Shown here: positions 1-64,000 of the stretch, piece by piece
Layout: every line of letters begins with the position of its first letter
Numbering within the stretch: the first letter of the stretch is position 1
Assembly: GCA_947450325.1 (NCBI GenBank)
Contig: CANFUT010000001.1
Location: 62,001-126,000 of the forward strand
Direction: 5' to 3'
Length of the DNA: 64,000 nt
DNA from: Flavobacteriia bacterium
Lineage (GTDB): Bacteria; Bacteroidota; Bacteroidia; Flavobacteriales_D; Crocinitomicaceae
Program-made: the position numbers and the translations under genes
The notes under the pieces: model-generated
What the model was told of the DNA's origin: nothing
Databases searched by the model: none
The model's input: the letters and a program-made list of their open reading frames with translations, nothing else

Positions 1-1011
1 GGTTACCGCAACGGAATAAAATTCACCTACTGAATTATCACCTTTCAAAACGCAAGATGGATATTTCCAAGTAACAGCCGAACCAGTTTCCACTTGCGTC
101 CAAGAAATTTTTGCATTTCGTTCGCACAAACCTCTTTTGGTCACGAAATTGAAAATTCCACCCAAACCATTTTTATCTCCAGGATACCAATTTTGAACCG
201 TTGAATACTTAATTTCTGCATTATCCAATGCTATTAACTCTACAACAGCGGCATGCAGTTGATTTTCATCTCGTTGTGGTGCTGTGCAACCTTCCAAATA
301 TGAAACATAAGCGCCTTCATCAGCAACAACAAGTGTTCTTTCAAATTGTCCTGTTCCACCTTCGTTGATTCTAAAATAAGTCGATAATTCCATCGGACAT
401 CTCACTCCTTTTGGGATGTAGCAAAATGAACCGTCAGTAAATACTGCACTGTTTAAGGCTGCATAGAAATTATCGGTTGTCGGAACAACAGTTCCCATGT
501 ATTTTCTCACCAATTCAGGATGATCTTTAACTGCTTCAGAAAACGAGCAAAAAATAATTCCCAATTCGGCCAATTTGGCTTTGAAAGACGTTGCAACAGA
601 AACGGAATCCATCACAAAATCAACTGCGACGTTGGTTCCAGTTAATCTTTGTTGTTCTTCCATTGAAATTCCAAGCTTCGCCATGGTAGCTTTCATTTCT
701 GGATCAACGTCATCCCAACTTTCGTATTTTTTAGTTTGTTTTGGCGCAGAATAATAAATAATGTCTTGAAAATCTGGTTTTTCGTAATGAACATGCGCCC
801 AATTAGGTTCAGTCATTTCTTTCCATGCAGTAAATGCTTTCAATCGATATTCTAGCAACCATACTGGCTCTTCCTTTTTAGCAGAAATAAATCGAATGAT
901 ATCTTCGTTCAAACCTTTAGGAGCTTGATCAGACTGAATATCCGTTACAAAACCAAATTTATATTCTTGATTTTCTAAGTCTTTCGCTAATTCGTTTTCG
1001 GTATAACTCAT
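1..1011 (-). CDS. sufB: Fe-S cluster assembly scaffold SufB (3' part outside window)
   Basis: The frame reads from an ATG at 1011 down to the window edge without a stop, giving about 337 of the roughly 480 residues usual for SufB. Reading it by hand gives an N-terminus [20 protein letters not shown] and internal stretches typical of SufB, such as [14 protein letters not shown] and [18 protein letters not shown]. SufB is the scaffold of the SUF complex (SufBCD), on which Fe-S clusters are assembled in the cytoplasm. The A-type carrier gene lies 42 bp upstream on the same strand, so both are probably read from the promoter near 1450. The C-terminal part is missing only because the window ends. 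Confidence 0.95.
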
Positions 1012-1053
1012 TTTAATATTGTCTCTTTTATTCAAAAATTAATTTTGAAATCA

Positions 1054-1377
1054 TTAAACCGCAAAACTTTCGCCGCATCCGCAGGTTCTATCTGCATTTG
1101 GATTGTTAAAAACAAATCCTTTTCCATTTAAACCGCCAGAAAAATCTAATGTAGTTCCAATAAGATATAAGTAACTTTTCTTATCCACAACAACCTTGAT
1201 GCCGTTGTCCATAAATTCCTTGTCACCATCTTTTTCTGTATTGTCAAACGTCAATTGATACATCAATCCTGAACATCCACCACCTTCAACACCAACACGG
1301 ATAAAATAACCATCTTTACCTTCATCTTCCATCAAACGAATCGCTTGCTTTTTGGCTGTATCTGTAACTTTTATCAT
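1054..1377 (-). CDS. A-type Fe-S carrier protein (SufA/IscA/HesB family)
   Basis: This 107-residue protein has the family length and the three conserved cysteines: Cys35 in GGGCSGLMYQ and Cys99/Cys101 in the C-terminal CGCGESF motif. A-type carriers bind and deliver Fe-S clusters to target apoproteins in the cytoplasm. It is the first gene upstream of sufB on the same strand, with a 42-bp gap, which fits a suf operon. Whether it is SufA, IscA or ErpA by function cannot be decided from sequence; the sufB neighbour favours SufA. Confidence 0.93.
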   Translation of the reverse strand: MIKVTDTAKKQAIRLMEDEGKDGYFIRVGVEGGGCSGLMYQLTFDNTEKDGDKEFMDNGIKVVVDKKSYLYLIGTTLDFSGGLNGKGFVFNNPNADRTCGCGESFAV

Positions 1378-1787
1378 AATTTCATTTCAATTTCGTGATT
1401 CATTCTATTTAGATTAATTATAAATAGAGCTAAATTTCGCTACAAAAATACCTAATTTATGGTATTGATGCAATAAAAAAACAAATTATAATATCAGAAA
1501 GTTTTCGCAAACTAAAAAAAGGTTAAACTTTATGTTAATCGAAATTCAAATTTACAAAAAATCATTTTTTTTATTCATTCTACTACAAAACAAAACGTTA
1601 GACAAACATTTATAAAACAAGAGAAAAAATATTGTTAAAATCTAAACAAAATACAATAAAATAATTTTTAATCTTTAGATTTACGAACGTTAAACGTAAT
1701 CTCGAACGCAACTTGTTTTCCGAATCTTACGTCTAAGACGAAATTTATATCAACCGAAACAATATTGTTTCACAAAAAAACTACAAA
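1378..1787. other. Divergent intergenic region, very AT-rich
   Basis: These 410 bases separate the suf genes (minus) from the secreted-protein genes (plus). Besides the suf promoter, I see short inverted repeats: AGATTTACG/CGTAATCT around a central AACGTT (1677-1702) and CGTCT-A-AGACG (1730-1740). A stretch at 1595-1614 (ACGTTAGACAAACATTTATA) resembles one at 55966. No coding frame is convincing. Confidence 0.5.
1443..1473 (-). promoter_or_regulatory. Bacteroidota-type promoter of the suf operon
   Basis: On the minus strand there is TTG at 1473-1471, a 20-nt spacer, then TATTTTTG at 1450-1443. This matches the Bacteroidota primary sigma consensus (TTG, about 19-21 nt, TAnnTTTG). It lies 66 bp upstream of the carrier gene start. 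Confidence 0.6.
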
Positions 1788-2159
1788 ATGAAATTCAAAG
1801 GGATTTTTATTTTTTTAATAGCCTTAACGTGGTCGTTTAATTCTAGTGCTCAAGCAAAATTGCCAATTACAGGTACTTTTAAAGTTTCTGCTGACAGCAA
1901 AGGAGTCAGAGAGTACGACAAAATTGTCATTACTGAAAAAGGTTATTCACTTTTAAAGGATGAAAAAACGTTAAGCACTTATAAAGTAATTTCTAAAAAT
2001 ACCGAGGGCTATCTTGTTGAACAATTCTTTCAAGGAAACGAAAAAAAGGACAAACCTAGGTTTACTGTTTCTTTAGACAAGGAAGAGAATTCAGTCTATT
2101 ACATTACTGTCTTTAGAGGAAGTAAAGTTGAAAAATTGAAATTAACTAAAATTAAATAA
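1788..2159 (+). CDS. Small secreted protein of unknown function
   Basis: The 123-residue product begins with a clear signal peptide (hydrophobic core IFIFLIALTW, likely cut after SSAQA). The mature part, about 100 residues, is rich in lysine and alternates short beta-prone segments; no known motif is recognised. It lies 19 bp upstream of the large T9SS-sorted protein and is probably cotranscribed with it. It may be periplasmic or secreted. No function is assigned. Confidence 0.75.
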   Translation: MKFKGIFIFLIALTWSFNSSAQAKLPITGTFKVSADSKGVREYDKIVITEKGYSLLKDEKTLSTYKVISKNTEGYLVEQFFQGNEKKDKPRFTVSLDKEENSVYYITVFRGSKVEKLKLTKIK

Positions 2160-2178
2160 AGACAAAACCAATAATATT

Positions 2179-4935
2179 ATGCTAAATATTAAAAAACTAC
2201 TAATCATTTTGCCATTCCTTGCATTTGCTTCTTCAGCAATTGCATCAACAGGTGGAGGCGGACTTGGTAACCCAACTTCTCCAGCCCCAAACTGTGCAGT
2301 AAATGATCCTGCTGGAAATACTTGTGCAACTGCTACACCTATTTGCGACTTAAATGGCTATTGTGGAAGTACTTCTGCGTCCTACACGGCAGATTATTGG
2401 ACTGAATTAAATAGTGCATTCTGTGGCTCTATCGAAAATAACTCATTCTTGATTTTTACTGCTTCAGCTACATCAATGACTTTCAATGTTTGGCTAACTA
2501 CAAGTTCAGCTGGAGATGGAATTCAGATTATGGTTTTTTCATCTGCTGGAGCTTGTTCTGGAGCTGTCACAAGTTATGTTTGCTGGAGTCCTGGAACAGC
2601 CACCGCTGGACCTACAGCTGTAACCGCTGCTGGTCTAACACCTGGAAACAATTATTACATAATGATTGATGGTTATGCAGGAGATGTTTGTGATTATATT
2701 ATCGGAATTGAAAGTGGAGCTTTGATACCAGTCGCTGCTGCTTCTTCAATTGCAGGAGGTCAAACCATTTGTTTAGGTGAAAGTGCAACTTTAACCGCCA
2801 ACGGTGGAGATGGAAATTATGCCTGGAATAACAATGATGGTATTTCGGCTACTTCTGGAGTATCAGTTTCCGTAACTCCACCCGCTGAAGGGACATTTAC
2901 TTACACCGTTACATCTGGGGCTGGAAGTACGCTTTGCCCTGCGACTAATACTGCCAATGTGCAAGTACAAGTAATAAATTGTACCTGCTCAATAACTGCT
3001 TCGAACAGTGGAAATATATGTCCAGGTGGAAATGCAAATATTACTGCAACTACTGTCACCGACGCTACAGGATATTCATGGACAGGTCCAAATGGATTCA
3101 GTTCTACAGATCAAAATGTTCTTTCAATTACACCACCCACAACACCAGGAACATATGACTATACAGTAACCGCAACAGTTCCTTCTGGAACTTGTGCTTC
3201 AATTACAACAATTACTGTTTATGAGCCGCCAACAGTAACTTTACCAGGTGACTATGCTGTATGTAATCAAACGCCAATCGCTGCAACTGTGTTAACAAGT
3301 TCACCAACGGGTGCTACATATACATGGACAAATTCTAATCCATCAATTGGATTAGCAGCAAATGGAATAGGAGATATTCCTGCATTTACTGCAACAAATT
3401 CCACAAATGGGATTTTACAAACTACTATTACTGTAACACCAACGTTAAATGGCTGTGTGGGAGTTCCTTCTTCCTTTACAATATCGGTAGTCCCAACACC
3501 GATTATGGATCCAGTTTCTGCAATCGCTCAATGTGACGGTTCAACAGTAAACGATGTGGTTTTTTCTAGCGTAATCCCTTCAACTACCTATTCTTGGTCA
3601 AGCGATAATACTGCAACTGGTGTCGGCGCTAGCGGAAATGGAAACGTAACTGGATTTACTGCAACAAACACATCAAATTCTGCAATTACATCAGTTATTA
3701 CCGTAACTCCTGCTTTAAACGTTTGTGTTGGTTCACCGATAACATTCAATATCACAATCAATCCATTACCCGCAATCGACGCTGGTTTACCCCAAGCTGT
3801 TTGTGCTGGAACGAATGTAACCTTAACAGCATCTGGCGGGACAAGTTATACTTGGGATAATGGAGTAACAAACAACACTTCTTTTACACCAAGTGCAACA
3901 AATTCTTACACAGCCACTGGAACAGATATTAATGGTTGTCAAAATACAGACATTGTTACTGTAACTGTTAATCCTCTGCCAGTTGTAAACGCTGGACAAG
4001 ATCAAACATTGTGTATTGGAGCTTCGACAACATTGACCGCAACAGGAGGCACAGGAAATACTTATTCTTGGAATAATGGAATTAATGATGGAGTTTCATT
4101 TACTCCTAATACTACTCAAACTTATACTGTTACTGCTGTTGACGGAAATAACTGTCAAAATACAGACCAAGTTACTGTGACAGTAAATCCATTACCAACT
4201 ATCAATGCAGGAGCAGACCAAAGCATTTGTGCTGGAGCGACAATTATTTTAACTGGATCAGGCGGAACGACCTATACTTGGACAAATGGTGCCAATAATG
4301 GTCAAGCATTTACGCCAAATGTTGGAAGTAACACATACACTGTTACTGGAACTGACGCAAATGGATGTGTAAACACGGATGATATTACAATTACTGTTTT
4401 ACCTGTTCCAATCGCTGACTTTACCTCAGATGTTACAGAAGGATATTCTCCACTGCTTGTCACTTTTACAAATAACAGTACAAATGCAAATCAAATGGGT
4501 TGGAATTTTGGTGATGGTACAATTCCATCAGTAAATAACAATACTACTGTTAATTATGTTTTCACAACTGTTGGGTCGTACCCAGTAGTATTAAATGTTT
4601 CTAACGGGATTTGTAGTGATACAGCGTTGATTGTAGTTACAGTGCTGCCATTTCCAGATCCAATTATTCATGTTCCTAATGTATTTACGCCAGATGGAGA
4701 TAGCATAAATGATGTTTTTTGGATTGATGTAGATTACGCAGCGACTATTGATGTATTAATTTTTAACAGATGGGGAGATTTAATGCTTGAAATGAAAAGT
4801 TTCACAGACAGATGGGATGGAAAAATCAATGGAAATGAAGTAAGTGATGGAGTATATTTTCATAAATACACCATTGTTGACCTAAATGGAAAAACAATCC
4901 AAGGTCATGGAAATATCACGATCGACAGAAAATAA
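2179..4935 (+). CDS. Large secreted adhesin-like protein with T9SS type B (gliding-motility) C-terminal domain
   Basis: 918 residues: a signal peptide (1-22), a beta-rich N-terminal region with paired cysteines (about 35-180), a run of Ig/PKD-like modules of about 80 residues rich in Thr, Asn and Gly (about 190-740), a PKD domain with WNFGDGT (about 745-830), and a C-terminal gliding-motility-associated domain (CHU_C) with the hallmarks PNVFTPDGDSIND, FNRWG and GVYF. That C-terminal type is the signal for export and surface attachment by the type IX secretion system. The ligand is unknown. The internal modules with the spacing PLPxxNAGxDQxxC are near-repeats of each other. A rho-independent terminator follows. 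Confidence 0.93.
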   Translation: MLNIKKLLIILPFLAFASSAIASTGGGGLGNPTSPAPNCAVNDPAGNTCATATPICDLNGYCGSTSASYTADYWTELNSAFCGSIENNSFLIFTASATSMTFNVWLTTSSAGDGIQIMVFSSAGACSGAVTSYVCWSPGTATAGPTAVTAAGLTPGNNYYIMIDGYAGDVCDYIIGIESGALIPVAAASSIAGGQTICLGESATLTANGGDGNYAWNNNDGISATSGVSVSVTPPAEGTFTYTVTSGAGSTLCPATNTANVQVQVINCTCSITASNSGNICPGGNANITATTVTDATGYSWTGPNGFSSTDQNVLSITPPTTPGTYDYTVTATVPSGTCASITTITVYEPPTVTLPGDYAVCNQTPIAATVLTSSPTGATYTWTNSNPSIGLAANGIGDIPAFTATNSTNGILQTTITVTPTLNGCVGVPSSFTISVVPTPIMDPVSAIAQCDGSTVNDVVFSSVIPSTTYSWSSDNTATGVGASGNGNVTGFTATNTSNSAITSVITVTPALNVCVGSPITFNITINPLPAIDAGLPQAVCAGTNVTLTASGGTSYTWDNGVTNNTSFTPSATNSYTATGTDINGCQNTDIVTVTVNPLPVVNAGQDQTLCIGASTTLTATGGTGNTYSWNNGINDGVSFTPNTTQTYTVTAVDGNNCQNTDQVTVTVNPLPTINAGADQSICAGATIILTGSGGTTYTWTNGANNGQAFTPNVGSNTYTVTGTDANGCVNTDDITITVLPVPIADFTSDVTEGYSPLLVTFTNNSTNANQMGWNFGDGTIPSVNNNTTVNYVFTTVGSYPVVLNVSNGICSDTALIVVTVLPFPDPIIHVPNVFTPDGDSINDVFWIDVDYAATIDVLIFNRWGDLMLEMKSFTDRWDGKINGNEVSDGVYFHKYTIVDLNGKTIQGHGNITIDRK

Positions 4936-4954
4936 AAGTTTTAGCTAGAATCGA

Positions 4955-4990
4955 AGCGGAGCAAATGAATATTTGTTCCGCTTTTTATTT
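4955..4990 (+). terminator. Rho-independent terminator
   Basis: A 12-bp stem (AGCGGAGCAAAT / ATTTGTTCCGCT, one G-U pair) with a GAAT loop, followed by TTTTATTT, sits 19 bp after the stop of the adhesin gene. Confidence 0.8.
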
Positions 4991-5027
4991 GGTTAAAACC
5001 CAAAAATAATTTCCAACGTGAAATGAT

Positions 5028-5035
5028 TACTTTTG
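5028..5035 (+). promoter_or_regulatory. -7 promoter element TACTTTTG
   Basis: A perfect TAnnTTTG match 23 bp upstream of the pseudouridine synthase start. No clear TTG was found at the expected -33 distance. Confidence 0.45.
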
Positions 5036-5058
5036 CACTAAATATATTGTAAAAGAAA

Positions 5059-6138
5059 ATGATTGATCCAAATATAGCTGATGAATTCGAATTAGAAAAT
5101 TCACAAGATGCCGAAGATTTTGAAACTGGTGAAGATGAATTATTCGAGCATCATAATATTAAAGCTGATCGCGGACAAGAAGTAATTCGAATTGATAAGT
5201 TTTTGCTTGATCGACTGCCAAACACTTCTCGAAACAAAATTCAAATAGCAGCTAGAAATGGAAACATTTTAGTCAATAAAAAATCGATTAAACCAAATTA
5301 TAAAGTTAAACCAGCTGACGAAATTTCAGTGGTTCTGCCCTATCCAGTTAGAGAAATTGAATTAATTCCTGAAAATATTCCAATTGAAATAGTATTTGAA
5401 GACGAATATTTAGCGATCGTGAACAAACCGTCAAATATGGTCGTTCATCCCGCGTACGGAAATTATACTGGAACTTTGGTAAATGCAATGATGTATCATT
5501 TTGACAACTTGCCTACCAAAACAGATGATTACTATGGAAGACCAGGATTGGTTCACCGGTTAGACAAAAATACAACAGGTTTGATGGTTATTGCCAAAAC
5601 TGAATTTGTGTTGACAAATCTTGCAAAGCAATTCTATGATCGAACCACCGAAAGACGATATCACGCCTTGGTTTGGGGAGATGTAAAAGAAGAAGCAGGA
5701 ACAATTACAGGGCATATTGGACGTTCATTGAAAAATAGAAAAATGATGGCAGTTTTTCCTGAAGGTGAACATGGAAAACATGCTGTAACTCATTATAAAG
5801 TACTCCAAAGATTTGGCCTTGTAACACTTATCGAATGTAAACTTGAAACGGGAAGAACCCACCAAATTAGAGCGCACATGAAACATTTAGGTCACCCACT
5901 TTTCAATGACAATGAATATGGAGGTGATTCTATTTTACGTGGTACAACACATACGAAGTACAAACAATTCATAGAAAATTGCTTTAATTTAATTCCTGGT
6001 CAAGCACTTCACGCTAAAACTTTAGGTTTTTTACATCCTATGACAAATGAATTTTTACAATTCGATTCAAACTTAGCTGATGGCTTTCAAGAAATATTAC
6101 AAAAATGGGAAAAGTACACCCAAGCATTAAATGAATAG
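5059..6138 (+). CDS. RluA/RluD-family 23S rRNA pseudouridine synthase
   Basis: 359 residues with the order of the RluD family: an acidic N-terminal extension, an S4 RNA-binding domain (about 40-105, including NKKSIKPNYKV), then the catalytic domain. The active-site motif HRLDKNTTG places the catalytic aspartate at Asp169. The later GRTHQIRAHM motif is also typical. The enzyme isomerises uridines to pseudouridine in rRNA, most likely 23S. Bacteroidota carry several RluA-family paralogs, so the exact target site is not assigned. It has its own -7 element and lies after a terminator, so it looks monocistronic. Confidence 0.93.
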   Translation: MIDPNIADEFELENSQDAEDFETGEDELFEHHNIKADRGQEVIRIDKFLLDRLPNTSRNKIQIAARNGNILVNKKSIKPNYKVKPADEISVVLPYPVREIELIPENIPIEIVFEDEYLAIVNKPSNMVVHPAYGNYTGTLVNAMMYHFDNLPTKTDDYYGRPGLVHRLDKNTTGLMVIAKTEFVLTNLAKQFYDRTTERRYHALVWGDVKEEAGTITGHIGRSLKNRKMMAVFPEGEHGKHAVTHYKVLQRFGLVTLIECKLETGRTHQIRAHMKHLGHPLFNDNEYGGDSILRGTTHTKYKQFIENCFNLIPGQALHAKTLGFLHPMTNEFLQFDSNLADGFQEILQKWEKYTQALNE

Positions 6139-6327
6139 AAAATCGTTAAATATTTAACATCTTTTTGTCTAAAAAGTAACGTATTGATTTTTAAACAAAT
6201 AAACGATTATTTTTTTATTTTAGATTCGCTCAAGTTTTTTTTTTTTGAATTTCAACTAAAGAAAATTGTTTAAGAGATAAATTATAGCTTAATTCGGGGT
6301 TGATTTATGATTATAAACACAAATAAT

Positions 6328-8454
6328 ATGAACTTTAAACTACTGTTTTCACTTGTATTTGTTAGTTTGTCATGGCTAGCACAAGCTCAAAAAAATTACG
6401 TTAAAGAAGCGAATGATATATATCGCAACGAAAATTATTGTGAAGGAGCTGAAAAATGTGCATTTGCTTACACAAAAATTGTACGTAAAAGTACGGGTGC
6501 TTTGAAATTAAAAGGTGATATGGCTTTTAAAACAGGCGAATGTTACCGTCAAACAGAAAACCCTAAAAGTGCTACTGAATGGTATGAAAAAGCATTGTTA
6601 TTAAAATTCCAAGAAGTTGAGCCATTGGTGTATCTATACAATGCAGACATGTATAGAATCATGGGTGATTTCAAAAAAGCAAAAGAAAATTATATTGCAT
6701 ACAAAACACTTGTTCCTGATGATACTCGTGCTGATGTTGGACTAAGTTCTTGTGAAAAACACGAAGAGTTTAAAGCTAATAAAACGAAGCACATTGTTTC
6801 TAACGAAGAAAAATTGAATGGTTCTGGATACGAAATGGCGCCAATGTTTGGTGACAAAAAAAATGTCCAAATGATTTACAGTATCTCAAAATCATCAAAA
6901 GGTGGAGATACTGACCCAAGAACTTGTGAATCATACATGGATCTTTGGATGGCAGAGTTAGATAAAAACGGAAACTGGATGCCTCCGCAAGCTTTTGAAG
7001 GTGAAGGAATCAATACTGAGGACAATGAAGGAACCGTTTGCTTTGATGGTAGAGGTAAAAAAATGTTCTTTACAAGATGTCCAAATGTAAAAAAACAAAA
7101 TTTAGGTTGTGACATTTGGGTTTCTGAATTATCAGGAAAAAATTGGGGTGCTCCAACTAAATTAATCTTAAAAGCAAGTGATTCAATTTCTGTTGGACAT
7201 CCTTGTGTATCTGACGATGGCAAACATTTAGTTTTTGCTTCTGATTTACCAGGTGGTTTTGGTGGAAAAGATTTATGGTACACAACTTATGACAAAAAAT
7301 CAGATAGTTGGTCTACTCCTGTTAACATGGGTGCTGGAATCAATACTCCTGGAAATGAATTATTCCCAACATTAGCATTGAATGGTGATTTATTCTACGC
7401 TTCAGACGGTCTACAAGGTGTTGGAGGATTGGATATCTTCAGAGCTGCTAAAATTGGTGACGAGAACAAATGGGAAAACCCTACAAATATTGGAATGCCA
7501 ATTAACTCTGAATTCAATGATTACGCATTGATTGAACATGACGACAAAAAAGGTTACTTCACTTCTGAAAGAAGAAAAAGTGACAAAGACAACAAAGCTG
7601 ACATTTGGAATTACGTAATGCCACCAAACTTGTTCGACTTAACAGTAACTGTTGGTGAAGTTGGTGACATGACTAAAAAGAAAAGAGTTTCTGACTTATC
7701 TGTTTTTGTTGTTGGTACAAACGGAGAAAAATGGGAAGGTGTTACCAACGCTGACGGAAAAGTGTTCTGGGAAAAGAAAACAGACGGAAGCAGATATATC
7801 AAACAAGATGTTGCTTATGCTGTTAGTTTAGGAACCAAAGCAGGTTACTTAGAAAATAAGAAAATCGAAAATCTTACAACTGTTGGTTTGAATTATAATC
7901 AAAGTTTTGTAATTGATATGCAAATGGTACCAAATAAAACTTTCAGATTACCTGAAGTTCGTTACCCTTTCAATCAATGGTCTTTGTTAGTTGATTCAAC
8001 AATCAATTCTAAAGATTCGTTAAACTATGTATTTAACTTGTTAAATGAATATCCAGGAATGGTTTTACAGTTGAATTCTCATACGGATTCACGTGGTAAT
8101 GACAAATACAACCAAGTTCTTTCTGAAAATCGTGCTAAAGCATGCTACAAATACTTGGTTGAAGAAAAAGGAATTGACCCAAGAAGAATTGTTCCAGTTG
8201 GTAGAGGTGAAAGTATTCCTCAATTGTTAACTGATGCAACTACCGGTCAACCTGTTTTGGATGCTACTGGAAAACAAATCGTTTTAACAGAAGCTTACAT
8301 CAATTCTTTCAAGAAAACAAATCCGAAAGAATTTGAGAGATTGCATCAATTAAATCGTAGAACAGATGCTAAAGTATTGTCAATGGAGTTTGATCCAGCG
8401 ACAGCTCCTGTAGCTCCTGTGATTTACACTCAATTTCAAAAATTACCTAAATAA
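6328..8454 (+). CDS. PorE-like envelope protein: TPR, PD40 propeller, carboxypeptidase-regulatory-like and OmpA domains
   Basis: About 708 residues. After a signal peptide (MNFKLLFSLVFVSLSWLAQA) come TPR-like helices (about 20-145), PD40/WD40-like beta-propeller blades with repeated S-DG-K and DLW/DIW motifs (about 160-425), a beta-sandwich (about 440-540) and an OmpA-type peptidoglycan-binding domain (HTDSRGNDKYN...LSENRAK, about 555-700). This order matches PorE, a T9SS-associated protein that anchors to peptidoglycan. Bacteroidota have many paralogs with this layout, so a T9SS role is inference. The ATG at 6328 is preferred over one 21 bp upstream because it gives a standard signal peptide. 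A terminator follows. Confidence 0.88.
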   Translation: MNFKLLFSLVFVSLSWLAQAQKNYVKEANDIYRNENYCEGAEKCAFAYTKIVRKSTGALKLKGDMAFKTGECYRQTENPKSATEWYEKALLLKFQEVEPLVYLYNADMYRIMGDFKKAKENYIAYKTLVPDDTRADVGLSSCEKHEEFKANKTKHIVSNEEKLNGSGYEMAPMFGDKKNVQMIYSISKSSKGGDTDPRTCESYMDLWMAELDKNGNWMPPQAFEGEGINTEDNEGTVCFDGRGKKMFFTRCPNVKKQNLGCDIWVSELSGKNWGAPTKLILKASDSISVGHPCVSDDGKHLVFASDLPGGFGGKDLWYTTYDKKSDSWSTPVNMGAGINTPGNELFPTLALNGDLFYASDGLQGVGGLDIFRAAKIGDENKWENPTNIGMPINSEFNDYALIEHDDKKGYFTSERRKSDKDNKADIWNYVMPPNLFDLTVTVGEVGDMTKKKRVSDLSVFVVGTNGEKWEGVTNADGKVFWEKKTDGSRYIKQDVAYAVSLGTKAGYLENKKIENLTTVGLNYNQSFVIDMQMVPNKTFRLPEVRYPFNQWSLLVDSTINSKDSLNYVFNLLNEYPGMVLQLNSHTDSRGNDKYNQVLSENRAKACYKYLVEEKGIDPRRIVPVGRGESIPQLLTDATTGQPVLDATGKQIVLTEAYINSFKKTNPKEFERLHQLNRRTDAKVLSMEFDPATAPVAPVIYTQFQKLPK

Positions 8455-8473
8455 GGTTTAAATATTTTCAAAG

Positions 8474-8504
8474 AAAGACTGTCAGATTTGGCAGTCTTTT
8501 TTTG
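8474..8504 (+). terminator. Rho-independent terminator
   Basis: Stem AAGACTGTCA / TTGGCAGTCTT with a short loop and a run of seven T residues, directly downstream of the OmpA-family gene. Confidence 0.82.
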
Positions 8505-8553
8505 TTTTAAGGATTTATCCAAGTTGGACTTTCCATAAATCGGTGCTTTTTAT

Positions 8554-8561
8554 TAATTTTG
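8554..8561 (+). promoter_or_regulatory. -7 promoter element TAATTTTG upstream of purM
   Basis: A perfect TAnnTTTG element 17 bp upstream of the ATG at 8579. It shows that the upstream in-frame ATG at 8543 cannot be the translation start, because it would lie before the transcription start. Confidence 0.55.
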
Positions 8562-8578
8562 CAGCTTTCAATACTGTT

Positions 8579-9745
8579 ATGTCAGATACAAGATACAATT
8601 TACGAGGAGTCTCAGCGGGAAAAGAAGATGTGCACAATGCCATTAAGAACGTTGATAAAGGTTTATTTCCACAAGCTTTTTGTAAAATTGTACCTGATAC
8701 ACTTTCTGGTGATGAAGATTATTGCATCGTAATGCACGCAGATGGCGCAGGTACAAAATCTGCCTTGGCTTACATGTATTGGAAAGAAACAGGCGATTTA
8801 TCTGTTTGGAAAGGCATTTCTCAAGATGCGCTTATCATGAACATCGACGATTTACTTTGTGTTGGTGCAACCGACAATATATTGCTCTCTTCTACAATCG
8901 GTAGAAACAAAAATTTGGTTCCTGGTGAAGTGATTTCGGCAATTATAAATGGTACAGAAGAATTACTCGTTGATTTGAGAAACCAAGGAATTGGAATTCA
9001 TTCAACTGGTGGAGAAACCGCAGACGTTGGTGATTTAGTGCGCACGTTAATAGTTGATTCCACAGTTGTTTGTAGAATGAAAAGAAGCGATGTAATCTCC
9101 AACCACAACATTCAGAATGGTGATGTAATTGTAGGACTTTCTTCTTTTGGACAAGCAACTTACGAAACTGAATACAATGGCGGAATGGGAAGCAACGGTT
9201 TGACATCTGCTCGTCATGATGTTTTCAACCACAGTTTAGCGACCAAATATCCTGAAAGTTTTGATCCATCTGTGCCTGAAGAATTGGTTTATTCTGGGAA
9301 ATATAATTTAACGGACAAAGTTGAAAATTCTCCAATTAATGCTGGAAAATTAGTACTTTCCCCAACAAGAACTTACGCGCCAATTATCAAGAAAATTTTA
9401 GATTCTCATCGTTCTGAAATTCACGGAATGGTGCATTGTAGTGGTGGTGCACAGACCAAAGTATTACATTTCGTAGACAATGTACACATCACCAAAAACA
9501 ATTTATTTGATGTTCCACCGCTTTTTAAAACGATTCAAGAAGAATCAAAAACAGAGTGGAAAGAAATGTACAAAGTTTTCAATATGGGACACCGAATGGA
9601 AATTTATGTCCCTAAAAATATAGCTCAAGAAATTATTGCCATCTCAGAATCATTTGGAGTAGCCGCACAAATTGTCGGACACGTTGAATCTTTTGAAGGA
9701 AAAAAACTCACCATTCAATCAGAATTTGGAGAGTTTGTTTATTAA
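8579..9745 (+). CDS. purM: Phosphoribosylformylglycinamidine cyclo-ligase (AIR synthase)
   Basis: 388 residues in the longer Bacteroidota form of PurM. It starts MSDTRYNLRGVSAGKEDV and contains HADGAGTKSALAY (equivalent to the conserved GVGTK loop), DLLCVGATDN and the glycine-rich ATP-binding region. The enzyme closes FGAM to aminoimidazole ribonucleotide using ATP, in purine synthesis. prfA follows after 6 bp on the same strand, so the two are probably cotranscribed. The ATG at 8579 is chosen from the promoter position and from the N-terminus. No other pur gene is nearby. Confidence 0.9.
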   Translation: MSDTRYNLRGVSAGKEDVHNAIKNVDKGLFPQAFCKIVPDTLSGDEDYCIVMHADGAGTKSALAYMYWKETGDLSVWKGISQDALIMNIDDLLCVGATDNILLSSTIGRNKNLVPGEVISAIINGTEELLVDLRNQGIGIHSTGGETADVGDLVRTLIVDSTVVCRMKRSDVISNHNIQNGDVIVGLSSFGQATYETEYNGGMGSNGLTSARHDVFNHSLATKYPESFDPSVPEELVYSGKYNLTDKVENSPINAGKLVLSPTRTYAPIIKKILDSHRSEIHGMVHCSGGAQTKVLHFVDNVHITKNNLFDVPPLFKTIQEESKTEWKEMYKVFNMGHRMEIYVPKNIAQEIIAISESFGVAAQIVGHVESFEGKKLTIQSEFGEFVY

Positions 9746-9751
9746 AATCAT

Positions 9752-10831
9752 ATGCAAGATTTATTAAAAAAATTAGAAGCGATTCAATATCGTTTTGTTG
9801 AAGTGGGTACATTAATTGTCGATCCGGATATCATTTCCGATATGGATCGCTATGTCAAACTGAATAAAGAATACCGAGATTTAGAGGAAATTGTTGGCGT
9901 TTATACGACTTATAAAAATGTACTTGACAATCTAGAAAATGCCAAAGCAATGCTCGCAGGAGAAGAAGATCCTGAAATGCGCGAAATGGCCAAAATGGAG
10001 ATTGACGAATTGGAGCATAAGAAACCTGATTTGGAAGAACAAATCAAGGTATTATTGATTCCAAAAGATCCTGAAGATGACAAAAACGCCATTCTCGAAC
10101 TTCGCGCTGGAACTGGTGGTGACGAGGCTTGTATTTTCGTTGAGGATTGCTTCAGAATGTACACGCTTTTCTTCAAGGAAATGGGTTGGACATACGAAAT
10201 CCTGAATTCAAACGAAGGAGGAACCAAAGGAATCAAAGAAATTTCTTTGGAAATTCAAGGCACTGGAATTTATGGAATGTTGAAATTCGAATCTGGTGTT
10301 CACCGCGTTCAACGTGTACCAGAAACAGAATCTCAAGGTCGTGTGCACACTTCGGCAATCACTGTTGCAGTTTTACCAGAAGCTGAAGAAGTGGATTTTG
10401 AATTGAATATGACAGATGTGAAACGTGATACTTTCCGTGCATCAGGAGCTGGAGGTCAGCACGTAAATAAAACAGAATCTGCCATCCGTTTGACGCATTT
10501 ACCAACGGGATTGGTGGTTGAATGTCAAGATGGTCGTTCACAACACAAAAACTTGGAAAAAGCGATTTCCGTTTTGCGTTCAAGATTGTATCAACGAGAA
10601 TTAGACCGTTTGCACGAAGAAAGAGCTGCACACAGAAAAACATTGGTATCAACTGGTGACCGATCTGCGAAAATCAGAACTTACAATTATCCGCAAGGAC
10701 GAATCACTGATCACCGAATCAATAAAACGATGTACAATTTAAGTATGTTCATGAACGGTGATATTCAAGAAATGATTGATTCATTGAAAATGGCAGAAAA
10801 CGCCGAACGAATGAAAGGCCAAGAAAATTAA
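9752..10831 (+). CDS. prfA: Peptide chain release factor 1
   Basis: 359 residues, the normal RF1 length. The catalytic GGQ motif is at 234-236 (RASGAGGQHVNKTESA), followed by the conserved IRLTHLPTGL. RF1 recognises UAA and UAG stop codons and triggers peptide release; the N-terminal part carries the codon-reading domain. The start is 6 bp after purM. A terminator follows immediately. Confidence 0.96.
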   Translation: MQDLLKKLEAIQYRFVEVGTLIVDPDIISDMDRYVKLNKEYRDLEEIVGVYTTYKNVLDNLENAKAMLAGEEDPEMREMAKMEIDELEHKKPDLEEQIKVLLIPKDPEDDKNAILELRAGTGGDEACIFVEDCFRMYTLFFKEMGWTYEILNSNEGGTKGIKEISLEIQGTGIYGMLKFESGVHRVQRVPETESQGRVHTSAITVAVLPEAEEVDFELNMTDVKRDTFRASGAGGQHVNKTESAIRLTHLPTGLVVECQDGRSQHKNLEKAISVLRSRLYQRELDRLHEERAAHRKTLVSTGDRSAKIRTYNYPQGRITDHRINKTMYNLSMFMNGDIQEMIDSLKMAENAERMKGQEN

Positions 10832-10835
10832 TGCC

Positions 10836-10868
10836 AAATCGCTGTAGTATTTCTGCAGCGATTTTTTT
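10836..10868 (+). terminator. Rho-independent terminator after prfA
   Basis: Stem AATCGCTGTAG / CTGCAGCGATT (one G-U pair) followed by seven T residues, starting 5 bp after the prfA stop. Confidence 0.82.
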
Positions 10869-10974
10869 ATATGATTTCTAAATCCACTTATCACTTTTTA
10901 CATTCTCTTAACACATTTTGCTGATTTACTAAAAATTAAAATCGCAATTTTGCACCCTAAATTGTCTGTTTCAA

Positions 10975-13293
10975 ATGAAGAACTTTTTAATACTTTTCGT
11001 GCTGTGTATCTTTTCGATAGGAGCATTTGCACAAAATAAATTTACCATTAGTGGAGGTATCAAAGACGATGCAAAAGGTGAAGAAATCATCAGCGCAAGA
11101 GTCAAAGTAAAAGACCAACCAATCGGAACAAATTCCAATGAATACGGATTCTTTTCCATGACTTTACCTGAAGGAAAATATACTTTGGTTGTTTCAGCAT
11201 ATGGATTTGTGACCCAAGAAATTGAAGTCAATTTAATTCAAAATGTTCAATTGAGCGTTCAAATGAAAAATCCTGTTCAAGAACTGGATGAAGTAAACGT
11301 AACTGCAATCAGACAAGATGCAAACGTAAAAGATGCCGTAATGGGGGTTGAACGATTGGATCCAAAAGAATTGTCGAAACTTCCAGTTCTATTGGGCGAA
11401 AAAGACATTATCAAAACCATGCAATTACTTCCTGGTGTTAAAAATGCTGGTGAAGGAAGTTCTGGATTTTACGTTCGTGGCGGTGGTGCTGATCAAAACT
11501 TGATTTTGCTAGATGAAGCGCCTGTTTACAATGCTTCTCACCTACTCGGTTTCTTTTCGACTTTCAACTCCGATGCGATCAAAGACGCAACTTTATACAA
11601 AGGAAATCAACCTGCCAATTTTGGAGGAAGATTGTCTTCAGTGCTTGACATCAAAATGAATGAAGGTAACAACAAGAAATTCAATGTAAGCGGTGGTTTG
11701 GGTTTGATTTCTTCTAAGTTAAATGTTGAAGGTCCGATTGTGAAAGACAAAGCTTCGTTTTTAGTTACTGGACGAAGAACTTATGCAGATGTTTTCTTAA
11801 AAGCAACTGATAAATTCAAAGATAACAAGCTGTATTTCTATGACTTAAACACGAAATTAAATTATAGAATCAGCAAAAAAGACCGCATTTATTTATCAGG
11901 ATATTTTGGTAGAGACAAATTGGGATTCGGTGAAACTTTTGGTATCGATTGGGGAAATGCAACGGCAACGGCAAGATGGAATAGAATTGTGAATGAAAAA
12001 CTTTTCTCGAATACTTCATTTATTTTCAGTTCATACGACTACAAAATTTCAATAAAAAGTGGTGATGTTGACTTTAAGATTTTATCAAAAATTCAAGATT
12101 TCAATGTCAAACAAGAATTTCAATATTTCTTAAACACGAGAAACAAATTGAGATTCGGTTTAAATGCCATACATCACGCGATCACGCCAGGACAAGTCGA
12201 AGCAAATTCTTCATCGGGGATTTCAACAACGAAAATCAATCCCTTGAAATCAATCGAAAGCGCGATTTATATTACCAACGATTGGACAGCATCTGAAAAA
12301 ATAAATGTGAGTTATGGTGCAAGATTGACAGGTTTTTCAGTGCTTGGAAATGGCTCTGAATCATATACTTTTAATGAAAGTGGTGATGTTGCAACAACCA
12401 ATAAATACAGGAAAAATCAAATGGTAAAAACTTATTTGATTGTTGAACCACGTGTTTCGATGAGCTACAGTTATTCAAAAACAGCCTCATTCAAAGCTGC
12501 TTACGCAAGAAATGCGCAGAACATTCACTTACTTTCAAATGCCACATCAGCTTCACCAACAGACGTTTGGTTGTCAACTACATTAAACACAAAACCTGAA
12601 ATCGCAGACCAAGTTTCTGTTGGTTGGTTCAAAAATTTCAAGAATAACGCCTACGAATTCAATGTTGAAACCTACTATAAAAAGATGCAAAACCAAATCG
12701 ATTACCGAAATGGCGCAAACACCCAAGCAAACGAAAAATTAGAAGGCGAATTGCTTTATGGAGTTGGCCGCGCATATGGTTTGGAAATGATTTTGAAAAA
12801 GAAAACAGGTAAATTTACTGGTTGGATTGGTTACACACTTTCTAGAACTGAAAGAAAAATCATTGGTATCAATGAAAATAATTGGTACGTTGCCAAACAA
12901 GACCGTACGCATGACATTTCAGTTGTTGCAATGTATGACATTAACAAAAAACTTTCTGTCTCTGCATTATTCGTTTTCTACACAGGAAATGCTGTTACTT
13001 TTCCGACAGGAAAATATGAAGTGAATGGTGAAACGCAATTTTCTTATACTGAAAGAAATGCAGCAAGAATGCCAAATTACCACCGTTTGGACTTAGGTTT
13101 AACGTGGATCAGAAAAAACACAGATAAATATGAAAGTAGCTGGAATTTCTCTATTTACAATGCATATGCGAGAGAAAACGCTTATCAAATAACTTTCAGA
13201 CAAAGTGAAAGCGATCCAAATAAAACGGAAGCTGTACAAACCACTTTATTCAGAATTGTACCGGCAGTCACTTGGAATTTCAAATTTAAATAA
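10975..13293 (+). CDS. TonB-dependent outer-membrane receptor with carboxypeptidase-like N-terminal domain
   Basis: 772 residues: a signal peptide (1-19), a CarboxypepD_reg-like beta-sandwich (about 24-105), a plug domain with the typical YVRGGGADQNLILLDEAPVY stretch (about 165-190), and a beta-barrel ending in a terminal strand with final aromatic residues (TWNFKFK). It imports an unknown ligand using TonB-ExbBD energy. The gene 22 bp downstream encodes a DUF4249 lipoprotein, a pairing common in Bacteroidota that resembles SusCD logic without a true SusD. The substrate cannot be told from the sequence. Confidence 0.93.
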   Translation: MKNFLILFVLCIFSIGAFAQNKFTISGGIKDDAKGEEIISARVKVKDQPIGTNSNEYGFFSMTLPEGKYTLVVSAYGFVTQEIEVNLIQNVQLSVQMKNPVQELDEVNVTAIRQDANVKDAVMGVERLDPKELSKLPVLLGEKDIIKTMQLLPGVKNAGEGSSGFYVRGGGADQNLILLDEAPVYNASHLLGFFSTFNSDAIKDATLYKGNQPANFGGRLSSVLDIKMNEGNNKKFNVSGGLGLISSKLNVEGPIVKDKASFLVTGRRTYADVFLKATDKFKDNKLYFYDLNTKLNYRISKKDRIYLSGYFGRDKLGFGETFGIDWGNATATARWNRIVNEKLFSNTSFIFSSYDYKISIKSGDVDFKILSKIQDFNVKQEFQYFLNTRNKLRFGLNAIHHAITPGQVEANSSSGISTTKINPLKSIESAIYITNDWTASEKINVSYGARLTGFSVLGNGSESYTFNESGDVATTNKYRKNQMVKTYLIVEPRVSMSYSYSKTASFKAAYARNAQNIHLLSNATSASPTDVWLSTTLNTKPEIADQVSVGWFKNFKNNAYEFNVETYYKKMQNQIDYRNGANTQANEKLEGELLYGVGRAYGLEMILKKKTGKFTGWIGYTLSRTERKIIGINENNWYVAKQDRTHDISVVAMYDINKKLSVSALFVFYTGNAVTFPTGKYEVNGETQFSYTERNAARMPNYHRLDLGLTWIRKNTDKYESSWNFSIYNAYARENAYQITFRQSESDPNKTEAVQTTLFRIVPAVTWNFKFK

Positions 13294-13315
13294 ACCTTGA
13301 TTAAAGCTTAAAATC

Positions 13316-14092
13316 ATGAAAAAATATTATTTCATTTTCGCCATTTTATCAGCATTGAGCTTGGCTTCTTGTACCAAAGTAATTGATGTAGATTTAAATA
13401 CTGCCGATCCAAAATACGTAATCGAAGGTTTTGTGACCAAAGGTGAAACCGTTCACCAAGTTAAAATCACACGAACTTTAAACTTTGATGAAACTGTTGC
13501 TTTTCCCACTGTTGACAACGCAATTGTTGTAATCTCTGACAATGCAGGAAATTCAGAAACTTTGACGTTAGCATCGCCAGGAATTTACAAAACAAGTAGC
13601 TTGTTAGGTGTAGAAGGAAGAACTTATACTATCACAGTAACAGTTAATGGAAAAGTTTTTACTGCAACAAGTTATTTGCCAACAGAAGTAAGTTTGGATG
13701 GCCTAAATGTGATTGTTTTTCCGTTCGGACTAGATACCATTAGAGCGGTTGTGCCAAATAGAATGGACCAAGCTGGAATTGCGAATTATTACCAATATGA
13801 CATTTTCCAAAATGGAGAACAAGTAAAAGGTGTGAATTTGCAAGACGACCAATTTTCTGACGGTGTTCAAAATCAACAACCATTATTTGGTGGTGATTTC
13901 ATTCCGGGTGATACTATACGCGTTATCATGTATTGCATCGACAAACCTGTCTACAAGTATTTATTTTCAATTGATGCAAATACAGGAAGTACAGCGGCTC
14001 CAGCCAATCCAGATTCAAATTTTGGCAAAAGTTGTTTAGGATACTTTTCTGCAAGAACACAAAAAGAACAAACGGTAATTATTCCTCAGTAA
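13316..14092 (+). CDS. DUF4249-family outer-membrane lipoprotein
   Basis: 258 residues with a lipoprotein signal peptide (lipobox LASC, Cys19). The mature part starts TKVIDVDLNT and contains the DUF4249 feature YVIEGFVTKGE followed by beta-rich repeats. DUF4249 proteins are found next to TonB receptors in Bacteroidota and are thought to be their surface lipoprotein partner. The function is not experimentally established as far as I know. It starts 22 bp after the receptor stop and is almost certainly in the same operon. The molecule is shorter than many DUF4249 proteins. Confidence 0.82.
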   Translation: MKKYYFIFAILSALSLASCTKVIDVDLNTADPKYVIEGFVTKGETVHQVKITRTLNFDETVAFPTVDNAIVVISDNAGNSETLTLASPGIYKTSSLLGVEGRTYTITVTVNGKVFTATSYLPTEVSLDGLNVIVFPFGLDTIRAVVPNRMDQAGIANYYQYDIFQNGEQVKGVNLQDDQFSDGVQNQQPLFGGDFIPGDTIRVIMYCIDKPVYKYLFSIDANTGSTAAPANPDSNFGKSCLGYFSARTQKEQTVIIPQ

Positions 14093-14118
14093 TTTTCGAA
14101 AAAAATTGATGCATTGAT

Positions 14119-14126
14119 TATCTTTG
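14119..14126 (+). promoter_or_regulatory. -7 promoter element TATCTTTG upstream of pyrF
   Basis: A perfect TAnnTTTG element 17 bp upstream of the pyrF ATG. Confidence 0.5.
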
Positions 14127-14143
14127 TGGCAGAAGATTGAATT

Positions 14144-14962
14144 ATGACAAGAAAAGAACTCATCGCAGAAATTAAAGCTAAAAAATCATTTTTATGTGTT
14201 GGTTTAGATACCGATTTAGACAAAATTCCTGCGCATCTTTTAGAAACAGAAGATCCTATTTTTGAGTTCAATAAAGCGATTATTGATGCAACGAAAGATT
14301 TTTGTGTCGCTTACAAACCAAATATCGCATTTTATGAATGTTTGGGTGTAAAAGGCTGGGAATCTTTGAGAAAAACATTGGAATATATTCCTGAAAATAT
14401 CTTCACTATTGCCGACGCAAAACGTGGCGACATTGGAAATACATCAAAATATTACGCCAAAACTTTCTTCGAATATTTGAATTTTGATTCTGTGACCATC
14501 GCACCTTATATGGGAGAAGATAGCATTACTCCTTTTCTCGAGTTTGAAGATAAATGGGTAATTGTTTTGGCATTGACCTCCAACAAAGGCGCTTTGGATT
14601 TTCAATTTATGACCGATACGCAAGGTGAAAAATTGTACCAAAAAGTTTTGAGAAAATCCTCCAAATGGGGAACGCCTGAAAACTTGATGTATGTCGTTGG
14701 CGCTACAAGAGCAGAAGGAATTGGAGAAGTTCGAAACATCGTTCCAAATAACTTTTTCTTGGTCCCTGGTGTTGGAGCACAAGGCGGAAGTTTGCAAGAT
14801 GTAGCACATTATGGTTGGAACGACGATTGTGGATTATTGGTCAACTCTTCACGTCAAATCATTTATGCTTCCAACGGCCTTGATTTTGCTGAAAGAGCGA
14901 AGATCGAAGCGCAAAAATTACAACAAGAAATGGAAGCAATCTTGATTTCAAAAGGTTGGTAA
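14144..14962 (+). CDS. pyrF: Orotidine 5'-phosphate decarboxylase (group 2 type)
   Basis: 272 residues, the length of the longer PyrF class found in Bacteroidota and mycobacteria. The active-site motif [11 protein letters not shown] is present, with Asp91 and catalytic Lys93. The N-terminal FLCVGLDTD and the C-terminal [10 protein letters not shown] are also family features. The enzyme decarboxylates OMP to UMP, the last step of de novo UMP synthesis, in the cytoplasm. A -7 promoter element sits just upstream, so it looks like a single-gene unit. Confidence 0.95.
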
Positions 14963-15040
14963 ATTTCATTTTAACTGCTAATATTTATTGTTGAGCAACT
15001 AAAATTGCTTTCTGGTCGTCTTTCTCAAAATTGATTGACC

Positions 15041-16675
15041 ATGAAATTATTAAAATATTTGCCAGTATTAGGATTGCTATTCGCTAATACTGCGCAATCG
15101 CAAGAAATTATTTTTCAATCTGCTCCAAACGACATTCAACAAATCGTTACCAATATTTTTGGTTTACAATGTCAAAATATCGGAACGGTAGCTGTAACAG
15201 GTGTTCCACTTGGATTTGGAATTTTTTCAAATGGTCAAGCTATTGGTTTACATTCTGGAATTGTTCTGTCTACTGGAAATGTATTTTCAGATACAAGTTA
15301 CAATTCGGATTATTTCAGTAGCACAGGTTTTGGTGCAGCAGGCGATGTAAATATCGACCAGTTAAATACAGGCGCTTTAAGTTATGATGCCTTAAGCATT
15401 GGTTTCCAATTTACACCAACAATTACAGATACAGTTCGATTCAACTATGTTTTCGCTTCTGAAGAATATCCAGAATACAGTACTTCAAACTTCAATGATA
15501 GATTCCTATTTTTAGTTTCTGAAAACAATGGTCCGTCGCAAAATATTGCGGTTTTACCAAATGGAACAATTGTGCAAATCAATTCAATCAATCAATTTAC
15601 AAACACCAATTACTATGTTGACAACAGCGCAACTAGTGCTACTTACCAAGATTTTGTTTTTGATGGATACACAGTTCCCCTACAAGCGAAATTTTATGCA
15701 GTTGCCGGAAATACTTATACAATCAAATTAGTGATTGCCGACGTAGCTGACGATGTTTTTGACAGTGCTATTTTCTTAGACGAACAAGGTAGTTTCTCAA
15801 CTATTTCTGGAAATTTAGCTGTTGCTGGAAATCCTGCACAAGATGGTGTAATTCAAATTTTTGATGCAGCACAAGATTCCACTGTTGTCAATCCGCTTTA
15901 CACGGTTCCAGTGACAAACGGTACTTACTCAGTAGACAGTATTCCTGGTGGAAATTACCACATTCGATATTTGCCAGATTTGGTTTTAAACCCTTCAGCA
16001 ATGCCATCATATTTCACAAATGGAACAACTTGGACAACAGCTGATTTGATCGGATTGCCTTGCTTCTTCAATAGCACAGATTTAAATTCAACATCAGTTT
16101 CATTAACAGGACCTGGTTCTGTAAGTGGAACAATTTACATCGATTCTTCTTTCCAAAAATCTATGCCTTTGCCTTGTCCTAATGCTGTGGTTTTAGTGAG
16201 AGATGTTAACAGTGGCGAATTTGTTGATTACACCAAATCAGACATAGACGGACATTACAACTTTGAAAATTTACCTTATGGCGAATATCAAATTTTGTTA
16301 GATGTTCCTTACATGCCTCAAGTTGATACGATTACTTTCGCAATTGCAGCTGGAGCTACACATGGTGGAAACATCAATCACAGCATCGAAACGGACGGAA
16401 TTCATTCAGAACTTTCTACTTTAGGTTTGGGAGAAAATACTTTGAATTTCAATATCGTGCCAAATCCAAGTAAAGGCGAAATCACGATAAAAAGTGAAGG
16501 ATTATCTGGTATGAATGTCCAAATTTTTGAAATCAACGGACAATTGGTTTACACAGGAAAAATGGAATCAAACATCCAAAAATTAGACGTTTCAAGTTTA
16601 AGAGCTGGAGCTTATTTCGTGAAAATCGGAAATGAAAATAAAATCAAAACATCGAAATTGATTTTGATGGATTAG
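15041..16675 (+). CDS. Secreted choice-of-anchor-L protein with T9SS type A sorting domain
   Basis: 544 residues from the ATG at 15041 (a TTG two codons earlier is unlikely). Signal peptide to about residue 20 (FANTAQSQ), then a choice-of-anchor-L domain (about 25-250) with the hallmark FNYVFASEEYPEY, two SdrD-B/carboxypeptidase-regulatory-like beta domains (about 260-440; DGHYNFENLPYGEYQI), and a C-terminal T9SS type A domain (about 465-544; VPNPSKGEITI ... GAYFVKI). It is presumably exported by T9SS and kept on the surface. The role is unknown; adhesion is likely. A strong terminator follows. Confidence 0.9.
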   Translation: MKLLKYLPVLGLLFANTAQSQEIIFQSAPNDIQQIVTNIFGLQCQNIGTVAVTGVPLGFGIFSNGQAIGLHSGIVLSTGNVFSDTSYNSDYFSSTGFGAAGDVNIDQLNTGALSYDALSIGFQFTPTITDTVRFNYVFASEEYPEYSTSNFNDRFLFLVSENNGPSQNIAVLPNGTIVQINSINQFTNTNYYVDNSATSATYQDFVFDGYTVPLQAKFYAVAGNTYTIKLVIADVADDVFDSAIFLDEQGSFSTISGNLAVAGNPAQDGVIQIFDAAQDSTVVNPLYTVPVTNGTYSVDSIPGGNYHIRYLPDLVLNPSAMPSYFTNGTTWTTADLIGLPCFFNSTDLNSTSVSLTGPGSVSGTIYIDSSFQKSMPLPCPNAVVLVRDVNSGEFVDYTKSDIDGHYNFENLPYGEYQILLDVPYMPQVDTITFAIAAGATHGGNINHSIETDGIHSELSTLGLGENTLNFNIVPNPSKGEITIKSEGLSGMNVQIFEINGQLVYTGKMESNIQKLDVSSLRAGAYFVKIGNENKIKTSKLILMD

Positions 16676-16697
16676 AAATTGTAACCTACAACTACAG

Positions 16698-16734
16698 AAA
16701 AAGGGAAGTAAATGCAGATTTACTTCCCTTTTTT
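16698..16734 (+). terminator. Strong rho-independent terminator
   Basis: A perfect stem of about 14 bp (AAAGGGAAGTAAAT / ATTTACTTCCCTTT) with a GCAG loop and a T run. Confidence 0.88.
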
Positions 16735-16759
16735 CATGCGGAATTTGTTCAAAATGAAT

Positions 16760-16767
16760 TAATTTTG
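16760..16767 (+). promoter_or_regulatory. -7 promoter element TAATTTTG upstream of mtnB
   Basis: A perfect TAnnTTTG that ends only 5 bp before the annotated ATG at 16773. The mRNA would be leaderless or nearly so if that ATG is used; the next in-frame ATG is at 16782. Confidence 0.5.
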
Positions 16768-16772
16768 CCCCG

Positions 16773-17375
16773 ATGAAAACAATGAATCAACAATTAGCGG
16801 AAACAATTCGAGCGTACCACCAAAAAGGTTGGTCACCAGCTACATCAACCAATTATTCTTTCAGAACCGAAGCCGATTCAAAAACGATTTTTGTTTCTCG
16901 TTCAGGAATTGACAAATCTCAATTTCAACCGGAAGACTTCATGTGTGTTGATTTTGAAGGAAATCCAACTGCTGAATTTGAAGGAATCAAACCTTCTGCA
17001 GAAACATTGATTCATTGCGTTTTGTATGATTTGTTTCCCGAAACACAAGTGATTTTGCACAGTCATTCAGTTTATTCTGTCGTGATGTCGCAAAAATTTG
17101 AAGATGAAATCACTTTTGAAGGATATGAAATTCAAAAAGGATTTGACGGACAAACAACGCATGAAAATAAAATTTCCATTCCAATTTTACCGAATACGCA
17201 AGACATGCAGGAATTTGCTACTTGGATGCGCGCATCGAAAGATCGTTTTGGAAACCATTGCTTTGTGATCCGAAATCATGGAACTTACGCCTGGGGAAAA
17301 AATCTTTTTGAAGCGAAAAGACATTTGGAAACATTGGAATATCTTTTGGAAGTTCGTCATAAATTAACTGATTAA
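16773..17375 (+). CDS. mtnB: Methylthioribulose-1-phosphate dehydratase
   Basis: 200 residues in the class II aldolase fold. Zinc ligands His96 and His98 (HSHS) and His169 (RNHGTYAWG) are present, and the N-terminal HQKGWSPATSTNYSFR is characteristic of MtnB. It dehydrates methylthioribulose-1-phosphate in the methionine salvage pathway. The acireductone dioxygenase gene follows 96 bp downstream, which supports this call over a generic aldolase. The intermediate enzyme, enolase-phosphatase MtnC, is not encoded between them or elsewhere in the window. Confidence 0.92.
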   Translation: MKTMNQQLAETIRAYHQKGWSPATSTNYSFRTEADSKTIFVSRSGIDKSQFQPEDFMCVDFEGNPTAEFEGIKPSAETLIHCVLYDLFPETQVILHSHSVYSVVMSQKFEDEITFEGYEIQKGFDGQTTHENKISIPILPNTQDMQEFATWMRASKDRFGNHCFVIRNHGTYAWGKNLFEAKRHLETLEYLLEVRHKLTD

Positions 17376-17471
17376 TCTCAGGAAAAAAACCAACATAATT
17401 ACGATTTCGATTGCCTGCAAATCACTAACTTTATCAAGTGATTTTGAACAAACAATTATAAAATAGAATCC

Positions 17472-18011
17472 ATGGCACTACTTTCCATTCCAAGTGAAAA
17501 CAAACAATTAGAAAATCCAATTCACATTCGTGTTTTCATGGAATCACGCGGTATTTTCTTTGATCAGTGGACTTGTTCAGTTGAATTTGAAGACGATGCA
17601 ACACAAGAAGTGATTTTAGATGCGTACGCAGATGAATTGCGTCATTTCATGGAAAAAGGCGATTATGAAACTGCAGATGTGATTTCAATCAATCATTTGA
17701 CAGAAAATTACGAAGCGATTCGCCAGAAATTTTTAGCAGAACACACACATTCAGAAGATGAAATTCGCTTTTTTGTGGACGGAAAAGGATTGTTTTGGTT
17801 TCATTTAGAAGGCGAACCCATTTTCAATTTATTGTGCGAAAAAGGTGATTTGATTTCCGTGCCTGCTGGAACGAGACATTGGTTTGACGCTGGAGAAAAA
17901 GATCCTTTTGTGAAAGCAATCCGCATTTTTATTGACACTTCAGGCTGGATTCCAGATTACACCAATTCGAAAATCGAAGAGGAATACGCTGATTTCAAAA
18001 TGCCACGATAA
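17472..18011 (+). CDS. mtnD: Acireductone dioxygenase
   Basis: 179 residues, a cupin of the usual length. All four metal ligands are visible: His91, His93 and Glu97 in HTHSEDE, and His136 in GTRHWFDAG. The enzyme oxidises acireductone to the keto acid precursor of methionine (with Fe2+) or to off-pathway products (with Ni2+). It follows mtnB on the same strand, consistent with a methionine-salvage unit lacking mtnC. Confidence 0.95.
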   Translation: MALLSIPSENKQLENPIHIRVFMESRGIFFDQWTCSVEFEDDATQEVILDAYADELRHFMEKGDYETADVISINHLTENYEAIRQKFLAEHTHSEDEIRFFVDGKGLFWFHLEGEPIFNLLCEKGDLISVPAGTRHWFDAGEKDPFVKAIRIFIDTSGWIPDYTNSKIEEEYADFKMPR

Positions 18012-18044
18012 GGAAATATACAGCATTTTGGATGAAAAATAGTA

Positions 18045-18182
18045 TTACATATTTCCCATGGGTGTTTTGATCGCCTTTTGTCCGTTGCATTTGCGCTTGT
18101 GATTCTTTTGTGTTGCGCAAGAATCTATCAATAATGTCAATGCGAAAAGGAAAGTGATTACCAAAAAAAGTTTCTTGAACAT
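18045..18182 (-). CDS. Small lipoprotein (45 residues), function unknown
   Basis: Hand translation from the ATG at 18182 gives a 45-residue product with a basic N-terminus (MFKKL), a hydrophobic core and a lipobox ending at Cys22 (LIDSC). The mature tail of 24 residues is strongly basic, contains a second cysteine in KRKCNGQK, and ends in TPMGNM. The stop is at 18047-18045. Tiny lipoproteins with a Lys/Arg-rich Cys tail of this kind are common in Bacteroidota but have no known role. It is the most downstream of four minus-strand genes in this patch, separated from the nuclease-like gene by 93 bp. Confidence 0.65.
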   Translation of the reverse strand: MFKKLFLVITFLFALTLLIDSCATQKNHKRKCNGQKAIKTPMGNM

Positions 18183-18275
18183 AGCGATGGATTTTGACGT
18201 TTCTTTTCTTTGAACGAGAAAATTGGAATTTGGATACAGGAAAATGTGAAAAGCTCTCGATTTCCTTTTGAAATC

Positions 18276-18704
18276 CTAAAATTCCTTATTCCATTTGGGC
18301 AATCTTCCAAAAAATTCGAAATGCTTTTTCAACAAACTATTTTCTAAAATCCTAGGACAATCGGTGAATTTATCATTGTGTGTGACATACCAATAAATGT
18401 GCAATTTCTCGATATTTTCAATTTTAATTTGTCGTTTCCAAGATATTTTTCGGGGAATTTTACCAAATTGATGTCCATTTATCATTCGATCCTTTATTCC
18501 ACCTTTGCGGATAAACAAAGAACCGTCTTTTGTAACTTTTCCAGATATGCCAATATAAATAAGTTCTTCATCTCCATCTTTTGAAGTATAAATTAAATAA
18601 ATCCCACTTTTGTCATTTGGTGCATTGCAGACTTGTCTCAGATTTTCATCAGGTGTCAAAAAGAAATGATTTTTTTCATTGTATTTAGATAGCTCGTCAA
18701 ACAT
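18276..18704 (-). CDS. GIY-YIG nuclease-like protein
   Basis: 142 residues. The two signature elements are in place, GIY at 34-36 and YIG at 50-52, and the other catalytic-type residues are also found: Arg73 (IKDRM), Glu121 (ILENSLL) and Asn139 (PKWN). The family cleaves DNA in repair, mobile elements or restriction. Here the protein is short and consists of the nuclease fold alone. It lies 49 bp downstream of higA on the same strand, so it may be cotranscribed with the toxin-antitoxin pair. The target is unknown. Confidence 0.72.
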   Translation of the reverse strand: MFDELSKYNEKNHFFLTPDENLRQVCNAPNDKSGIYLIYTSKDGDEELIYIGISGKVTKDGSLFIRKGGIKDRMINGHQFGKIPRKISWKRQIKIENIEKLHIYWYVTHNDKFTDCPRILENSLLKKHFEFFGRLPKWNKEF

Positions 18705-18753
18705 ACGATTGTTTTTACCTTGGAGTTTTTAAATTCGTTTATGCTGATTTAAA

Positions 18754-19110
18754 TCAATAAACTTGCAATAAAACATCCGTTGGAATATTCAATTTTTCGT
18801 GCAGTTGACGAATCATCGTTAGCGTCAATTTTCTCTTTTTGCTTAGAATTTCACTTGCACGACTTTTCAATCCAATTATGCTTGCGAGATCAGATTGACT
18901 ATAGCCCATTTGTTCCATTCTAAATTTTATTGCTTCAATTGGATCGGGTAAATCGATTGGAAAGTGTTCATTTTCATACTGATCAATTAAAATTCCAAGC
19001 AATTCAAGTTCGTCACCTTTAGCAGTACCTATTTTGGCATCAAAAAGCGTTTCCAATTTTTCGATTGCTTGATTGTAATCGTTTTCTGTTTTGATTGGCT
19101 TGATATTCAT
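18754..19110 (-). CDS. higA: HigA-type antitoxin with XRE helix-turn-helix
   Basis: 118 residues from the ATG at 19110 (MNIKPIKTENDYNQAIEKLE), a start chosen because it follows the higB stop by 4 bp; an earlier in-frame ATG at 19131 would overlap higB. The N-terminal half is the HigA dimerisation part and the C-terminal half (about 60-115) is an HTH with GYSQSDLASIIGLKSRASEILSKKRKL split across helices. HigA binds and neutralises HigB and represses the operon. The palindrome at 19440-19454 is the likely binding site. Confidence 0.88.
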   Translation of the reverse strand: MNIKPIKTENDYNQAIEKLETLFDAKIGTAKGDELELLGILIDQYENEHFPIDLPDPIEAIKFRMEQMGYSQSDLASIIGLKSRASEILSKKRKLTLTMIRQLHEKLNIPTDVLLQVY

Positions 19111-19114
19111 ATAA

Positions 19115-19408
19115 TTAAATTTCGTTCGCATTTACTCTATCGTATTCAGCGTGAGTTCCAATAAATCTCACCCACATCATTTGATAATCAAAGTTTATTT
19201 TTACAATTAATCGATAGTTATTCCCTTTAATATTAAAAACAACTCGATTATCATTCAAAATACTCGCACTAGGATAGTTCTTTTTAATTTCATTTGGATT
19301 CTTCCATTTAGCTTTAGAAGATTCCAAAAACCACGACTTCAACTGTTGCTCACAATCTTCGTGTTTTTCCCAAAAATCACGCAATATTTTTTTTGAAAGA
19401 ATTCTCAA
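19115..19408 (-). CDS. higB: HigB-type mRNA interferase toxin
   Basis: 97 residues matching the HigB family along the full length: an N-terminal MRILSKKILRDFWEKH, then VVFNIKGNNYRLIVKINF and VRFIGTHAEYDRV. These toxins cleave mRNA on the ribosome. The start is a TTG at 19408; this N-terminus is the normal one for the family and no ATG is available, so I keep it. Toxin first, antitoxin second is the usual higBA order. A -7 element and a palindromic operator lie directly upstream. Confidence 0.88.
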   Translation of the reverse strand: MRILSKKILRDFWEKHEDCEQQLKSWFLESSKAKWKNPNEIKKNYPSASILNDNRVVFNIKGNNYRLIVKINFDYQMMWVRFIGTHAEYDRVNANEI

Positions 19409-19424
19409 ATCTTTAACCTTTCAA

Positions 19425-19454
19425 CAAATATATTAAAAGTTCCCAATATGGGAA
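19425..19454 (-). promoter_or_regulatory. higBA promoter and palindromic operator
   Basis: On the minus strand a perfect -7 element TATATTTG lies at 19432-19425, preceded 7 bp upstream by the palindrome TTCCCA-TAT-TGGGAA (19454-19440), which covers the spacer and -33 region. A dimeric HigA bound there would block transcription, the classical autoregulation of toxin-antitoxin operons. Confidence 0.65.
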
Positions 19455-19533
19455 AATATTTTTCATTTAATTTTTGTTAAACAATCTACTCATCATCCCG
19501 AATACCGCTATATTTAGCAATCAAACAAACAAT

Positions 19534-20451
19534 TTGAAATCATACTTTTCTATTCAAATCAAAATCGCCGCGCGGAAATTCTTGGATTTTGGGGTTCATC
19601 CAGTCTTGGGTGTTTTATTGATTTTAGTCGGATTTATTGCGTTTTCAGAATACCTTTTTCACCAAATAAGTTTTGCAGCCTATTTGTTTGCTTTTGTTTC
19701 TTTGACCTTCACTTCTGCCCTTTCAGCGCAAAAAAGAAATGATTTCCTGCAACTTTGTTTTCCCGAAAAACGATACAAATCGGTTCGAACGATTGAAAAT
19801 ACCTTGGCATCATTGCCGTTTGTGATTTTTTTGGTTTACAAGCAAAACTTGCTAGTTGCTGTGATTCTGCTTTTCATTTCTTTGCTTTTTGCTTGGAGCA
19901 ATTTTCGCACAAATTTCAATTTCACTTTACCAACTCCGTTTTACAAAAAACCTTTTGAGTTTATTGTCGGGTTTAGAAAAACGATTTTATTGTTAATCGG
20001 CGCTTGTTTCATTGAATTTATCGCGCTTTCAGTCAATAACTTCAACTTGGGGATTTTTGCATTGGCAATCGTGTTCTTGATTGTACTTACATTCTACACA
20101 ACGCCAGAAAATGAAATTTTTGTCTGGAATTTTATCGTTTCACCAACAAAATTTTTACTGTCGAAAATTAAAATTGCCTTGTTTTTTTCAAGTCTGTTGA
20201 GTTTGCCATTTGTCGCTACTTTGGTTTCATTTTATCCAGAAAAATACTTGATCATTTTGGCAACTTGGCTCATTGGATTCATGTTAATCATTACCGTAAT
20301 TTTAGCGAAATATGCTGCTTATCCAAGCGAAATGAATTTACCAGAAGGCATTGTCATCGCACTCGGATTGTCATTTCCGCCTTTGTTGCTGATTTTTGCG
20401 CCTTATTTCTACTTCAAAGCCATTCAAAAACTGAAACCATATTTGCCATGA
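19534..20451 (+). CDS. ABC exporter membrane subunit
   Basis: An integral membrane protein with many hydrophobic segments (about ten across 305 residues), ending PYFYFKAIQKLKPYLP. Its stop overlaps the ATPase start by 4 bp (ATGA), so the two are translationally coupled and form one transporter. The start is uncertain: the frame has no ATG near the N-terminus. I favour the TTG at 19534 (LKSYFSIQIKIAARKFLDFG), which resembles the N-termini of such permeases, over a TTG at 19474. The substrate is unknown. Confidence 0.75.
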   Translation: MKSYFSIQIKIAARKFLDFGVHPVLGVLLILVGFIAFSEYLFHQISFAAYLFAFVSLTFTSALSAQKRNDFLQLCFPEKRYKSVRTIENTLASLPFVIFLVYKQNLLVAVILLFISLLFAWSNFRTNFNFTLPTPFYKKPFEFIVGFRKTILLLIGACFIEFIALSVNNFNLGIFALAIVFLIVLTFYTTPENEIFVWNFIVSPTKFLLSKIKIALFFSSLLSLPFVATLVSFYPEKYLIILATWLIGFMLIITVILAKYAAYPSEMNLPEGIVIALGLSFPPLLLIFAPYFYFKAIQKLKPYLP

Positions 20452-21128
20452 TCGAAATCAAAAATTTGTGTAAAAGCTTCGGAAATAAACAAGTATTGAA
20501 TAACATCAATATCCAATTTGAGCATGGAAAAGTATATGGCATCGTGGGCGAAAATGGCGCCGGAAAAACCACCCTTTTTAGATGCATTGCTGGATTAGAA
20601 GATTTTGAAGGCGAAATTCAAGCTACCAAAACTCCGCTGAAAAACCACTTGGGATTGTTGTTCACAGATCCATTTTTCTTCCCAAAATTGACTGGAAAAG
20701 AATACATTCAATTGCTTTGCAACGCCCGAGAAATCGATCTTGGTGACATTGAGGCAAGAAACGTCTTCGATTTGCCTTTGAATCAATATGCTTCGACTTA
20801 TTCAACAGGAATGAAAAAGAAGTTGGCAATTACCGCGATTTTGTTGCAGGAAAATGATTATTTCATCCTCGACGAACCTTTCAATGGCGTTGATATTCAA
20901 AGCAATATTATTATCACAGAAATTATCCAAAAACTCAAAGAATTGGAAAAAGTTGTATTGATTTCATCTCATATTTTTTCTACTTTGAGTGCAACATGTG
21001 ATGAAATTCACTTGCTCAAAGACGGACAAATTATCCGCTCGGTTGAAAAGCCAGAATTTGATATGTTGGAAAATGAAATGAAAGAAATTGTGATGGAGAA
21101 TAGGATTGATCGACTAGGGTTGAAATAA
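20448..21128 (+). CDS. ABC transporter ATP-binding protein
   Basis: 226 residues from the ATG at 20448 (MIEIKNLCKSFG). Walker A is GENGAGKTTL (about 35-44), the signature is YSTGMKKKL instead of the usual LSGGQ (common in ABC-2 type exporters), and Walker B is YFILDEPFNGVD, followed by the H-loop ISSHIF. The longer open frame reaching back to 20265 lies inside the permease gene and is not real. It powers the membrane protein encoded just upstream, with which it overlaps by 4 bp. Confidence 0.93.
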   Translation: MIEIKNLCKSFGNKQVLNNINIQFEHGKVYGIVGENGAGKTTLFRCIAGLEDFEGEIQATKTPLKNHLGLLFTDPFFFPKLTGKEYIQLLCNAREIDLGDIEARNVFDLPLNQYASTYSTGMKKKLAITAILLQENDYFILDEPFNGVDIQSNIIITEIIQKLKELEKVVLISSHIFSTLSATCDEIHLLKDGQIIRSVEKPEFDMLENEMKEIVMENRIDRLGLK

Positions 21129-21163
21129 TAAAATTTGTTGTAAAACGAGATTTACTTGAATTA

Positions 21164-21286
21164 TTTTTTGTCATGGTTTTCTCCCAAAAACGCACGCCAA
21201 AAACAATCAATTTATCTCTTTCGCGATGTCACAATGATTGAATAATCATTGTGACATCGCTATTAATATTCGGTACCTCTGGCACC
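21164..21286. repeat. Dispersed mosaic repeat, copy A, with a perfect 17-bp hairpin
   Basis: The segment 21164-21228 resembles 57452-57520 (shared TTTTTGTCATGGTTTT and CAAAAAC-CA-GCCAAAAACAA). It continues into a perfect 17-bp stem (21223-21239 with 21244-21260, loop GAAT), then a weaker hairpin GGTACC-TCT-GGCACC (21272-21286) related to those at 50088 and 57547. No protein or transposase is encoded. Confidence 0.6.
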
Positions 21287-21405
21287 GCATAATTGAAAAT
21301 AGGTCGTTTATCTTCTATTTTTAAAACGTTTAAATATTGCTTGGCTTTTTGGACATCGTTCAAAAGTATTTGTAACTTGGTCTTGTTAAATTTAATCCCC
21401 AGATT

Positions 21406-21963
21406 TTGAAATCAATTTTCTTTGCACTGTTTACTTTCATCCAATTTGTTTCGCATGCACAAAGTGATTTGAAATGCGCTGAAAAGTTCATTTCGCTTTT
21501 GAACGATTACGATAGCACCAGTTTAGATTCACTTCTAACTCCTGATTTTGAGTTGAAAAGAAATTTTGTAAATTACCATCACGACCGAGAACGATTTATG
21601 GGACAATACATCATGTATAACCGAAATCTGAAAGGAAAATTCAAAATTTTAGAAACTATTTCATCTAAAAATCCAGTTCAGTTTGTAGTAGAAGACCAAA
21701 GCGTTTATTTCGATAAATTACAAATTCAATATCCAACTTGGAAAATAACGCTTTATGTAAAGAATCAGCAAATTCAAAAAATGGTTCTTGATTCAACCAT
21801 TTATTACCGTCAATATGTTGAGGATTCCAAACTCAAAGGTGGTCAATTTCACGATTGGACGCAAGAAAAATATCCAGATGAAACAGATGAAATGCGCTCT
21901 CAAACTCCTGGTTTATTGGAAAAGCGACTAAATGAATATTTGAAACAAAAGAATAAGCGATAA
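21406..21963 (+). CDS. Secreted protein of unknown function (NTF2-like fold possible)
   Basis: 185 residues beginning at a TTG (21406), which is required because there is no earlier ATG and the resulting MKSIFFALFTFIQFVSHAQS is a complete signal peptide. The mature part (LKCAEKFISLLNDYDSTSLDSLLTPDF) looks like the start of SnoaL/NTF2-like domains, where a helix pair is followed by a curved beta-sheet; this is only a resemblance. The next gene starts directly after the stop, so the two are probably cotranscribed. Confidence 0.72.
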   Translation: MKSIFFALFTFIQFVSHAQSDLKCAEKFISLLNDYDSTSLDSLLTPDFELKRNFVNYHHDRERFMGQYIMYNRNLKGKFKILETISSKNPVQFVVEDQSVYFDKLQIQYPTWKITLYVKNQQIQKMVLDSTIYYRQYVEDSKLKGGQFHDWTQEKYPDETDEMRSQTPGLLEKRLNEYLKQKNKR

Positions 21964-22602
21964 ATGGACTATTTTAAGATTTTACTAATCATTCACATCA
22001 TCACAGGTTGTATTTCCTTGTTCGTTGGCTCTATTATTCTTTTCACTAAAAAAGGAAATGAAACACATCAAAAGTTAGGTAAAGTTTACTTTTCTGCTTT
22101 GCTAACTTCGTCCTTGGTATCGCTTGTGATGGCTATTTTACATGGAAACATTTTCCTATTTATTGTGGGAATTTTCACAGCCTACATGCTTTTGTCAGGC
22201 ACAAGATATTTGAAAATCAAAAGTATATCCGATATCCATTTTGCAGATTGGACGTTGGCAATCACTATTACTTTGTTTGGTCTTGGCTTTGTTAGTTTGG
22301 GAAGTTACATATTGATGCATGAGGACTTTTTCGGAATTGTATTGCTCGTTTTTGGTGGGATTTGCTGGATGTTTGCGGTACAAGATTTTAAAAATTTTCG
22401 CAATAAATCGAAAGTCGAAAATTTTTGGTTGACGACGCATATCCAAAGAATGACAGGAAGTTACATCGCTTCTGCAACGGCGTTTTTGGTCGTGAACAAC
22501 ACGATTTTGCCTGGAGTAATTTCATGGTTGTTGCCTACAGCAATTTTGACACCTTTGATAGTAATTTGGGTGAGAAAATATCAGGTTTTGAATCAAAAAT
22601 GA
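21964..22602 (+). CDS. Small multi-pass membrane protein (DUF2306-like)
   Basis: 212 residues with about six or seven hydrophobic segments. The first, ILLIIHIITGCISLFVGSII, is followed by a polar loop KGNETHQKLGKVYF; an HxxxG(K/R)-type loop after helix 1 is typical of DUF2306-like proteins. It abuts the preceding secreted-protein gene with no gap. The function is unknown. The gene is convergent with the carbonic anhydrase-like gene, only 6 bp away, and no terminator is visible between them. Confidence 0.72.
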   Translation: MDYFKILLIIHIITGCISLFVGSIILFTKKGNETHQKLGKVYFSALLTSSLVSLVMAILHGNIFLFIVGIFTAYMLLSGTRYLKIKSISDIHFADWTLAITITLFGLGFVSLGSYILMHEDFFGIVLLVFGGICWMFAVQDFKNFRNKSKVENFWLTTHIQRMTGSYIASATAFLVVNNTILPGVISWLLPTAILTPLIVIWVRKYQVLNQK

Positions 22603-22608
22603 TTCAAT

Positions 22609-23130
22609 TTATTCCTCGTCTTTGAACCAACTGGCGTACTTCACATAATTATTGGCAATGCGTTGAACTTCGCCTTCAAACAATTCTGGAGAAAGTGTTT
22701 TCACTTTTTTGGCTGGCACTCCTGCGTATATGCTCCAAGATTCAACGCGGGTTCCTTCAAGTAAAATCGCACCTGCTGCAATGATGCAATTGGATTCAAT
22801 GTAGCAATTGTCCATCACGATAGATCCCATACCAATCAACACATTGTCTTCTACGGTGCAACCATGTACCAATGCGTTGTGACCAATCGAAACATTATTG
22901 CCTAAAATCGTTTTGGTTTTTTCAAAAGTGCAGTGAATCACCGCGCCATCTTGGATATTGACTTTGTTGCCCATTTCGATAGAATTGACATCACCACGAA
23001 CAACGGCAGAAAACCAAACTGAACATTGATCGCCCATTTTTACATCGCCAACAATTGTTGCATTTTCTGCAAACCAACAATCGTTTCCAAATACTGGATT
23101 TTTTCCTCTACAAGCTTTGATCAATGCCAT
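22609..23130 (-). CDS. Gamma carbonic anhydrase family protein (left-handed beta-helix hexapeptide protein)
   Basis: 173 residues with hexapeptide repeats forming a left-handed beta-helix. The three zinc-ligand-type histidines are present: one in DGAVIHCTF, and two in IGHNALVHGC. The family (YrdA/PaaY-like) includes active carbonic anhydrases and proteins without known activity, so the reaction is not certain. A -7 element TACATTTG lies about 50 bp upstream. Confidence 0.9.
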   Translation of the reverse strand: MALIKACRGKNPVFGNDCWFAENATIVGDVKMGDQCSVWFSAVVRGDVNSIEMGNKVNIQDGAVIHCTFEKTKTILGNNVSIGHNALVHGCTVEDNVLIGMGSIVMDNCYIESNCIIAAGAILLEGTRVESWSIYAGVPAKKVKTLSPELFEGEVQRIANNYVKYASWFKDEE

Positions 23131-23177
23131 TTTTTTGTGATTTTAAATTTCAATTTTTCAGTAAAATTGTTTGCTTT

Positions 23178-23185
23178 CAAATGTA
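23178..23185 (-). promoter_or_regulatory. -7 promoter element TACATTTG
   Basis: A perfect TAnnTTTG on the minus strand, 47 bp upstream of the gamma carbonic anhydrase-like gene. Confidence 0.45.
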
Positions 23186-23275
23186 AGGGAAAAGTTTGAA
23201 TTTATTGCGTCGAGAGAAGAATTCCACCTTTTTTTCTTAGGTAATCCGCATTATTGACAAACATGTCAAAATCAT

Positions 23276-23330
23276 CTTCCCCCTTTATTCGCATCAATAT
23301 CTAGGATAAGACGTAACTCAAAGGGGGAAG
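23276..23330. repeat. C-rich palindromic element
   Basis: Arms CTTCCCCCTTT (23276-23286) and AAAGGGGGAAG (23320-23330) are perfectly complementary over 11 bp around a 33-nt loop. The same arm core (TCCCCCTT / AAGGGGGA) bounds a second element at 49870-49920. It lies between two minus-strand genes and could also stop transcription. Confidence 0.5.
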
Positions 23331-23355
23331 TCTGAAATTCAAATTTTAATGTAGT

Positions 23356-24855
23356 TTAATTATTAAAATAAACCGGGTGCTTCATGAAGTATTTTCTAGT
23401 TTTCAGAATTTCATTTACGATACGGTCGTCTTCTAGATTCCAGGAACGCCAATCTTTTTGTTGGTGTTTTTCCATGAATTTATCAATGCGCACTTTGAGC
23501 ATTTTATTGAATAAATCTTCAGACAAACCAATCAAATAAAAATTGTCGTTGTGGGGCATTTTATCGCTGTGATTCAACAAATGCGCATAGCTAACTTCTT
23601 CCAATTCAAATAGATAATATTCGCGCTCGATCGAAGCTTTGTATTTTATATTGTACTCCAAAATCAATTTATCCCAATTGAACAAAGTACTGAAAACCAA
23701 CACTAAAAACAAGGACCAAACATTGTATCGAATCAAAAACCAATTGCTTTTGAAAGTCGTGATTTTAAACAAAGTGGTAACTAAAGCGATGAACGTCACG
23801 AATAAATAAAAGTAAACACCGATTCTTTTGTAAGTCAAACCGCTATCCATGATGTAAGAGAAATTTTTGTGGAAACAAGTCGCTAATAAAATGGCATTCA
23901 ACAAAATCCATATAAGTGCAATGAATTTCAGTTGCTTACTTTTGGCAACATAATTCAAATTTCCGCGGAAGAAATACAACATCACAAAGATCGCAATGAC
24001 TACCGAGAAAATAGAACTATTGATACCTTGGTGCACGTATTGCGAATAGTTGGTGATGTTTTTCATTTGACCACTGAAAATGAAATTCAAATCCAAAACA
24101 TTTACTAGCAAAAGCAACACATTCAACAATCCAAAAGTCATCATCGCAGCACCCATTTCTTTGGATAAATCTTTGAACATACCTTTTTCATTCGGCAAAA
24201 TTCCGCCTGAAAGTTGATTGGAACTCGATTCATCTAAATGAACCAATCGCTGACTGTTGACTGGAAAATAGAATACAGATAAAAGGTATAATCCAACCAA
24301 CATAAAACCTACGAAAGTCCATGAAATGAAATCCAAATTGAGGTTATCAATGAACTTCGAAAATACAGGATTCGAATATTTGTAAATCAAAAACAAGGTC
24401 ACTAAAACTGCAATTGGAATGATGAATTTCAACAAATCTGCAAAAGTAAATTCAGATTTTGTTTCCTCTGTTTCTCCTTCTTTCAAAGGTTTGGGCGTAA
24501 ATAGTTTTTCAATTTGAAGGAAAATACTGCTGATCAAAGTCCAAGAGGATTGAAGAAAAGCAAAAACCAAGGTTGATTTTGGATTGTAGCTCACATAGGC
24601 CAAGAAAAGCAATGAAATCACGTTTCCGATGACAGACAAAAGATTGCCGTACAAGAAGGCACTGGTCGCGGTAATCAAAGCACCTGCTGCAACGAGCAAC
24701 CAGTTTAATCGCTTGACCAAAGAAAAATCAATCGAAATGGATGCAAAAACTAAAACGACATTAAAAATCAAAAAATTGATTCCAATTCCTTGATTGTAAA
24801 ATAAGTAGCAGTAAGCGAATACCGAAACGAATAATAAAATGGTTTTCTTTTTCAT
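23356..24855 (-). CDS. Polytopic membrane protein (DUF4173/DUF4153-like)
   Basis: 499 residues with about twelve to thirteen hydrophobic segments in the first 400 residues and a soluble C-terminal tail (about 400-499; EREYYLFELEEVSYAHLL...). The pattern resembles the DUF4173/DUF4153 membrane families, whose role is unknown. In its upstream region, 29-47 bp before the ATG, is a palindrome also found in front of the neighbouring regulator operon, so it is probably controlled by that regulator. It is 63 bp downstream of the regulator gene on the same strand. Confidence 0.78.
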   Translation of the reverse strand: MKKKTILLFVSVFAYCYLFYNQGIGINFLIFNVVLVFASISIDFSLVKRLNWLLVAAGALITATSAFLYGNLLSVIGNVISLLFLAYVSYNPKSTLVFAFLQSSWTLISSIFLQIEKLFTPKPLKEGETEETKSEFTFADLLKFIIPIAVLVTLFLIYKYSNPVFSKFIDNLNLDFISWTFVGFMLVGLYLLSVFYFPVNSQRLVHLDESSSNQLSGGILPNEKGMFKDLSKEMGAAMMTFGLLNVLLLLVNVLDLNFIFSGQMKNITNYSQYVHQGINSSIFSVVIAIFVMLYFFRGNLNYVAKSKQLKFIALIWILLNAILLATCFHKNFSYIMDSGLTYKRIGVYFYLFVTFIALVTTLFKITTFKSNWFLIRYNVWSLFLVLVFSTLFNWDKLILEYNIKYKASIEREYYLFELEEVSYAHLLNHSDKMPHNDNFYLIGLSEDLFNKMLKVRIDKFMEKHQQKDWRSWNLEDDRIVNEILKTRKYFMKHPVYFNN

Positions 24856-24883
24856 GGTTTTTATTTTTAGTTAAAATTAAAAG

Positions 24884-24902
24884 CACTTTGCAATTCAAAG
24901 TG
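24884..24902. promoter_or_regulatory. Palindromic operator copy 1 (CACTTTG-N5-CAAAGTG)
   Basis: Seven-bp perfect arms, CACTTTG at 24884-24890 and CAAAGTG at 24896-24902, lie 29 bp upstream of the DUF4173-like gene. Thirteen bases (TAAAAGCACTTTG) are identical to those at the second copy, 25848-25860. Confidence 0.6.
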
Positions 24903-24918
24903 TAAGTTCAAAAAAATA

Positions 24919-25212
24919 TTAGCGTTTTAAAAGTTGTTCAAGGGCGTTTAAATGTTGATTAAATGCTTCTCTTCCTAGCGGAGTAATTGTGTAGGTCGTA
25001 CTGGTTTTTTTACCTACAAATTTCTTTTCGATGGTCAAATATTCCGCTTTTTCGAGTGCAGCAACGTGACTGGCAATGTTTCCATCGCTGGCATCTAACA
25101 TCTCCTTGAGGCTCAAAAAATCAATTGATTCATTGACCATCAAGACCGACATGATACCCAGTCTGATCCTACTTTCGAAGGACTTATTAAGCTGACTGAT
25201 AAAATCTTTCAT
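24919..25212 (-). CDS. Winged-helix transcriptional regulator (ArsR/MarR-like)
   Basis: 97 residues forming a single winged-helix domain: helices around SRIRLGIMSVLMVNE and LSLKEMLDASDGNIASHVAALEKAEYL, then a beta-wing VGKKTSTTYTITPLGREAF. It has no cysteine pair or other obvious ligand site. Its start overlaps the stop of the upstream membrane-protein gene by 4 bp. The palindromes in front of that gene and of the downstream membrane-protein gene are its likely targets, giving autoregulation. The signal sensed is unknown. Confidence 0.85.
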   Translation of the reverse strand: MKDFISQLNKSFESRIRLGIMSVLMVNESIDFLSLKEMLDASDGNIASHVAALEKAEYLTIEKKFVGKKTSTTYTITPLGREAFNQHLNALEQLLKR

Positions 25213-25844
25213 TGTTTGTGTTCGTATTTATAATACATTGAGATTCCGTAAACAATGTGTAAAATTCCGAATCCGAAAGCCCAAAACCACAATCCCCAAC
25301 CGATGAAAAAAGTGGCGATTAAACCGAGGATCATTTCACAATAGCCCAAATATTTAATATCATTCAAAGTGAATTTACTTCCATTTACCAATGCTAAACC
25401 ATAGAAAATCAAAGTTGTGGGTGCAATCAATCCTAGATTTCCATGCAGAAACAGTGAAACACAAAAAATACCACCAGCAAACAATGGAATAGCTAAGTTG
25501 ATAAGCATCAATTGTGAAGTTTTATTCCAGGTTTTATGACCCAATTTCTTCGCTTTCTTGGTGGTGAAATAGTATCCAAAAAACAGCGATAAAAACAACA
25601 CTGCCATCGCCACTAAAAACAAGTGCAACACCAAATCTTTCGATAATTGAATGATATCGTTTTCATACCAAATGGCGATGTAGAAATTTTTAAGAATGTA
25701 ATATGCTGAAATCGAACCCGCCAAAGCGAAAAATCCAGCGAACACACCCGCCAAACCACTCAATGAAATAAATCGAGATGATTTTTCCATCATCGAACGA
25801 ATCTCCGTTAAATCTTGCAAATAATCTTTTTCTTTTTGATCCAT
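25209..25844 (-). CDS. Small membrane protein cotranscribed with the winged-helix regulator
   Basis: 211 residues from the ATG at 25844 (MDQKEKDYLQDLTEIRSMMEKSS). A soluble N-terminal helix of about 30 residues leads into five or six hydrophobic segments and a short basic tail. I choose this start because an ATG at 25868 would place the palindromic operator inside the coding region. The gene overlaps the regulator by 4 bp. Membrane proteins of this kind often accompany such regulators in Bacteroidota, but no activity is known. Confidence 0.78.
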   Translation of the reverse strand: MDQKEKDYLQDLTEIRSMMEKSSRFISLSGLAGVFAGFFALAGSISAYYILKNFYIAIWYENDIIQLSKDLVLHLFLVAMAVLFLSLFFGYYFTTKKAKKLGHKTWNKTSQLMLINLAIPLFAGGIFCVSLFLHGNLGLIAPTTLIFYGLALVNGSKFTLNDIKYLGYCEMILGLIATFFIGWGLWFWAFGFGILHIVYGISMYYKYEHKQ

Positions 25845-25854
25845 AGCTAAAAGC

Positions 25855-25871
25855 ACTTTGAATTGCAAAGT
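25855..25871. promoter_or_regulatory. Palindromic operator copy 2 (ACTTTG-N5-CAAAGT)
   Basis: Six-bp perfect arms, 25855-25860 and 25866-25871, end 10 bp before the ATG at 25844. On the minus strand the outer half-site reads TTTACTTTGCA, resembling a -7 region, so a bound regulator would block the promoter. Confidence 0.6.
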
Positions 25872-26011
25872 AAATGAATTATTTCAATTGAAGATTAAAT
25901 TAAATGTGAAAAAATGGTAAAATTTTAGATAGTTGGATGATTGGATGGTTAGATTTTTAGAAAAATTGACAGTCGAAAACCCAATATTCCCTAATGCCTA
26001 AGCACTATTTC

Positions 26012-26596
26012 CTAAAAAGTATACCTCACTCCAACTGACTGAAATCCAATCTTAAAATCTATATTTTTAATTTCCTTGATCCGATTATTTTTATGCAAAA
26101 AGTACATCGTTCCGTCGAAAAGCATTAGAAATCCACCTTGTAGCAGTAAACTTTGTCCGTAACCTTGCTTGGTGTCCGTTTCATTTTTTGATAATAGCAA
26201 TCCAGTACCAACGCCCATGTAAACCAAATCTAAACCTCCATTGATGAGAAATATTTTTTCCAGTTTTTTTTGTCTGATGTTTAAATCCTGAAGACTTTCA
26301 ATTTTAAGTTTTCGCTCTTGCAACAAACCTCCAATGGATAAACCCAAATTCACCGTATTCCACATTGCGTTCATCTGATGAAAATAATGGGATGAACCTT
26401 CTGTTTGGGTGGAAGCAATTGTGCCCGCTACGATGTTTGTACAAGACCAACCCAACAATGAATACATACCGGATTTGTTGATACTACGTTGATTGTTAAG
26501 ATTGATTTTCCAATATTCCTGTACGTTGAAAATCGTATCTTTTTGTGAAAGCAAACAATGAGGAAGAAAAATGCAGAGAAAAAGGAATCGAATCAT
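26012..26596 (-). CDS. Secreted or membrane-associated protein of unknown function (DUF6992-like)
   Basis: 194 residues with an N-terminal signal peptide (MIRFLFLCIFLPHCLLSQ). Three or four short hydrophobic segments follow (MYSLLGWSCTNIVAGTIAS, WNTVNLGLSIGGLL, LDLVYMGVGTGLLL, FLMLFDGTMYFL), the last two ahead of a basic tail. The MNAMWNTVNLGL segment resembles a Bacteroidota family I remember as DUF6992, with low certainty. It stands apart from neighbouring genes by 131 and 143 bp. Confidence 0.68.
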   Translation of the reverse strand: MIRFLFLCIFLPHCLLSQKDTIFNVQEYWKINLNNQRSINKSGMYSLLGWSCTNIVAGTIASTQTEGSSHYFHQMNAMWNTVNLGLSIGGLLQERKLKIESLQDLNIRQKKLEKIFLINGGLDLVYMGVGTGLLLSKNETDTKQGYGQSLLLQGGFLMLFDGTMYFLHKNNRIKEIKNIDFKIGFQSVGVRYTF

Positions 26597-26727
26597 GCGA
26601 ATGTTTATTGGTAAGACAATTTTAGGTGATAAATGTTGTCAGAGTGGTAATTTAAATTAAATCAAATTTCTTAAATAAAAGAAAATCAAAAAGTCTAATT
26701 TCTAATGACTTTGGTCTAATTTCTCCC

Positions 26728-27285
26728 TCACAAAACCGCAATACACGCTTCTCGAATTTCCCAAATTTCTTCAGGTGTAAAAGAAAAATTTTGTCGTTTG
26801 AGCCAGCCTTCCAAATAATGTTTGTGAATCATCGGTTTCCATTCAATCATTTGATTGGGCTCGCAACGTTGTTCACGCACGATGAACGGCTCAATCGTTT
26901 CAATGCTTTTGCCTTTGGCGGTGAAATCATATCGCTTTCCATCGTAACGGAAATATGCGTGTGCTTCGGGGATGGATTTCAAACCGTTTTGAGCTAAAAT
27001 CGGTCCGACCGCTGGATGTGTTTCAGCAGACATCAAAAAAATACCGACCATCAAATGAATGTCATTTTGTGCATTTTCCTCTGCCAAAAGCGCCAATAAA
27101 CCATGTTTTGACGAGCATGTTCCTTGGTTTTCTCTCAAGACCAAATTGAAATCTGAAGGATTTGAAATTCTTCCGTATTTTAAGTTTTGAACATGGAAAC
27201 AAGCAGCGTTGAAATCAGTAATATTCAACGCTGTAAATGCATTTGTCGCTAAACCGTTAGCTGCGAGCTGAAAATTTGGAATCAT
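26728..27285 (-). CDS. Transglutaminase-like fold protein, function unknown
   Basis: 185 residues without signal peptide. A Cys-His-Asp arrangement typical of transglutaminase-like cysteine proteins is visible: Cys57 at the start of a helix (NQGTCSSKHGLLALLA), His109 (PEAHAYFRY) and Asp120 (RYDFT). This is inferred from spacing, not from close similarity. The start overlaps the upstream LEA14-like gene by 4 bp, so the two are translationally coupled. Confidence 0.7.
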   Translation of the reverse strand: MIPNFQLAANGLATNAFTALNITDFNAACFHVQNLKYGRISNPSDFNLVLRENQGTCSSKHGLLALLAEENAQNDIHLMVGIFLMSAETHPAVGPILAQNGLKSIPEAHAYFRYDGKRYDFTAKGKSIETIEPFIVREQRCEPNQMIEWKPMIHKHYLEGWLKRQNFSFTPEEIWEIREACIAVL

Positions 27286-27755
27286 GGTTTTTTCAAGAAA
27301 TTCAAATCTTTGCCACTGAAATTTTTGACTTGGTCGATGTCGATTTTTTTCGAAATTCCAAAAACTGACCCTTTGATTTTGCCTTTGAATCTTACTGGAA
27401 TTTCATCTTTCGTCACCAATTTAAAAAGTGAAAAGAAAGCACCATCTTCCAATTTCACTTTAATTTGGGTACTATAAACATTTTCCTTTTTCTTCTTGAA
27501 AACAATTTTCTTGTCCAAATGGACTGTTCCCATTTTTTTGTCAGACACAAAAACATCAATCTGTGATGGCTTCAACTTGATGTTGAAATTATTGGGGTTT
27601 TCCAATTTGAAACTCAAATCAACCAAAATCTCTTTGTCGTCCATTTTGGGCATTTTCACACTTTCAATGCCTTTGAAATCGACATTTTCAAACTCAAAAC
27701 ATCCTTGTAAAGAGAAAATTAATACAAAAATGGCAATCCAGTTGACTATTTTCAT
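27282..27755 (-). CDS. LEA14-like (late embryogenesis abundant type 2) lipoprotein
   Basis: 157 residues with a lipoprotein signal (lipobox LQGC, Cys19) and a single beta-rich domain containing VDLSFKLENPNNFNIKLKPS, the NPN-type motif of LEA type 2 / WHy domains. Such proteins are membrane-anchored stress or envelope proteins, with no catalytic role known. It begins 9 bp after the dipeptidase stop and overlaps the next gene, forming a three-gene unit. Confidence 0.8.
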   Translation of the reverse strand: MKIVNWIAIFVLIFSLQGCFEFENVDFKGIESVKMPKMDDKEILVDLSFKLENPNNFNIKLKPSQIDVFVSDKKMGTVHLDKKIVFKKKKENVYSTQIKVKLEDGAFFSLFKLVTKDEIPVRFKGKIKGSVFGISKKIDIDQVKNFSGKDLNFLKKP

Positions 27756-27764
27756 CGGGTAAAA

Positions 27765-29153
27765 TTATTTAGATAATTCAGCAAAATGTTTGTAGAAATA
27801 TGGAATCGTTTCAATGCCTTTGTAGAAATTGAATAAACCATAATGTTCATTAGGTGAGTGAATGGCATCAGAATCCAAACCAAATCCCATCATCACTGTT
27901 TTCAACCCCAATTCTTTTTCAAACAGAGCCACGATTGGAATACTTCCCCCACTTCGCACAGGAATTGGTTTTTTCCCGAAAGTCGTTTCGTAAGCCATAC
28001 TTGCTGCTTGATAACCGATAGAATCGATTGGAGTAACCACAGGATCACCACCATGGTGCGGAGTTACAACAACTCGCGTTCCTGCAGGTGCAAGCGATTC
28101 AAAATGTTTTTGGAAAAGTTCTGTGATTTCATCAGGCAATTGATGAGGAACCAATCGCATGGAGATTTTCGCATATGCTTTGGAAGCGATTACTGTTTTT
28201 GCGCCTTCGCCAGTGTATCCGCCCCAAATTCCATTCACATCCAAAGTTGGACGAATTGAACCACGTTCTGGCGTAGAATATCCCGTTTCACCATAAACGT
28301 TGTCAATGTCTAAAGCTTCGCAATATTTTTCATGACTGAAAGGTGCTTTGGCCATTTCATCACGTTCAGCTTGAGAAAGTTCTAACACTTTATCGTAAAA
28401 TCCTGGAATGGTAATGTGATTATTTTCATCATGCAAAGAAGCAATCATTTTGGTCAATACATTGATTGGATTGGCCACGCAACCGCCATATAATCCGGAA
28501 TGTAAATCACGGTTTGGTCCCGTAACTTCCACTTCTACATAACTCAATCCACGCAAACCAGTCGTGATAGAAGGCGTATCATTTGACAACATTCCAGTAT
28601 CAGAAACCAAAATGATATCTGCTTTTAATAATTCTTTGTGTTCAGCAACAAAAATTCCCAAATTGGCACTTCCTACTTCTTCTTCTCCTTCGATCATGAA
28701 TTTGGCATTGCATGCCAATTCACCCGATTTCACCATGGCTTCAAAAGCTTTGACATGCATAAACATTTGTCCTTTGTCATCACAAGCACCGCGCGCAAAA
28801 ATGGCTCCTTCAGGATGTATTGCTGTTGTTTTGATTACTGGTTCAAACGCAGGACTATGCCACAATTCGATTGGATCAGCAGGTTGCACATCATAATGTC
28901 CATATACCAAAACTGTTGGCAATGAAGCGTCGATGATTTTTTCCCCATAAACAATTGGATAACCAGCAGTTTGAAAGATTTGTACATTTTCAGCACCAGC
29001 AGATGTCAAATGATTAGCGACATTTTGCGCGCAATCATGCACATTTTGGGCATATGCAGGATCTGCAGAAATGGAAGGGATTTTAAGTAAATCAATCAAT
29101 TCATTTAAAAATTGCTCTTTGTGATTTTGGATAAAATGTTGCGTGTTTTCCAT
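27765..29153 (-). CDS. M20-family dipeptidase
   Basis: 462 residues from the ATG at 29153 (MENTQHFIQNHKEQF), the usual N-terminus of these proteins; the open frame extends 12 codons further without support. Metal-binding motifs of M20 peptidases are visible: YGHYDVQP (His, catalytic Asp), ARGACDDKGQ (bridging Asp), EGEEEVGS (catalytic Glu pair) and the later DSDAIHSPNE (His). A lid/dimerisation domain lies between. The protein is predicted to be a cytoplasmic zinc dipeptidase. It is the first gene of a three-gene minus-strand unit with a -7 element at 29233-29226. Confidence 0.93.
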   Translation of the reverse strand: MENTQHFIQNHKEQFLNELIDLLKIPSISADPAYAQNVHDCAQNVANHLTSAGAENVQIFQTAGYPIVYGEKIIDASLPTVLVYGHYDVQPADPIELWHSPAFEPVIKTTAIHPEGAIFARGACDDKGQMFMHVKAFEAMVKSGELACNAKFMIEGEEEVGSANLGIFVAEHKELLKADIILVSDTGMLSNDTPSITTGLRGLSYVEVEVTGPNRDLHSGLYGGCVANPINVLTKMIASLHDENNHITIPGFYDKVLELSQAERDEMAKAPFSHEKYCEALDIDNVYGETGYSTPERGSIRPTLDVNGIWGGYTGEGAKTVIASKAYAKISMRLVPHQLPDEITELFQKHFESLAPAGTRVVVTPHHGGDPVVTPIDSIGYQAASMAYETTFGKKPIPVRSGGSIPIVALFEKELGLKTVMMGFGLDSDAIHSPNEHYGLFNFYKGIETIPYFYKHFAELSK

Positions 29154-29225
29154 GTTATACAATGAATTATTTTCTAATTTATAGTTCAATAAAACTTAAA
29201 TTTAGAATTCAAGTTTTTCAATTGT

Positions 29226-29233
29226 CAAAATTA
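29226..29233 (-). promoter_or_regulatory. -7 promoter element TAATTTTG upstream of the dipeptidase
   Basis: A perfect TAnnTTTG on the minus strand. A variant element TAATTTCG on the plus strand, 29237-29244, faces the adhesin gene, so the two promoters are back to back. Confidence 0.45.
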
Positions 29234-29307
29234 CATTAATTTCGCAATAATATTCAAGACGTGCAACCAAATATTGAGTTTCAAAGTCTTGTAAAAAAAC
29301 AAATCAT

Positions 29308-31566
29308 ATGAAAAAAATATCATTACTTCTTTTAATTGGTTTTTTATACATTTTTTCGAATGTAAATGCACAAGTAACTGTTTCAAGTACAATGACTCCT
29401 GCACAATATGTTCAAAATGTATTGATCGGTCCAGGAGTACAAGTCTCAAATGTAACATACAATGGACTTACAAGTTATTCAGGAAATCAAATAGGAAGTT
29501 TTAATTACACTGGAACACAAATTCCTTTTTCATCAGGTTTAGTAATGGCGAGTGGTGCAGTTTCTGGTTTAGCAGGACCAAATAACTCAGGAAGTAGTAC
29601 AAATGCATTTACCGGTGGTGCTTTATCGAACGACCCAGAATTAGATGCTATTGCAGGTTTCTCAACTTTTGATGTTGGAAAATTAGAGTTTGATTTCATT
29701 CCTGCTGGAAATACTGTAAGTTTTAATTTCTTGTTTGGTAGTGAGGAATACAACGAATATGTTTGTGGATCAGTAAATGACGTTTTCGGATTCTTTGTAA
29801 CAGCTTTAACTGCAGGTGGAGGAACATATAACAATACAAACTTGGCATTGGTTCCTGGAACAAATATTCCAATTTCAATTAACACGGTAAATAACGGTAC
29901 AGTTGGAGCCAATGGTTTTGTTACAAACTGTTCAAATTTAGATCCAAACTGGGCAGCAAACAATGTTTATTTCAACGGAGCTCCTGGAGGTGATTTTCAA
30001 GCAGATGGAATGACTGTTTTAATGAATATTACTTTTACAGTTGTTTGTGGTGAAAGTTATCACTTCAAATTCGCAGTTGCCGATGGTGGCGATTCAGCTT
30101 TTGATTCATGGGTACTTTTACAATCAGGTTCTTTTACTTCTGATGCGGTAAATGTAAGTGTTGCCACAGTAACTGGAGATTCAACAGTAATAGAAGGATG
30201 TACAGATGCGAATTTTATTTTCACGAGACCAGAATCTCAAATGACCGATACATTGGTTGTTAATTATGACATTACTGGAAATGCTATTGAAGGAACTGAT
30301 TACAACAATTTGATAAATCCAGTAACATTTTTACCAGGACAAGATACCGTAATTATTACACTTACACCTGTTCAAGATGGATTGACAGAAGGTCCAGAAT
30401 CGGTAACTATTACTGTTTATATTGTAAATATTTGTGGAGATACATTGGTTTCAGAAGGTACGGTTTACATCTTAGACAAACCTAATATTACCATCAATGA
30501 AAATGATCCAACAGCACTTTGCGCCAATGATTCGATTCAAATGACGGCAGCTGCAAGTGGAGGTTTTGCACCATATACTTACACATGGAGTAACGGTCAA
30601 ACTGGAAGTCCTGCATATGGTGATGTTTCAATAAACGGACCCACGAATTACATTGTAACAGCAACAGACTTATGTGGTTTTCAAATGACCGATACTGTAA
30701 CGATTACATTGAACCAAACTTTAGCAATAGATTCTATGCAGCAATATCCAGCTTCTGCTTGTAATCCAACTGGAACAGTTGTTGGTTTTGCTTCTGGATT
30801 TTCAGGAACACCTATCTACAATTGGGTTGGACCTGGCGCAAACAGTACAAACTCAATCAATGCATCGGTTTTTCAAAACTTATCTGCAGGTTGGTATTAC
30901 TTTACAATTACAGATAATGTTTGCGTAGTAAATGACAGTATTTTATTGAACCAAGATTTAGCTCCAATTGCGAATTTTTCTCCAAGTGCATCTTCAGGTT
31001 GCACACCATTGACAGTAACTTTTACCAATAACAGCCAAAATTCAACTTCTTATGCTTGGGATTTTGGAAATGGACAAACAGCAAACGTAAATGATTTGGG
31101 CTCTCAAACTCAAACTTATACCGCGAATTCAGTTATCAGATTGATTGCAAGTGCCAATGGTTGTAGTGATACAGCTTTTGTAAATGTTTCAATCGCAGTT
31201 TGCGGCTGTACAGATCCGATTGCAATTAATTACAATCCAAATGCTCAAGTGAATGATGGAACATGTATGTATCCTATTCCAACTGTGGAAATTCCAAATG
31301 TGTTTACACCAGATGGAGATGGAAACAAGGCCAATGAAACTTATTTTTTAACAACAACAAATGCGTTGAATGTTGAATTTACTATTTTTAATCGTTGGGG
31401 AGATGTCATGTTCTCAGGAAGTGGAATCAATCCTACTCCTGCGTGGGATGGAAAATCAAACGGAAATGAAGTAAGTGAAGGTGTTTATTTCATCGAGTAC
31501 AAAATTTCAGGATACAATAATCAAGTGTTAGAAGGTCACGGATTTTTACATTTGATTAGAAAATAA
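29308..31566 (+). CDS. Secreted choice-of-anchor-L adhesin with PKD domain and T9SS type B C-terminus
   Basis: 752 residues: a signal peptide (1-21), a choice-of-anchor-L domain (about 25-290) with FLFGSEEYNEYV, a Calx-beta-like region (about 300-390), Ig-like modules (about 400-540), a PKD domain (AWDFGNGQ, about 550-625), a short Cys-rich link, and a gliding-motility-associated C-terminal domain (PNVFTPDGDGNK, FNRWGDV, GVYF). It shares the anchor-L domain with the 15-kb gene but carries a different sorting type. A terminator follows. Confidence 0.93.
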   Translation: MKKISLLLLIGFLYIFSNVNAQVTVSSTMTPAQYVQNVLIGPGVQVSNVTYNGLTSYSGNQIGSFNYTGTQIPFSSGLVMASGAVSGLAGPNNSGSSTNAFTGGALSNDPELDAIAGFSTFDVGKLEFDFIPAGNTVSFNFLFGSEEYNEYVCGSVNDVFGFFVTALTAGGGTYNNTNLALVPGTNIPISINTVNNGTVGANGFVTNCSNLDPNWAANNVYFNGAPGGDFQADGMTVLMNITFTVVCGESYHFKFAVADGGDSAFDSWVLLQSGSFTSDAVNVSVATVTGDSTVIEGCTDANFIFTRPESQMTDTLVVNYDITGNAIEGTDYNNLINPVTFLPGQDTVIITLTPVQDGLTEGPESVTITVYIVNICGDTLVSEGTVYILDKPNITINENDPTALCANDSIQMTAAASGGFAPYTYTWSNGQTGSPAYGDVSINGPTNYIVTATDLCGFQMTDTVTITLNQTLAIDSMQQYPASACNPTGTVVGFASGFSGTPIYNWVGPGANSTNSINASVFQNLSAGWYYFTITDNVCVVNDSILLNQDLAPIANFSPSASSGCTPLTVTFTNNSQNSTSYAWDFGNGQTANVNDLGSQTQTYTANSVIRLIASANGCSDTAFVNVSIAVCGCTDPIAINYNPNAQVNDGTCMYPIPTVEIPNVFTPDGDGNKANETYFLTTTNALNVEFTIFNRWGDVMFSGSGINPTPAWDGKSNGNEVSEGVYFIEYKISGYNNQVLEGHGFLHLIRK

Positions 31567-31588
31567 TAAAAATTTAAAATTTTAGATC

Positions 31589-31621
31589 AATAGCCACTTC
31601 AATAGAGTGGCTATTTTTTTT
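31589..31621 (+). terminator. Rho-independent terminator
   Basis: Stem ATAGCCACT / AGTGGCTAT with a 7-nt loop, followed by eight T residues. The promoter of the next gene begins directly after it. Confidence 0.85.
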
Positions 31622-31624
31622 GCT

Positions 31625-31632
31625 TACCTTTG
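31625..31632 (+). promoter_or_regulatory. -7 promoter element TACCTTTG
   Basis: A perfect TAnnTTTG 15 bp upstream of the ATG at 31648. The in-frame TTG at 31630 lies inside it and so cannot be the start. Confidence 0.5.
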
Positions 31633-31647
31633 CCAAAATTCCAATTC

Positions 31648-32232
31648 ATGTTAATAGAAATACAAGACAAAGTCGTTTCTTTAGATTTATTTGAAAAAAA
31701 ATTCGTTTGTGATTTAAACGCATGTAAAGGTGCATGTTGTATTGAAGGCGATGCTGGAGCACCAATCACAGAAGAAGAAATCGCCATATTGGAAGATGAT
31801 TTGGAATTTATCAAACCATATATGAGACCAGAAGGTATCGCAGAAGTTGATAAAACAGGCGTTTTTTACATGGATTGGGACAATGATCCAGTTACAACGT
31901 TAGTTAATGGCGCTGAATGTGCGTTTGTTTTTTTCGATGAAAAAGGAATTACCAAATGTGCTATCGAACAAGCGCACAAAGATGGAAAAACATGTTTCAA
32001 AAAACCAATCTCTTGTCATTTATATCCAATTAGAGCTCAGAAATATGCACAGTTTGAAGCGTTGAATTACAACGAATGGAAGATTTGCGCACCAGCTTGT
32101 GCATGCGGAGAAAATTTGAATGTCAAAGTCTATAAATTTCTTAAAGAGCCCATCGTTAGAGCTTATGGTGAAGCGTTTTACGAAGAAATGGAAATTGTAG
32201 ATAGAGAACTCGAAAAGCAAAAGAATAAATAA
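31648..32232 (+). CDS. DUF3109-family cysteine-rich protein
   Basis: 194 residues from the ATG at 31648. The N-terminal cluster CDLNACKGACC and later cysteines in NGAECAF, GKTCFKKPISCHLYP and CAPACACG give the pattern of the DUF3109 family, probably a metal or Fe-S site. The family is widespread in Bacteroidota and has no described function. The gene has its own -7 element and is followed by the structured region at 32.3 kb. Confidence 0.85.
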   Translation: MLIEIQDKVVSLDLFEKKFVCDLNACKGACCIEGDAGAPITEEEIAILEDDLEFIKPYMRPEGIAEVDKTGVFYMDWDNDPVTTLVNGAECAFVFFDEKGITKCAIEQAHKDGKTCFKKPISCHLYPIRAQKYAQFEALNYNEWKICAPACACGENLNVKVYKFLKEPIVRAYGEAFYEEMEIVDRELEKQKNK

Positions 32233-32288
32233 GTTCAAAAAAATTATGTTTGCTGCCAACCTTTAAATTTAAAATCACGTCTATATTT

Positions 32289-32414
32289 TAAGTCGAGACA
32301 ATAACGATTGTGCGACTTAGGTTTTATTTTCCCTTGCAGGTACCTGAAAAGAGTTTCTACCTCAAAAAACAAAGGATCAATGTTGTTTTTTATGAACTCT
32401 TTTCAGGTTTTTTT
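32289..32414 (+). ncRNA. Candidate small structured RNA with terminator-like 3' end
   Basis: Two consecutive hairpins. Hairpin 1 (32289-32319): TAAGTCG + ACAAT paired to ATTGT + CGACTTA with a small internal loop and an AACG loop. Hairpin 2 (32342-32408): perfect 14-bp outer stem (ACCTGAAAAGAGTT / AACTCTTTTCAGGT), an asymmetric internal loop, and a perfect 9-bp inner stem (AAAAAACAA / TTGTTTTTT), followed by a T run. It could instead be only an elaborate terminator for the DUF3109 gene. No known RNA family is recognised. Confidence 0.4.
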
Positions 32415-32448
32415 GTGCCTAATAAATTGAAAAACGATTTAGTTCACA

Positions 32449-32487
32449 TAAAAAAAGCTACTCCAAAATAACTTGAAATAGCTTTTT
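32449..32487 (-). terminator. Terminator of the efflux operon
   Basis: Stem AAAAAGCTA / TAGCTTTTT, loop 18 nt, with a T run on the minus strand, 20 bp after the efflux permease stop. Confidence 0.65.
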
Positions 32488-32506
32488 CTGATAAACTAAT
32501 TAAAAA

Positions 32507-34090
32507 TCAATGATCTGAAATCATTCCAGCTTTTTCGCTTTTTTTGTATCTAATTAATAACACAATCGGGATACAGCACAAAATCAAACATCCAACCATG
32601 AAAAATGCTTGATTGTAACTTACCAATGCTTGTTGTTTGAAAACCAATCCTTCCATTGTTTTGTAAGCAAGTATTTCAGCATCTCCGGCGCTGTAACCTT
32701 TCGAAAGAAAATTTTGCGTCAATCCAGCAATTCTATCTGAACTTATATTGTCATATTGATTGACATATCCAATCATCGAACCACGGATTTCAGCATTTTT
32801 CTGCGTCAAAAACACATTAATCAAAGCAATTCCAACAGAACCACCCAATTGACGAATCATATTGGCCAATCCAACGGCCTGTGTCATGTCTTTTCCGCTC
32901 AAACCATTTACTGCCAATGATAAAATCGGTGACATCATAAACGCCATTCCAAATCCCCGCAAAACAAATGGAAAATAGAAATTGCCTTCGCTCGAATCTG
33001 GCGATGAAAACGCCAACATCATCAAGAAAACAAAAGTCATAAGTACACCTGAAATGATTATTTTTTTCGGATTCGCTCCTTTTCCTAGCATCGCGCCAAC
33101 CATTGGCATGGCAAAAGCAGTGAAAATCGCTCCAGGAATCATGAAAACGCCAGTTTGTGTTGCCGTCCAACCCAAAGAAATCTGCACAAATAACGGAAAA
33201 ACAAAAACAGAACCGAAAAGCATTAATCCCAACATGAAGTTCATCAAACTTCCCATCACGAGATTGTAACTTTTGTATAAGCGAATATTAACCGCTGGAT
33301 AATCAATGGATAATTCCCTGTAAATAAACGCAATAATTCCAAATACAAAAACAAGTGTCAAAGCGATTATTTCATTGCTTTCAAACCAATCTTTGGCAGT
33401 TCCTTCTTCCAAAACATATTGCAATGAACCGATGGAAAGGACCAAAAACAAGATTCCCCACCAATCAATCTTTCGCGGTTTGGTCGCTCCTATTCTATCT
33501 GTAACATAAGTCCACGATAAAATCGCAGCCACAATTCCAATCGGAATATTTACGAAAAACACCCAGTGCCAAGAAAAATTATCGGTGATAAATCCTCCTA
33601 AAGTAGGTCCAAAGGTTGGTCCGAGAATAATTCCCATTCCGAAAATCGCATTTGCCGTGCTGATTTTGTTGGGCGGAAAACAGCCAATAATGATCGTTTG
33701 TGCTGTAGATAATAATCCACCACCGCCTAATCCTTGCACGAATCGCCAAAAAACCAAGGTCCATAAATTGGTCGAAAATCCGCACATTAAAGAGGCAAAA
33801 GTGAAAATAATCACTGAAGAAGTAAAATACACTTTGCGACCGAAAAAGTCTGAAAGCATACTCGTGAGCGGAATGATAATTACGTTCGAAATCGCGTAGG
33901 CAGTAACAACCCAAGCAATTTCAGTGGTTGTGGCGCCAATACTTCCGCTGATTTCTCGAAGGGAAACATTTACAATCGTGGTGTCAATCAATTCCAATAT
34001 CGCACAACTAATCGCTGTGATAATCAGAATCCATTTGGTAGCACCCGTTGGATACTCGATTGCTGCTGGCTTTTGAAGTGTAACTTCCAA
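32507..34090 (-). CDS. MFS drug efflux permease, DHA2/EmrB family
   Basis: 527 residues with fourteen hydrophobic segments, the DHA2 (14-TM) topology. The family features LDTTIVNVSLREISG near the start and the long loop signature GGFITDNFSWHWVFFVNIPIG are present. It is a proton-driven drug exporter of the inner membrane that works with an EmrA-like adaptor and a TolC-like channel, both encoded directly upstream. The gap to the adaptor is 4 bp. Regulated through the TetR gene at the head of the operon. Confidence 0.93.
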   Translation of the reverse strand: MEVTLQKPAAIEYPTGATKWILIITAISCAILELIDTTIVNVSLREISGSIGATTTEIAWVVTAYAISNVIIIPLTSMLSDFFGRKVYFTSSVIIFTFASLMCGFSTNLWTLVFWRFVQGLGGGGLLSTAQTIIIGCFPPNKISTANAIFGMGIILGPTFGPTLGGFITDNFSWHWVFFVNIPIGIVAAILSWTYVTDRIGATKPRKIDWWGILFLVLSIGSLQYVLEEGTAKDWFESNEIIALTLVFVFGIIAFIYRELSIDYPAVNIRLYKSYNLVMGSLMNFMLGLMLFGSVFVFPLFVQISLGWTATQTGVFMIPGAIFTAFAMPMVGAMLGKGANPKKIIISGVLMTFVFLMMLAFSSPDSSEGNFYFPFVLRGFGMAFMMSPILSLAVNGLSGKDMTQAVGLANMIRQLGGSVGIALINVFLTQKNAEIRGSMIGYVNQYDNISSDRIAGLTQNFLSKGYSAGDAEILAYKTMEGLVFKQQALVSYNQAFFMVGCLILCCIPIVLLIRYKKSEKAGMISDH

Positions 34091-34094
34091 AATT

Positions 34095-35171
34095 TTACTT
34101 GATTTTAACTTCTACAAATGCACTCAAACCAGGAAACAACACTTTTCTATCAGTTTCAGAAAGATTGGTGATGTCGATTCGAATCGGCACACGTTGTACA
34201 ATTTTCACAAAATTTCCAGTTGAATTGTCTGGAGGAAGCAGCGAAAATTTTGCGCCTGTCGCACCGATGTACGATTGAACTTTACCTTTAATCTTCATGT
34301 TTGGATACGCATCGATTTTGATTTCCACCGATTGACCTGGATGAATTTTACTCACTTGTGTTTCTTTGAAATTGGCTGTAATCCACAATTGCGTATTGTC
34401 GATCGCTGAACACAAAGGTTGACCAATCGTGATGTATTGACCTTCTTCAACAGCTCTACGAGAGACAATTCCATCGCATGGAGCTTCAACGGTTGCGTAA
34501 TCCAATTGCGTTTGTGCTAAAATCAATTCCGCTTCACGCTGTTTTACCAATGCTTGAGCCAATGAAATCATCGCACTTTGCGCTTCTGCTTGCGAACGAA
34601 CGCCTAAAGAAGATGCGGAAGATGATTTGAATTGATTAATTGTGCCTGCATATTGTGCTGATGCAATATCTAATTCTGCCTTCGCATTGTCGTATTGTGA
34701 TTGCGTTGCCGCTTTGGCGTCCAACATGTTTTTAATGCGTTTGAAATCTTCTTGCGCTCTTGTCAATCGTGCTTTCGCAGCGTTGATATTTTCTTCGTTT
34801 GAGGAAGAGGATAAAACTGCCGCATCTGCATTTTGGCTTGTCGCTTTGGCACTACTTCTCACTGAAATTAAATTTGCTTTGGCATTTTCCAAGGCAGCTT
34901 CCGCTTGAGCAACACGTGTTCTTAAATCTGTATCATCGATGGTGAAAAGCAATTCTCCTTTTTTAATGAATTGATTGTCTTTGAAATGAATTGATTTGAT
35001 GTAACCTGAAACGCTCGATTTAATTGGTACAATATCAGCGTCTAATTGCGCATTGTCTGTTGATTCATAATTGGCGCCTAGGATAAAATAGACAACACCA
35101 ATAGTCAATAGAACACCTGCAATTCCTGCAAAAATTTTGACTTTTTTGTTCTTTTTTGGTTCTTTTTCCAT
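34095..35171 (-). CDS. HlyD/EmrA-type membrane fusion adaptor of the efflux system
   Basis: 358 residues: a basic N-terminus, one membrane segment (about 11-29), a biotinyl-lipoyl-like domain with VSGYIKSIHFKDNQFIKKGELL, a long coiled-coil hairpin rich in Ala, Gln and Ser (about 90-215), and a beta-barrel domain. It links the inner-membrane permease to the outer-membrane channel through the periplasm. It lies between the channel and permease genes with short spacers (32 and 4 bp), consistent with one operon. Confidence 0.93.
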   Translation of the reverse strand: MEKEPKKNKKVKIFAGIAGVLLTIGVVYFILGANYESTDNAQLDADIVPIKSSVSGYIKSIHFKDNQFIKKGELLFTIDDTDLRTRVAQAEAALENAKANLISVRSSAKATSQNADAAVLSSSSNEENINAAKARLTRAQEDFKRIKNMLDAKAATQSQYDNAKAELDIASAQYAGTINQFKSSSASSLGVRSQAEAQSAMISLAQALVKQREAELILAQTQLDYATVEAPCDGIVSRRAVEEGQYITIGQPLCSAIDNTQLWITANFKETQVSKIHPGQSVEIKIDAYPNMKIKGKVQSYIGATGAKFSLLPPDNSTGNFVKIVQRVPIRIDITNLSETDRKVLFPGLSAFVEVKIK

Positions 35172-35203
35172 GATTTCGTTTGATTATTTTTTAAAAAATT
35201 TGA

Positions 35204-36463
35204 TTAAAATTGATTCACGCCTCGCGTGGTATTGTATGAAGTCATAGCGTTCATTAACTTCACTTCATGTATCTTTTGATTCAAAGTCGCTTGCATTTCT
35301 GCATTGAGTTGAGTCAAATAATCTGTCACTGTAATTTTTCCATTTTCCAATTGAGTGGCGGCTGTAACAGTTACATTGTGTCTTTTTTCGATGATTTGTT
35401 TGTCTTTAGAAATCATTTCTTCCAACGCTCTGATTTGTGCCTCTTGAGAAATCATCGTGTTTTTCACATTGAAAAGAAATAATTCTCGCTGTAAATCAAT
35501 CATTTGATTGTTTAAATTGTACTTTGTTTTTTCTTTGCTCAAACCATATAGAGAACTGATATTCCATTTCAAACTCAAAGAAGCATCTCCGAAAAAACGC
35601 AAGTTTTGATTGATGAAATTTGGACCCGGACGCCCGTAATTTGCGCCGACATTCATCGAAACTTTAGGCAAAGCCATTTTGTTTGTCAATTGATATCTTG
35701 AACCCAACAATTCTTGCTGAATAGTCAACATTTTCATTTCAGGTCGAGCGATATTTACTTGTTTCACAATTCCGCCAACTGGCAACAATGTCAGCACTGA
35801 ATTGTCATTCAGAGGTTTTGCGATAAAAGTCGTCAAAGCTTCATACAATCCATTTAAATTTTCTGTAGCTTCAATAATAGATTGATCTGTTTTCAGAGAT
35901 TCTGCATCCAATTCATCTAAATTACTTTGCAAGGCCAGTCCATTCACCAACGAAGCAGCCAAATTTTTACGCTTGTTGTTGAGGTCATTTTTGTAAGTAT
36001 TCAAAATTTTAAGATTTTCTCTAGTGAGTAAAATATTGACATACAATTGACTTATACGCTCAATCAATTTGTACAATTCGACTTCATTTTTTTGAATTTC
36101 GAAATCAGCATTGAGTCTTTCGATTTTCTTTTGTTGGGCTGTTTGTCCACCGTCGTAAAGCGTTTGCTCCAGACTTACATTCGACAAATAAGCATCATGT
36201 GGAAAATTGTAATTTGTTCCAGGCAAATTAAACGCTACAACTTCTGTTTGATAAGTTGCTCGCACTAAAAAAGACATTTTTGGATACCAATTTTCATTGA
36301 TGGAGCGCAAATTATTCGCAGAATTTTCCGATAATAAATTGTTTTGTTTGATCAGCGGATAGTTTTGTTTCGCCCATTTGATACAAGAATCCAAAGGGAT
36401 ACTCGCCTCTTGCGCATGGACAAAACCTCCTGACAAAATCAATAGAATGATGATTTTTTTCAT
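35204..36463 (-). CDS. TolC-family outer-membrane efflux channel
   Basis: 419 residues with a signal peptide (1-17, cut near VHAQ) and the alternating long helices plus short beta segments of the OEP family (for example QNYPLIKQNNLLSE and YLSNVSLEQTLYDGGQT). It probably forms the outer-membrane exit duct for the EmrA-like adaptor and DHA2 permease encoded downstream. It follows the TetR gene by only 2 bp, so it is the first structural gene of the operon. Confidence 0.92.
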   Translation of the reverse strand: MKKIIILLILSGGFVHAQEASIPLDSCIKWAKQNYPLIKQNNLLSENSANNLRSINENWYPKMSFLVRATYQTEVVAFNLPGTNYNFPHDAYLSNVSLEQTLYDGGQTAQQKKIERLNADFEIQKNEVELYKLIERISQLYVNILLTRENLKILNTYKNDLNNKRKNLAASLVNGLALQSNLDELDAESLKTDQSIIEATENLNGLYEALTTFIAKPLNDNSVLTLLPVGGIVKQVNIARPEMKMLTIQQELLGSRYQLTNKMALPKVSMNVGANYGRPGPNFINQNLRFFGDASLSLKWNISSLYGLSKEKTKYNLNNQMIDLQRELFLFNVKNTMISQEAQIRALEEMISKDKQIIEKRHNVTVTAATQLENGKITVTDYLTQLNAEMQATLNQKIHEVKLMNAMTSYNTTRGVNQF

Positions 36464-36465
36464 TT

Positions 36466-37086
36466 TTAATTGGTGTTTTTACTTAGTTTAAATTCGACAA
36501 ATTCTTTGACTGATTGTTTTAATTTTTGATTTTGGGTATCTTCCCAATCCATCTCATTGCTGTTGACAATCGCTTTGAAAATCGGTGACGCCAAAAAAGG
36601 ATACGCACACAAAGAGTGAAGATTAATCATAAAAACTATCGGCTCAATCGGAGCGATTTCATTGTTTTCGATTCCTTCGTTCAATGCAGCCAATAAATTG
36701 GATGTTTTGTCTTTTTTCAAAGACATCACTTTTTCCCGGAAAAGTTCAGGATTGATACTTATTTCCTTGATAATGAACATCGACATTTGCGGATATTCAG
36801 ATAAGAAATCGATAATCTTTTCCACATAAGTCAACACGCGCTCTTTTACGGGAATTGATTTGTCAGAAAAAATCCACATATTTTCAAAATACTTTGAAAG
36901 CGCTCCTTCAAAAACTTGGTCGAAAAGCTTTTCCTTGTTTCTAAAATAATAATGTAGCAACGCTTTGTTTATGCCTGCTGAATCAGCAATATCTTGCATT
37001 CTTGCACCATACAAACCATATTTCATAAAGACTTCTTTGGCAGCCTCCATGATTTTTTCTTCTGTGTTAGAATTAAGAATTTTCAT
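36466..37086 (-). CDS. TetR-family repressor of the efflux operon
   Basis: 206 residues from the ATG at 37086. The N-terminal TetR helix-turn-helix is clear (EEKIMEAAKEVFMKYG, then MQDIADSAGINKALLHYYF, then NKEKLFDQVF), followed by an all-helical ligand-binding domain. TetR regulators usually repress their own operon until a drug binds. The palindrome TTAACCA-AA-TGGTTAA, 15 bp upstream of this start, is the likely operator. The downstream channel gene begins 2 bp after the stop, so the regulator is part of the operon. Confidence 0.92.
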   Translation of the reverse strand: MKILNSNTEEKIMEAAKEVFMKYGLYGARMQDIADSAGINKALLHYYFRNKEKLFDQVFEGALSKYFENMWIFSDKSIPVKERVLTYVEKIIDFLSEYPQMSMFIIKEISINPELFREKVMSLKKDKTSNLLAALNEGIENNEIAPIEPIVFMINLHSLCAYPFLASPIFKAIVNSNEMDWEDTQNQKLKQSVKEFVEFKLSKNTN

Positions 37087-37100
37087 ATTAATCAAAAAGT

Positions 37101-37128
37101 TTAACCAAATGGTTAAAGTGCAAAAGTA
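37101..37128 (-). promoter_or_regulatory. Efflux operon promoter and TetR operator
   Basis: The -7 element TACTTTTG (37128-37121, minus strand) is followed 4 bp downstream by the palindrome TTAACCA-AA-TGGTTAA (37116-37101), placed over the transcription start between promoter and ATG, where a bound TetR dimer would block initiation. Confidence 0.7.
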
Positions 37129-37233
37129 GGATTTTTTGAATTGGAAAATGATTTTTAAGAAAATTTAATTTGAAATCGTCCAATCTTTCAATTCTCTCGA
37201 ATTAAAAGATGAAAAATGGATAAAACTGCAATA

Positions 37234-37662
37234 TTATTTATCAGAAAACTTTCCATAATAAACCACTTTCACCGCACAATGAAAATCATTTACCTTTGAT
37301 TTTGGATAAACCGAAAACACGGGATCTAATTCGACTTTTTCAATTGGTGTCCAAGTTGCAGGCGCGACTTTTACGGTGGAATTTACCTCAAAAACACCTT
37401 CATAATCTTTGTCGATAAAAGCAACCGTGTCTTTTTGGTCGTTGATTCCAATGATGAAAGCTGGATAAACGCGGTCAAAAACCAAACGATTTCTAAAAAG
37501 TAAAATCTTGACATTTGTTGGTTGACTCAAATCTTGGTAAGTCCAATTTTGTCTGCAAGTTTGCATTTTCGTTTCTTCACGCGCCCAAAATTTCTTGGTG
37601 CGGACATAACAACCTTCCAAAAAGAAGATAGATAATGCGAGGATTATGGTGAATCGAATCAT
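37234..37662 (-). CDS. Lipoprotein of unknown function
   Basis: 142 residues with a lipoprotein signal peptide (lipobox FLEGC, Cys18). The rest is a beta-rich domain with aromatic residues (FWAREETKMQTCRQNW, VFDRVYPAFIIG) and no recognised motif. Its start overlaps the preceding gene's stop by 4 bp (ATGA), so the two are coupled. No function is assigned. Confidence 0.75.
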   Translation of the reverse strand: MIRFTIILALSIFFLEGCYVRTKKFWAREETKMQTCRQNWTYQDLSQPTNVKILLFRNRLVFDRVYPAFIIGINDQKDTVAFIDKDYEGVFEVNSTVKVAPATWTPIEKVELDPVFSVYPKSKVNDFHCAVKVVYYGKFSDK

Positions 37663-38069
37663 TGGATGATGATGCCTTTAAGTCCCAAAATTGGAATCAA
37701 TTTCATGTTTTTTTCTTGAATTGTCTCAGGAAGAAAAATGAATTTTTTGTCGTACATCGTATCGTTGACCCAAAAACTCACCCAGTATTCGTTGGTCAAT
37801 CCAAAAACTTCTTCCATAATTGGTTCGACGCGAGCTGCTTCATTGGGCAAAAGGATTTCCATGCAATGACGCAACATAGAAGTTTTTATTTTCTCGCCAG
37901 TCGCCACATTTTCACCATAACCATTGCTTGTGATGATGATTCCTTCCATGATATCGTCTCGAAGATTGATCAAATAAGTATTGTATATGGGATGATTGTC
38001 TTCCCCCATTTGCTGTACAACTGCAACAGCTACATTCTCTACTTTTGGACCTAATAATTCTTCGCGCAT
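37659..38069 (-). CDS. Conserved-looking small cytoplasmic protein, function unknown
   Basis: 136 residues, no signal peptide or membrane segment, acidic, of mixed alpha/beta composition. Clear features are few: a hydrophobic strand VAVAVVQQM near the start and ITSNGYGENVATGEKI in the middle. It is coupled to the downstream lipoprotein gene by a 4-bp overlap and has a well-formed promoter upstream. I do not recognise the family. Confidence 0.7.
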   Translation of the reverse strand: MREELLGPKVENVAVAVVQQMGEDNHPIYNTYLINLRDDIMEGIIITSNGYGENVATGEKIKTSMLRHCMEILLPNEAARVEPIMEEVFGLTNEYWVSFWVNDTMYDKKFIFLPETIQEKNMKLIPILGLKGIIIQ

Positions 38070-38093
38070 TTTGAATTTATTTCAAATAAAGTG

Positions 38094-38122
38094 CAAATTT
38101 ACAAGGATAATCTGATAATCAA
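38094..38122 (-). promoter_or_regulatory. Bacteroidota-type promoter
   Basis: TTG at 38122-38120 (inside TTTTG), an 18-nt spacer, then TAAATTTG at 38101-38094 on the minus strand, 24 bp upstream of the small cytoplasmic protein gene. Confidence 0.5.
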
Positions 38123-38148
38123 AATGAATAATGTTGAAGATAATTCAA

Positions 38149-39396
38149 TCATTTTGCCATTCTCTTCCCGATCGAAATGTAGCGAATAATATCTGTTGGA
38201 TGTCCTAAAATGCGTTCGTATTTTTTCAAATAAACTGGATCGGTTTTCATTTTTTCAGGCAAAACGAAATCTGGCGTTCTTTTAGAACCTGTGCGCACAA
38301 TCACTAAGTTTTTGGAAGGAATCGATAAAATGTACTGACCTAAAATTCCACGGCAATAATAAACTGGCGTTGCACCTCCTGTGAAAGTCCAAATGTGCAA
38401 TCCATATCTATAATTTGGAACACCTTCATTGGTTTTCATGGCTGGCGTTTTGACCATTTCCTTCATGTACCAAAGCGGCACAATTTGTTTGCCATTCCAT
38501 TTTCCTTCTTGCAAAATCATTTTCCCCAAACGACCAAAATCCCTGGAAGTTCCATACAAGCAGCAAAATGCTTTTTCTGCACCATTTTCCTTGTCTAAAC
38601 TCCAATAAGCATCGTGTTCTGTTCCAATTTTTGACCAAATTTTGTTGTAAGCGTAATCCGATAAATCAGCACCAGTCGCTTTCTCAATGATGAAACCTAA
38701 CAATTGTGAATTTCCACTTTGGTAGTTGAATCTCACACCTGGTTTTTCAATCGCTTTTTGGCTTGTTACTAGTCCATATAAATCAGTTCCGTAATAAGAT
38801 TCAGCATTGTCTGACAAAGGATTTTTGCCACTTTCTTCCCAATCTAATCCCGATGACATTAGCAATAAATGTCTGACCGTAATTTTACTTTTCTCGCCTT
38901 CTTTAAATTCAGGAATATACGTTCCAACAGGTTCGTCCAAACTTTTGATTTTTCCTTCTTCAATGGCAATTCCGACCAATAAAGAGACAAAAGTTTTGGT
39001 TGCAGAAAAGCAGTTTGAAACCGTTTCTTTTTGGTGTTCGCCCCAATATTTTTCAAAAATCAATGAATCACCTTGAAAAACTAGAAACGAAGAAGTTTGC
39101 AAATTTTCCATGAATTTCGTTTCGTCTGAAGTCAATGAAAAGCGCGGTTTTGCTTCTTTCCATTTGAAAACCTCATCGGAATGTTTGATGGTCGAATACG
39201 CAAATACGTCTTTGTCGTAAATCCCTGGACCCGTTTTTCCTTTTAAATATGTGCTAGCGATACCTTTATACAAATAAAATCTTCCAGAAAGAATGATGAA
39301 TAAATTCGCAGAAATCACGAGAAAAAGCAAAGTAAAAAGGGTGATTCGGATAAATTTACGAATCAATTTGCGTAGTTTGGATTGATTTTTAGACAT
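38149..39396 (-). CDS. Serine hydrolase, class C beta-lactamase-like
   Basis: 415 residues with one N-terminal membrane segment (about 16-36) and a periplasmic beta-lactamase/DD-peptidase fold. The SxxK motif is SATK at Ser131-Lys134. Further family landmarks are HLLLMSSGLDWEE and the YQSGNSQLLG region standing in for YxN, with a C-terminal VRTGSK. These enzymes act as esterases, peptidases or penicillin-binding proteins, so the substrate is unknown. Its start overlaps the lipB stop by 8 bp, indicating cotranscription. Confidence 0.88.
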   Translation of the reverse strand: MSKNQSKLRKLIRKFIRITLFTLLFLVISANLFIILSGRFYLYKGIASTYLKGKTGPGIYDKDVFAYSTIKHSDEVFKWKEAKPRFSLTSDETKFMENLQTSSFLVFQGDSLIFEKYWGEHQKETVSNCFSATKTFVSLLVGIAIEEGKIKSLDEPVGTYIPEFKEGEKSKITVRHLLLMSSGLDWEESGKNPLSDNAESYYGTDLYGLVTSQKAIEKPGVRFNYQSGNSQLLGFIIEKATGADLSDYAYNKIWSKIGTEHDAYWSLDKENGAEKAFCCLYGTSRDFGRLGKMILQEGKWNGKQIVPLWYMKEMVKTPAMKTNEGVPNYRYGLHIWTFTGGATPVYYCRGILGQYILSIPSKNLVIVRTGSKRTPDFVLPEKMKTDPVYLKKYERILGHPTDIIRYISIGKRMAK

Positions 39397-40081
39397 ATTG
39401 AAAATTAAATTGTTGCGCTAACTTTTCTTTAAAAACGGTTGCAACTTCTTCAAAATCCAAAGCCACACCCAATTCTTTCTGCATGGAAGTTACAGCTTTA
39501 TCATCAATTCCGCAAGGAACTATGTGATTAAAATACGATAAATCACTATTTACATTAAATCCGATGCCGTGCATAGTGACCCAACGCGAGCATTTTACGC
39601 CCATCGCGCAGATTTTTCGGGCATTTTCTCCATCTGGTTCAATCCAAACTCCAGTATAGCCTTCATAGCGATCGCCAACAATTCCGTATTCAGCCAAAGT
39701 GAGAATGACTGCTTCTTCTAAAAATCGTAAATATTTGTGGATATCGGTGAAAAAATAATCCAAATCCAAAATCGGATAAACCACCAATTGTCCTGGTCCG
39801 TGATACGTGATATCTCCACCACGATTGATTTTATAAAATGTCGCGTGATTGCTTTTCAGCCCTTTTTCGTCTAACAATAAATTGTCCAAAGAACCACTTT
39901 TTCCAAGTGTGTACACATGCGGATGCTGACAAAAAAGCACTTGATTTTCCGTCGGAAGCGTTTCTACACCATTGCGAAGATTGATTTTACGTTGAATGTT
40001 TTCAGCAAAAATTTGTTCTTGCAAATCCCAAGCTTCTTTGTAATCAATCAATCCCAGATTTTTGTAGTGCACCGTTGTCAT
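39389..40081 (-). CDS. lipB: Octanoyl-[acyl-carrier-protein]:protein N-octanoyltransferase
   Basis: 230 residues. LipB signatures are present: RGGDITYHGPGQLVVYP, the lysine-containing ICAMGVKCSRWVTMHGI, and the catalytic cysteine in VPCGIDDKAVTS. The enzyme moves octanoate from ACP to lipoyl domains of ketoacid dehydrogenases, the first step of lipoate assembly in the cytoplasm. A lipoate-dependent E1 component is encoded at 54-56 kb. A perfect -7 element lies 16 bp upstream; the serine hydrolase gene overlaps its 3' end. Confidence 0.95.
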   Translation of the reverse strand: MTTVHYKNLGLIDYKEAWDLQEQIFAENIQRKINLRNGVETLPTENQVLFCQHPHVYTLGKSGSLDNLLLDEKGLKSNHATFYKINRGGDITYHGPGQLVVYPILDLDYFFTDIHKYLRFLEEAVILTLAEYGIVGDRYEGYTGVWIEPDGENARKICAMGVKCSRWVTMHGIGFNVNSDLSYFNHIVPCGIDDKAVTSMQKELGVALDFEEVATVFKEKLAQQFNFQYV

Positions 40082-40096
40082 CGCGAAATATTTCTA

Positions 40097-40104
40097 CAAA
40101 AGTA
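40097..40104 (-). promoter_or_regulatory. -7 promoter element TACTTTTG upstream of lipB
   Basis: A perfect TAnnTTTG on the minus strand, 15 bp upstream of the lipB ATG. Confidence 0.5.
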
Positions 40105-40178
40105 AGGATTTATATTTGGTCGAAAATGTAAACAATTTAGGATTTTAATTGTCATTTTACTTAGACAACGATTTTAAA

Positions 40179-40535
40179 ATGAGCGAAGATTTATATTGTT
40201 ATTACAGCGATTTGCCTTCTCCGATGGCATATATGAATTTGCAAACTGAAGAAGATGAGCAGTCGGAATTGTCTGAAATGGACATTGATCGAATCATCGA
40301 AATGGCTTGGGAAGACCGAACACCTTTCGATGCGATTGAATATCAATTTGGCTTGAAAGAGGCGGATGTCAAAGCGCTGATGAAAAAGAATTTGAAATTT
40401 AGCAGTTACAAATTGTGGCGCAAAAGAGTCGAAAATTGCAAGACCAAACATGCCAAAACGCGTTCGTCTGAAATCAATCGATTCAAATGTAATTTACAGC
40501 GAACAATCACAAACAACAAAATATCGAAACGATGA
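40179..40535 (+). CDS. DUF2805 (TIGR03643) family protein
   Basis: 118 residues from the ATG at 40179; the open frame starts ten codons earlier at a TTG without support. The core IDRIIEMAWEDRTPFDAIEYQFGLKEADVKALMKK and the following SSYKLWRKRV are typical of the family, which looks like a small helix-turn-helix-like fold. The function is unknown. From memory the family often sits with photolyase/cryptochrome-type genes and SDR enzymes. Here an SDR gene overlaps its end by 4 bp. Confidence 0.85.
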   Translation: MSEDLYCYYSDLPSPMAYMNLQTEEDEQSELSEMDIDRIIEMAWEDRTPFDAIEYQFGLKEADVKALMKKNLKFSSYKLWRKRVENCKTKHAKTRSSEINRFKCNLQRTITNNKISKR

Positions 40536-41215
40536 AAACATATTTATTTGCAGGCGCATCAAGTAAAATGGCACAAGAAAGTGCTAAACAACTACAAGCA
40601 GCTGGTCACAAAGTGATTGGAATTTCCACCAAAACAGAAAACTTTGATTACGATGAATTTTACACCGTCGAAAAGTACGATTTCAATGCTTTTCCTAAAA
40701 TCGAAGGAACGATTGACGGTTTGGTCTACTTTCCAGGTACAATCAATTTGAAACCTTTTCACCGTTTGAGTGAAGCTGATTTCCTGCGTGATTATCAAAT
40801 CAATAGTTTGGGTGCGATTGCGTTTATTCAAGCTTTTTTGCCCAATTTAAAAAGCAGTGATTCTGCAAGTATTGTTTTGATGAGCACCGTTGCAGTTGCT
40901 GTCGGAATGCCCTTTCATGCATCAATTTCGATGGCAAAAGGAGCGATTGAAGGATTGACCAAAGCTTTGGCTGCAGAATACGCAACAATGATTCGCGTCA
41001 ATTGCATTGCACCTTCATTGACCGATACGCCATTGGGAGAAAAACTATTGAATTCACCTGAAAAAATCGAAGCTTCACAAAAAAGAAATCCTATGCGCAA
41101 AGTTGGAACTGCGACTGAATTGGCTGATGCAGTAACTTTCTTGTTATCAGAAAAATCAAGCTGGATTACCGGACAAGTTTTGGCGGTTGATGGTGGGATG
41201 AATGTGTTGAGATAA
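40532..41215 (+). CDS. Short-chain dehydrogenase/reductase family protein lacking the usual catalytic tyrosine
   Basis: 227 residues with a Rossmann fold: an N-terminal GASSKMA nucleotide loop, a middle NSLGAIAFIQA, a LMSTVA strand with the catalytic-type serine, and the C-terminal ITGQVLAVDGGM. The YxxxK motif is changed: the sequence is HASISMAKG, with isoleucine where tyrosine should be, while the lysine is kept. It is coupled to the DUF2805 gene by a 4-bp overlap. Reductase activity is therefore uncertain; a binding role is possible. Confidence 0.85.
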   Translation: MKTYLFAGASSKMAQESAKQLQAAGHKVIGISTKTENFDYDEFYTVEKYDFNAFPKIEGTIDGLVYFPGTINLKPFHRLSEADFLRDYQINSLGAIAFIQAFLPNLKSSDSASIVLMSTVAVAVGMPFHASISMAKGAIEGLTKALAAEYATMIRVNCIAPSLTDTPLGEKLLNSPEKIEASQKRNPMRKVGTATELADAVTFLLSEKSSWITGQVLAVDGGMNVLR

Positions 41216-41261
41216 GGGATTAGGCAATTAGGCAGTGGGATTCAGGGAATAGGAATGGGGG

Positions 41262-41297
41262 AAAAAGGGCTAAATGAAAAAACTCAAATAGCCCTTT
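41262..41297 (-). terminator. Bidirectional terminator between convergent genes
   Basis: Stem AAAGGGCTA / TAGCCCTTT with a 16-nt loop; on the minus strand it is followed by a T run. It sits between the SDR gene (plus) and the secreted-protein gene (minus). Confidence 0.6.
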
Positions 41298-41305
41298 GAA
41301 TGATT

Positions 41306-41782
41306 TTATCTTTGGATGATGATTACATTTCCGTTGTTCATGCTGTTGCGTTCTTCGGAAAATTTCATTCCGTTGATTAACACGAATGTGTTTTCAGCTT
41401 GTTCGTTCACAGCATTGTTCAGAATCAATTCATTTTCAACAATCATTTTAGCGACAGATTTTTTTCCGCCTGTGGCATCAACTTCACATTTTTTTCCATC
41501 ATTGAAGAATGTCGCTTCAAAATAGGTCACACGGCCCTTTGGATTTCCACTAGTGATTCTACTTGGATTATTGAAATCTAGAAATTTCAAGAAAAATAAA
41601 TCTTTTCCATCCAATGATTTTACTTTGAAATCAAATCCTAAACCAGCACTTTTATCTAAAATGGCGTATGAGACTCCATTCACTTTAATGGTATCTTCCT
41701 CTAGGGTAACCTTTTGTTTTTGTGCAAATGAAACTGTTTGAAATCCAACTAAAAGGATTGTAATTGCGAAAAGTTTTTTCAT
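41306..41782 (-). CDS. Secreted protein of unknown function
   Basis: 158 residues with a signal peptide (MKKLFAITILLVGFQTVSFAQ). The mature protein is beta-rich, with LEEDTIKVNGVSYAILDK and GKDLFFLKFLDF, and has no recognised family motif. It stands 42 bp downstream of the mfd stop on the same strand and could be read through from it, though it may have its own promoter. A terminator lies just after. Confidence 0.72.
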   Translation of the reverse strand: MKKLFAITILLVGFQTVSFAQKQKVTLEEDTIKVNGVSYAILDKSAGLGFDFKVKSLDGKDLFFLKFLDFNNPSRITSGNPKGRVTYFEATFFNDGKKCEVDATGGKKSVAKMIVENELILNNAVNEQAENTFVLINGMKFSEERNSMNNGNVIIIQR

Positions 41783-41824
41783 GAATTTATTTTTGTTTTA
41801 AGTTCTTAAAATTAATATTTTATT

Positions 41825-44800
41825 TCAGTCCACAATTTCATTCAATCGTTTCACCGCCTGATCAATTGTCATCACGTGACTATACAACAACCTCAATTTT
41901 TCATTTTTCTCACTCAATTTACAATCTTTTGGATTGCTTTGAACGAATTTCAACACATGTTGGAAAATCCCTGAATCGTAAAACGGCGACTGCGGATTTG
42001 AAATGAAATAACAAACCATGGAACCGGATTTCATCACCAATCTTTCAATTCCCAAATCTTGCGCTAACCAACGCAATTCAAAAGATCTGAAAAGTTCTTT
42101 CACCGCTCGTGGCAACGGTCCAAAACGATCAATTAAGGTTTGTCCGTATTTGTCTAATGCATCTTTGTTTTCTAAACTATCTAGTTTTTGATACAAACTC
42201 AAACGTTCAGCGACATTGTTCACATAATCATCTGGAATTCTGATTTCTAAATCAGTTTCAATCACACAATCTTTGACGAAAGTGATAAACTGATCTGTAT
42301 TTCTTTCCGCAAACAAATCTTTGAATTCTGACTCGCGCAATTCTTCCATCGCTTCGTTCAAGATTTTTTGATACATCTCAAAACCAATGTCTGCAATGAA
42401 TCCACTTTGTTCGCCACCCAATAAATTTCCTGCACCGCGAATGTCCAAATCTTTCATCGCAATGTTGAAACCTGAACCCAAATCTGAGAATTGAACCAAA
42501 GCTTCCAATCGTTTTCTGGCTTCGGAAGTCATTTCGTGGTATTTCGGCGCAATCAAATAACAAAATGCTTTTTTATTCGAACGTCCAACGCGACCACGCA
42601 ATTGGTGTAAATCACTCAATCCGAAATTCTGCGCATTATTGATAATCATCGTATTGGCATTCGAAATATCAATTCCAGACTCGATAATCGTCGTTGCCAA
42701 CAATACATCGTATTCTCCTTGGATGAAATCCATCATGATTTTCTCCAACTGTTTTCCGTCCATTTGTCCGTGACCAATTCCCACGCGAACGCCAGGACAC
42801 AAGCGTTGAATCATTCCAGAAACTTCCTTGATATTTTGCAAACGATTGTGCACAAAATAAACTTGTCCGCCTCGACTTACTTCATACGCAATAGCATCTC
42901 GAATCGCTTCTTCGTTGAACTGAATCACTTCAGTCAAAACGGGTTGACGATTCGGCGGTGGCGTATTGATGATACTCAAATCACGCGCGCCCATGAGTGA
43001 AAATTGTAGGGTTCTTGGAATTGGAGTGGCTGTTAATGTCAAAGTATCGACAGTCGCTTTCAATGTTTTCAATTTGTCTTTTACTGCGACACCGAATTTT
43101 TGTTCTTCGTCAATAATCATCAATCCCAAATCTTTGAATTTGACTTTTTCTCCCACAATTTTATGCGTCCCAACCAAAATATCAATTTCACCTGCTGCTA
43201 CTTTTCTCAAAGTTTCAGTGACTTGTTTAGCGCTTTTGAAACGATTGATGTAATCCACAGTCACAGGAAAATCTTTCAATCGCTCGCTAAAACTTCTGTA
43301 GTGTTGGTGCGACAAAATCGTCGTTGGAACTAAAATAGCTACTTGCTTACTATCTGTCACCGCTTTGAAAGCTGCGCGAATCGCCAATTCTGTTTTCCCA
43401 AAACCAACATCTCCACAAACCAAACGATCCATCGGAGTAGGCGATTCCATGTCTTCCTTGATTGCTTGGGTGGTTTTCAACTGGTCGGGCGTATCTTCAT
43501 ACATAAAAGACGCTTCCAACTCATTTTGCAAATAAGTATCAGGCATAAATGCAAAACCTGGTTGAGATTTTCGTTTGGCGTAAAGTTGTATCAAATCAAA
43601 GGCAATTTCTTTGATTTTCGATTTGGTTTTATTTTTAAGCGTTGTCCAAGTTTGCGTTCCTAATTTATTCATTTTGGGCGCAGTACCTTCTTTTCCAGTG
43701 AACTTTGAAATTCGGTGCAAAGAGTGAATACTCACATACAAAACGTCGCCATCTTTGTAAATCAAGCGAATCGCTTCTTGCGGTTTTCCATTGACATCAA
43801 TCGTTTGTAAACCAGAAAATTGTCCAACTCCGTGATCGATGTGCGTCACGTAATCGCCTTTTTGAAGGTTGTAAATTTCCTTCAAAGTCAACGCTTGTTT
43901 GGCTTGCGAAAAACCTTCTTTGAGCTTGAAACGGTGGTAACGCTCAAAGATTTGATGATCCGTGTAACAAACCAATTTCAAATCTTGAAAGATGAAACCT
44001 TCGTGCAACGCGATTGGCATGGAAATGAATTCCACATCAGCGCCTATGTCTTCAAAAATAGAATACAAACGTTCTATTTGCTTCGGTTGATTGGAGAAGA
44101 ATAAATTAGTGAAACCAGCTTTTTTTCTTGCGGACAAATCTTCTTTCAGCAATTCGAAATTCTTATTAAATGCTGGTTGAGATTGAACTTTAAACGCAAT
44201 TTCAACAGAAGGTTTAAACGAAAAATCTGGCCCCCATTCAACGACTGAAAAAGCTTCTAATTTTTCAAGCCATTCTGTTTTGTGCGTATATAAATCTGAT
44301 GGAATTGTTTGTTTGATTGTATGATTGAGTCCTTCGTAAATCTTCACCGCTTTGTCGTATTCTTTCGACAACATATTTACGATTAGCTGATTGGAAGAAA
44401 TCCAAACGGTACTTTGTTTTCCAACGAAATCCAAAAAAGTACCAAAACCATCTTGCATTAAGTGGCGTTGAACGTTGGGAATGATATTGAAAAAATCGTG
44501 GTTGTTTACAGAAAGTTGATCAACTGGATCGAACGTGCGAATTGAATCCACTTCATCGCCAAAAAATTCAACGCGAAAAGGTTGATCGTTGGCAAATGAA
44601 AACACATCTAAAATTCCACCTCGAATAGCAAATTGTCCTGGTTCATAAACGAAATCAAGTCTTTCAAAGCCATATTCAAGCAACAATTCATTCATAAAAT
44701 CCAAGGAATAAGTTTTTCCTTTTTGGACTTTTAAAGTATTTTCAGTCAGCTTTTTTTGCGTGGGAATTTTTTCGAACAACGCCTGCGGATAAGTGACAAT

Positions 44801-45160
44801 CCAAGTGTTTGTGCCGTTGTTGATTTTCTCTAGTACTTCTGCACGCAAAACGACATTTGCATTGTCGGTTTCTTCAAAATGGTATGCAGAACGATAGGAA
44901 GCAGGATAGAAAACAATGTGTTTTTCGTTTGGGAAAAGATTTTCTAAATCATTTAAGAAATAGGCAGCTTCTTCTTTGTCGCTCAACACAAAAAGATGAT
45001 TTCCTGGAACTTGACTAGCAACCGCTGAAGCAATTGCAGCACGCGACGAACCAACCAAACCTTTCAACTGAATGCGAATTTCTGCTTCTTGCAAAGCATT
45101 CGCCACTTGATCTACTTGATTGTATTTTTTAAAAAGCTGTAAAAATTCCGCTTGATTCAT
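41825..45160 (-). CDS. mfd: Transcription-repair coupling factor
   Basis: 1111 residues in the Mfd order: UvrB-like N-terminal domains (about 1-330), a CarD-like RNA polymerase interacting domain (GDYVTHIDHGVGQFSGL, mid-protein), a RecG-like translocase with Walker A GDVGFGKTEL and the DEEQKFGV box, the helicase C motif RGRVGRS, and the C-terminal TRCF domain. Mfd removes RNA polymerase stalled at lesions and recruits UvrA. Its promoter is visible upstream. A monocistronic or two-gene unit is likely. Confidence 0.97.
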   Translation of the reverse strand: MNQAEFLQLFKKYNQVDQVANALQEAEIRIQLKGLVGSSRAAIASAVASQVPGNHLFVLSDKEEAAYFLNDLENLFPNEKHIVFYPASYRSAYHFEETDNANVVLRAEVLEKINNGTNTWIVTYPQALFEKIPTQKKLTENTLKVQKGKTYSLDFMNELLLEYGFERLDFVYEPGQFAIRGGILDVFSFANDQPFRVEFFGDEVDSIRTFDPVDQLSVNNHDFFNIIPNVQRHLMQDGFGTFLDFVGKQSTVWISSNQLIVNMLSKEYDKAVKIYEGLNHTIKQTIPSDLYTHKTEWLEKLEAFSVVEWGPDFSFKPSVEIAFKVQSQPAFNKNFELLKEDLSARKKAGFTNLFFSNQPKQIERLYSIFEDIGADVEFISMPIALHEGFIFQDLKLVCYTDHQIFERYHRFKLKEGFSQAKQALTLKEIYNLQKGDYVTHIDHGVGQFSGLQTIDVNGKPQEAIRLIYKDGDVLYVSIHSLHRISKFTGKEGTAPKMNKLGTQTWTTLKNKTKSKIKEIAFDLIQLYAKRKSQPGFAFMPDTYLQNELEASFMYEDTPDQLKTTQAIKEDMESPTPMDRLVCGDVGFGKTELAIRAAFKAVTDSKQVAILVPTTILSHQHYRSFSERLKDFPVTVDYINRFKSAKQVTETLRKVAAGEIDILVGTHKIVGEKVKFKDLGLMIIDEEQKFGVAVKDKLKTLKATVDTLTLTATPIPRTLQFSLMGARDLSIINTPPPNRQPVLTEVIQFNEEAIRDAIAYEVSRGGQVYFVHNRLQNIKEVSGMIQRLCPGVRVGIGHGQMDGKQLEKIMMDFIQGEYDVLLATTIIESGIDISNANTMIINNAQNFGLSDLHQLRGRVGRSNKKAFCYLIAPKYHEMTSEARKRLEALVQFSDLGSGFNIAMKDLDIRGAGNLLGGEQSGFIADIGFEMYQKILNEAMEELRESEFKDLFAERNTDQFITFVKDCVIETDLEIRIPDDYVNNVAERLSLYQKLDSLENKDALDKYGQTLIDRFGPLPRAVKELFRSFELRWLAQDLGIERLVMKSGSMVCYFISNPQSPFYDSGIFQHVLKFVQSNPKDCKLSEKNEKLRLLYSHVMTIDQAVKRLNEIVD

Positions 45161-45211
45161 GCGTTTGAAGAAAAATGTTTTTGTCTGAAATGAAAGAGTT
45201 CAATTAAAGTA

Positions 45212-45242
45212 CAAAGATGCGGATAAAATGTTTTAATGGCAA
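45212..45242 (-). promoter_or_regulatory. mfd promoter
   Basis: TTG at 45242-45240, a 20-nt spacer, then CATCTTTG at 45219-45212 on the minus strand (one mismatch to TAnnTTTG), 51 bp before the mfd ATG. Confidence 0.5.
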
Positions 45243-45270
45243 TTGGAAAGCGAAGCTAAATCAGGACAAA

Positions 45271-45316
45271 AACAAAAATCATCAAAACTTGCAAAATTTA
45301 CAAGTTTTGATGATTT
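45271..45316 (-). terminator. Strong terminator of the amidohydrolase pair
   Basis: A perfect 16-bp stem, AAATCATCAAAACTTG (45276-45291) with CAAGTTTTGATGATTT (45301-45316), with a 9-nt loop and a T-rich tail on the minus strand. Confidence 0.85.
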
Positions 45317-45364
45317 AAGACTTAAAATATCAAACTATAATCGTTTAGTTTATGAAAATTTTAA

Positions 45365-46645
45365 TCAATTTCCACTTAACTTCTCACTGTATTTCTGAAA
45401 CAAATCGGTTTGAGTATTCGTGGTGTCAATCCATTTTCCATTCATCAAAATAGACGTTACCAAATTAGTGCGCATATCTAAAGCATTTCCTTTAGAAACA
45501 AAAAGTGTTGCAATTTTACCTTCTTCGATTGAACCAAATTGCTTTTCCATGCCCATGATTTCGCAAGCACTTAAACTGATCGAGCGAATTGCTTCTTCTT
45601 CTGTCAATCCATAAGCCATCGCAGTTCCTGCAAGGAAAGGTAAATTTCTGGCATTCATCGCTTCCATGTCGCCTTCGTTTTGCAAACAAAATTTTACTCC
45701 AGCAGTTTGCAATAAATAAGGAAGTTTGTATGGCAAATCAACTGCATCTTCTTCCAATTCTGGCAAACTGTGCAAACGTGGAAGCATGACTGGAATTTGT
45801 GCGTCTTTCAATTGTCGTGCGACTAAATATGCATCATAACCGCCCACAATTACTGGAAATGGAATTTCGAAATTGTGCACAAAATCAATGACATCTAACA
45901 ATTGCTGAATGTCGTTTGCATGAAAATAAACCCTTTTATTTCCCAGAAACGTTGCTTTCATAGCTTCAAACCTCAAGTCTAAAGCAGGTTCTTTAGCTTT
46001 CGCGTAGGCTTTCGATAAATTGAAAAATTGTGTCAATTCTTGTCTTTGAACATCGTAATTTTCATTGCGCTTTTTGCTCGCTGGTTCTGCCCACCAACCG
46101 CCACCTTGCATACTTTGCGGCCAGTTTACGTGGATTCCGTCGTCTGTTTTGGCAACTGCGTCTTCCCAGTTCCAGCCGCCCAAATGCATCACACTTGAAG
46201 TTCCTGTAATTTGTCCACTTCTAGGTGTTGCTTGCGTCAATAAAACGCCATTTGTTCGCACAGTTGCAATTACTTTAGATTCTGCGTTGTAAGCAATCAA
46301 TGCGCGCACATGCGGATTGAAAATTCCCACTTCAGCAAAATCTCGCGTTGCTCTAACAGCATCGATTTCTGTCAATCCCAAAGTAGAATTTGGCGCTACA
46401 AATCCAGGATAAATGTGTTGATTTGAAATGTCGATGATGGTGTCCCAATCTTCTTTTTTGAAGGTGTACGCCAATGCATTTTTCACCAAGATGATTTTGT
46501 CGCCTTCAATTCCGACCAAAGATTTTTCAATCACTTTGCCGTTTCCAACATGTAAATAACCATTGATAAACAATTTCTTATTCGCCTTTTGCGCTTGCAC
46601 AGAAACACACAAAAACAACGCTATAATTTGAAAGATAAACTTCAT
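45365..46645 (-). CDS. Amidohydrolase-family periplasmic protein lacking the metal-binding HxH motif
   Basis: 426 residues with a signal peptide (MKFIFQIIALFLCVSVQAQ). The fold features of amidohydrolases are present: an N-terminal beta-sandwich with KLFINGYLHVGNGK, then IYPGFVAPNST (81-90), where active members have GxxDxHxH, and near the end FGSIEEGKIATLFVSKGNALD. The HxH metal ligands are replaced, so it may be inactive or a partner. It lies 28 bp downstream of a double-domain amidohydrolase on the same strand, with a terminator after it. Confidence 0.85.
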   Translation of the reverse strand: MKFIFQIIALFLCVSVQAQKANKKLFINGYLHVGNGKVIEKSLVGIEGDKIILVKNALAYTFKKEDWDTIIDISNQHIYPGFVAPNSTLGLTEIDAVRATRDFAEVGIFNPHVRALIAYNAESKVIATVRTNGVLLTQATPRSGQITGTSSVMHLGGWNWEDAVAKTDDGIHVNWPQSMQGGGWWAEPASKKRNENYDVQRQELTQFFNLSKAYAKAKEPALDLRFEAMKATFLGNKRVYFHANDIQQLLDVIDFVHNFEIPFPVIVGGYDAYLVARQLKDAQIPVMLPRLHSLPELEEDAVDLPYKLPYLLQTAGVKFCLQNEGDMEAMNARNLPFLAGTAMAYGLTEEEAIRSISLSACEIMGMEKQFGSIEEGKIATLFVSKGNALDMRTNLVTSILMNGKWIDTTNTQTDLFQKYSEKLSGN

Positions 46646-46673
46646 TTCTTCAATATTTTAATTCGATAATTTT

Positions 46674-49600
46674 TTAATGCTCGTTGGCGCCTTCACTTCC
46701 TTCTTCGCCGATTGTATTGCAATGAAATTCCTTGCGTTTTTTCTTTTCAAATGTTTTAGTTGGTTCACCTTTTTCATTTGAAATCAACATTTTGGAAATA
46801 ATTCTCGCTTTTTCAGATGCATTTCTGGTACGCAATGTCAAATCTCTTTCAGCATCATATAATATTTCGCCGTCGATGATTGTCTTTTCCACTTTCGCTT
46901 CAATGCTCAAAGGATTGGTTGACCAAATCACAATATCCGCATCTTTTCCGATTTTCAAACTTCCCATTTTGTTGTCTAAATGCAACAATTTGGCTGGATT
47001 CAAAGTCACCATTTTCCAAGCGTCAATCTCAGAAACGCCGCCATATTTCACCGTTTTTGCAGCTTCTTGATTCAATCTTCGTCCCATTTCGGCATCGTCA
47101 GAATTGATTGCTGTCACAATTCCTTGCTGATTCAAAATAGCAGCATTGTACGGAATCGCATCGTTCACTTCAAATTTGTAAGCCCACCAATCTGCGAAAG
47201 TTGAAGCTCCAACTCCATGTTTTTTCATTTTGTCAGCCACTTTATATCCTTCCAAAATGTGGGTAAAAGTATTGATTTTGAATCCCATTGAGTCTGCCAC
47301 GTGCATCAACATGTTGATTTCTGATTGTACATAAGAATGGCAAGTGATGAATCTTTCGCTTTTCAAGATTTCACTCAAAACTTCCAATTCCAAATCAAAT
47401 CTTGGAGCTTGGAAACCTGATTGCGCTCTTTTTTTCTCTGATAGCGACAACCAGTTGATTTTGTCGGCTTGGTATTTTCTCGCGCGTTCAAATCCGTCGT
47501 AAAAAACTTGCTCCACACCCATTCTCGTTTGCGGAAATCTAACAGAATTGTCATCGCCCCAATTGGCTTGTTTCACATTTTCTCCCAAAGCAAATTTGAT
47601 GAATTTAGGCGCATTTGGAATCATCATTTCTTCTGGTGTGTGTCCCCATTTTAATTTGATAAGTGCCGATTGACCGCCGATTGGATTGGCAGATCCGTGC
47701 AACAATTGCGCTGCTGTAACGCCTCCACTCAACTGTCTGTAAATATTGATGTCATCAGACTTCACCACGTCTGCTATGCTTACTTCTGCTGTGATCGATT
47801 GACCGCTTTCATTCACGCCTTTTGAAATAGCAATGTGTGAATGTTCATCGATGATTCCACTGGTAACGTGTTTTCCTGTCGCGTCGATTGTAATAGTGCC
47901 AGCTGGAAGTGTCGGAGTTTCTTTACCAACAAATTTGATTTTTCCGTCCACAACCAACACATTTCCTTTTTCTACAATTCCCTCAGCTTCATTCGTCCAA
48001 AGCGTCGCGTTTTGAATGAATATTGTTTGTTTTGTTGGAATAGAATCAAAACCATAAGCCAAATTTGGAAACCATGCTTTGCCCAGCGGCAAAGAATCTA
48101 ATTTGAAAGGTTTCTTTTCGTCGGGTTTTTCATTTAACTTATTTCGAATCGCTGTCCATTTGATCCATCTTCCGTCAGGCAAAGTTCCGTCGCCTTCAAA
48201 AACTCCTACTTTGGCGTTCACTTTAGCATGTAAATTAACACTTCCGTCCCATTTTGGATTTTTGGAATTAAATTGAATTGTCAAATCATTTCCGATTAAA
48301 TTTGAAAAGCAATTGGTTGAAATCGTATCAGTTTTTGCGGTTTTTGTGATTGTATCTGTCTTTGTGACCAAAGTTTTGAACTTCACCGCTGGTTTTTCAA
48401 TTGTTCCAGTAATTTCGAAAGGAATTGTTTCTCCGTCAATCAGTGCATTGTATTTTCCTCTAATGTCGTTGGTTTGTTTTTGAACAAGGATATTTTGCTC
48501 ACCCAATAACCAAGATTCCAATAATGTTGCTTCTTGAACGAAAGGATTGTTGTCATAAATCACAAAACTTGCTTTTTTGCCATTTTCCAAGGTTCCAAAT
48601 TCTGCTTGAATTCCCAATAATTCTGCTGGTGCAACGGTCAAAGCGCGCAAAGCTTCTTCAGCTGTTAGTCCTCTAGAAATTGCTTTTTGTATGTTTTTCC
48701 AGAAATCCGCTGGCGTAGCATTTCCTGTTGCCGATAAAATGATGTTGATCCCTTCTTTGCGCAACAAATAAGGATTCGAAGGCGCCAATTCCCAATTTTT
48801 TAAATCACTTAATGGAATTTGCTTCGCGATATAAGGATCTTTGACTTCGAATGCGTCTGGGAAATTAATTGGTAAAACAAGTGTTCCGTTTAATTTTTTC
48901 AATGCAGGAATGATTTCGTATTCATTTCCAGAACCGATATATGCGAAATTCAAGTTAAATTCTTTGCCGATTTTTGCTACACGTAAAATTTCCAATTTGT
49001 CATCTGTTTGAAAAAACAAAGGCAATTTCATTTGTGCAGATAAAGCTTCAAGCGATAAATTCAATTCTTTATTTTGATTGCTTTGATACCATTTTTGGTC
49101 GTAGAATGTTTGTCTTATCAGCGCAATACTTCCCATTTGTGAAGAAGGATACGTTTGACTAGAATTTCCATTTTTGAATGAAAAATACGCTGCTGATTCA
49201 CTTTTCAAGATTTGTTTGTTGTAATTCGATTTACCCAAAGAAACCAAAGTTCCCGTTCCGCGCATGATTCCGTCGTTTATGTGCGTTGAAACCATTCCAA
49301 AACCCATTTGCAACCATTGTTTGCATTTTTCTTCGTCAAAAGTATAAGAATCAACTGCATTCACTTCAGGATGAATCGTTTCATTCCAATGATAAGCGCC
49401 TTTTTTGGAAGTTTCCAATTGAGGAGAATTCCCGTGTCTTCTTCCCGTTGGAGCAGGTAAACCCAAATTGGTATTGGTTTCAATGAAAGCTGGCATGATC
49501 GTTTTTCCATCACAATCAATCACCACAGCTTCTTGTGGAATTTTGACCGTTTTACCCGTTTCGACAATCTTATCGTCCTTGATTAAGATGGTGCCTTTTT

Positions 49601-49748
49601 CAATTTTAACAGTTGGAGAAACGTAAATTGTGGCGTTTGTCAGAGCATAATAGCTTGCTCTCGATTGCGCTGTACCATTTTTTGGAGAAAGTTCTTGCGC
49701 GCTGACACAAAAGGAGAAGCATAGAAATAGAAGAATAATTATTCTCAT
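46674..49748 (-). CDS. Double-domain amidohydrolase, periplasmic
   Basis: 1024 residues: a signal peptide (about 1-17), a first amidohydrolase-like domain (about 35-430) without HxH (PAFIETNTN at 86-94), a linker, and a second domain (about 575-1000) with intact ligands His636 and His638 in IDEHSHIA, plus later histidines and SDDAEMGRR. Bacteroidota carry this protein next to a single-domain, HxH-less paralog, as here. It presumably hydrolyses a cyclic amide or peptide-like substrate in the periplasm; the substrate is unknown. Confidence 0.88.
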   Translation of the reverse strand: MRIIILLFLCFSFCVSAQELSPKNGTAQSRASYYALTNATIYVSPTVKIEKGTILIKDDKIVETGKTVKIPQEAVVIDCDGKTIMPAFIETNTNLGLPAPTGRRHGNSPQLETSKKGAYHWNETIHPEVNAVDSYTFDEEKCKQWLQMGFGMVSTHINDGIMRGTGTLVSLGKSNYNKQILKSESAAYFSFKNGNSSQTYPSSQMGSIALIRQTFYDQKWYQSNQNKELNLSLEALSAQMKLPLFFQTDDKLEILRVAKIGKEFNLNFAYIGSGNEYEIIPALKKLNGTLVLPINFPDAFEVKDPYIAKQIPLSDLKNWELAPSNPYLLRKEGINIILSATGNATPADFWKNIQKAISRGLTAEEALRALTVAPAELLGIQAEFGTLENGKKASFVIYDNNPFVQEATLLESWLLGEQNILVQKQTNDIRGKYNALIDGETIPFEITGTIEKPAVKFKTLVTKTDTITKTAKTDTISTNCFSNLIGNDLTIQFNSKNPKWDGSVNLHAKVNAKVGVFEGDGTLPDGRWIKWTAIRNKLNEKPDEKKPFKLDSLPLGKAWFPNLAYGFDSIPTKQTIFIQNATLWTNEAEGIVEKGNVLVVDGKIKFVGKETPTLPAGTITIDATGKHVTSGIIDEHSHIAISKGVNESGQSITAEVSIADVVKSDDINIYRQLSGGVTAAQLLHGSANPIGGQSALIKLKWGHTPEEMMIPNAPKFIKFALGENVKQANWGDDNSVRFPQTRMGVEQVFYDGFERARKYQADKINWLSLSEKKRAQSGFQAPRFDLELEVLSEILKSERFITCHSYVQSEINMLMHVADSMGFKINTFTHILEGYKVADKMKKHGVGASTFADWWAYKFEVNDAIPYNAAILNQQGIVTAINSDDAEMGRRLNQEAAKTVKYGGVSEIDAWKMVTLNPAKLLHLDNKMGSLKIGKDADIVIWSTNPLSIEAKVEKTIIDGEILYDAERDLTLRTRNASEKARIISKMLISNEKGEPTKTFEKKKRKEFHCNTIGEEGSEGANEH

Positions 49749-49869
49749 AAGAAGTGTTTTATGGCTGTGAATTTAATTAAAATTCAAAACATAGCAGTTT
49801 TATGTTTTTGACGATACGTGAAATTAATTACTTGTATGAAAATCAATTATTTGGAGTGGATTTTTCATT

Positions 49870-49920
49870 TCCCCCTTTGGAGGGGATTAACTGCGTAGCT
49901 GCCTTTGGCGGTAAGGGGGA
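49870..49920. repeat. C-rich palindromic element, second copy
   Basis: Outer arms TCCCCCTT (49870-49877) and AAGGGGGA (49913-49920), plus an inner CCCC-TTTGGA-GGGG. The outer arms match the element at 23276-23330. The open frame across it is composed of repeat sequence and is not a gene. Confidence 0.5.
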
Positions 49921-50034
49921 GGATTCATTTTCAAGGCATTATAGTTTTTTTTGCAATTTTCCTAATTATAAGTTTTGGATGCTTGATTTTTAAATTTAGT
50001 TTTCAAAGATGAAAAACATAGGAGATTTTAAAAT

Positions 50035-50350
50035 GTCATCCCTACGGGACGATAACTTTGCGGGGTTGTATTTTTTACCCATATTTCGTGCCTGACGGCA
50101 CTTTTTGTTTTCATAACTAGTTATCGATCATTTTAAAACCTGAAAACTGCGGCATTTCATCCCCTTTGTGATGAAATACCTGTAAAAACTATTACCTTCG
50201 AAGGAACGCGTCCCGATAGGAATGAAATATGGATAATAATAATGTCTCACGAACGAAATCGTCGCGCTGGAGACGAAATCTTTGTGTCATGTCGTCTCCA
50301 CGAGATGAAAGTTAGTTGGAGTGTGGTTTTTTACCCACATCTTGTCTCTA
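50035..50350. repeat. Block of hairpin-type intergenic repeats (mosaic repeat copy C)
   Basis: Several stem-loops in series: CATCCC-TAC-GGGAC (around 50040), GTGCC-TGAC-GGCAC (50088-50101), ATTTCATC / GATGAAAT (50154-50177) and GGAGACGA / TCGTCTCC (50269-50299). A direct repeat TTTTTTACCCA-AT--GT--CT occurs at 50071 and 50327. The stretch 50077-50101 closely matches 57537-57561. The module resembles Bacteroidota REP-like intergenic repeats. Confidence 0.6.
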
Positions 50351-50448
50351 AATACACATTTTGTGATTTTCCGAACTTATTTATTTAAATTTATTCTAAA
50401 TAATAAAAGGAATCCAAAACGAAAATCGATAATATCATTAACATTCGG

Positions 50449-50456
50449 TATTTTTG
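50449..50456 (+). promoter_or_regulatory. -7 promoter element TATTTTTG
   Basis: A perfect TAnnTTTG 18 bp upstream of the ATG at 50475. The in-frame TTG at 50454 lies within it and is not a start. Confidence 0.5.
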
Positions 50457-50474
50457 TGTTCAAACAAACAAATT

Positions 50475-50909
50475 ATGGAAATTTTAAGACACGCTCATTC
50501 AGGTTTACGTTGGGTTGCTTTGTTGTTATTGGTTATAGCAATTTTCAACGCTTTATCGTCAAAGGGAAAAGGGAAATATGAGAAAAAAGACAAAATGCTG
50601 AATTTATTCGCGATGATCTTTTTGCATATCCAATTGCTCATTGGATTGGTTCTATATTTCACCAGTTCAAAAGTAAACTTCATGGAAGGATGGATGAAAA
50701 TGAAAGCATATCGATTTTTCGGTTTAGAGCATTTATTAATCATGATTATCGCCATCGCTGTGATTACAATTGGTAGAAAGAAAGCAGAAAATGCATCAAA
50801 TATTGCTGTAAAACATGGAACAATTGTAAAATGGTTTACCATCGGATTGATTTTAATTTTGGCTGGAATTCCTTGGCCATTTAGAGGATTTGGAACAGGA
50901 TGGTTTTAA
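50475..50909 (+). CDS. Four-helix membrane protein, cytochrome b-like
   Basis: 144 residues from the ATG at 50475, with four hydrophobic segments (ALLLLVIAIFNAL, LFAMIFLHIQLLIGLVLYF, LEHLLIMIIAIAVITIG, TIGLILILAGIPW). Histidines sit at or near helix ends (RHAHSGLRW, FLHIQL, LEHLLIM, KHGTIV), a pattern that could bind haem. The next gene, a cytochrome c lipoprotein, overlaps its end by 10 bp. Together they suggest a small electron-transfer unit, but haem binding is an inference. Confidence 0.7.
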   Translation: MEILRHAHSGLRWVALLLLVIAIFNALSSKGKGKYEKKDKMLNLFAMIFLHIQLLIGLVLYFTSSKVNFMEGWMKMKAYRFFGLEHLLIMIIAIAVITIGRKKAENASNIAVKHGTIVKWFTIGLILILAGIPWPFRGFGTGWF

Positions 50910-51229
50910 GATTTTTTGCCATTGGAATCTTACTTTTCCTAGCCAGCTGCGGTTCTGGAGAAGTGAAATCAATTGAAAACACAGAAGATGTTGCTTCAGT
51001 TGAACCTAAATCGCTTTACATTTTACATTGTGAAGCGTGTCATGGATTGGACGGCAAAAAAGGAAGTTCCGGCGCTGCTAATTTGGCAATCAGTAAATTT
51101 TCAGACGCTGAAATTAAAAATGTCATTTCTAACGGAAACGAAAAAGGAATGATGCCCTACAAGGATATTATCACCAATGAAAAAGACCTGAATGGTTTGG
51201 TTGAATTTGTTAAAACCCTAAGAAAATAG
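50900..51229 (+). CDS. Mono-haem cytochrome c lipoprotein
   Basis: 109 residues. A lipoprotein signal (lipobox LASC, Cys17) is followed by a class I cytochrome c: haem attachment CEACH (Cys44, Cys47, His48) and distal methionine in KGMMPYKD (Met84 or Met85). It probably sits on the periplasmic face of a membrane and passes electrons. It overlaps the cytochrome b-like gene by 10 bp and is directly followed, with no gap, by hflX. Confidence 0.88.
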   Translation: MVLRFFAIGILLFLASCGSGEVKSIENTEDVASVEPKSLYILHCEACHGLDGKKGSSGAANLAISKFSDAEIKNVISNGNEKGMMPYKDIITNEKDLNGLVEFVKTLRK

Positions 51230-52429
51230 ATGGAAGAAGGACATGTAATGGTTGATGCGGTAGAAGAAACGTGTGTTCTTGTGGGCATCATCACGCAATC
51301 TATTTCTGAGGAACAAGCCAACGAATACCTAGATGAATTGGAATTTTTGGCTGAAACGGCTGGTGCAACTACGCAACGAAAATTTTTGCAAAAAATGCCC
51401 ATCGCCAATCCAAAAACCTTCGTTGGAAAAGGAAAATTAGAAGAAATTCGCGAATATGTGAAAGCGAAAGACATCGAATTGGTCATTTTTGACGACGAAC
51501 TTTCGCCTTCTCAATTGCGCAACATCGAACGCACCTTGGAATGCAAAATCTTGGATCGAAACATTTTGATTCTCGATATTTTCGCCAGCCGTGCGCGAAC
51601 ATCTCATGCCAAAACGCAAGTTGAATTGGCACAATTGCAATACATGTTGCCCCGTTTGACCAGAATGTGGACCCACTTGGAACGTCAAAAAGGAGGAATT
51701 GGATTGCGCGGACCGGGAGAATCTCAAATCGAAACTGACCGTCGAATCATCCAAACAAGAATTGCGTTGATGCGCGAAAAATTGAAAGACATTGACAAAC
51801 AAATGTCGATTCAGCGGGGAAACAGAGGGCAATTGGTGCGGGTTGCTTTGGTGGGTTATACGAATGTCGGCAAAAGTACTTTGATGAATTTACTGAGTAA
51901 ATCTGAAGTTTTTGCTGAAAATAAACTTTTCGCGACGCTCGACACAACCGTACGCAAAGTGGTTATCGAAAATTTACCATTTCTCTTGACCGACACCGTT
52001 GGATTTATCAGAAAATTGCCACATCAGTTGGTGGAATCTTTCAAATCGACTTTAGATGAAGTGCGTGAAGCAGATTTATTGATTCACGTCATTGACATTT
52101 CACATTCAACTTTCGAAGATCAATACCACGTGGTGAACGAAACCTTGGCAGAAATCGACAAAACCGAAAAACCAGTGATTTTGGTTTTCAATAAAATCGA
52201 CGCATTCGAATACATCGAAAAAGACGAAGACGATTTATCTCCACGAACTGCAGAAAATATCTCTTTGGACGAATTGAAACGCACTTGGATGTCGAAAATG
52301 AACAACAAAAATTGCGTTTTCATCTCAGCCGAAAACAAAGAAAATATTGAAGATTTGAAAAGTGTGATTTACGAAGAAGTAAAACGCATTTTTCAAATTA
52401 GGTATCCTTACAACCACTTTTTGTTTTAG
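51230..52429 (+). CDS. hflX: Ribosome-associated GTPase HflX
   Basis: 399 residues in the HflX order: an N-terminal HflX domain (about 1-190; VFDDELSPSQLRNIE, GGIGLRGPGESQIETDRR) and a G domain with G1 GYTNVGKST, G3 DTVGFI and G4 NKID. HflX rescues stalled or heat-damaged ribosomes. It starts directly after the stop of the cytochrome c gene. It is convergent with the small gene at 52447, with AT-rich sequence between. Confidence 0.95.
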   Translation: MEEGHVMVDAVEETCVLVGIITQSISEEQANEYLDELEFLAETAGATTQRKFLQKMPIANPKTFVGKGKLEEIREYVKAKDIELVIFDDELSPSQLRNIERTLECKILDRNILILDIFASRARTSHAKTQVELAQLQYMLPRLTRMWTHLERQKGGIGLRGPGESQIETDRRIIQTRIALMREKLKDIDKQMSIQRGNRGQLVRVALVGYTNVGKSTLMNLLSKSEVFAENKLFATLDTTVRKVVIENLPFLLTDTVGFIRKLPHQLVESFKSTLDEVREADLLIHVIDISHSTFEDQYHVVNETLAEIDKTEKPVILVFNKIDAFEYIEKDEDDLSPRTAENISLDELKRTWMSKMNNKNCVFISAENKENIEDLKSVIYEEVKRIFQIRYPYNHFLF

Positions 52430-52446
52430 GAAGAGAATAAATATTT

Positions 52447-52791
52447 TTAAAAAAATATAAATCTGTTCTTTTTATGCTGATTATAAGCTATCAGAGAATT
52501 TTTTATTTTTTCGACTTCTTTTTTTCTCAAACAAAATACTTTTGAATTGCAGCCAGTTGAATTTATTTCAATGTCAGCTCCAAAAAAGTGTTGTTTGATT
52601 TCCACTTTTCTAATGTATCTAAAGGAATGAACATTTTCAATAAATCCAACTAAATACCAATTTTTTTTCTTTACTGTAAATGTTTCTTTCTGAAAATCGA
52701 TACAAATAAACCATGGTGTTAAAATACTTTCAACTTTTCCATTTAGAAAAAGAAATATGACGTTCGAGCAAAAGTTGATTTTATCCTGCAT
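52447..52791 (-). CDS. Small basic protein of unknown function, coupled to an SH3 membrane protein
   Basis: 114 residues, rich in Lys, Phe and Ile, with several short beta strands (ESILTPWFICIDFQKETFTV) and ending in a Lys/Asn-rich tail. It has no signal peptide and no recognised domain; the beta pattern could be a PH-like barrel. Its ATG shares one base with the stop of the upstream SH3 gene (TAATG), so translation is coupled. Codon use looks more A/T-rich than the neighbours, suggesting an accessory gene. Confidence 0.6.
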   Translation of the reverse strand: MQDKINFCSNVIFLFLNGKVESILTPWFICIDFQKETFTVKKKNWYLVGFIENVHSFRYIRKVEIKQHFFGADIEINSTGCNSKVFCLRKKEVEKIKNSLIAYNQHKKNRFIFF

Positions 52792-53312
52792 TAATGAAAG
52801 ATACTTATTATTCCACCAATGAAGCCTGTCAATAATGAAATTACAGCCGCATATATAGCAAGTTTGAAAGTTGAAAAATGACTCATTTTTCCTTCCCTGT
52901 AACCTTTTTTAAATCGTGCATCTGGTCTCCTTAGTTTATAAGTAATAAATGCCCCAACAATTATAAAAATTAGTAGAAATGTTCTGTAAAACACATATTT
53001 AAAACCTGCAACAAAACCTATTTGATCTTTAAATTCCTTCTTTGGCTCCTCAATACTATCTTTATCTTCAAATGCAATTTTAGTACGATAGGAACTAGAA
53101 ACATAACCATTATAGCTTTTATATCTAACATTTGCCCAACCATTCTCTATATTTGAAATTTGAACAGTATCTCCAGTGTTTAAAATAGTTATTGGACTTG
53201 AATTAATTGTTGGACTCTCTCGTAAATTTAAATTCGTATTAGTCACTGCATAATCGACATTTGAAAATGTTACAAATATTAAAAAAATTGTTGTTATGAA
53301 TTTAATTGACAT
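52791..53312 (-). CDS. SH3-domain membrane protein
   Basis: 173 residues: an N-terminal signal or anchor segment (about 3-20), a bacterial SH3 domain (about 22-80; NLNLRESPTINSSPITILNTGDTVQI ... GWANVRYKSYNGYVSSSY), a charged linker, and two membrane segments (about 103-125 and 147-168). SH3b domains often bind cell-wall peptides. It is paired with the small basic protein and divergent from an XRE-type regulator, with 167 bp between. The function is unknown. Confidence 0.8.
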   Translation of the reverse strand: MSIKFITTIFLIFVTFSNVDYAVTNTNLNLRESPTINSSPITILNTGDTVQISNIENGWANVRYKSYNGYVSSSYRTKIAFEDKDSIEEPKKEFKDQIGFVAGFKYVFYRTFLLIFIIVGAFITYKLRRPDARFKKGYREGKMSHFSTFKLAIYAAVISLLTGFIGGIISIFH

Positions 53313-53479
53313 TGATATCTTAAATTTAAATTGAAAAATGCATCATCGATTGGCTCAGAAAAATATAAAGGTGTTTTTAGAACGTAAATATTATCTCTTG
53401 CAATCACAAAATTATTTAATAATCAAACAACTTTTTGAAAATAAATTCCTAACTTAGGCGTTATAAAACTATTTTAGGC

Positions 53480-53833
53480 ATGACAAATCAAGCACTCGGA
53501 GAAAACATTCGAAAAATAAGAGAATTAAAAGGATTTTCTCAGCAAAATTTAGCTGATGAAATTAAAGTCGATCAAAAGACAATTAGCCGCATCGAAAATG
53601 GTGAATTATCTCCTAAATTTGATATTATAGTAGCGATTTCGAAAATACTATCCGTAAGCTTAAGTCAACTACTCTCTTTTAATGAAAATATGATTTTTAA
53701 TAATTATAATCAATATCAACAGGGAGGTAAATTTGTGGCGTATAATAATACTGAAATTGAGAAAATAGAAGAGTTATATAAACTTTTACTTTCCGAGAAA
53801 GACGAAATCATTGCTCTTCTTAAAAAGAACTAA
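53480..53833 (+). CDS. XRE-family helix-turn-helix regulator
   Basis: 117 residues. The N-terminal XRE domain (about 1-65) has the pattern LGENIRKIRELKGFSQQNLA ... KTISRIENGELSP. A linker rich in Asn, Tyr and Gln follows, then a C-terminal amphipathic helix (EIEKIEELYKLLLSEKDEIIALL) that may be a coiled coil for dimerisation. Its neighbour on the opposite strand, the SH3 membrane protein, shares the intergenic region, so it may be a target. A short palindrome CCTAA-C-TTAGG lies at 53448-53458. Confidence 0.85.
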   Translation: MTNQALGENIRKIRELKGFSQQNLADEIKVDQKTISRIENGELSPKFDIIVAISKILSVSLSQLLSFNENMIFNNYNQYQQGGKFVAYNNTEIEKIEELYKLLLSEKDEIIALLKKN

Positions 53834-53892
53834 GTACTATCTTTTAATTTCAAACAAGGTGTTTTTATGGTTCTCCTATGATAACTTATTAC

Positions 53893-53900
53893 TAGTTTTG
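53893..53900 (+). promoter_or_regulatory. -7 promoter element TAGTTTTG
   Basis: A perfect TAnnTTTG 23 bp upstream of the E1 fusion gene. Confidence 0.5.
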
Positions 53901-53923
53901 TACTTTGAAAAAAATGTAAATTC

Positions 53924-55927
53924 ATGGAACTTCTCGAAAAAAGAATGATTCAATACGACCGCACAGGTTTTGAAGATCAGGAATTAATTTCTATCTATAA
54001 ATCCATTCTTAAACCCCGCTTGATTGAAGAGAAAATGCTGATCTTGCTGCGCCAAGGGAAAATCTCTAAATGGTTTTCTGGTTGGGGTCAAGAGGGAATT
54101 TCTGTAGGCTCGGCCTTGGGAATGAATGACGATGAATATTTATTGCCGATGCACCGCAACTTGGGGATTTTTACCACGAGAGGCATTCCGTTGAATCGTT
54201 TATTCGCGCAGTTTCAAGGAAAAATGTCAGGTTTTACCAAAGGTAGAGACCGCTCTTTCCACTTTGGTACCAATGAATACAAAGTAGTGGGAATGATTTC
54301 TCACTTAGGTCCACAATTGGGAATCGCTGACGGAATTGCTTTGGCTTCCAACTTGAAAAACGAACAAAAAGCAACGCTTGTTTTCACGGGTGATGGTGGC
54401 GCAAGTGAAGGAGATTTTCACGAAGCATTGAACGTGGCAGCAGTTTGGGATTTACCCGTAATTTTCGGAATCGAGAACAACGCTTGGGGACTTTCAACGC
54501 CGAGCAACGAACAATTTAGATGCAAACAATTCATCGACAAAGGCATCGGTTACGGCATGGATGCTTTTCAAGTGGATGGAAACAATATTTTGGAAGTAAT
54601 TTCAACTGTTAGAAAAATCGCTACTTCCATTCGCCAAAAACCAAGACCATTTTTGTTGGAATTCATGACTTTCAGAATGCGTGGTCACGAAGAAGCTTCG
54701 GGAACGAAATATTATCCTGAAGGAATTCAAGATTTGTGGGCGAAAAAAGATCCTGTTGTCAATTATGAAATGTATTTGAGAGAAATCAACGTGTTGAACG
54801 ACGAATTGGTCAATCAAATTACCGCTGATATCAAACAAGAAATTCAAGACGGATTGGATTTGGCTTTTGCTGAAGGAGCAATCGTTCCAAATACCGAGGA
54901 CGAAGTAAATGATTTATTTGCGCCATTTGATCAAAAAATCATTGAACCAGCTTCGGACAAAAAAACTGAAAAACGCTACATCGACGCCATTCAAGATGGT
55001 TTAAAACAATCGATGCAAAAATATCCTGAATTGATCATCATGGGGCAAGATGTTGCCGAATATGGTGGTGTTTTCAAAATCACAGAAGGTTTTGTGGAAG
55101 AATTTGGCAAAGGCAGGGTTCGAAACACACCTATTTGCGAATCAGCCATTGTTGGTGCAGGTTTGGGCTTGTCTATCGCAGGAATGAAAGCTGTTGTAGA
55201 AATGCAATTTGCTGATTTCGTGACTTGTGGATTCAATCAAATTGTAAATAATTTGGCAAAAATTCACTGGCGTTGGGGACAAAATGCAGATGTTGTGGTG
55301 AGAATGCCAACAGGTGCAGGTTCTGCAGCAGGGCCTTTCCACAGTCAAAGCAACGAAGCGTGGTTTTTCCACACTCCAGGACTTAAAATCGTTTATCCAG
55401 CATTTCCAAAAGATGCCAAAGGTTTGTTAGCAGCAGCGATTGAAGATCCAAATCCTGTGATGTTTTTCGAGCACAAAAACTTGTACCGTTCCATTCGCGA
55501 GGATGTTTCTGACGATTTTTACACGGTCGAAATCGGAAAAGCAAGAACCGTTTCTGAAGGAACAGATATTTCTGTCATCACATACGGAATGGGCGTTCAC
55601 TGGGCAATGGAAGCAGCAGAGAAAAATCCATCGATTTCAATCGACATCATTGATTTGAGAACATTGGCGCCATTAGACACTGAAGCGATTTACAATTCTG
55701 TACGCAAAACTGGAAAAGTCATCGTGCTTCACGAAGATTGCTTGACCGGAGGAATTGGTGGTGAATTGGTTTCAATCATCAATGAGAACTGTTTCTCGAG
55801 CTTAGATGCGCCTGTAAAAAGAGTAGCTTCTCTAGATACGCCGGTTCCGTTCACAGATTCTTTGGAAGATAATTTCTTGCCGAAACAAAGATTCTTTGAG
55901 GCTTTGGTGGAATTGGATAATTATTGA
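53924..55927 (+). CDS. Fused alpha-beta E1 component of a 2-oxoacid dehydrogenase (branched-chain type)
   Basis: 667 residues, both E1 subunits in one chain: an alpha-like half (about 1-330) with the thiamine diphosphate site GDGGASEGDFHEAL ... ENNAWG, and a beta-like half (about 345-667) with IMGQDVAEYGGVF and the later LHEDCLTGGIGGEL. The enzyme decarboxylates branched-chain 2-oxoacids, transferring the acyl group to a lipoyl E2. Fused E1 is usual in Bacteroidota. E2 and E3 are not in the window. Pyruvate specificity cannot be excluded. Confidence 0.92.
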   Translation: MELLEKRMIQYDRTGFEDQELISIYKSILKPRLIEEKMLILLRQGKISKWFSGWGQEGISVGSALGMNDDEYLLPMHRNLGIFTTRGIPLNRLFAQFQGKMSGFTKGRDRSFHFGTNEYKVVGMISHLGPQLGIADGIALASNLKNEQKATLVFTGDGGASEGDFHEALNVAAVWDLPVIFGIENNAWGLSTPSNEQFRCKQFIDKGIGYGMDAFQVDGNNILEVISTVRKIATSIRQKPRPFLLEFMTFRMRGHEEASGTKYYPEGIQDLWAKKDPVVNYEMYLREINVLNDELVNQITADIKQEIQDGLDLAFAEGAIVPNTEDEVNDLFAPFDQKIIEPASDKKTEKRYIDAIQDGLKQSMQKYPELIIMGQDVAEYGGVFKITEGFVEEFGKGRVRNTPICESAIVGAGLGLSIAGMKAVVEMQFADFVTCGFNQIVNNLAKIHWRWGQNADVVVRMPTGAGSAAGPFHSQSNEAWFFHTPGLKIVYPAFPKDAKGLLAAAIEDPNPVMFFEHKNLYRSIREDVSDDFYTVEIGKARTVSEGTDISVITYGMGVHWAMEAAEKNPSISIDIIDLRTLAPLDTEAIYNSVRKTGKVIVLHEDCLTGGIGGELVSIINENCFSSLDAPVKRVASLDTPVPFTDSLEDNFLPKQRFFEALVELDNY

Positions 55928-56363
55928 TTTATTTTTAAGTCTAACGTTTAAGCTTAAAACCCTGAACGTTAGACGAATATTTAATTTTCTGAACGATAAT
56001 GCAAAAGACATTGCACGTTTAAGATAGCATGTCGTTAAATGTCAGCCCTGAGGGCATTTTCAAAGCTAAATTTTAATTCTATAAAAGGATAAAAACATTA
56101 AGATTTTTGGTTTCATTTTACCAAAAATCTAAAATTGTGCATCTTTTGGCCTTAGCAATAAAAGCGTTGAATAAAATTCCAAATACTTGACGGCCAAACA
56201 AAAGTACTGTTTGAGCAGAGACTCACTAAATAACTAGTAAAAAATCAGATGCGAGTTTACTTTTGTTTAGTCACGTATTTGAATTTTATAGCTTTGATTG
56301 AGTAGCCTTGAATTTTTTTTGGTTCTTTATTTGTTTCAAGACAAAAAAAGAACGAGCTGCTCT
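55928..56363. other. Intergenic region with several hairpins
   Basis: 436 bases between convergent genes (E1 fusion and fbp). Inverted repeats: GTCTAACGTT / AACGTTAGAC (55939-55974, loop 16), GCCC-TGA-GGGC (about 56045), a perfect 11-bp AGATTTTTGGT / ACCAAAAATCT (56101-56130, loop 8) and a 13-bp stem with one mismatch GTTCTTTATTTGT / ACAAAAAAAGAAC (56322-56353). None has an obvious T run. I see no gene. Confidence 0.55.
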
Positions 56364-57383
56364 TTATTTTTCAGCTTCTCTTGCTGCGATTAACTCCTGA
56401 ACTTTCTCCACTTGACTTTTGGAACCGGTGATGTATCCGCAACGTTGGTGCAAAGTTGTTGGAACTATATCTAACACGCGTTCTATTTCTGTAACAGCCA
56501 ATCCGCCTGCTTGTTCAGCCAACATCGCCAATGGATTACATTCATATAACAAACGCAATTTTCCTTTTGGAGAAGTCGTTGTTGCCGGATAAATGTAAAT
56601 TCCGCCTTTAATCAAATTTCTGTGGAAATCAGCTACCAATGAGCCGATGTATCTTCCAGAATATGGTGCACCAAAATCATTTTCAAATGATTGGCAATAT
56701 TTCGCGTAATCTTTGATTCCTGGGTGACAAATTTCAATGTTTCCTTCATTCATCCCGTAAAGTCTGCTTTTTTCTGGCATTCTCATGTTAGGATGTGAAA
56801 GACAATATTCTCCGATTGAAGGTTCTAATGTGAAACCATTGACACCATGTCCTGTCGTGTAAACCAACATGGTAGATGAGCCGTACAACACGTATCCAGC
56901 AGCCACTTGTTTTGTACCGGGTTGCAACATGTCTTCCAAAGTTGCTTTCGTTCCAACTGGCGAAACGCGTCTGTAAATTGAAAAGATGGTTCCGATTGAA
57001 ACGTTTACATCGATATTAGAGGAACCATCTAATGGATCAAAAAGCACGACGTATTTTCCAAATTTGGACAATTCACTTTCAAAAGCCATGAAATCGTCGT
57101 TTTCTTCAGAAGCAATTCCGCAAACTTCTCCGCCTGATTCAAACATTTTGATGAATTGAAGATCGGCTACGACGTCTAATTTTTGTTGTTCTTCCCCTTG
57201 GATATTCGTTTCGCCTTGCGCGCCCAAAATATCATCTGTCAAACCAGCTCTTCTTACATCGCGACTGACCACTTTCGAAGCCACAGCGATATCGTTTAAT
57301 AATCTAGATAATTCGCCTGAAGCATATTGAAATTCAGACTGGCGATCCATGATAAACTCATGAAGTGTGGTCATTTTTGACAT
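56364..57383 (-). CDS. fbp: Class I fructose-1,6-bisphosphatase
   Basis: 339 residues, the class I length. The metal-site motif [22 protein letters not shown] is present in consecutive pieces, with the earlier acidic GIASEENDD. The enzyme removes the 1-phosphate in gluconeogenesis, in the cytoplasm. The ATG at 57383 follows a -7 element TATATTTG (57405-57398). The gene is convergent with the E1 fusion. Confidence 0.95.
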
Positions 57384-57397
57384 GGTGTTTTTTTTGG

Positions 57398-57405
57398 CAA
57401 ATATA
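57398..57405 (-). promoter_or_regulatory. -7 promoter element TATATTTG upstream of fbp
   Basis: A perfect TAnnTTTG on the minus strand, 14 bp before the fbp ATG. Confidence 0.5.
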
Positions 57406-57451
57406 CGTAGATTTTGAGAACAATGGGGTATTTATAAATCTTCTTGTTTAC

Positions 57452-57562
57452 GTTTTTGTCATGGTTTTTTTAAACAAAAACACATGCCAAAAACAAAATT
57501 TTCGCCGCTTCTGCGCGATAGACTTTGTCCATCGCTACCCATATTTGATACCTGACGGCATC
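57452..57562. repeat. Dispersed mosaic repeat, copy B
   Basis: Matches copy A (21164-21286) over TTTTTGTCATGGTTTT and CAAAAACACATGCCAAAAAC. It then has its own hairpins GCGATAGAC-TTT-GTCCATCGC (57515-57535) and GATACC-TGAC-GGCATC (57547-57562), in the same relative order as in copy A. Located downstream of the MBOAT gene (minus) and upstream of fbp. Confidence 0.6.
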
Positions 57563-57575
57563 ATAATTTTAAATG

Positions 57576-59237
57576 CTAATACGAAAAGTAAATTGGTTTT
57601 GTGCCTTCTGACATCAATTGATAAGTCAAGAAAATGATAAGCGAAACGACTACTACTTGCAGTGGCGCTGGGATTTTGGTGAAAGTGGATAAAGTGTAAC
57701 TTTTGGTTTTTTCTGGCAACCAATGGATGATGTAGCCAATCACCATGATGATCAAAGCAGGCATGAAAATCGTGCACATTTGACTGAATGCTTCCCACGA
57801 AAAATTGAATTTTTGGGTGATGTGATTCAACATTTCAATTGGTTTTTCTTCCCCTTTCAATCTGAACCACAAACGCGTGAAAGTGATGAAATTGAAGGTG
57901 ATGAAAATTTTCCAAAAATGGACAACCAACCAATTTGATTTCTCATACGGACTCACTTTACGCCAGTGATTATAAAGCACCAAACCGATTCCATTCAATG
58001 CACCCCAAATCACGAAGTTTTGATGTGGATTGTGCCACAAACCTCCAACGACCATCGTGATCAATAAATTCAAATCGCGGTAAATGTAGATTTTCAATTT
58101 AGGAATTAACAACACGATGATTCCATAAATCGCCATCAAACCAACGTAAACAAAAATCAATTCATACCATTGCGTAATGAAAATCAAGAAGATAAAAATG
58201 ATTGAAATTCCGACAAATGAACCAACGCCTCCAGTTTTGTTTCCGCCCAAAGGAATGTATAAATAATCTCTAAACCATGAACCTAACGAAATGTGCCAAC
58301 GACGCCAAAAATCTGCAACGCTTGTAGATTTGTAAGGCGAATTGAAGTTTTTACTCAAGTTGAATCCCATCAATTTACTGACTCCGCGCGCGATGTCGAT
58401 GTAACCTGAAAAATCGCCGTAAATCTGCAAAGAATAGCCCCACATCGCAACAATACTCACAAAACCTGGATAATTTTCAGGATGATCAACCACCAAATCC
58501 ACGAAGTGAACCATGATGAAATCTGCTAAAATCAATTTTTTAACCAATCCTTTGACAATCTGTGCAATCGCCCAGCTGAAGCCTTCTTTGTCTAAAGAAT
58601 AAGGCGCATTTATTTGAGGAATGAAATCTTTTGCTCGTGCAATTGGTCCCATCGCAATGTGTGGAAAAAACGAAACGAAAAAGGAATAGTCGAAGAAATT
58701 CTTGAATGGTTGTACTTCTTTTCGATACACATCGACAATGTAACTGATACTTGAAAAGGTAAAAAATGAAACCCCAAACGGAACGACAATTTTCTCTACA
58801 ATGCTATTTCCAGCGGTTGAAAAACCACTTTTAAATTGCGCCATGATGTTGAAAACCTCGTAGTTGGTGTGAAACATTTCATTGAATGATTCAGTGAAAA
58901 AGTAAGCGTATTTGAAATAGCCTAAAATCAATAAATTCAACGCGATGCCTATGACTAAAAAAGTCTTCGAACCGATAGCAGAAGTACTTTTGGCGATTTG
59001 TCGTCCGGTGAAAAAATTGAAAATCAATGAAATTCCCAAAATGACCACAGATAAACCTGAAGTTTTGTAGTAGAAAAACAAACTGATGGCGGTCAAAAAG
59101 ATGCTTCTGACTAATTTGTTTTTGTGCAAGAAAGAGAACAATGCCATCACGAGCAAGAAAAACAACCAAAAATCCAATTGATTGAGCATCAAAGGATCTT
59201 GCTTATCAAATAACCAAAAATGATTAAATCTTTCCAT
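57576..59237 (-). CDS. MBOAT-family membrane-bound O-acyltransferase (AlgI-like)
   Basis: 553 residues, about twelve hydrophobic segments. Family landmarks: FVSFFPHIAMGPIARAKDF, YSLQIYGDFSGYIDIARGVSKLMG, FNSPYKSTSVADFWRRWHISLGSWFRDY and VVGGLWHNPHQNFVIWG, which carries the catalytic histidine. These proteins acylate, often acetylate, polysaccharides or other envelope molecules, passing acyl groups across the membrane. It is last in a run with two SGNH-hydrolase genes; its start overlaps the preceding gene's end by 14 bp. The acceptor is unknown. Confidence 0.93.
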   Translation of the reverse strand: MERFNHFWLFDKQDPLMLNQLDFWLFFLLVMALFSFLHKNKLVRSIFLTAISLFFYYKTSGLSVVILGISLIFNFFTGRQIAKSTSAIGSKTFLVIGIALNLLILGYFKYAYFFTESFNEMFHTNYEVFNIMAQFKSGFSTAGNSIVEKIVVPFGVSFFTFSSISYIVDVYRKEVQPFKNFFDYSFFVSFFPHIAMGPIARAKDFIPQINAPYSLDKEGFSWAIAQIVKGLVKKLILADFIMVHFVDLVVDHPENYPGFVSIVAMWGYSLQIYGDFSGYIDIARGVSKLMGFNLSKNFNSPYKSTSVADFWRRWHISLGSWFRDYLYIPLGGNKTGGVGSFVGISIIFIFLIFITQWYELIFVYVGLMAIYGIIVLLIPKLKIYIYRDLNLLITMVVGGLWHNPHQNFVIWGALNGIGLVLYNHWRKVSPYEKSNWLVVHFWKIFITFNFITFTRLWFRLKGEEKPIEMLNHITQKFNFSWEAFSQMCTIFMPALIIMVIGYIIHWLPEKTKSYTLSTFTKIPAPLQVVVVSLIIFLTYQLMSEGTKPIYFSY

Positions 59238-60564
59238 TTCCTAATTTTTCAGATTGCAATTTTCTCAATTCCATTTGTTCAATCCATTTGAGAAAAGATT
59301 CATAAAACATATCTCCCTTCAAACGATATCCATCAGCGGTAAAATGCACCAAATCTGATTTCATCAGCCCTGCCCTACTCCAAGTTTTCGCTGCGCCCAA
59401 TTCGCCCATGATTCCATACATGTCCCAAACCGCAGCTTCGTATTTTCTTGCCAATTGAATGATCATTTCACGTTCACGAGCCACGTTTTTGTTCATGTAT
59501 TTTTTCTGGAAATACGCATCGTTGGGCACTGTCAATAAAATCGCACAGTTTGGATTGACGCGCAACACAATTTGAATCAATGAATCTAAATTCGCTCTAA
59601 AAACCTCTGGACGGAAATTCGCATAAGTTGTATTTGCATCATTCGTTCCAACAGAAAAAGCAAATAAATCAGGTGGAAATTCTCTCAATTGTTCTTCAAA
59701 ATACTTATTGTTGAGATAAGTCGGCAAACTTGCACCATTCACACCAATCGTAGTATAAGAAATTCCCGGTTGCTGATTTAACAATTGAAAACCCATGATT
59801 CTCAACGGATAACTTTGAATCGAATCTCTTGAAAAGTAAGCGTTGAAACTTTGCAATTCATCTGTAAAATAAACATCTGTATAGCCAATTTCGGTATTTG
59901 TTTGTTTTCTCAACACCAAAATTTCATCTTCGCCAAAATTCAAAGAATATGGCACATTTCCTTTGTTGTGGTAAATGCGCAAGTGATCAAATCCCGGTTT
60001 TACAATTGTTTTATCGTATTGAAATTGAATCTGTATTGCTGAATCTGAGCACTCAATTACTGCGCCTAAAATTCCGTAATCCAAAGAATCTGGTCGATCG
60101 GTTACCGAACGGAAACTCTTCCATTTATTCGGCGATTTGAATTCGTAATTCCATGGATTATTCGTTCCAGCCAAATCGAAAGGAAAAATCAATCCGCGCT
60201 CACCGGGCAAACCTGGCCAATTGGTTTGCAAATATGTTCTCACTTGATGCGTGTATAAATCTGCTTGCAAATGCGACCCGCCGATGTGGTAAAAGTTTAA
60301 TTTTCTGTCTTTCTGCTGAATCATTCTTTGAAAATCGTAGTACAATTTTTCAAAATTCGCGCTGTTTTCAGTATAGAATGTAAAATGATTTCGCTCAAAA
60401 TGAATGAAAGGATATTTGGTGGTCATGGAAGTATCAATTACTCCAAAAAACACACGATTTTGGTAACTATTCAACGAATCACTTCTACGAATAGAATCTT
60501 CTTGTCCGTGCGAATTACACGAAATCAAGCAAATGGCGAGCACTAATGATCCAATAATTTTCAT
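59224..60564 (-). CDS. SGNH/GDSL-hydrolase lipoprotein (GGSH variant)
   Basis: 446 residues from the ATG at 60564, supported by a Shine-Dalgarno-like GGAG 5 bp upstream (60573-60570), rare in Bacteroidota. Lipobox LISC. Block I is FYHIGGSHLQAD (nucleophile Ser97; GGSH replaces GDS), block III is SVGTNDAN, and block V is SDLVHFTADG. It probably transfers or removes O-acyl groups in the periplasm together with the MBOAT protein. It lies 11 bp after the other SGNH gene. Confidence 0.85.
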   Translation of the reverse strand: MKIIGSLVLAICLISCNSHGQEDSIRRSDSLNSYQNRVFFGVIDTSMTTKYPFIHFERNHFTFYTENSANFEKLYYDFQRMIQQKDRKLNFYHIGGSHLQADLYTHQVRTYLQTNWPGLPGERGLIFPFDLAGTNNPWNYEFKSPNKWKSFRSVTDRPDSLDYGILGAVIECSDSAIQIQFQYDKTIVKPGFDHLRIYHNKGNVPYSLNFGEDEILVLRKQTNTEIGYTDVYFTDELQSFNAYFSRDSIQSYPLRIMGFQLLNQQPGISYTTIGVNGASLPTYLNNKYFEEQLREFPPDLFAFSVGTNDANTTYANFRPEVFRANLDSLIQIVLRVNPNCAILLTVPNDAYFQKKYMNKNVAREREMIIQLARKYEAAVWDMYGIMGELGAAKTWSRAGLMKSDLVHFTADGYRLKGDMFYESFLKWIEQMELRKLQSEKLGNGKI

Positions 60565-60575
60565 AAATACTCCTT

Positions 60576-62048
60576 TCATTGCGTTTTCCATTTTGCATAT
60601 TCAGCAGAAAAAGCATCGTAAAATAACTGAGAAGCGATACTTGCTCCTCGATTGCTAAAATGTATGTAATCGTCGCCTGCCAAACCACGTTCAACCCAAG
60701 AAGGCATTGAATTTCGTCCGCCCATGGCGCTGTATAAATCGTAATAACCTGCACCAACTTCCATGGAAACTTTCTTCAAAGCCGCCACGCATGCAGGCAA
60801 ATATGGATATGTTACGCGAACTCCATCCTCTAATTTCGACATGTCGCTTGGTCCGATGACGATAATCGCCGCAGAAGGACGCAACTTTCTAATTGCATTT
60901 AATTGACCTTTAAACTGTTTGGCAAAATGTCTCACTCCGCTGCTGTCTTTGAAAAATGGCACAGAATTTCCACCAAACTGCATGATGATTAATTCTGTAT
61001 TCATGTCAGCGTACATTTTCGCCGCCAATTGTTGATCGATGTTTCCAAAAAACGTACCACTTGAACCACGCATCGCGATGTTATCCACTTGCACACCGAC
61101 ATCACCTTCCAAAGAAAATCCTAAAATATTCGGACTTACAGCACTTGAAAATTCATAGCGCAATTTTCCAGGCGTTGATGGAAAATTCAGATGTAATACA
61201 TGATATTTACCGTCTTTGATCAAACTGTCTTCATGAATCAATGTTCCTCGTTGATAAACCTTTACGGAACAAGGTCTATAACAACTGGTGTAATACATGT
61301 CCACATTGTTGTATTGTTTCGCGCGACCAAAAGCCATTGGAGAAGGTTCGATTTCAATCCAAGCTTCTTTGATGGAAGTGATACTCATTCGCTCCGCTGA
61401 ATCCATATATTCTGGCGTAAAACGGCCAACGGTATTCATCGTTCCATATTTTCTGGATTTCAATTTTGAACCACCAAAACAAGTAAATCGTTGAAAATTG
61501 GGAGAATATTTTTGTTTGAATGAAAAAGTATTGTACACATTCAAAGCCGGAATCATTCCCGGACCATTACCACCAAATCGCTCTTGAACGCGTTGTCTGA
61601 TGTATGAAGTCATTCGATCTCCCTCAATTTGGGAATCGCCGTAATGCAAAATTCTCACTTTTTGATTTGAATTTACCGCATTTTCCATCTTGGTGAAAAG
61701 TTGGTGTAAGCGTTCTAAACCAATTTGATTGAATAAAATTTGAGTGGCACTTTCGGTGCTAAGTTTTCCACCAGTCGGCAATCCTGTTTTGGATTTTGAA
61801 TTGTTTGCTTGTAAAATAGTATCATTCAATGGCGTTTCTACCATCGTGGTATCCACATTCGTCACAATTTTGGTAATGTCTTTGTGTTCCTTTTTGACTG
61901 GACTCATGAATTTATTAAAAGTCAAAAAGCGCAACCTAAAACCACCTAAATCCCAACCATCTGCAGGCGAAAACCAAACCAATGGCGCAAGCACTAACAT
62001 TACAGAAAGCAAGAATAATAATACGTGGTGTGGCTTAAAAACTTTCAT
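60576..62048 (-). CDS. SGNH/GDSL-hydrolase with N-terminal membrane anchor
   Basis: 490 residues from the ATG at 62048, chosen because a promoter lies just upstream at 62096-62067; the earlier frame start would fall inside it. One membrane segment (about 10-28), a low-complexity linker, then the SGNH domain: HYGDSQIEGDR (block I with canonical GDS), QFGGNSVPF (block III) and DDYIHFSNRGA (block V). Likely periplasmic, acting on the same envelope substrate as its neighbours. First gene of the O-acylation cassette. Confidence 0.88.
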   Translation of the reverse strand: MKVFKPHHVLLFLLSVMLVLAPLVWFSPADGWDLGGFRLRFLTFNKFMSPVKKEHKDITKIVTNVDTTMVETPLNDTILQANNSKSKTGLPTGGKLSTESATQILFNQIGLERLHQLFTKMENAVNSNQKVRILHYGDSQIEGDRMTSYIRQRVQERFGGNGPGMIPALNVYNTFSFKQKYSPNFQRFTCFGGSKLKSRKYGTMNTVGRFTPEYMDSAERMSITSIKEAWIEIEPSPMAFGRAKQYNNVDMYYTSCYRPCSVKVYQRGTLIHEDSLIKDGKYHVLHLNFPSTPGKLRYEFSSAVSPNILGFSLEGDVGVQVDNIAMRGSSGTFFGNIDQQLAAKMYADMNTELIIMQFGGNSVPFFKDSSGVRHFAKQFKGQLNAIRKLRPSAAIIVIGPSDMSKLEDGVRVTYPYLPACVAALKKVSMEVGAGYYDLYSAMGGRNSMPSWVERGLAGDDYIHFSNRGASIASQLFYDAFSAEYAKWKTQ

Positions 62049-62066
62049 TTCTACAAAAAACGTCCA

Positions 62067-62096
62067 CAAAAATACCTTAAGAAATTGTGGTATCAA
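62067..62096 (-). promoter_or_regulatory. Promoter of the SGNH/MBOAT cassette
   Basis: TTG at 62096-62094, a 19-nt spacer, then TATTTTTG at 62074-62067 on the minus strand, a full match to the Bacteroidota consensus, 18 bp before the ATG at 62048. Confidence 0.65.
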
Positions 62097-62154
62097 GGAT
62101 TTTTAACGATTTTTTATCGCTGAACTGATTAAAAAAGAAGACAAATTGAAAATA

Positions 62155-62889
62155 TTAGAACAATTTCAGGTCACTTTTATCAATCCAAACAATCATTTGA
62201 TTTTGCAATAAGATACCGATTCGGTTGTTGGAAAATCCATCGATTTTGTATCGACTTCCCATTTTTATACTCATGTCGATTTTCATGTTTCCTTGCGCGT
62301 CGTTGAACACAGAAGAGATGTCATGAAGTACAATCGCATGTGTATTTGAGTTTTGATAATTTGAAGCTTGAATTGCATTTTTTAGTGACAGCAACATAAA
62401 GCACATAACCAAAATCCCAAAAATCAAGCTTATTTTTCTCGTAGAAGAATTACTTGAAGTCATACGAAACCAAATCAAAATTGCGAGCACGAAAGCGGAA
62501 ATCAAAGCACAAAAAGTCCAATTATCAGCGCCAAATGAAAATACTTTTTGCTCAAAAAGACTTTGATCTGAAGCACTGTAATCACTGATATTCAATTTAT
62601 TGTAGCAAAATTGTAAGTTTTCTCTCGCTCCGATTAACTTTGGATCTAATTTCATTGATTTCTCCAAGGCCCAAATTGCTTCAGGATATTGATTTACAGC
62701 TGCCAATGTTGTTCCTAAATTATACAAAGCATTCGCATCATTTGGATTTTTGTCAATGCACTTTCTGAATGAAATCTCTGCTTCATGCCAATTTTTGGTC
62801 CTTGCAGCCTTTACACCTTCCTCAAAATCTGAAGAGAAAGCAGAAAGACTAAGGACACAAAAAATCAAACTTAAAATCAAACTTTTCAT
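62155..62889 (-). CDS. batE: BatE-like TPR membrane protein
   Basis: 244 residues: a signal peptide (about 1-18), two or three TPR repeats (about 25-95; NDANALYNLGTTLAAVNQYPEA), two membrane segments (about 125-175), and a C-terminal SH3-like beta domain. This layout is that of BatE, the last gene of Bacteroidota bat (Bacteroides aerotolerance) operons. It lies 13 bp after the BatD-like gene. The molecular role of Bat proteins is not settled. Confidence 0.85.
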   Translation of the reverse strand: MKSLILSLIFCVLSLSAFSSDFEEGVKAARTKNWHEAEISFRKCIDKNPNDANALYNLGTTLAAVNQYPEAIWALEKSMKLDPKLIGARENLQFCYNKLNISDYSASDQSLFEQKVFSFGADNWTFCALISAFVLAILIWFRMTSSNSSTRKISLIFGILVMCFMLLSLKNAIQASNYQNSNTHAIVLHDISSVFNDAQGNMKIDMSIKMGSRYKIDGFSNNRIGILLQNQMIVWIDKSDLKLF

Positions 62890-62902
62890 CGCTCAAAAAA
62901 GA

Positions 62903-64000
62903 TTATAAAATGGTTTGAATAAAAGTTTTTGCTTCTTCAAATGTGTGATTGAACTTGTCAACATCCTCTAAAAACGCATAGCGCGCTTCTTCACAATGTA
63001 AAATAATTTGCTGATAGAGTTGAACCATTTCATCTGAAACGATTTGCTTTTCCAACGCTGCAGAAATTTCTAACATAGTAAGTTCGTTCTCTTGTCGTTG
63101 CAACTTAATACAAACTGCCAATTTAACGGCTTTTTCAATGGAAGAAAATGCATTTTTGATTTCATTTTCACTCGCTTTGGAAGCAGCTTGAAGCATAAAA
63201 TCATGCACTTTTTTCTGTCTTTCTTTGGCAATAGAACTTTGCGTAATCACCTTCACTATTTTTTTCCTTCTGGTGAAAAATAATCCGCCTAAAAATGCAA
63301 TGGCAATCGGACTCACTAATGTCGGCCAAAACAAGACTGATTCGATAAAGGATTTGCCTTTAGAACGACTCGATGTATGACTTAAAACCGGTCTCAATTG
63401 CTCAATTTCAGCATTTTTGCTCTGCTTTTTAGCTGGCATGGAAGCTTTGAAAGCGCTTGATTTTTCGCCATAAACAGTCACTTTTTCTTCACTCAAGGAA
63501 ACGTATTTCTTCAAATTGGGATCAAAATAACACAAAGACATTGGTTCCAACTCAAAATCGCCATCTTGAACCACTTGTAAATTGAATTTATAAATCATTT
63601 GACCTTCGGCTCCGCGTAAACCAAAAGTTACCTTTTCTTCAATTTCAGGATCGCCATAAACCACAATTCCTTTCGGTAAATTGAAAGTTGGCGTATTGAT
63701 GTTGTGCAAATTTCCGTAACCTGAAATCGTGACGGTCATTGTAATCACTTCTCCTTGTTTAACTTGCGTTTTATCAAATGTGCGTTCGAAAGTGTATTTT
63801 CCAACAGCACCAATAAAATTAGCAGGTGCATTTGCAGGCAAGGGAATTACTTCTATCATACCGCCATTGGAGACAAAAGACGTTGATTCTGCATAAATGT
63901 CTCCTACTTCATACAACACCGCCATTTCAAAAGGACTGATTTTGTATTTTCCAGGCACAGTAAAAAACAGCACTTTTTTCTCAAATTCCGCAGCAGCAAA
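62903..64000 (-). CDS. batD: BatD-like protein (5' part outside window)
   Basis: 366 residues, open to the window edge, so the N-terminal part is missing. Beta-sandwich domains (KQGEVITMTVTISGYGNLHNI, LPKGIVVYGDPE) are followed by one membrane segment (about residues 215-235 of the visible part) with a basic RRKKIV flank, and a helical C-terminal domain. This matches BatD, an oxygen-tolerance operon membrane protein. batE follows by 13 bp. batA, batB and batC are presumably beyond the window. Confidence 0.85.
   Translation of the reverse strand, partial: FAAAEFEKKVLFFTVPGKYKISPFEMAVLYEVGDIYAESTSFVSNGGMIEVIPLPANAPANFIGAVGKYTFERTFDKTQVKQGEVITMTVTISGYGNLHNINTPTFNLPKGIVVYGDPEIEEKVTFGLRGAEGQMIYKFNLQVVQDGDFELEPMSLCYFDPNLKKYVSLSEEKVTVYGEKSSAFKASMPAKKQSKNAEIEQLRPVLSHTSSRSKGKSFIESVLFWPTLVSPIAIAFLGGLFFTRRKKIVKVITQSSIAKERQKKVHDFMLQAASKASENEIKNAFSSIEKAVKLAVCIKLQRQENELTMLEISAALEKQIVSDEMVQLYQQIILHCEEARYAFLEDVDKFNHTFEEAKTFIQTIL

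Follow-up and report, generated by a model that had tools for sequence, protein, structure and literature searches.

A higBA toxin-antitoxin pair with a conserved putative operator and an accessory GIY-YIG-like gene downstream in a Bacteroidota genome

The stretch of DNA analysed here (64,000 nucleotides, hereafter the window) carries on its minus strand, at positions 18276-19454, three genes that follow one another closely: higB, higA and a gene for a GIY-YIG-like protein, in that order according to the ORF list of the window. The question raised by this locus is whether the nuclease-like gene, which starts 49 bp after higA on the same strand, belongs to the toxin-antitoxin pair as the third part of a dedicated unit, or merely lies downstream of it. 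The features referred to throughout are as follows, in the direction of transcription.

19440..19454, minus strand: putative palindromic operator TTCCCATATTGGGAA, found by direct reading; motif conserved before other higB genes
19425..19432, minus strand: Bacteroidota-type -7 element TATATTTG, 24 to 17 nt 5' of the HigB start
19115..19408, minus strand: HigB toxin, 97 aa, TTG start; Pfam HigB_toxin, PADLOC and PDB matches
18754..19110, minus strand: HigA antitoxin/repressor, 118 aa (mechanical ORF from 19131); HTH_3, PADLOC and PDB matches
18276..18704, minus strand: GIY-YIG-like single-domain protein, 142 aa; assigned from residues and predicted fold; absent in sister loci

The toxin-antitoxin pair and its promoter region

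Gene order, the 49-bp gap and the palindrome had all been described in an earlier note on this DNA, and the ORFs and direct reading bear them out. The same note held that the patch interrupts plus-strand genes, which is not the case: both neighbours are intact, and the patch sits between them, with an acireductone dioxygenase gene before it and a membrane-protein gene after it. The G+C content of the three genes is 30-33%, vs. 36.1% for the window. An unlisted 45-codon minus-strand ORF with a lipoprotein-like start (18045-18182) lies in the same intergenic stretch, and is present also in one sister genome (G015) and, as sequence, in another (G050).

The identity of the pair as HigBA, also proposed earlier, is confirmed by matches of HigB to Pfam HigB_toxin (E = 1.5e-33) and of HigA to Pfam HTH_3 (1.8e-7). 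HigB further matches the PADLOC PD-Lambda-2_A model (3.2e-40) and the HigB chain 5ycl_B in the PDB (1.5e-9), while HigA matches the HigA chain 5ycl_A (4.6e-5) and PADLOC PD-Lambda-2_B, covering positions 1-119 of the 402 in that profile. We take PDB entries 5ycl and 5ifg to be structures of E. coli K-12 HigBA. Features of type II HigBA systems found here are the HigB_toxin domain, a toxin gene that precedes the antitoxin gene, and an HTH antitoxin.

The mechanical ORF for HigA (18754-19131) encodes 125 aa. The true start is probably at 19110, 4 nt past the HigB stop, because the orthologous HigA of G015 has no upstream ATG and begins 4 nt past its HigB stop, and because the resulting 118 aa is the commonest mechanical HigA length (21 of 59 higA loci). 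Across those loci (L075-L104 and L114-L142), the 97-aa HigB ORFs (n = 35) begin with TTG or GTG in 28 cases and ATG in seven; the TTG and GTG starts may damp translation of the toxin.

Just upstream of the -7 box TATATTTG, which we presume to be a Bacteroidota -7 element (consensus TAnnTTTG), lies the 15-nt palindrome TTCCCA-TAT-TGGGAA. Palindromes with six-base arms and a 3-base loop are in themselves no rarity (the window has 25); however, TTCCC-N5-GGGAA occurs only once in the whole window and recurs before other higB genes, so the match is more than chance. The region scanned began 90 nt 5' of the mechanical HigB start and ended 45 nt 3' of it. TT[AC]CC-N5-GG[GT]AA was present there in 24 of 28 loci (window included), whereas 200 shuffles gave 0.015 loci on average; the strict form, TTCCC-N5-GGGAA, was present in 15 of the 28. 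The corresponding counts for a second sample, which had no shuffle control, were 13 of 22 and 11 of 22. Several loci in that sample without the motif have mechanically longer HigB ORFs, and therefore the scanned region may be misplaced there.

A conserved palindrome at the promoter supports autorepression by HigA, the role for which the earlier note considered it placed, and we regard it as a putative operator. E. coli HigA and HigBA autoregulate via promoter-region palindromes, according to the available text of PMC11980606. The stretch from the higB promoter to the nuclease gene contains no TAnnTTTG motif, except one that overlaps the nuclease start codon; because of this, read-through of the nuclease gene from the higB promoter, and thus co-transcription, is possible.

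The GIY-YIG-like protein and its family

Searches for the nuclease at E<=0.001 gave matches in 9 of 200 genomes of the same taxonomic family (single query), 24 of 399 in the order and 28 of 395 in a phylum sample, the order and phylum matches being partly short ones to other, longer proteins. Once duplicates and weak or partial matches (E > 1e-20 to the family profile, e.g., L031-L042 and L068-L074) had been removed, 39 full-length loci were left, i.e., 38 plus the window. In the alignment of these 39 members the window protein has G34-I-Y36, Y50-I-G52, R73, E121 and N139 all in place, just as had been read from the sequence before; Y36, Y50, R73, E121 and N139 are kept in 10 of the 38 others.

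Profile searches of Pfam and NCBIfam gave no GIY-YIG match for the 142-aa protein at E<=1. For Pfam PF01541 in particular, the window protein was unmatched at that threshold and one of 13 relatives matched at 0.087; this miss reflects the limited sensitivity of the model, and a PF01541 match does not define the superfamily. The AlphaFold2 model of the protein has a mean pLDDT of 93.4 and a pTM of 0.88. Foldseek with this model against the PDB returned nothing at E<=0.001, with unrelated entries in the top rows. When candidates were realigned with VIA-align, T4 EndoII ranked first (Z 8.1, a value near 8 that can reflect a common arrangement; rmsd 3.5, 104 aligned), followed by UvrC GIY-YIG domains (Z 7.1), R.Eco29kI (5.9), PD-T4-3 (4.7) and Hpy188I (4.1). 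Because GIY-YIG entries fill the top alignments and the residues are present, a GIY-YIG fold is likely for the protein, with moderate support from the predicted structure.

Other resources added little. The best sequence match among solved structures was at only 0.61, PHROGs gave no nuclease match at E<=0.01, and PADLOC PDC-S14 matched the protein weakly (0.0076); across the family at E<=0.01, PDC-S14 models PDLC04925 and PDLC04923 matched 2 and 1 of the 39 members, respectively, again weakly (best 0.00098), and we gave these matches no weight. Carriage of the nuclease by phages or plasmids was considered and rejected, as tblastn gave no match at E<=1e-5 in phage and plasmid collections. A peptide pattern matched 25 viral stretches, none of which was confirmed.

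Seventeen of the 39 family loci (L047-L063; 16 from one labelled genus and one from another) adjoin a gene whose product begins MSVLVNKDSKIIVQGFTGSEGT and is CoA_binding by Pfam, presumably sucD. All 17 of these copies have Phe, Met and Lys in place of Tyr36, Tyr50 and Arg73, and keep Glu121 and Asn139. From these substitutions they look catalytically dead, and they are candidates for a domesticated pseudoenzyme. We inspected wider neighbourhoods for nine of the other 21 non-window loci, and in five of the nine (a count with no matched control) restriction, AbiH-type or toxin-antitoxin genes lie near the nuclease, as listed here.

L110: specificity subunit of a type I system, 10 bp ahead of the nuclease gene
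L111: McrBC
L109: DUF433-DUF5615 and a higBA-like pair
L105: ParE, with ParD
L106: restriction subunit and AbiH, by sequence inspection

The ORF lists and tallies of the other four (L107, L108, L112 and L113) contain no such defence or toxin-antitoxin genes. The location of accessory nuclease copies near restriction and toxin-antitoxin genes is thus a lead only.

In a FastTree phylogeny of the 39 members, the window protein groups with those of Cerina litoralis (L013) and a Bacteroidetes MAG (L014) at 0.903; L046 joins this group (0.607), as do L043 and L066 (0.992). The closest relatives by identity (60-62%) are from Cerina litoralis, the Bacteroidetes MAG and genome G456, vs. 52-53% for the best relatives in the window's own taxonomic family. 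The tree and these identities fit arrival of the nuclease gene from outside the genus.

Association of the nuclease gene with higBA

A three-gene unit, as the earlier note suggested, could be looked for as a recurrent higBA-GIY-YIG neighbourhood in other genomes; we ran this check from both sides and found none in the sample searched. Neither higA nor higB lies beside any of the other 38 full-length nuclease loci, in flanks of mostly 1.5 kb each side (shorter on one side for L004, 738 bp, and L045, 432 bp), and the weak or partial GIY loci left out of the family gave no higA or higB match either. Starting from higA, matches were found in 62 of the 299 genomes searched in the order and in 121 of 395 in the phylum. 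The neighbourhoods of the best 30 of the order search and 29 new ones from the phylum search (59 in all) contain HigB in 50 cases, and a member of the nuclease family in none of the 58 outside the window (best matches per search; L089 and L098 extend <400 bp downstream of higA). At one locus (L139), a 456-aa downstream ORF has a loose GIY...YIG pattern and no match to the family profile. Among the matches listed, higBA and a nuclease-family gene come within 5 kb of each other in genome G509 alone. The higBA there is divergent and lies about 3 kb from the family member, which is on the opposite strand and carries Arg to Cys and Glu to Gln substitutions. Literature searches listed no higBA-GIY-YIG module.

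We also compared the orthologous site in sister genomes. Of the five genus members searched, four keep the acireductone dioxygenase gene and four keep the membrane-protein gene. G015 has higBA at this site and lacks the nuclease, and in G050 the site is empty of all three genes between intact flanks. DNA identity between the window and G015 is 94.2% for higB and 94.7% for higA, resembling that of the flanking genes (93.1% and 91.7%), so that higBA looks to have been kept vertically at the site, inherited together with it. The nuclease had no match in the other four genus members; its presence here but not in G015 may reflect either gain in the window lineage or loss in G015. The earlier suggestion of acquisition is supported for the nuclease, in the sense that 4 of 4 other genus members searched lack it. 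An alignment of the junctions with G015 and G050 revealed neither terminal repeats nor a recombinase. The missing stretch in G050 (L023) has GGAAAA at both ends, and its loss by microhomology deletion is conceivable. Elsewhere G050 encodes a different HigA homologue, 43% identical and with one in-frame TAA.

The reading we hold with considerable confidence is that of an autoregulated higBA of the E. coli K-12 type whose downstream neighbour, the GIY-YIG gene, is an unrelated accessory gene lying there by chance. HigB would cleave translated mRNA and be neutralised by HigA, which, bound to TTCCC-N5-GGGAA beside the -7 box, would repress the operon. In the 49-bp gap we recognise no promoter for the nuclease gene, which may be transcribed from the higB promoter by read-through; it would be a separately moving gene whose product, judging by fold and residues, probably cuts DNA alone. 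Counting against this independence are the short same-strand gap with no separate promoter-like motif, which makes co-expression likely here, the empty site in G050, which removes all three genes together as a unit would, the divergent higBA near a family member in G509, and the extent of the sample (the best 30 higA loci per search, and nuclease flanks of mostly 1.5 kb). Co-transcription of the nuclease with higBA in this strain is possible, and a dedicated three-gene module is unlikely.

One rival reading is a three-part defence system, controlled as a whole by the HigA operator, in which HigA would sense infection, HigB would halt translation and phage DNA would be cut by the nuclease. Adjacency on one strand, the intact active-site residues and the matches of HigB and HigA to the PADLOC PD-Lambda-2 A and B models are in its favour, as is precedent: the available text of PMC9519451 describes PD-lambda-2 as a three-gene HigBA-like defence system, and the defence systems it lists include a GIY-YIG nuclease (PD-T4-3 also appears in our fold alignments). 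However, the arrangement does not recur (0 of 38 and 0 of 58), G015 has the orthologous higBA with no nuclease, and, going by the same text, the C-terminal peptidase of PD-lambda-2 B and the C protein related to a P4 antitoxin are both missing here. We consider this reading highly improbable. Membership in PD-lambda-2 itself was rejected, given no peptidase match, the partial HigA profile coverage noted above, and a GIY-YIG-like third gene with no PD-Lambda-2 match; a toxin-antitoxin-chaperone system (higBAC) was likewise rejected, as the third protein has no SecB match in Pfam or NCBIfam. Somewhat less remote, though still quite improbable, is a single accessory cassette in which addictive higBA guards the nuclease gene from loss as maintenance cargo. 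Lack of all three genes between intact flanks in G050 and the low G+C they share would suit such a cassette, but the corresponding site in G015 carries only higBA, the junctions bear no mark of mobility of the kinds sought, the nuclease occurs elsewhere with no higBA, and G050 may simply have deleted a stretch bounded by GGAAAA. The family as a whole could also be an itinerant nuclease that settles in restriction and toxin-antitoxin loci and borrows their regulation for phage or plasmid defence, with a domesticated dead copy by the sucD-like gene in one genus. The loci concerned would be higBA here and type I restriction, McrBC, parDE and DUF433-DUF5615 elsewhere; we think it unlikely.

The three-gene module reading does not stand. 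What the locus provides is an operator motif conserved in a widespread higBA clade of Bacteroidota, a natural series within one genus (higBA with nuclease, higBA alone, empty site), and a GIY-YIG family that Pfam misses, in which the accessory copies look active and the chromosomal ones inactive.

Comparison with known systems

With E. coli K-12 higBA the pair shares a toxin gene in first place, HigB_toxin (PF09907), a HigA C-terminal HTH and a palindrome at the promoter. It differs in the operator sequence, here TTCCC-N5-GGGAA, and in the start of 97-aa HigB, mostly TTG or GTG (28/35). PD-lambda-2 likewise has a HigB-like toxin and a HigA-like HTH domain, hence the PADLOC matches, whereas HigA here lacks the fused peptidase and the third gene is unrelated by the matches tested. 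The third protein shares with the GIY-YIG superfamily (T4 EndoII, UvrC N-domain, R.Eco29kI, PD-T4-3) its best structural alignments and the conserved Tyr, Tyr, Arg, Glu and Asn; unlike that superfamily, it has no Pfam match and about 20 residues from YIG to Arg, and both tyrosines and the arginine are lost in 17 of the 39 members of its family.
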